Part shown: positions 1 to 13,065 of the stretch, in pieces
Position numbering within the stretch: position 1 is the first letter of the stretch
Layout of the letters: the number at the start of each line of letters is the position of its first letter
From: Candidatus Bathyarchaeota archaeon
GTDB taxonomy: Archaea; Thermoproteota; Bathyarchaeia; 40CM-2-53-6; RBG-13-38-9
NCBI GenBank assembly: GCA_007050885.1
Contig: SMYQ01000060.1
Coordinates: forward strand, 1 to 13,065
Length of the DNA: 13,065 bases
Direction: 5' to 3'
The notes under the pieces: model-generated
What the model saw: the letters and a program-made list of their open reading frames with translations, nothing else
Database searches by the model: none
What the model was told of the DNA's origin: nothing
Translations under genes and position numbers: made by a program

Positions 1-1
1 A

Positions 2-190
2 GGCATTGCCGCCAATGATCCTCCTTCATTCTGGTATCCTTACGATTTTGATCTTCAACCTGGAATTGTTTTTGCGTTTGCACAAGCTCCCTCTCTAATT
101 TCTCAACATGAAAATGCAGGAATAAGATTCGAGGACACATATCTCGTTACTGATAAAACGATTGAGAAATTAACAACCTATAAAAACTAA
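2..190 (+). CDS. M24-family (aminopeptidase P / creatinase fold) protein, C-terminal fragment
   Basis: Only the last 62 codons are inside the window; the start lies before position 1 and the stop is TAA at 188-190. The visible segment matches the end of the pita-bread fold of M24 peptidases: an LQPGIVF strand like the usual L-x-PGMVF, then GIRFEDTYLVTD, equivalent to the G-[VI]-R-[IV]-ED-T-x-LVT block whose Glu binds metal. Two positions that normally carry metal or active-site residues look changed. The usual H-[DE]-x-P is NDPP here, and the Glu of the EPG motif is replaced within VFAFAQAP. By family knowledge this could be a dipeptidase or Xaa-Pro peptidase. The substitutions suggest instead a divergent or metal-independent relative, which is inference from a fragment. 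It converges on the EamA transporter gene. Confidence 0.7.
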   Translation, partial: GIAANDPPSFWYPYDFDLQPGIVFAFAQAPSLISQHENAGIRFEDTYLVTDKTIEKLTTYKN

Positions 191-222
191 CGACTATCAA
201 AAACTTTGTTTAAACTCAAATC

Positions 223-240
223 AACTTACTATCATAAGTT
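223..240. terminator. Small inverted repeat between convergent genes
   Basis: AACTTA at 223-228 and TAAGTT at 235-240 are perfect inverted arms separated by 6 bases. They lie in the 57-base gap between two convergent stop codons (190 and 248). The position fits a bidirectional transcription end, but the arms are short and AT-rich, so this is only a candidate. Confidence 0.3.
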
Positions 241-247
241 CATATAT

Positions 248-1102
248 TCAAAACAAGAAATATGTCCCAAAAGCAACCATAATTGACGACATGATGACTC
301 GCCATGTGATTTTTTCTTTCAAATAAAAACTAGACATAATCGCCGCCCATAAAGGCGATGATGAACTAAGAGGAGTCGCCCTTGCAACGCCGATAAGCTC
401 TATACTGAATAAGAATACAATTCCTCCAATTGTCATTCCTAAAATTCCTGATAGTAGCAATAGACTAAGATTTTCTTTATTAAGTCTTGACTCACTAGGC
501 CGCAATATAGAGATGATAAATAAGAAAATAAATAAAAGAGGAAAACGGATAGTATTTGCCTGAATAATATTTATAGTTCTCAAACCAAGAGCTACTAAAG
601 CGGTTCCTATTGACCAAGATATAGCAGCGGCAAATGCAATTAAGAACCCCTTAGTATTTGACTTTTCGAAAGCAACATTTCGCTCAAGAAAAATATTGAC
701 TATTCCAAAAAAGATTATAACTGCTCCAAAAACGTATCTCAAAAGAAAAGGCTCACCTAGAAATACTGTTGCTAACGCTATAGCGAAAAATGGGTAGGAA
801 TATCCGATCGTATAAGATCTGGAAACACCAATCAAACTAATACTTCTAAAGAGAAGAGTGTCACCTACGCCAAATCCAATTATTGCTGCAATAATAACAT
901 AAAGGGACCCATAGAAATCAAGATAAAATAGATTTTGGAATTCACCCATAAGAAAAGCAATAGGCAACATGGTTGCGGCTGAGAATAATGTTTTAAACGC
1001 ATTTGCACGGACAGGTCCAACATCTCTCAGAGTCTTTGCTGCAACAACCATCGAACCTGCCCAAAGTATTGCAGCTAATACTGCAAATGCCTCACCAAGC
1101 AT
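248..1102 (-). CDS. EamA-family (drug/metabolite transporter superfamily) permease
   Basis: An integral membrane protein of 284 residues, the normal size for the ten-helix EamA family, built of two repeated five-helix halves. The first half opens with AILWAGSMVVAAKTL and closes with a GEPFLLRYVFGAVIIFFG segment. The second half opens with AAAISWSIGTALVALG and closes with KEKITWRVIMSSIMVAFG; both are typical half-endings of this family. Known members move amino acids, nucleotides or other metabolites across the cytoplasmic membrane; the substrate cannot be read from sequence. I chose the ATG at 1102 rather than a TTG at 1129. A TATA-like element at 1141-1148 predicts transcription starting near 1119, inside the TTG-initiated extension, and GTGA (1108-1111) sits 5 bases ahead of the ATG. 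The gene follows the SDR gene on the same strand and may also be read from it. Confidence 0.9.
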   Translation of the reverse strand: MLGEAFAVLAAILWAGSMVVAAKTLRDVGPVRANAFKTLFSAATMLPIAFLMGEFQNLFYLDFYGSLYVIIAAIIGFGVGDTLLFRSISLIGVSRSYTIGYSYPFFAIALATVFLGEPFLLRYVFGAVIIFFGIVNIFLERNVAFEKSNTKGFLIAFAAAISWSIGTALVALGLRTINIIQANTIRFPLLFIFLFIISILRPSESRLNKENLSLLLLSGILGMTIGGIVFLFSIELIGVARATPLSSSSPLWAAIMSSFYLKEKITWRVIMSSIMVAFGTYFLF

Positions 1103-1140
1103 TTTTGTCACATGGAAAGTGTTTTTCAAAAAAATATTGC

Positions 1141-1148
1141 ATAAATAG
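1141..1148 (-). promoter_or_regulatory. TATA-like element of the EamA gene
   Basis: The minus strand reads CTATTTAT here, about 42 bases before the ATG at 1102 and only about 15 before the alternative TTG. The archaeal spacing of about 25 bases from TATA centre to transcription start places the start near 1119. This supports the ATG and suggests the gene can be transcribed independently of the SDR gene. Confidence 0.45.
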
Positions 1149-1164
1149 GATTCGTTTTACTTAT

Positions 1165-1917
1165 TCAATGAATTGTCCAGCCTCCATCAACTGGAATGAT
1201 TGCTCCAGTGATCATACTGGACTGATTTGTGGCTAGAAAACATACTGCATTTGCAACTTCTAAGGGAGTAGCTAATCGTTTTAACGGTATTTTATTCATT
1301 ACATAATTTTTGAACTCTTGATCGATTAACATCTCTTTTGTGAATGGCGTTTCAACAAATGTAGGTGCGACGGCATTTACTCTTACGCCGTATTTAGCCC
1401 ATTCAAATGCTAGAACTCTCGTCAGTTGATCTACTGCTCCTTTGCTGGAGCAATAAGCTGCACGTAAAGGCAGTGCAACTTTTCCAGCTTGAGAAGAGAT
1501 ATTTACAATTACTCCTTGCTTTCGTGGGATCATGGATTGTCGACCTACAGCTTGACAACAGAAAAATAATCCTTTCACATTGGTATCCATTATTGTATTC
1601 CAAGCGTCGATTGTGACATCCTCTGCTTTTTGTGGAATGTTAACTCCGGCACTATTTACAAGAATGTCTATTTCCCCACATTCTTTTCGAATTTTTTGTA
1701 TAGAATTAGAAAGCTCTTTTGTGTTCGTCACATCAACAGAGTACCATTTACATTTCCCTACTGATGTTGAGATCTCAGAAGAAGTCTCAGCAAGTTTCTT
1801 TTCATTTCGTCCCAAGAGGACTAATTCCGCTCCATTTTGAGCCATTTGTATCGCCGATATCTTACCAATGCCGCTTCCTGCACCGGTGACCAAAGCGATT
1901 TTTCCAGAGAGACTCAA
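1165..1917 (-). CDS. Short-chain dehydrogenase/reductase (SDR), classical FabG-like type
   Basis: An NAD(P)-dependent oxidoreductase of 250 residues, exactly classical SDR length. Visible motifs are TGAGSGIG (residues 11-18, Rossmann cofactor loop), DV at 62-63 (adenine-ring contact), NSAG at 88-91 (variant of NNAG), and the catalytic tetrad N113, S142, Y155, K159 (YCSSK). GR at 36-37 after the second beta strand favours NADP(H) over NAD(H). The C-terminal PVDGGW is the usual SDR ending. The substrate is unknown; FabG-like 3-oxoacyl reductases, sugar-acid dehydrogenases and many others share this pattern. The start is TTG, supported by a good Shine-Dalgarno GGTGAG (1925-1930 read on minus) 7 bases ahead. 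The EamA gene follows 62 bases downstream. Confidence 0.92.
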   Translation of the reverse strand: MSLSGKIALVTGAGSGIGKISAIQMAQNGAELVLLGRNEKKLAETSSEISTSVGKCKWYSVDVTNTKELSNSIQKIRKECGEIDILVNSAGVNIPQKAEDVTIDAWNTIMDTNVKGLFFCCQAVGRQSMIPRKQGVIVNISSQAGKVALPLRAAYCSSKGAVDQLTRVLAFEWAKYGVRVNAVAPTFVETPFTKEMLIDQEFKNYVMNKIPLKRLATPLEVANAVCFLATNQSSMITGAIIPVDGGWTIH

Positions 1918-1924
1918 TCAGATT

Positions 1925-1930
1925 CTCACC
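1925..1930 (-). promoter_or_regulatory. Ribosome binding site that supports the TTG start of the SDR gene
   Basis: The minus strand reads GGTGAG, a near-ideal match to the archaeal anti-Shine-Dalgarno, with 7 bases to the TTG at 1917. No ATG is available nearby in frame, so this site decides the start. Confidence 0.7.
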
Positions 1931-1970
1931 TATTCGTCACATCGAACATTGCACGATAAGAGCCTTACGA

Positions 1971-1996
1971 TTTAAGTTGATAATGAGAAGATTATC
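1971..1996 (-). promoter_or_regulatory. SDR gene promoter: TTTAAG TATA-like block plus GATAAT/ATTATC dyad
   Basis: On the plus strand TTTAAGTTGATAAT (1971-1984) runs into a perfect dyad, GATAAT at 1979-1984 and ATTATC at 1991-1996 with 6 bases between. Read on minus, the dyad lies immediately upstream of CTTAAA, about 55 bases before the SDR start. The same arrangement precedes the exporter operon at 5486-5509. The dyad covers the region where TFB would bind, so it could be a repressor or activator operator. That role is inference. Confidence 0.45.
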
Positions 1997-2140
1997 TATT
2001 CACAGTGTGCTGATGAAAAGTATATACTAAATCTAATACAGGACCCTATAATTTTACAATAATAATTTCGATTTCTACCATTTAGAATCTTTGGCGAAAT
2101 AACTCTTTAGCCGCATAATACTCTCAATAGGATTTTCTAG
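1997..2140. other. Intergenic space between exporter operon end and SDR promoter
   Basis: AT-rich sequence after the stop of permease B (minus-strand stop at 2141-2143). I see no credible short gene, RNA gene or strong hairpin. T-rich stretches on the minus strand could serve as an archaeal transcription end. Confidence 0.4.
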
Positions 2141-3256
2141 TTATATTGTTCGTTTTGAGAGTAGAGTTGCTATTGGGAGGAGGATCATCGTGCTTATCAA
2201 CAATATTGCTAGATTACCTGCTACACCTTCCAAACCCAGACCAAGATACATTATTCGCCTTAAAGCTTCAATGCCATAAGTCCAAGGGAGACTTCTAGAT
2301 ATTGCTCGACCAGCAGGAGCAAGTACTTCCGGTGCTGAAAATGCTCCTGCTAGCTGGAATAGCGGAAAGGTAATGGCAATTTCTAAAATTGTTAAAGTTG
2401 CAGAACTGCGAACTCTAGATGAAATCAGCAAACCAAAGGATAAGGTAAACATAGCGATTAATGATGTCGTTAAATAAATTAGTGCTATGTTTCCTTGAAT
2501 TACTAAACCATTCCAAACAAAGATGATGAGCATAAAAGTAGTCCGCAATGCGTTTATTATAAGAGTTGATACCATTTTTCCGCTATAGATAGAGAAAATA
2601 TTCATAGGAGTAAGTGCAAGTCTTGGAAACGTACCACGTTCACGCTCTCGAGTCATAGCATTGACTGCATCATCAAAGGCACCCAAAATGATGATCATTC
2701 CTAACTGTCCTGGCAGTATGAAATCTCCACTTGGTGGACGTCCCGAAATAGGTCTAGACACTATTTCAACGGAAGCGGTTTTCAAGTTATATTGTTCCGT
2801 AAGATCATCTATTAGTTCTTGTTTTTGTTCAGCAACCGCTCTAAGGATATTAGCGCTGGCTAAGATTTTTGTATTATCAGTTTGGACTACAACAAATGCT
2901 TCTTGTGCGTTGAGAAGTCTATTTCCAAATCCGGCAGGAATGACGATCGATCCTATTACCTCACCTGATTCAACGACTGCAATAGCTTTTTCTTCAGTTT
3001 GTACCAATTGAGCTATACGAACCAATTCAGTTGAAGATATTTTATCAATAAGAATCTTCGATTCTCCTGATCCATCCAAGTCTGCTATAACTATTGGCAC
3101 GATGTTCGGATTACCGAAGGCTGAGGAGATCACAATGAATATACTGATCAAGAGGATTGGAAACATTACCGTTAAGGCTAGAGATAATGGGTCTCTACTA
3201 AGCTGTTTCAGTTCTTTTTGGGTTACAACTATGGTATCACGAATAAGGCGATTCAT
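2141..3256 (-). CDS. ABC-2 type exporter permease B
   Basis: Membrane subunit (371 residues) of an ABC-2 exporter. The order is a short cytoplasmic start, helix 1 at about 25-47 (LTVMFPILLISIFIVISS), a large outside domain to about residue 180, then five further helices. The cytoplasmic motif RERERGTFPRLALTP, about residues 205-220, is the coupling segment that contacts the ATPase in this family (E-x-E-x-GT...L..SP). SLPWTYGIEALRR near the C-terminus is another typical segment. It is homologous in layout to permease A, so the two probably form a heterodimer. The ATG overlaps the TGA of permease A by 4 bases (ATGA), a sign of translational coupling. Last gene of the operon. The exported substrate is unknown; relatives export drugs, lipids, polysaccharides or peptides. 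Confidence 0.88.
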   Translation of the reverse strand: MNRLIRDTIVVTQKELKQLSRDPLSLALTVMFPILLISIFIVISSAFGNPNIVPIVIADLDGSGESKILIDKISSTELVRIAQLVQTEEKAIAVVESGEVIGSIVIPAGFGNRLLNAQEAFVVVQTDNTKILASANILRAVAEQKQELIDDLTEQYNLKTASVEIVSRPISGRPPSGDFILPGQLGMIIILGAFDDAVNAMTRERERGTFPRLALTPMNIFSIYSGKMVSTLIINALRTTFMLIIFVWNGLVIQGNIALIYLTTSLIAMFTLSFGLLISSRVRSSATLTILEIAITFPLFQLAGAFSAPEVLAPAGRAISRSLPWTYGIEALRRIMYLGLGLEGVAGNLAILLISTMILLPIATLLSKRTI

Positions 3257-4407
3257 TTTACGAGCCTCTCTCGTGATAATTTTAGTAGTAGATATGCGAT
3301 TCCATAGAATAACATGATGGAGATGAATATTATCTGCAATTGATATGTAAGGGTCAACAAGGGTTGACCTATTAGTATTGTTCGTTTTAGGATATCAATA
3401 CCGTAAGCCCATGGAAGAATCGTTGCTATTGTCTGTGATATACCTCTCAGTAGTTCTTTATCTATAAAAAAACCGCTGAAGGCAAATAGAAAAAGAATTA
3501 AAAAGAACTCTATGATAACGACAGCCCTTACGCCAACTCCGAATGATGAAACTAGAAAACCAAAGCCCATCGTTAGTATTGCAATAAAAAGTACACTTAA
3601 AACCAGTGACAAGAAGTTTGTTTGGATACTTGCTCCGTAAACATAAATCGCTAAACCTAGAACAATGAATGTGCGTATAATATTGAGACATACCACATAG
3701 AACGTTTTACCTATCATTATTGATCCTAAACTTACAGGACTAACTAACAAGTGTGCATAGGTTCCCGTTTCTCTTTCTCGCGACATACCACCAGCAATTT
3801 CATAAAATGTTGCGAATACTACCACCATAGTAAGTGTGATCGTCAAACCGACTGCAAAACCTGAAAAACTAGCCCCCTTCCTGACTATTTCCACCCCAAC
3901 GAATTCAATGTTACCTGTCTGTTTTATTCTTGGATTTGGATTGAAATTAGTTAGACTTGCCTCAACATTAGAAAGGATTGCATCATCAACACCAGGGGAC
4001 CCATCATCAACATGCACAATAATTATTCCTGTTTCATTATTCAATAATCTTTTTTGGAACCCCTCTGGCACAACAATCGCGCCATAGAGTCCACCTTTTC
4101 CCAAAGTTGCCAGAGCATCCTCTTCTCTATATCCTTGAATTAACATATTGAAATTCTCTGATCTTACTAGGGTCTCGTACAAGCGGCCTGAAGCTTCGGT
4201 AAGATCCTGATCTATGAAAGCGATAGGAATCTCAGCTGAGGCTGAATAAGTCTCTCCTTCTCCTCCTCTTCCTGCTCCTAGAGATGCTGTGAAAAAAAAT
4301 GGGATCACAACAAGTGAGATAAGAATTGCAGAACGGTTCCGCCTTAATATTCGAAATTCATTGAACATTACTGCAAAGACATTACTGAAATGCTTTAGCT
4401 GAGACAT
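3253..4407 (-). CDS. ABC-2 type exporter permease A
   Basis: Membrane subunit of 384 residues from the ATG at 4407; a TTG at 4413 would add two residues, and neither start has a strong ribosome site. Helix 1 (ILISLVVIPFFFTASLGAG) is followed by an outside domain of about 130 residues containing a PEGFQKRLLNN segment. The same kind of PAGFGNRLLNA segment occurs in permease B, which supports common descent. Then come five helices with the coupling motif RERETGTYAHLLVSP-x-SLGSIMIGK and the late ILPWAYGIDILKR. This matches the long-loop ABC-2 permease architecture. It follows the ATPase gene after a 55-base gap holding an 18-bp palindrome, and overlaps permease B by 4 bases. It acts in the cytoplasmic membrane as one half of the exporter channel. 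Confidence 0.88.
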   Translation of the reverse strand: MSQLKHFSNVFAVMFNEFRILRRNRSAILISLVVIPFFFTASLGAGRGGEGETYSASAEIPIAFIDQDLTEASGRLYETLVRSENFNMLIQGYREEDALATLGKGGLYGAIVVPEGFQKRLLNNETGIIIVHVDDGSPGVDDAILSNVEASLTNFNPNPRIKQTGNIEFVGVEIVRKGASFSGFAVGLTITLTMVVVFATFYEIAGGMSRERETGTYAHLLVSPVSLGSIMIGKTFYVVCLNIIRTFIVLGLAIYVYGASIQTNFLSLVLSVLFIAILTMGFGFLVSSFGVGVRAVVIIEFFLILFLFAFSGFFIDKELLRGISQTIATILPWAYGIDILKRTILIGQPLLTLTYQLQIIFISIMLFYGIAYLLLKLSRERLVK

Positions 4408-4434
4408 TGTCAATCGTTAACTCATAGAGTGACT

Positions 4435-4452
4435 AAATTTTACGTAAAATTT
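4435..4452. promoter_or_regulatory. 18-bp perfect palindrome inside the exporter operon
   Basis: AAATTTTACGTAAAATTT is fully self-complementary with no spacer. It sits in the gap between the ATPase stop (4463) and the permease A start (4407), about 28 bases before that start. It could be an operator or internal promoter site bound by a dimeric regulator; the AT-rich arms make it a weak RNA hairpin. The role is inferred; the palindrome itself is directly visible. Confidence 0.45.
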
Positions 4453-4462
4453 CATTAAATAA

Positions 4463-5443
4463 TCATTCTTTTTGGCGAGCTTTCTCCATGAATTGATCTA
4501 TTTCCTCTTCTCCACCTGTTAATGAGATAAATGCTTCTTCAAGTGTAGGTTCTTTTGTATTGATGGCGCTTATCCTTGCTCCTGCATCCAGAAGAATTTT
4601 TGTCACAGACTCTTCAATTTGTTTATCGCCTTCATCGATGCATGAGGCTTTAAGTATTGGATCATCATATGTGACTTTACATATATTGCCTACTTCTTCA
4701 ATTTTTTTCAGTGTACTAGGGTCCAAGTTAGGAGTCTCGATTTCGAGAACAGATTGCTCAGATACACTGCTCCTTAATTCTTTTGGCGTCCCTATCTGTA
4801 TCAATCTACCCTCAAAGATTATTCCAACTCGATCACAGATCATTTCGGGCTCCGTCATATAATGGGTGGTCCAAATAACAGTCACGCCTTCATCGCATAA
4901 TTTTCTTGTAAATTGCCTAAGTGCCAAAGCTGACTGGGGATCAAGACCAGTAGTCACTTCATCAAGAAAAAGAATTTTAGGACCATGAATTAGCGCCGCA
5001 ATTATCATGGCTTTTTTCATCCAACCTGATGAGAGCTCACCTACCAATCTCTTTGATTTTTCTTTAAAATTAAACATGTCCAATAGACTCTGCATCTTAT
5101 CCTCGGCGATACTTCTTGGCAAATCATATAGAGTGCTGAATAATTTCAGGTTCTCCTCGATCGTTAGATCTTTATATAGTGAAACGCCATCCGATACAAC
5201 ACCAATTCGCTTCCTGACTTCGGCTGCGTCTTTTCTAATATCATAGCCTGCAATTTCAGCAGTACCTTCCGAAGGTTCGAGTAATGTGCAAAGCATACGA
5301 ACAAGTGTTGTCTTCCCAGCACCGTTGGGTCCTAGTAATCCAAACAATTGTCCTTCAGGAATTTCTAGATGTATACCGTCTACGGCTGTGAAATTACCGA
5401 ATTTCTTAGTCAGTTCTTTCGTGACGATCGCAATTTCAGACAT
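4463..5443 (-). CDS. ABC-2 type exporter ATP-binding protein
   Basis: Cytoplasmic ATPase subunit (326 residues) powering the exporter with permeases A and B. Walker A is GPNGAGKTT at 38-46, the signature region is LSSGW at 137-141 in place of LSGGQ, Walker B is ILFLDE at 157-162, the D-loop is GLDP at 166-169, and the switch histidine is H194. At the Q-loop, where IGVVPQ is usual, the protein has IGVVSD (80-85), so the glutamine is replaced by Asp. Similar departures occur in DrrA-like archaeal ATPases and need not abolish function. The C-terminal 100 residues end in the TLEEAFISLTG segment typical of DrrA-like proteins. The start is ATG, and it is the first gene of a three-gene minus-strand operon. 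The divergent partner is the surface protein gene at 5621. Confidence 0.93.
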   Translation of the reverse strand: MSEIAIVTKELTKKFGNFTAVDGIHLEIPEGQLFGLLGPNGAGKTTLVRMLCTLLEPSEGTAEIAGYDIRKDAAEVRKRIGVVSDGVSLYKDLTIEENLKLFSTLYDLPRSIAEDKMQSLLDMFNFKEKSKRLVGELSSGWMKKAMIIAALIHGPKILFLDEVTTGLDPQSALALRQFTRKLCDEGVTVIWTTHYMTEPEMICDRVGIIFEGRLIQIGTPKELRSSVSEQSVLEIETPNLDPSTLKKIEEVGNICKVTYDDPILKASCIDEGDKQIEESVTKILLDAGARISAINTKEPTLEEAFISLTGGEEEIDQFMEKARQKE

Positions 5444-5485
5444 AGAATTTCACGACTTTAGAGCGTAGGCTCCTAGAACCGTCTG

Positions 5486-5509
5486 TTTAAGTCGATAATA
5501 ACTGTTATC
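5486..5509 (-). promoter_or_regulatory. Exporter operon promoter: TTTAAG TATA-like block plus GATAA/TTATC dyad
   Basis: The plus strand reads TTTAAGTCGATAAT (5486-5499) overlapping a dyad, GATAA (5494-5498) and TTATC (5505-5509). On minus the dyad lies just upstream of CTTAAA, about 46 bases before the ATPase ATG at 5443, which gives a leader of about 20 bases. It differs at only one base of 14 from the block before the SDR gene (1971-1984). Confidence 0.45.
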
Positions 5510-5572
5510 CAGAAAAGGGTAATCTGGGTTCAAAGCGTATAATATTTAGGTTTTGATTAGCAAGCAACAATT

Positions 5573-5580
5573 CTTATATC
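5573..5580 (+). promoter_or_regulatory. TATA-like element of the surface protein gene
   Basis: CTTATATC centred near 5576 would start transcription around 5601-5605, giving a leader of about 16-20 bases to the ATG at 5621. GGAT (5609-5612) lies 8 bases before that ATG and only 2 before the GTG at 5615, so the ATG is favoured. Confidence 0.5.
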
Positions 5581-5620
5581 ATTCTGATTCAATTTTTTTC
5601 CATCCTATGGATATGTGATA

Positions 5621-6865
5621 ATGTTGAAACATTACATTTTGATGTTGGTAATTTTAATTTTAACTATACCAATTGGAGCTTTAGGTTCAGATATCACTGT
5701 GGAAGCTATTGGAATGGGCGAAATCGTCGCCTCTTCCGTTTATTGGGGTACGAATCCCTCAGCACCATCGACAGCACAACCAGGCGATGTAAATGCTCCA
5801 CTCTCAATAGTCTTATCAAATATTGGTGACGATTTGGCCCGTAATATTAATGCAACACTGTTCATAGGACCTCCACTTTCTTATACTTACTATAGAGATG
5901 GTAAAGAGTATTCAGCAATAGCGATTTCAAAAATGGCTGGAGATATGGAAGCTAGATCTAGTTTTACTCTTACCTATACTGTTGACGTTGATCCACTTGC
6001 TAGTGAAGGAATCTACCGTTATGACCTTAGGATATCATATAGGTCAGCCAGGGAATTGCAGCAAGTAGAAAAAACAATTATCATCGATGTTCCAATATGG
6101 ATAGGAGATCTTCGTATACAGAACGTCGTTACATCTCCAACAAAACTCTATCCCGCCAACAAACAGGTTGAAATCAAAGTCCAGATCGTTAATTCTGGTC
6201 AGGCTTCAGCCAAGGACCTCCAATTAAGATTAGATCTGAAAGAACCATTTAGACCATCATCAAGTGATTCAGATAGACATTATGTAGGATCCTTACCACC
6301 TGGACAGGTATCGGAGTCGGGATTCATAGTGGATATTGATGATGACGCAAAATTTGGTAAATATGCCCTAGTGATGGCGATAGATAGTGAAAATGGCCTC
6401 ATACCGATTGATGAGGTTCAAATATATCTTAACGAGAAAGTTAAATTTGATATCGTGAGTTTAACACCTACAACATTGTCACCTGGTGATTCTGGTAGAG
6501 TGATTAGAGTTGAATTAAGAAATACGGGTGCTGTCAAAGCAGAATCAGTTAGAGTACAACTTAGGGTAGGTAACTTTTTTTCTGGAACATTGACTGACTT
6601 TCTTGGTACAATTCTTGCTGGAGAGACTAAAGTAGCGTTTTTCACCATTGATGTCGACTCTGATACGCCTGAGAGAGAGTATAATTTTGATCTAAGAACT
6701 GATTGGACCCAAGATGATAACTCGTTAGATGATACGCTTCGATTGTCGTTTGATGTTAAGCCCGCTGAAGCTTCATTAACTCCTATTTTCTTTGGGGTAG
6801 CAATAATAGGTGCCATAGCTTATTATTTTATTCGAAAGCGTAAATCGAAAAAAGTTAAACCTTAG
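5621..6865 (+). CDS. Secreted, membrane-anchored protein with three Ig-like (COG1361/CARDB-like) domains
   Basis: A 414-residue surface protein. It has an N-terminal signal peptide (LKHYILMLVILILTIPIGALG), an outside region, one C-terminal helix (TPIFFGVAIIGAIAYYF) and a basic cytoplasmic tail, RKRKSKKVKP. The outside region holds three similar beta-sandwich units of about 110-130 residues, each opening with a P-x-x-L/A-x-PGD-like stretch followed by an N-x-G core. The cores are VLSNIGDDLARNINATL, VQIVNSGQASAKDLQLRLDL and VELRNTGAVKAESVRVQLRV. This pattern is known from archaeal S-layer-associated COG1361 and CARDB domains, used as adhesive or structural modules. It is divergent from the exporter operon and 48 bases before the giant surface protein gene, so it may be the exporter's outside partner or a scaffold (inference). 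A GTG at 5615 is an alternative start. Confidence 0.8.
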   Translation: MLKHYILMLVILILTIPIGALGSDITVEAIGMGEIVASSVYWGTNPSAPSTAQPGDVNAPLSIVLSNIGDDLARNINATLFIGPPLSYTYYRDGKEYSAIAISKMAGDMEARSSFTLTYTVDVDPLASEGIYRYDLRISYRSARELQQVEKTIIIDVPIWIGDLRIQNVVTSPTKLYPANKQVEIKVQIVNSGQASAKDLQLRLDLKEPFRPSSSDSDRHYVGSLPPGQVSESGFIVDIDDDAKFGKYALVMAIDSENGLIPIDEVQIYLNEKVKFDIVSLTPTTLSPGDSGRVIRVELRNTGAVKAESVRVQLRVGNFFSGTLTDFLGTILAGETKVAFFTIDVDSDTPEREYNFDLRTDWTQDDNSLDDTLRLSFDVKPAEASLTPIFFGVAIIGAIAYYFIRKRKSKKVKP

Positions 6866-6899
6866 AAAAAAATTAAAACCAAATGATGTTAATTTGATC

Positions 6900-6903
6900 G
6901 GAG
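6900..6903 (+). promoter_or_regulatory. Ribosome binding site of the giant surface protein gene
   Basis: GGAG lies 10 bases before the ATG at 6914. An out-of-frame ATG at 6907 sits only 3 bases after it and opens just a short frame, so 6914 is the better start. The 48-base gap to the preceding gene has no clear TATA element, suggesting co-transcription. Confidence 0.4.
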
Positions 6904-6913
6904 CAAATGTTGA

Positions 6914-9900
6914 ATGGTTCACCGGGGTTTTCTCTTTTTATTCGTAACCCTTTTAGTGACCCAACTTTTAACTCCAGTTTTTGCTCATACAACTATAGGT
7001 AACCTAAACGACATATCACCTTATTTTAGATCTAATGATCATGAATTGAATCCAACTAATACGTTTGGCACAGGACATGTTCCTGGACCTTTAGCTTATT
7101 TATGGCCTGGATCTGGTTTCAATTTCTATACAAATACTACTAGTCCTCCTGGATACCAATCACCCTTCCAAGATTTTGAACAACCCTTACAAGTCGCAGG
7201 TAATTCTTATTCTCCCGAAGGAGCGATATTAACCTCAACTCCTAATCAAGATAATATTGGAGATCTTATTCTTGCCATAAATTTCTCACAACCAACAGCT
7301 TTCACATCCCAAGAAAATCCAACGCCAACGTTCCGTTATAATAACATCACAATATACATTCCAGCTCCTTTAGTTGATAAACACGGAGAACTTATTCAAG
7401 ACGGATTTGAACCAGCAGGAAGCATCATCTGGGATCTAGGAGACAGTTCCAATATCCTGACTACTCTGACAGCAGATAATGGACAAATATTCGTCGGTAA
7501 AGCTGACATGAATGACCCCTTCGCACCAGGCTGGTGGGCTATACAAATCTTAGCTGCAGGAAGCGGTATGGAATTTACACCAGAGAGAGAGTGGAAAGAG
7601 CATTATTACATAAGAATCAATCAACTAAGAGCTCCAGACATTGCTGGGAGATATTTATTCAAGATATTTTTAGGTGGCCATTATCCTGTCAAGAGACAAA
7701 GTGATCCTCTCGTTAACAGTACAATGCCCGTAGAGAATTGGCCTGTATTATTAGTGAAAGCAGAGTTAGATCCAGCCATCATATATGGAACCTTAAGATA
7801 TGGTGAAATCGCCAATCCAGTACTTTATGGAGAGCCAATCAAAGCCCCAGGTATGATTAGAGCAGTTGGAACTGCAACAGATCCCATTACAAACGAACCC
7901 ACAAACAGGCGAGTAGAAGCAAGAGGGTATTTCAATGGTTCTTCAGGAGGCCATTTTGAAATAGAAGGAGTTGCTCCAGGAATTTATAACATATTTGCTA
8001 GTGCGGCGGGATTTCCTGAACAGCTTGTTTCCACTAGCTTAATGGTTATTCGAGGACAATCTCTCTTATCTGATTTCTATCTGAATCCTGGACCTGAAAT
8101 TCGTGGAGAGATATACTCAAAGAATTGTTCTGGTCGGACACCATGGAAGAGTGAACTTCCAATTAGCGTAGTCATATATGATAGCGATAATTATGTTGAG
8201 CAGAATGTTGAATCTTATTCTCCAATAAATCTAACACACGCACCATACACATCTTATGTTATCGGGAATACAATATTTGCTTCTGATAAACTGGCAGCAC
8301 CCAACGCCCCCAAACAGGTTGCTTTTCCTTGGGAAGGACCAATAAGTTACTATCCTAATACGGCAATTCCCCCATTCATAGATCCTTTTGGAGTTCATAA
8401 CGGAGTAGGACCATCACAGGTTTGGTGGGTAAGTCCCACAGCTAATTTGGATCCAGTTACAGGACTTGGCTCTGATTCTTCGTCCTTTCGATTCCAATTC
8501 GGATTTCAGCGTCATTATGGTGCTCCAAAAAGACTCAGCGGTATGGTTCCACAGACATTTGCTACATGGATTGATGGTTTAGGTCCTGGGACATATTTCA
8601 TTCGTGCATATGTTAACGGATATATTCAGACAGATATCTCAGGAGCAATTTTTCGAGATTATCCCGTCACAATTGTTGATAAGCAAACATTAAGTGAAGA
8701 TCTATTCCTTGATCTATGGACATCTGGCACTTTAAATTTTACAGTGCATTTTCATGATAGTACTGCAGGATTACAGACTCAAAAGATTGGAGGACCTGAC
8801 CCTGGAAGATTTCTATTGGCGGAGGCCGTAGATTCAAGTGGTGAGTTAGTATCCTTCAACTTCACTTATGTTCCTTCCTCATCAAGAAGTGCTACTTTAA
8901 CTCTTAATGGTTTAGGCATGGCAGGAGTTATACCACCACCAGATCCACGGGAGGGAGTGAAATATTCATTGTTTCGTTATCGAGGTGTTAGAGATTATGG
9001 AATCTATCCCGGAACATACTTACTTCACATATTCATGAGGGGATATATTCATGCAATTCCTCCAGGTGAAGAGTCAACTAACCTTGATCAACCAGCAGCT
9101 TTTTCGATTTCATCTTGCGGAAGACTTTCAAGCCTTAGCACTCACATGTTTAGAGGTGCAGGAATCAACACTACAATTTATTCTATTGACTGGCAAGATC
9201 CCCCCTCAGCGACACCATGGAAGTGGAACGATACTTCGGCATCGATCCTAGTTCACGATTTAGCATCGGGTGAACAAATTGATGCGATATATTATTGGGA
9301 TTCTGTTAGAAACATATGGACTATCCCGAGAACCAACTCCGAGTATACAACCATACCATGGCCTAATTGGAAAATCACATTTGGCGCCTCATCTAGCTAT
9401 CTAATTACTAATGGATCCACAATCCTAGAGCGATTCGGACCTGACCTCCCCTCTCCGATCTCCCCATTTCCTGAACAAGACATAGCCAGCAATGTATTCT
9501 TCCAATCTTCATTCCGCATTGGATTTCTGTACACCTCATTTTTTTATCGAGCACCTGATTTCAAATCAACAATTGCAATCTATCCTGGTCAATATGCGTT
9601 AAGTAGCTGGACCTATGGGTATGTTCAAGAAGGAGTCACGACTCTTGGTGAACTTGGAAGGCATTTGGTATCAGTAAAAATCGGACATATTGCTGATACA
9701 TCTGTGCGACTTATTCAAGGTGTTGAGTTCAACCTCAAAATAATATTTGAGAAGGAAGATTTACCCACCTCATTGCCTGCTAACATGTCGATGCGTATTA
9801 GAATATATGATGATAGAGATATTCTTGTAGCTGCAGCCTCAACGTCACATGATTTTGGTGAGGTCGACCCCTTATCTAATGTTGGTTTCTTCGCAGATGG

Positions 9901-10684
9901 AAAGAAGATATTCGATGCGGGTGGAACAAAACCACCGATTCCAGCAGGAACCCTTCAAGTTGAATATAAGAGATTAACTGGACTTTTCGGTTATGTAGAC
10001 CCAATAGAAGGGACTGAAGCATTGAGACGACTATTCCAATTCTCTCCAAATGTTGGTGTATGGGGAGACTCAAGCACATCAATAATCGGCGCATACAAGG
10101 GAAATTGGCAAGTACTTGTTGAGTTAGTTCCATGGTACAGTCCTTCAGAGTTTTACCCTCCCACAACCGGAATGCTTCAAGGCGAATCCCATCAAACCAA
10201 ATTCACAATTCTCTTACCATACAACCATCTTGGACCTTTCGAATTAAGAGAAGACGTCATCATACCTAACACAAATCTTGGGGGAGGAGCCACAGCAGTA
10301 TTATCACTTGACTTAAGAGGAATGGTTACTGGAACAGTTTATGCACGAAATATGAGGGGCGATTTTAGAACTGTAAGTTGGGCTACTATATTACTTGAGA
10401 CTCCAACACAAATACATCAAACCTATTCATTCGATGGTTTTTATGAATCATATTTACCACTGAATACCTATTCGATAAGAGTGGAAGAACCAGGACTATC
10501 CCATCAAGATGATATAATCATGTTATCAGATGCTGGAACCATCACATCTAACGCATATATGTACCAAACCGGAGTGCCTATCCCAGAATTTTCAATGTAT
10601 ACTTCAACTATACTGACAATCTGCATCTTTATTAGCTATTTTAGTTTCAAAAAGAACAAAAGTAAAAAAGAAAACAATTTTTGA
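6914..10684 (+). CDS. Giant secreted repeat protein with PEF-type C-terminal sorting signal
   Basis: A 1256-residue surface protein I cannot name. Residues 1-24 form a signal peptide with a likely cut after VFA. Residues about 25-300 are an N-terminal domain unlike any I recognise. From about 340 the protein is built of divergent units resembling carboxypeptidase regulatory-like (CarboxypepD_reg) beta sandwiches. A P-G-x-Y-x(7)-G-[FY] motif recurs at residues 355, 558, 699 and 891, with a weaker PLNTY copy at 1182. The first four are followed about 35-45 residues later by an L-x-x-G type strand opening the next unit (390, 601, 745, 933). Many N-x-[ST] sites are available for glycosylation. 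The tail is tripartite: PEF at 1224-1226, one helix at 1228-1245, then a basic cluster KKNKSKK. This resembles PEF-CTERM proteins processed by archaeosortases. Likely an S-layer-linked adhesin or structural protein. Confidence 0.82.
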   Translation: MVHRGFLFLFVTLLVTQLLTPVFAHTTIGNLNDISPYFRSNDHELNPTNTFGTGHVPGPLAYLWPGSGFNFYTNTTSPPGYQSPFQDFEQPLQVAGNSYSPEGAILTSTPNQDNIGDLILAINFSQPTAFTSQENPTPTFRYNNITIYIPAPLVDKHGELIQDGFEPAGSIIWDLGDSSNILTTLTADNGQIFVGKADMNDPFAPGWWAIQILAAGSGMEFTPEREWKEHYYIRINQLRAPDIAGRYLFKIFLGGHYPVKRQSDPLVNSTMPVENWPVLLVKAELDPAIIYGTLRYGEIANPVLYGEPIKAPGMIRAVGTATDPITNEPTNRRVEARGYFNGSSGGHFEIEGVAPGIYNIFASAAGFPEQLVSTSLMVIRGQSLLSDFYLNPGPEIRGEIYSKNCSGRTPWKSELPISVVIYDSDNYVEQNVESYSPINLTHAPYTSYVIGNTIFASDKLAAPNAPKQVAFPWEGPISYYPNTAIPPFIDPFGVHNGVGPSQVWWVSPTANLDPVTGLGSDSSSFRFQFGFQRHYGAPKRLSGMVPQTFATWIDGLGPGTYFIRAYVNGYIQTDISGAIFRDYPVTIVDKQTLSEDLFLDLWTSGTLNFTVHFHDSTAGLQTQKIGGPDPGRFLLAEAVDSSGELVSFNFTYVPSSSRSATLTLNGLGMAGVIPPPDPREGVKYSLFRYRGVRDYGIYPGTYLLHIFMRGYIHAIPPGEESTNLDQPAAFSISSCGRLSSLSTHMFRGAGINTTIYSIDWQDPPSATPWKWNDTSASILVHDLASGEQIDAIYYWDSVRNIWTIPRTNSEYTTIPWPNWKITFGASSSYLITNGSTILERFGPDLPSPISPFPEQDIASNVFFQSSFRIGFLYTSFFYRAPDFKSTIAIYPGQYALSSWTYGYVQEGVTTLGELGRHLVSVKIGHIADTSVRLIQGVEFNLKIIFEKEDLPTSLPANMSMRIRIYDDRDILVAAASTSHDFGEVDPLSNVGFFADGKKIFDAGGTKPPIPAGTLQVEYKRLTGLFGYVDPIEGTEALRRLFQFSPNVGVWGDSSTSIIGAYKGNWQVLVELVPWYSPSEFYPPTTGMLQGESHQTKFTILLPYNHLGPFELREDVIIPNTNLGGGATAVLSLDLRGMVTGTVYARNMRGDFRTVSWATILLETPTQIHQTYSFDGFYESYLPLNTYSIRVEEPGLSHQDDIIMLSDAGTITSNAYMYQTGVPIPEFSMYTSTILTICIFISYFSFKKNKSKKENNF

Positions 10685-10796
10685 AAAACAATAAAATAAT
10701 CAACCAGCTGAATTATAAAAAAGAATATCACAATAATGCTCAGTCATAATCATCTATTAGATCACTTCACGTTATCATTTTAATTAAAGAGAGCCT
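10685..10796. other. Intergenic space between convergent genes
   Basis: 112 AT-rich bases between the convergent stops of the giant surface protein and the RidA gene. I see no hairpin, short gene or RNA gene that I can support. T-runs on either strand may serve as transcription ends. Confidence 0.4.
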
Positions 10797-11183
10797 CTAA
10801 GGAATATACGCAACGGCTTCAATCTCTATTTTGAATTTTGGATGCATAAGTCCCGATTGAATAGTAGATCTTGAGGGAAAACCTTGTTGAAAATATGAAC
10901 GGTATATCACATCATATTCCTCATGATAAGAAGAATCCGATAAAAAAGCAGTAGTTTTTACTATATTACCAAAAGACCCACCTTCACTTTCAAGTATTTT
11001 TCCAATGTTTTCAAAGATTATTCTCATCTGCTTACTAAATTCTATTGGGATTTCTCCAGTATCAGGATCTATTCCAACCTGACCAGCAATAAAAATAAAG
11101 TTTCCAGCCTTTGTAAAATTAGAGTAGGAAGCCCGAGGTTTCGTAATACCATCGATCCAACTTACTCTCTTAATTGAATCCAT
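10797..11183 (-). CDS. RidA (YjgF/YER057c/UK114) family enamine/imine deaminase
   Basis: A cytoplasmic protein of 128 residues, exactly family length. RidA proteins form trimers and hydrolyse reactive enamine/imine intermediates released by PLP enzymes such as threonine dehydratase, protecting other enzymes. Family landmarks are FIAGQVGIDPDTGEI (31-45), an ENIGKILESEGGSF helix (58-71), VKTTAFLSD (75-83), R105 in FPSRST (the substrate-carboxylate arginine) and E120 in KIEIEAVAYIP. Both key residues are present, so deaminase activity is plausible. The start is ATG. An AAATAATAAG element about 28 bases upstream (near 11206-11215) fits a leaderless transcript. It stands alone, divergent from the acyltransferase gene. 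Confidence 0.93.
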   Translation of the reverse strand: MDSIKRVSWIDGITKPRASYSNFTKAGNFIFIAGQVGIDPDTGEIPIEFSKQMRIIFENIGKILESEGGSFGNIVKTTAFLSDSSYHEEYDVIYRSYFQQGFPSRSTIQSGLMHPKFKIEIEAVAYIP

Positions 11184-11255
11184 GCATTATAATATGTACA
11201 AATTCAGACTTATTATTTCTCATATCAATTAAGCTTTAAACTCAGAATAGACTCT

Positions 11256-11747
11256 ATGAAGAGTGGAGCTAGGCTTTCTATGAGAAAAATGAAAAGTTGG
11301 AAATTGGGAAGCAGAATTTTCAGGATCTTTGCCTGGCTTTTACCTTACTCACCCTTAAGAGTATTCTTTCATAAACTATGTGGAGTTAAAATAGGTCAAG
11401 GTGCATATGTGGGCAACTTTGTATTAATGGATGGACAATATCCTGAATACATAATTATTGAAGATGAGACTTCAATTGCACCATTTACAATGATTCTAGC
11501 ACATTCTGGGGCCAGTCCCTTCCATCAGAGATTCAATCTATATCATAAAGGACCGCAGAGGGTTCACATCAAGAAAGGTGCATGGATAGCTGCTGGGGCA
11601 ATAATACTACCAAACGTCGTCATAGGTGAAGGAGCTATTGTGGCAGCTGGATCAGTCGTAACCTCCGATATTCCAGACTATACAGTTGTTGCAGGAATAC
11701 CAGCCAAACAAATAAAGGAAGTGCCCCAAAAAAGTGAAGCCAAGTAA
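11256..11747 (+). CDS. Left-handed beta-helix (hexapeptide repeat) acyltransferase
   Basis: An acyl-CoA-dependent O- or N-acyltransferase of the LacA/Maa/WcaF type, 163 residues. The hexapeptide pattern [LIV]-G-x(4) is clear from GVKIGQGAYVG (43-53) onward and in VHIKKGAWIAAGAIILPNVVIGEGAIVAAGSVV. It ends in the typical PDYTVVAGIPAKQIK. H83 in ILAHSGAS is in the position of the catalytic histidine of this superfamily. A loop carrying FHQRFNLYHKGP interrupts the coils. The basic, hydrophobic N-terminus (RIFRIFAWLLPYSPLRVFFHKLCG) may contact the membrane. In-frame ATGs at 11280 and 11289 are possible starts: TATA-like CTTTAAAC at 11234-11241 favours them, while AATTAA at 11227-11232 favours 11256. 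It overlaps the deacetylase gene by 14 bases, so the two are probably co-translated and act on one glycan. Confidence 0.87.
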   Translation: MKSGARLSMRKMKSWKLGSRIFRIFAWLLPYSPLRVFFHKLCGVKIGQGAYVGNFVLMDGQYPEYIIIEDETSIAPFTMILAHSGASPFHQRFNLYHKGPQRVHIKKGAWIAAGAIILPNVVIGEGAIVAAGSVVTSDIPDYTVVAGIPAKQIKEVPQKSEAK

Positions 11748-12552
11748 TCTACTTGGTTGGCTTAAACATCTTATCTTTACTAGAGGTGTGCATGTTAGCT
11801 ATACACAAATGTTAAGAATGTACCACTACCATCGAACACCCTTCGAAATAATTCTACAAAACATTTTCAATATCCTAGAAAAACATGAAGCCAAATTCAC
11901 GTTCAGCATAGTAGCATCAATAGCAAAACAAGAACTTATAGAAACTATCATGAATAGCGGACATGAGATAGCATCTCACAGCCTCTATCATGTCAAACAT
12001 AAAGGACTTTCTTTCGAAACCCAGTTTCATTATATCAGTAAATCTCTTGAACTTCTCAGTAACTATGGAGCAAATATCCAAGGATTCAGAGCTCCTTACA
12101 ACTCATACGATGATAATACTTTCAGATGTTTGAATAAGGTTAATGTTACTTATGATGCTGGAGTACGTAGAGAAGAAAGTTATAGAAAAATATTGCAACC
12201 ATTTCATCTAATGATAGATGATATTGAGTCAAGATTTGTCTCATTTCCGGTCTTTAACATTAGTGATGAATTACTTGATGATTTGCCAAAACAAATTGTC
12301 CTCAAATCATTTATTGAACACATCAACAACTTACCCGAAAACGGTTTAAGTGTACTTCAACTCCATCCTATAAGAATTGGACAAAAGAAATATCTTCAAT
12401 TTCTCAACAAACTTGTGTCACATATAACAACTCTCGGATTTGAAATGCCAACACTCACTGAAGTTGTAAATAAAAAATGTACTAAGCCTGCCATATGTCT
12501 CACTGGTGACATCGACTGCTTATCTTTCTATGATTATCTTAAGAGAATATGA
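11734..12552 (+). CDS. NodB-fold polysaccharide deacetylase, apparently circularly permuted
   Basis: A 272-residue carbohydrate deacetylase-like protein, starting at GTG inside the end of the acyltransferase gene. From residue 35 it follows the NodB (CE4) order. ILQNIFNILEKHEAKFTFSI matches the strand-2 region. GHEIASHSLYH gives the metal-binding H82-S-x-x-H86 (motif 2). GFRAPYNSYD gives R119-A-P-Y122 (motif 3). SVLQLHP gives the late histidine H211 (motif 5). LGFEMPTLTEVV (234-245) is the usual end of the domain. Motif 1, with the catalytic and metal Asp pair, is absent at the N-terminus. Instead KPAICLTGDIDCLS occurs at 251-264, with D259 and D261 just before the stop, followed by YDYLKR. 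So all active-site elements are present but rotated. No reading frame continues past the TGA. It probably removes acyl groups from a surface sugar; the substrate is unknown. Confidence 0.8.
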   Translation: MKPSNLLGWLKHLIFTRGVHVSYTQMLRMYHYHRTPFEIILQNIFNILEKHEAKFTFSIVASIAKQELIETIMNSGHEIASHSLYHVKHKGLSFETQFHYISKSLELLSNYGANIQGFRAPYNSYDDNTFRCLNKVNVTYDAGVRREESYRKILQPFHLMIDDIESRFVSFPVFNISDELLDDLPKQIVLKSFIEHINNLPENGLSVLQLHPIRIGQKKYLQFLNKLVSHITTLGFEMPTLTEVVNKKCTKPAICLTGDIDCLSFYDYLKRI

Positions 12553-12736
12553 AAGTATCTCTATTAAAAAAACAAGTAACAACACATTGTGAATTCATTT
12601 TTGGTTTATGTTTGTAATTGTCATCTTACTTTATTGATCATGACATTTTACTCTTGAATAAGATAAATTTATTCTATGATCACTAACACCTACGTCTGTA
12701 ATGATCTTTTTTTGAAATTTTGTACGTTTCCTTAAT
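12553..12736. other. AT-rich intergenic region
   Basis: Between the deacetylase stop and the lysine-rich gene promoter. T-rich runs at about 12598-12617 could end the upstream transcript. A 6-base inverted repeat, GAATAA/TTATTC (12656-12674), is visible but AT-rich. No short gene or RNA gene could be supported. Confidence 0.35.
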
Positions 12737-12744
12737 TTTAAATA
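12737..12744 (+). promoter_or_regulatory. TATA element of the lysine-rich gene
   Basis: TTTAAATA, continuing as TAG, is a strong archaeal TATA match. About 25 bases downstream the predicted transcript start is near 12764-12768. That gives an approximately 10-base leader containing GGTG (12769-12772) right before the ATG at 12776. Confidence 0.6.
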
Positions 12745-12775
12745 TAGAACTACGTAACTTACTAGTGTGGTGCGA

Positions 12776-12856
12776 ATGCCAGCAAAGAAGAAAGCAAAGA
12801 AAAAAACAACAAAGAAGAAAGCAACAAAGAAGAAAGCAAAAAAGAAAAAACGCTAA
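12776..12856 (+). CDS. Lysine-rich microprotein (histone H1-tail-like)
   Basis: A 26-residue open frame, ATG to TAA, coding for M-P-A followed by blocks of KKK separated by A or T and ending KKKKR. It has 16 lysines and one arginine out of 26 residues. It has its own TATA element (12737-12744) and a GGTG just ahead of the start, which argues against a chance frame in A-rich DNA. Composition resembles the C-terminal tails of eukaryotic histone H1 and bacterial Hc1-like proteins, so binding of DNA or RNA is the natural inference. No fold is expected. The lysine codons alternate AAG and AAA in a repeating AAG-AAG-AAA order, unlike a simple poly-A run. Homologues would be easily missed because of the small size. 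Confidence 0.65.
   Translation: MPAKKKAKKKTTKKKATKKKAKKKKR
12809..12838 (+). repeat. Two perfect 15-bp tandem repeats within the lysine-rich gene
   Basis: ACAAAGAAGAAAGCA occurs twice back to back (12809-12823 and 12824-12838). A third, near-identical copy lies earlier (GCAAAGAAGAAAGCA, 12782-12796). Each encodes [TA]KKKA. Tandem copies like this could expand or shrink by slippage while keeping the frame. Confidence 0.8.
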
Positions 12857-12883
12857 TCAAAGTGTTTGATCAATCTTAGAATC

Positions 12884-12943
12884 TCCCTCTCACCATGAAT
12901 CTTTGTTTTGTATTCAACAACACAAGGTGAGGGGGAATATTTT
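12884..12943 (+). terminator. Hairpin with trailing T-run after the lysine-rich gene
   Basis: TCCCTCTCACC (12884-12894) pairs with GGTGAGGGGGA (12926-12936) over 11 base pairs including one G-U, closing a 31-base loop. It is followed by AATATTTTT. The arrangement resembles a terminator or stabilising 3' hairpin of the lysine-rich mRNA. It is the most GC-rich stem in this AT-rich tail. Confidence 0.5.
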
Positions 12944-12944
12944 T

Positions 12945-13044
12945 CTGATCTTTGATAAAACTACTCTTCAATAAAGAGATCAGTATCCAAATAATTCAAT
13001 AGTCTTCATTGGTCAGTTCTCATGATTCATTTACGCTATTGAAT
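12945..13044 (+). other. Two further inverted repeats, possible structured RNA or leader
   Basis: CTGATCTTT (12945-12953) can pair with AAGAGATCAG at 12975-12983 over 9 pairs with one G-U. A competing smaller hairpin, CTCTT (12964-12968) with AAGAG (12974-12978), uses part of the same arm. ATTCAATAG (12994-13002) and CTATTGAAT (13036-13044) form a 9-bp perfect inverted repeat. No protein frame explains the region. A TATA-like stretch at 13050-13060 may belong to a gene beyond the window. Confidence 0.35.
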
Positions 13045-13065
13045 CTCTAACTATATTTAACAAAT

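What the first reader, a model, noticed from the sequence alone, without database searches (positions are those of the whole stretch)
11734..12552. A NodB deacetylase whose motif 1 sits at the C-terminus: probable circular permutation
In CE4/NodB enzymes the first strand carries the Asp pair (base and metal ligand) and comes first. Here the N-terminus lacks it. HSxxH (82-86), RAPY (119-122) and the late His (H211) follow in normal order, then the usual domain end (LGFEMPTLTEVV). After a six-residue linker comes AICLTGDIDCLS with D259 and D261, then YDYLKR and stop. A tandem duplication trimmed at both ends would give exactly this rotated order while keeping every catalytic element. The alternative is a deacetylase that lost its own first strand and keeps a remnant of a second domain.
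Basis: partly seen in the sequence, partly recalled or inferred. Interest (0 to 1): 0.75.

Follow-up and report, generated by a model that had tools for sequence, protein, structure and literature searches.

The report
Circularly permuted archaeal NodB deacetylase
This archaeal gene encodes a sugar-deacetylase-like enzyme whose first catalytic strand appears to have moved from the front to the tail of the chain, a rearrangement shared by an archaeal protein family and cut at a different place from the rearrangement already known in this enzyme type.

Summary
The rotated order is real. The 272-aa ORF (11734-12552, +) is a NodB/CE4 domain with motif order MT2-MT3-MT5-MT1. Tail residues D259 and D261 are identical in 157 of 157 aligned family members, as are H82, H86 and H211. 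None of 158 family proteins examined has motif 1 in front or a second domain. Two AlphaFold models (pLDDT 91.7, 92.6) make the tail a confident strand. An HMM of the tail alone hits 23 of 39 conventional proteins, 18 times on motif 1; 34 control windows give 0 or 1. Distances were not measured, and some sequence tests were weak. The known CE4 permutation (PgaB/IcaB) is cut in loop 5; this one lies between MT1 and MT2. All 46 loci found in a scan of 84,980 species are archaeal by title. The gene usually adjoins a hexapeptide acyltransferase, and most loci outside the window's clade also hold FkbH, an acyl carrier protein and AcpS. Best reading: a working deacetylase that frees a sugar amine for re-acylation; the function is inferred.

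The parts
11734..12552 (+). permuted NodB/CE4 deacetylase gene, 272 aa, GTG start
   Evidence: ORF; PF01522 4.9e-14 and DUF2334 1.5e-07; 84 homologues, 78 of them taken as family members
11734..11841 (+). residues 1-36: two N-terminal helices in place of motif 1; M29 and H33 identical in 156 of 156 rows with a letter there
   Evidence: DSSP of model; conservation
11977..11991 (+). motif 2, H82-S-L-Y-H86, presumed metal ligands
   Evidence: H82 and H86 in 157 of 157 rows; same spacing as HpPgdA His86/His90 (passages of PMC3084791)
12088..12099 (+). motif 3, R119-A-P-Y122
   Evidence: R119, P121, Y122 157 of 157
12361..12384 (+). motif 5, L210-HPIRIGQ, with H211 the presumed catalytic acid
   Evidence: 157 of 157 for H211 and P212; aligned to HPQ-IGR of conventional relatives
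12472..12549 (+). residues 247-272: C-terminal tail, the displaced first strand with its helix
   Evidence: strand 253-260 and helix 265-271; tail HMM lands on motif 1 of conventional proteins
12508..12516 (+). motif 1 Asp pair, D259-I-D261 (base and metal ligand by analogy with HpPgdA D12/D14)
   Evidence: 157 of 157; roles inferred
11256..11747 (+). hexapeptide (LbH) acyltransferase, overlaps the deacetylase by 14 bases
   Evidence: PF00132 6.9e-14; a member of this cluster of proteins lies within 60 bp of the deacetylase in 36 of 47 loci

Best explanation
The protein is a circularly permuted NodB/CE4 (beta/alpha) barrel. The chain now begins in the segment between the old strand 1 and helix 1, and the old strand 1, with its DxD pair, comes last. 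The fold brings D259/D261 next to H82/H86, so D261 with the two His holds the metal, D259 is the base and H211 the acid, as in HpPgdA. Shown here: the order of the motifs, their invariance, the tail's sequence kinship to motif 1, and a confident tail strand in two predicted models. Inferred: the contact of the Asp pair with the His pair, and catalysis. The likely job, inferred from the neighbours and less sure than the permutation, is to remove an N-acetyl group from a sugar so that the adjoining LbH acyltransferase can put another acyl group on the amine. In most of the family that group would come from an FkbH-loaded acyl carrier protein (glyceryl or similar; FkbH chemistry is recalled). In the window's clade, which lacks FkbH next door, it would come from another donor. 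The confidence given is for the permutation.
Against: Tail-to-motif-1 scores are low one by one (best 8.1 bits, many below zero). A sliding profile test was not significant against column shuffles (1306 of 2000 and 1150 of 2000 shuffles as good), and against one conventional family the tail's best place was not motif 1. The rotated profile extended no shown PDB match through motif 1, and rotation did not raise the profile-comparison score (153.07 against 153.14). On L115p the rotated profile scored less than the native one (23.6 against 34.0 bits), and a profile rotated elsewhere scored 29.8. Fifteen of 50 rows and 18 of 50 (GH57-type enzymes, some so named from recall, and an insect chitin deacetylase) run to the end of the model or near it. 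Coupling analysis gave no clear contact. No member is known to me to have been assayed, and FkbH was absent from 4 of 4 genomes of the window's clade (completeness 73-90%).
Confidence: 0.9

Rival explanations
1. A deacetylase that lost its first strand; the tail is the remnant of a second, deleted NodB domain and does not complete the active site.
For: The tail does look like the opening of a NodB domain, which a truncated second domain would also give.
Against: The tail's Asp pair is invariant in 157 of 157 rows; it is a confident strand in both models; at most 16 residues follow the tail in 157 proteins. A useless remnant would decay.
Confidence: 0.05
2. An inactive or non-hydrolytic NodB fold protein (pseudoenzyme or binding protein) with the tail kept for stability.
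For: Some CE4 proteins are pseudoenzymes (titles of 6hpa and 7bkf), and no assay of a member was found.
Against: All presumed metal ligands and the acid and base candidates are invariant, and the gene lies beside acyl-transfer genes.
Confidence: 0.12
3. The deacetylase acts on a small molecule or an acyl-carrier intermediate, not on a sugar.
Against: The partner LbH enzyme and, in 5 of 47 loci, an STT3-family gene within 6 kb hint at glycans (the family was confirmed by Pfam in one member, L022).
Confidence: 0.25
4. Assembly or annotation artefact: frameshift or wrong start hides a normal motif 1.
For: The start is GTG, and a database cluster starts the protein at residue 26 (P0002).
Against: The upstream frame is closed and occupied by another gene; the DxD tail occurs in 46 of 47 loci and 157 of 158 proteins (eight of them judged by eye).
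Confidence: 0.01

Closest known systems
PgaB / IcaB poly-N-acetylglucosamine deacetylases (circularly permuted CE4)
   Same: A CE4 barrel whose motifs are circularly permuted (PMC5855634, passages read; that IcaB belongs here is recalled).
   Different: Their shuffling point is in loop 5, which by recall puts motif 5 first; here the cut lies between motif 1 and motif 2, so motif 1 is last. The two look like separate rearrangements.
HpPgdA (HP0310, 3qbu), PuuE allantoinase (3cl6) and 3rxz
   Different: Motif 1 in front, seen for HpPgdA.
Conventional NodB proteins with an HPQxIGR motif (P0085-P0204, several named bathyarchaeal)
   Same: Aligned over residues 41-246 with the same late HP.xIG motif; the opening WPxGxxCxxxLSFDYD of P0085 resembles our tail.
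   Different: Motif 1 in front in 111 of 120 by pattern, and none of 120 has the tail pattern in its last 60 residues.
Archaeal LTHDVD deacetylase-like proteins (L115 ORF 3097-4134, L118, L119)
   Same: Their opening, W then CLTHDVD or VLTHDVD, includes the best match of the tail (8.1 bits, L119).
   Different: Conventional order; open frames of 345-441 aa; body more distant.
BoPDA (Bacteroides ovatus)
   Same: An atypical CE4 enzyme.
   Different: Its oddity is insertion into a CBM and a His-Asp dyad, not permutation (abstract and passages of PMC11713874).

Membership tests
NodB / CE4 deacetylase superfamily | (beta/alpha) barrel of the CE4 type | tested here: met
NodB / CE4 deacetylase superfamily | motif 2 HxxxH metal ligands | tested here: met
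   H82, H86 157 of 157
NodB / CE4 deacetylase superfamily | motif 3 RxPY | tested here: met
   R119, P121, Y122 157 of 157
NodB / CE4 deacetylase superfamily | motif 1 Asp pair on a barrel strand next to the His pair | tested here: inconclusive
   Asp pair present and invariant on a tail strand; spatial distance not measurable
NodB / CE4 deacetylase superfamily | motif 4 | not tested
   D141 and D178 are invariant but were not mapped onto motif 4
NodB / CE4 deacetylase superfamily | late catalytic His (motif 5) | tested here: met
   H211 157 of 157; aligned to HPQ-IGR
NodB / CE4 deacetylase superfamily | linear order MT1 to MT5 | tested here: not met
   Motif 1 is last; permuted members are accepted in CE4
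NodB / CE4 deacetylase superfamily | metal-dependent deacetylation | not testable with these tools
   no assay
PgaB / IcaB permuted CE4 | shuffling point in loop 5 | tested here: not met
   H211 stays late and motif 1 is at the end (definition)
FkbH-type acyl-ACP cluster | FkbH with ACP beside the gene | tested here: not met
   Met in 34 of 47 loci, but not in the window, whose sequence ends 513 bases after the gene, nor in L001-L004; FkbH found in 0 of 4 genomes of the window's clade

The most novel reading that the evidence does not exclude
An archaeal acyl-exchange module: a deacetylase with a new circular permutation strips acetyl from a sugar on a lipid- or protein-linked glycan, and an LbH transferase replaces it with a glyceryl-type group supplied by FkbH and a dedicated acyl carrier protein. 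That would give Asgard and bathyarchaeal cells an undescribed N-acyl sugar on their surface glycans.
Probability: 0.35. Interest if true: 0.75.

Novelty: new variant of a known kind. Interest (0 to 1): 0.62.

Why it matters
A circular permutation that moves the metal-binding strand itself is a striking test of how freely a catalytic barrel can be reopened. A second, differently cut permutation in one enzyme superfamily would show that the CE4 barrel can be opened at more than one loop and stay under selection. It also explains why Pfam's profile matches only from position 22 here, so that such enzymes could be called truncated or inactive. The frequent FkbH-ACP-AcpS-LbH neighbourhood gives a testable route to a possibly unknown sugar modification in Asgard archaea and Bathyarchaeota.

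Tried and rejected
Rejected: frameshift or wrong start, second domain behind, inclusion in the PgaB/IcaB permutation (cut differs).

Led nowhere or inconclusive: sliding profile comparison of the tail; direct-coupling analysis, Meff 91, too noisy; rotated profile in profile comparison and against PDB sequences, no gain through motif 1; rotated against native profile on L115p, native scored higher; viral structure library, nothing with this order recognised among the 50 rows shown; distances, no coordinate file in the box. A first attempt to score L115p printed nothing usable and was rerun. Paper searches: only listings seen except the papers named in the report; no listed title or abstract opening describes this order. 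PMC10967932 and PMC6415152: only reference-list passages seen.

Full report
Observation. The ORF 11734-12552 (+) is present as described, 272 aa from GTG. It matches PF01522 over residues 42-140 but only from profile position 22, and DUF2334 over 67-226. Upstream the frame is closed six codons before the GTG and the DNA belongs to a hexapeptide acyltransferase gene, 11256-11747, so no motif 1 is hidden in front.

Family. A search of about 5.8 billion proteins gave 84 hits: P0001-P0078 I took as family members, P0079-P0083 are conventional (read) and P0084 is a fragment that ends in the tail. A second search with the alignment gave 436, of which 120 were listed. I took P0001-P0078 and the newly listed P0205-P0284 as the family, 158 proteins. 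A pattern found the tail motif behind motif 5 in 149; reading the other nine shows DxD in the tail of eight, and P0016, frame-shifted, lacks it. Five proteins have an Asp pair before motif 2 by the pattern; by eye all five lie in the region of helix 37-50 or beyond, not on a strand opening. The longest is 309 aa, and at most 16 residues follow the tail in the 157 with one. After dropping P0016 and P0017 (under 240 aa), 156 proteins plus the window were aligned: D259, D261, D267, R271, H82, H86, R119, P121, Y122, D141, D178, H211 and P212 are identical in 157 of 157 and H33 in 156 of 156.

Sequence test of the tail. Profile comparison pairs the body with conventional NodB proteins end to end apart from their first 45 residues (41-246 with 46-253). 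To ask whether the tail is that missing front, I built an HMM from the tail alone and searched proteins taken as conventional: the longest ORF over the centre of each non-permuted locus fetched (180-700 aa) plus eight database proteins, 70 in all, a few of them evidently not plain NodB proteins (such as L055 and L059). 38 gave a hit; the best eight rows, which include a copy (L117 of L115p) and a near-copy (L053 and P0085), all lie on motif 1 by eye. The best score is 8.1 bits against -0.8 in reversed sequences, of which 44 gave a hit. I then removed L117 and redundancy, leaving 57, and dropped 18 in which a rule blind to the permuted family found no motif 1. Of the remaining 39, 23 gave a hit and 18 lay on motif 1; the rule misplaces motif 1 in a few, such as L075, so 18 is low. 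Of 34 other 26-residue windows of the same family, overlapping one another, 29 gave none there and 5 gave one. The LTHDVD group was found through the rotated profile, so I left it out: 16 of 30 proteins gave a hit, 12 of the 16 on motif 1 by eye, most with scores near or below zero (best 6.7 bits). Other loci from the rotated-profile search were matched from position 53 or later, so without the tail. The better matches include a tryptophan and the strand before the Asp pair (WP..xxCxxxLTFDVD), so more than DxD is shared; the window's own tail lacks the Trp.

Weaker or contrary tests. An ungapped profile slide was no better than shuffled columns; with the LTHDVD family motif 1 was still the tail's best place, with the HPQ-IGR family it was second. 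Rotation did not raise the profile-comparison score, and the rotated profile extended no shown PDB match through motif 1. On L115p the native profile outscored the rotated one, 34.0 against 23.6 bits, although it matched as two pieces in swapped order; a profile rotated elsewhere scored 29.8. A profile of rotated sequences in 300 genomes, 79 with a match, gave two pieces in swapped order in G001 and G048, and one conventional protein matched from 5 to 283 (26.5 bits). Coupling analysis was too noisy.

Distribution. A pattern scan of one genome for each of 84,980 species found 108 stretches, 46 of them relatives, all titled archaeal: Bathyarchaeota, Nitrososphaerales, Thor-, Heimdall-, Hod-, Loki- and Helarchaeota, or unnamed archaea. 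The DxD tail is in 46 of 47 loci, window included; L042 is cut by its contig end. A quick tree of 46 sequences (L004 too short) puts the window with L001-L003 (97%), and L044 of a helarchaeote on a very long branch of unsure place. In 61 genomes round the nearest one, 5 hold a permuted member, one of them partial; the other matches that I read are conventional, but not all were read.

Neighbours and function. ORFs round the 46 loci and the window were clustered. Within 6 kb, 42 of 47 have the LbH acyltransferase, 37 FkbH, 32 AcpS, 16 a methylmalonyl-CoA-epimerase-like VOC protein and 5 an STT3-family gene; 34 have an acyl carrier protein with the WDS motif near the cluster, and FkbH, ACP, AcpS and LbH occur together in 30. 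LbH lies within 60 bp in 36, on the same strand in 32. Representatives were identified, one or a few each: TIGR01686 336 bits, TIGR00556/PF01648, PF00132, PF13669, PF02516, PF00550. Some loci are cut by contig ends. The window's clade has LbH upstream (overlapping in the window), and no FkbH in 4 of 4 genomes at 73-90% completeness. From this I infer deacetylation followed by re-acylation of a sugar amine. That FkbH loads a glyceryl group onto ACP is recalled, not tested.

Comparison with what is known. Passages of a review describe poly-GlcNAc deacetylases as circularly permuted with the shuffling point in loop 5 (PMC5855634); a passage of another paper notes such permutations in several members (PMC4817252). 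The BoPDA paper (abstract and passages), and the Agd3 and PelA papers (passages), describe other features; permutation appears in them only as a cited title or not at all. No listed title or abstract opening in searches or 89 reports motif 1 at the C-terminus; most subscription papers are not held, so this is a limited negative.

Verdict. A family-wide circular permutation of the CE4 barrel at a second site, known here only from archaea, very probably an active enzyme. New variant of a known kind. Origin by duplication and trimming is plausible and unproven.

Noticed in passing
window 12776-12856 (+): A 26-codon ORF, MPAKKKAKKKTTKKKATKKKAKKKKR, followed by an inverted repeat (CCCTCTCACC ... 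GGTGAGGGGG); the stretch is kept in L001 with an in-frame three-base insertion and a few substitutions. Possibly a histone-tail-like microprotein.
   Followed up: partly
L115 (genome G187), ORF 3097-4134 (-): A conventional archaeal LTHDVD deacetylase-like protein beside ORFs that look by eye like a UDP-GlcNAc epimerase and a glycosyltransferase; matched end to end by the rotated profile.
   Followed up: partly
window 6914-10684 (+): A 1256-aa secreted-looking protein with only a weak carboxypeptidase-regulatory-like match; a homologue lies upstream of the permuted gene in L003.
   Followed up: no
L014 5100-6122 (+) and cluster 4: A protein cluster (members of about 300-340 aa among those printed) in 23 loci, typically just upstream of the deacetylase; its representative in L014 has no Pfam or NCBIfam match.
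   Followed up: partly
L044 7884-8711 (+): A very divergent helarchaeal member with the same permuted order and tail CLSGDIDNLSILDYFRR but without FkbH within 6 kb.
   Followed up: partly
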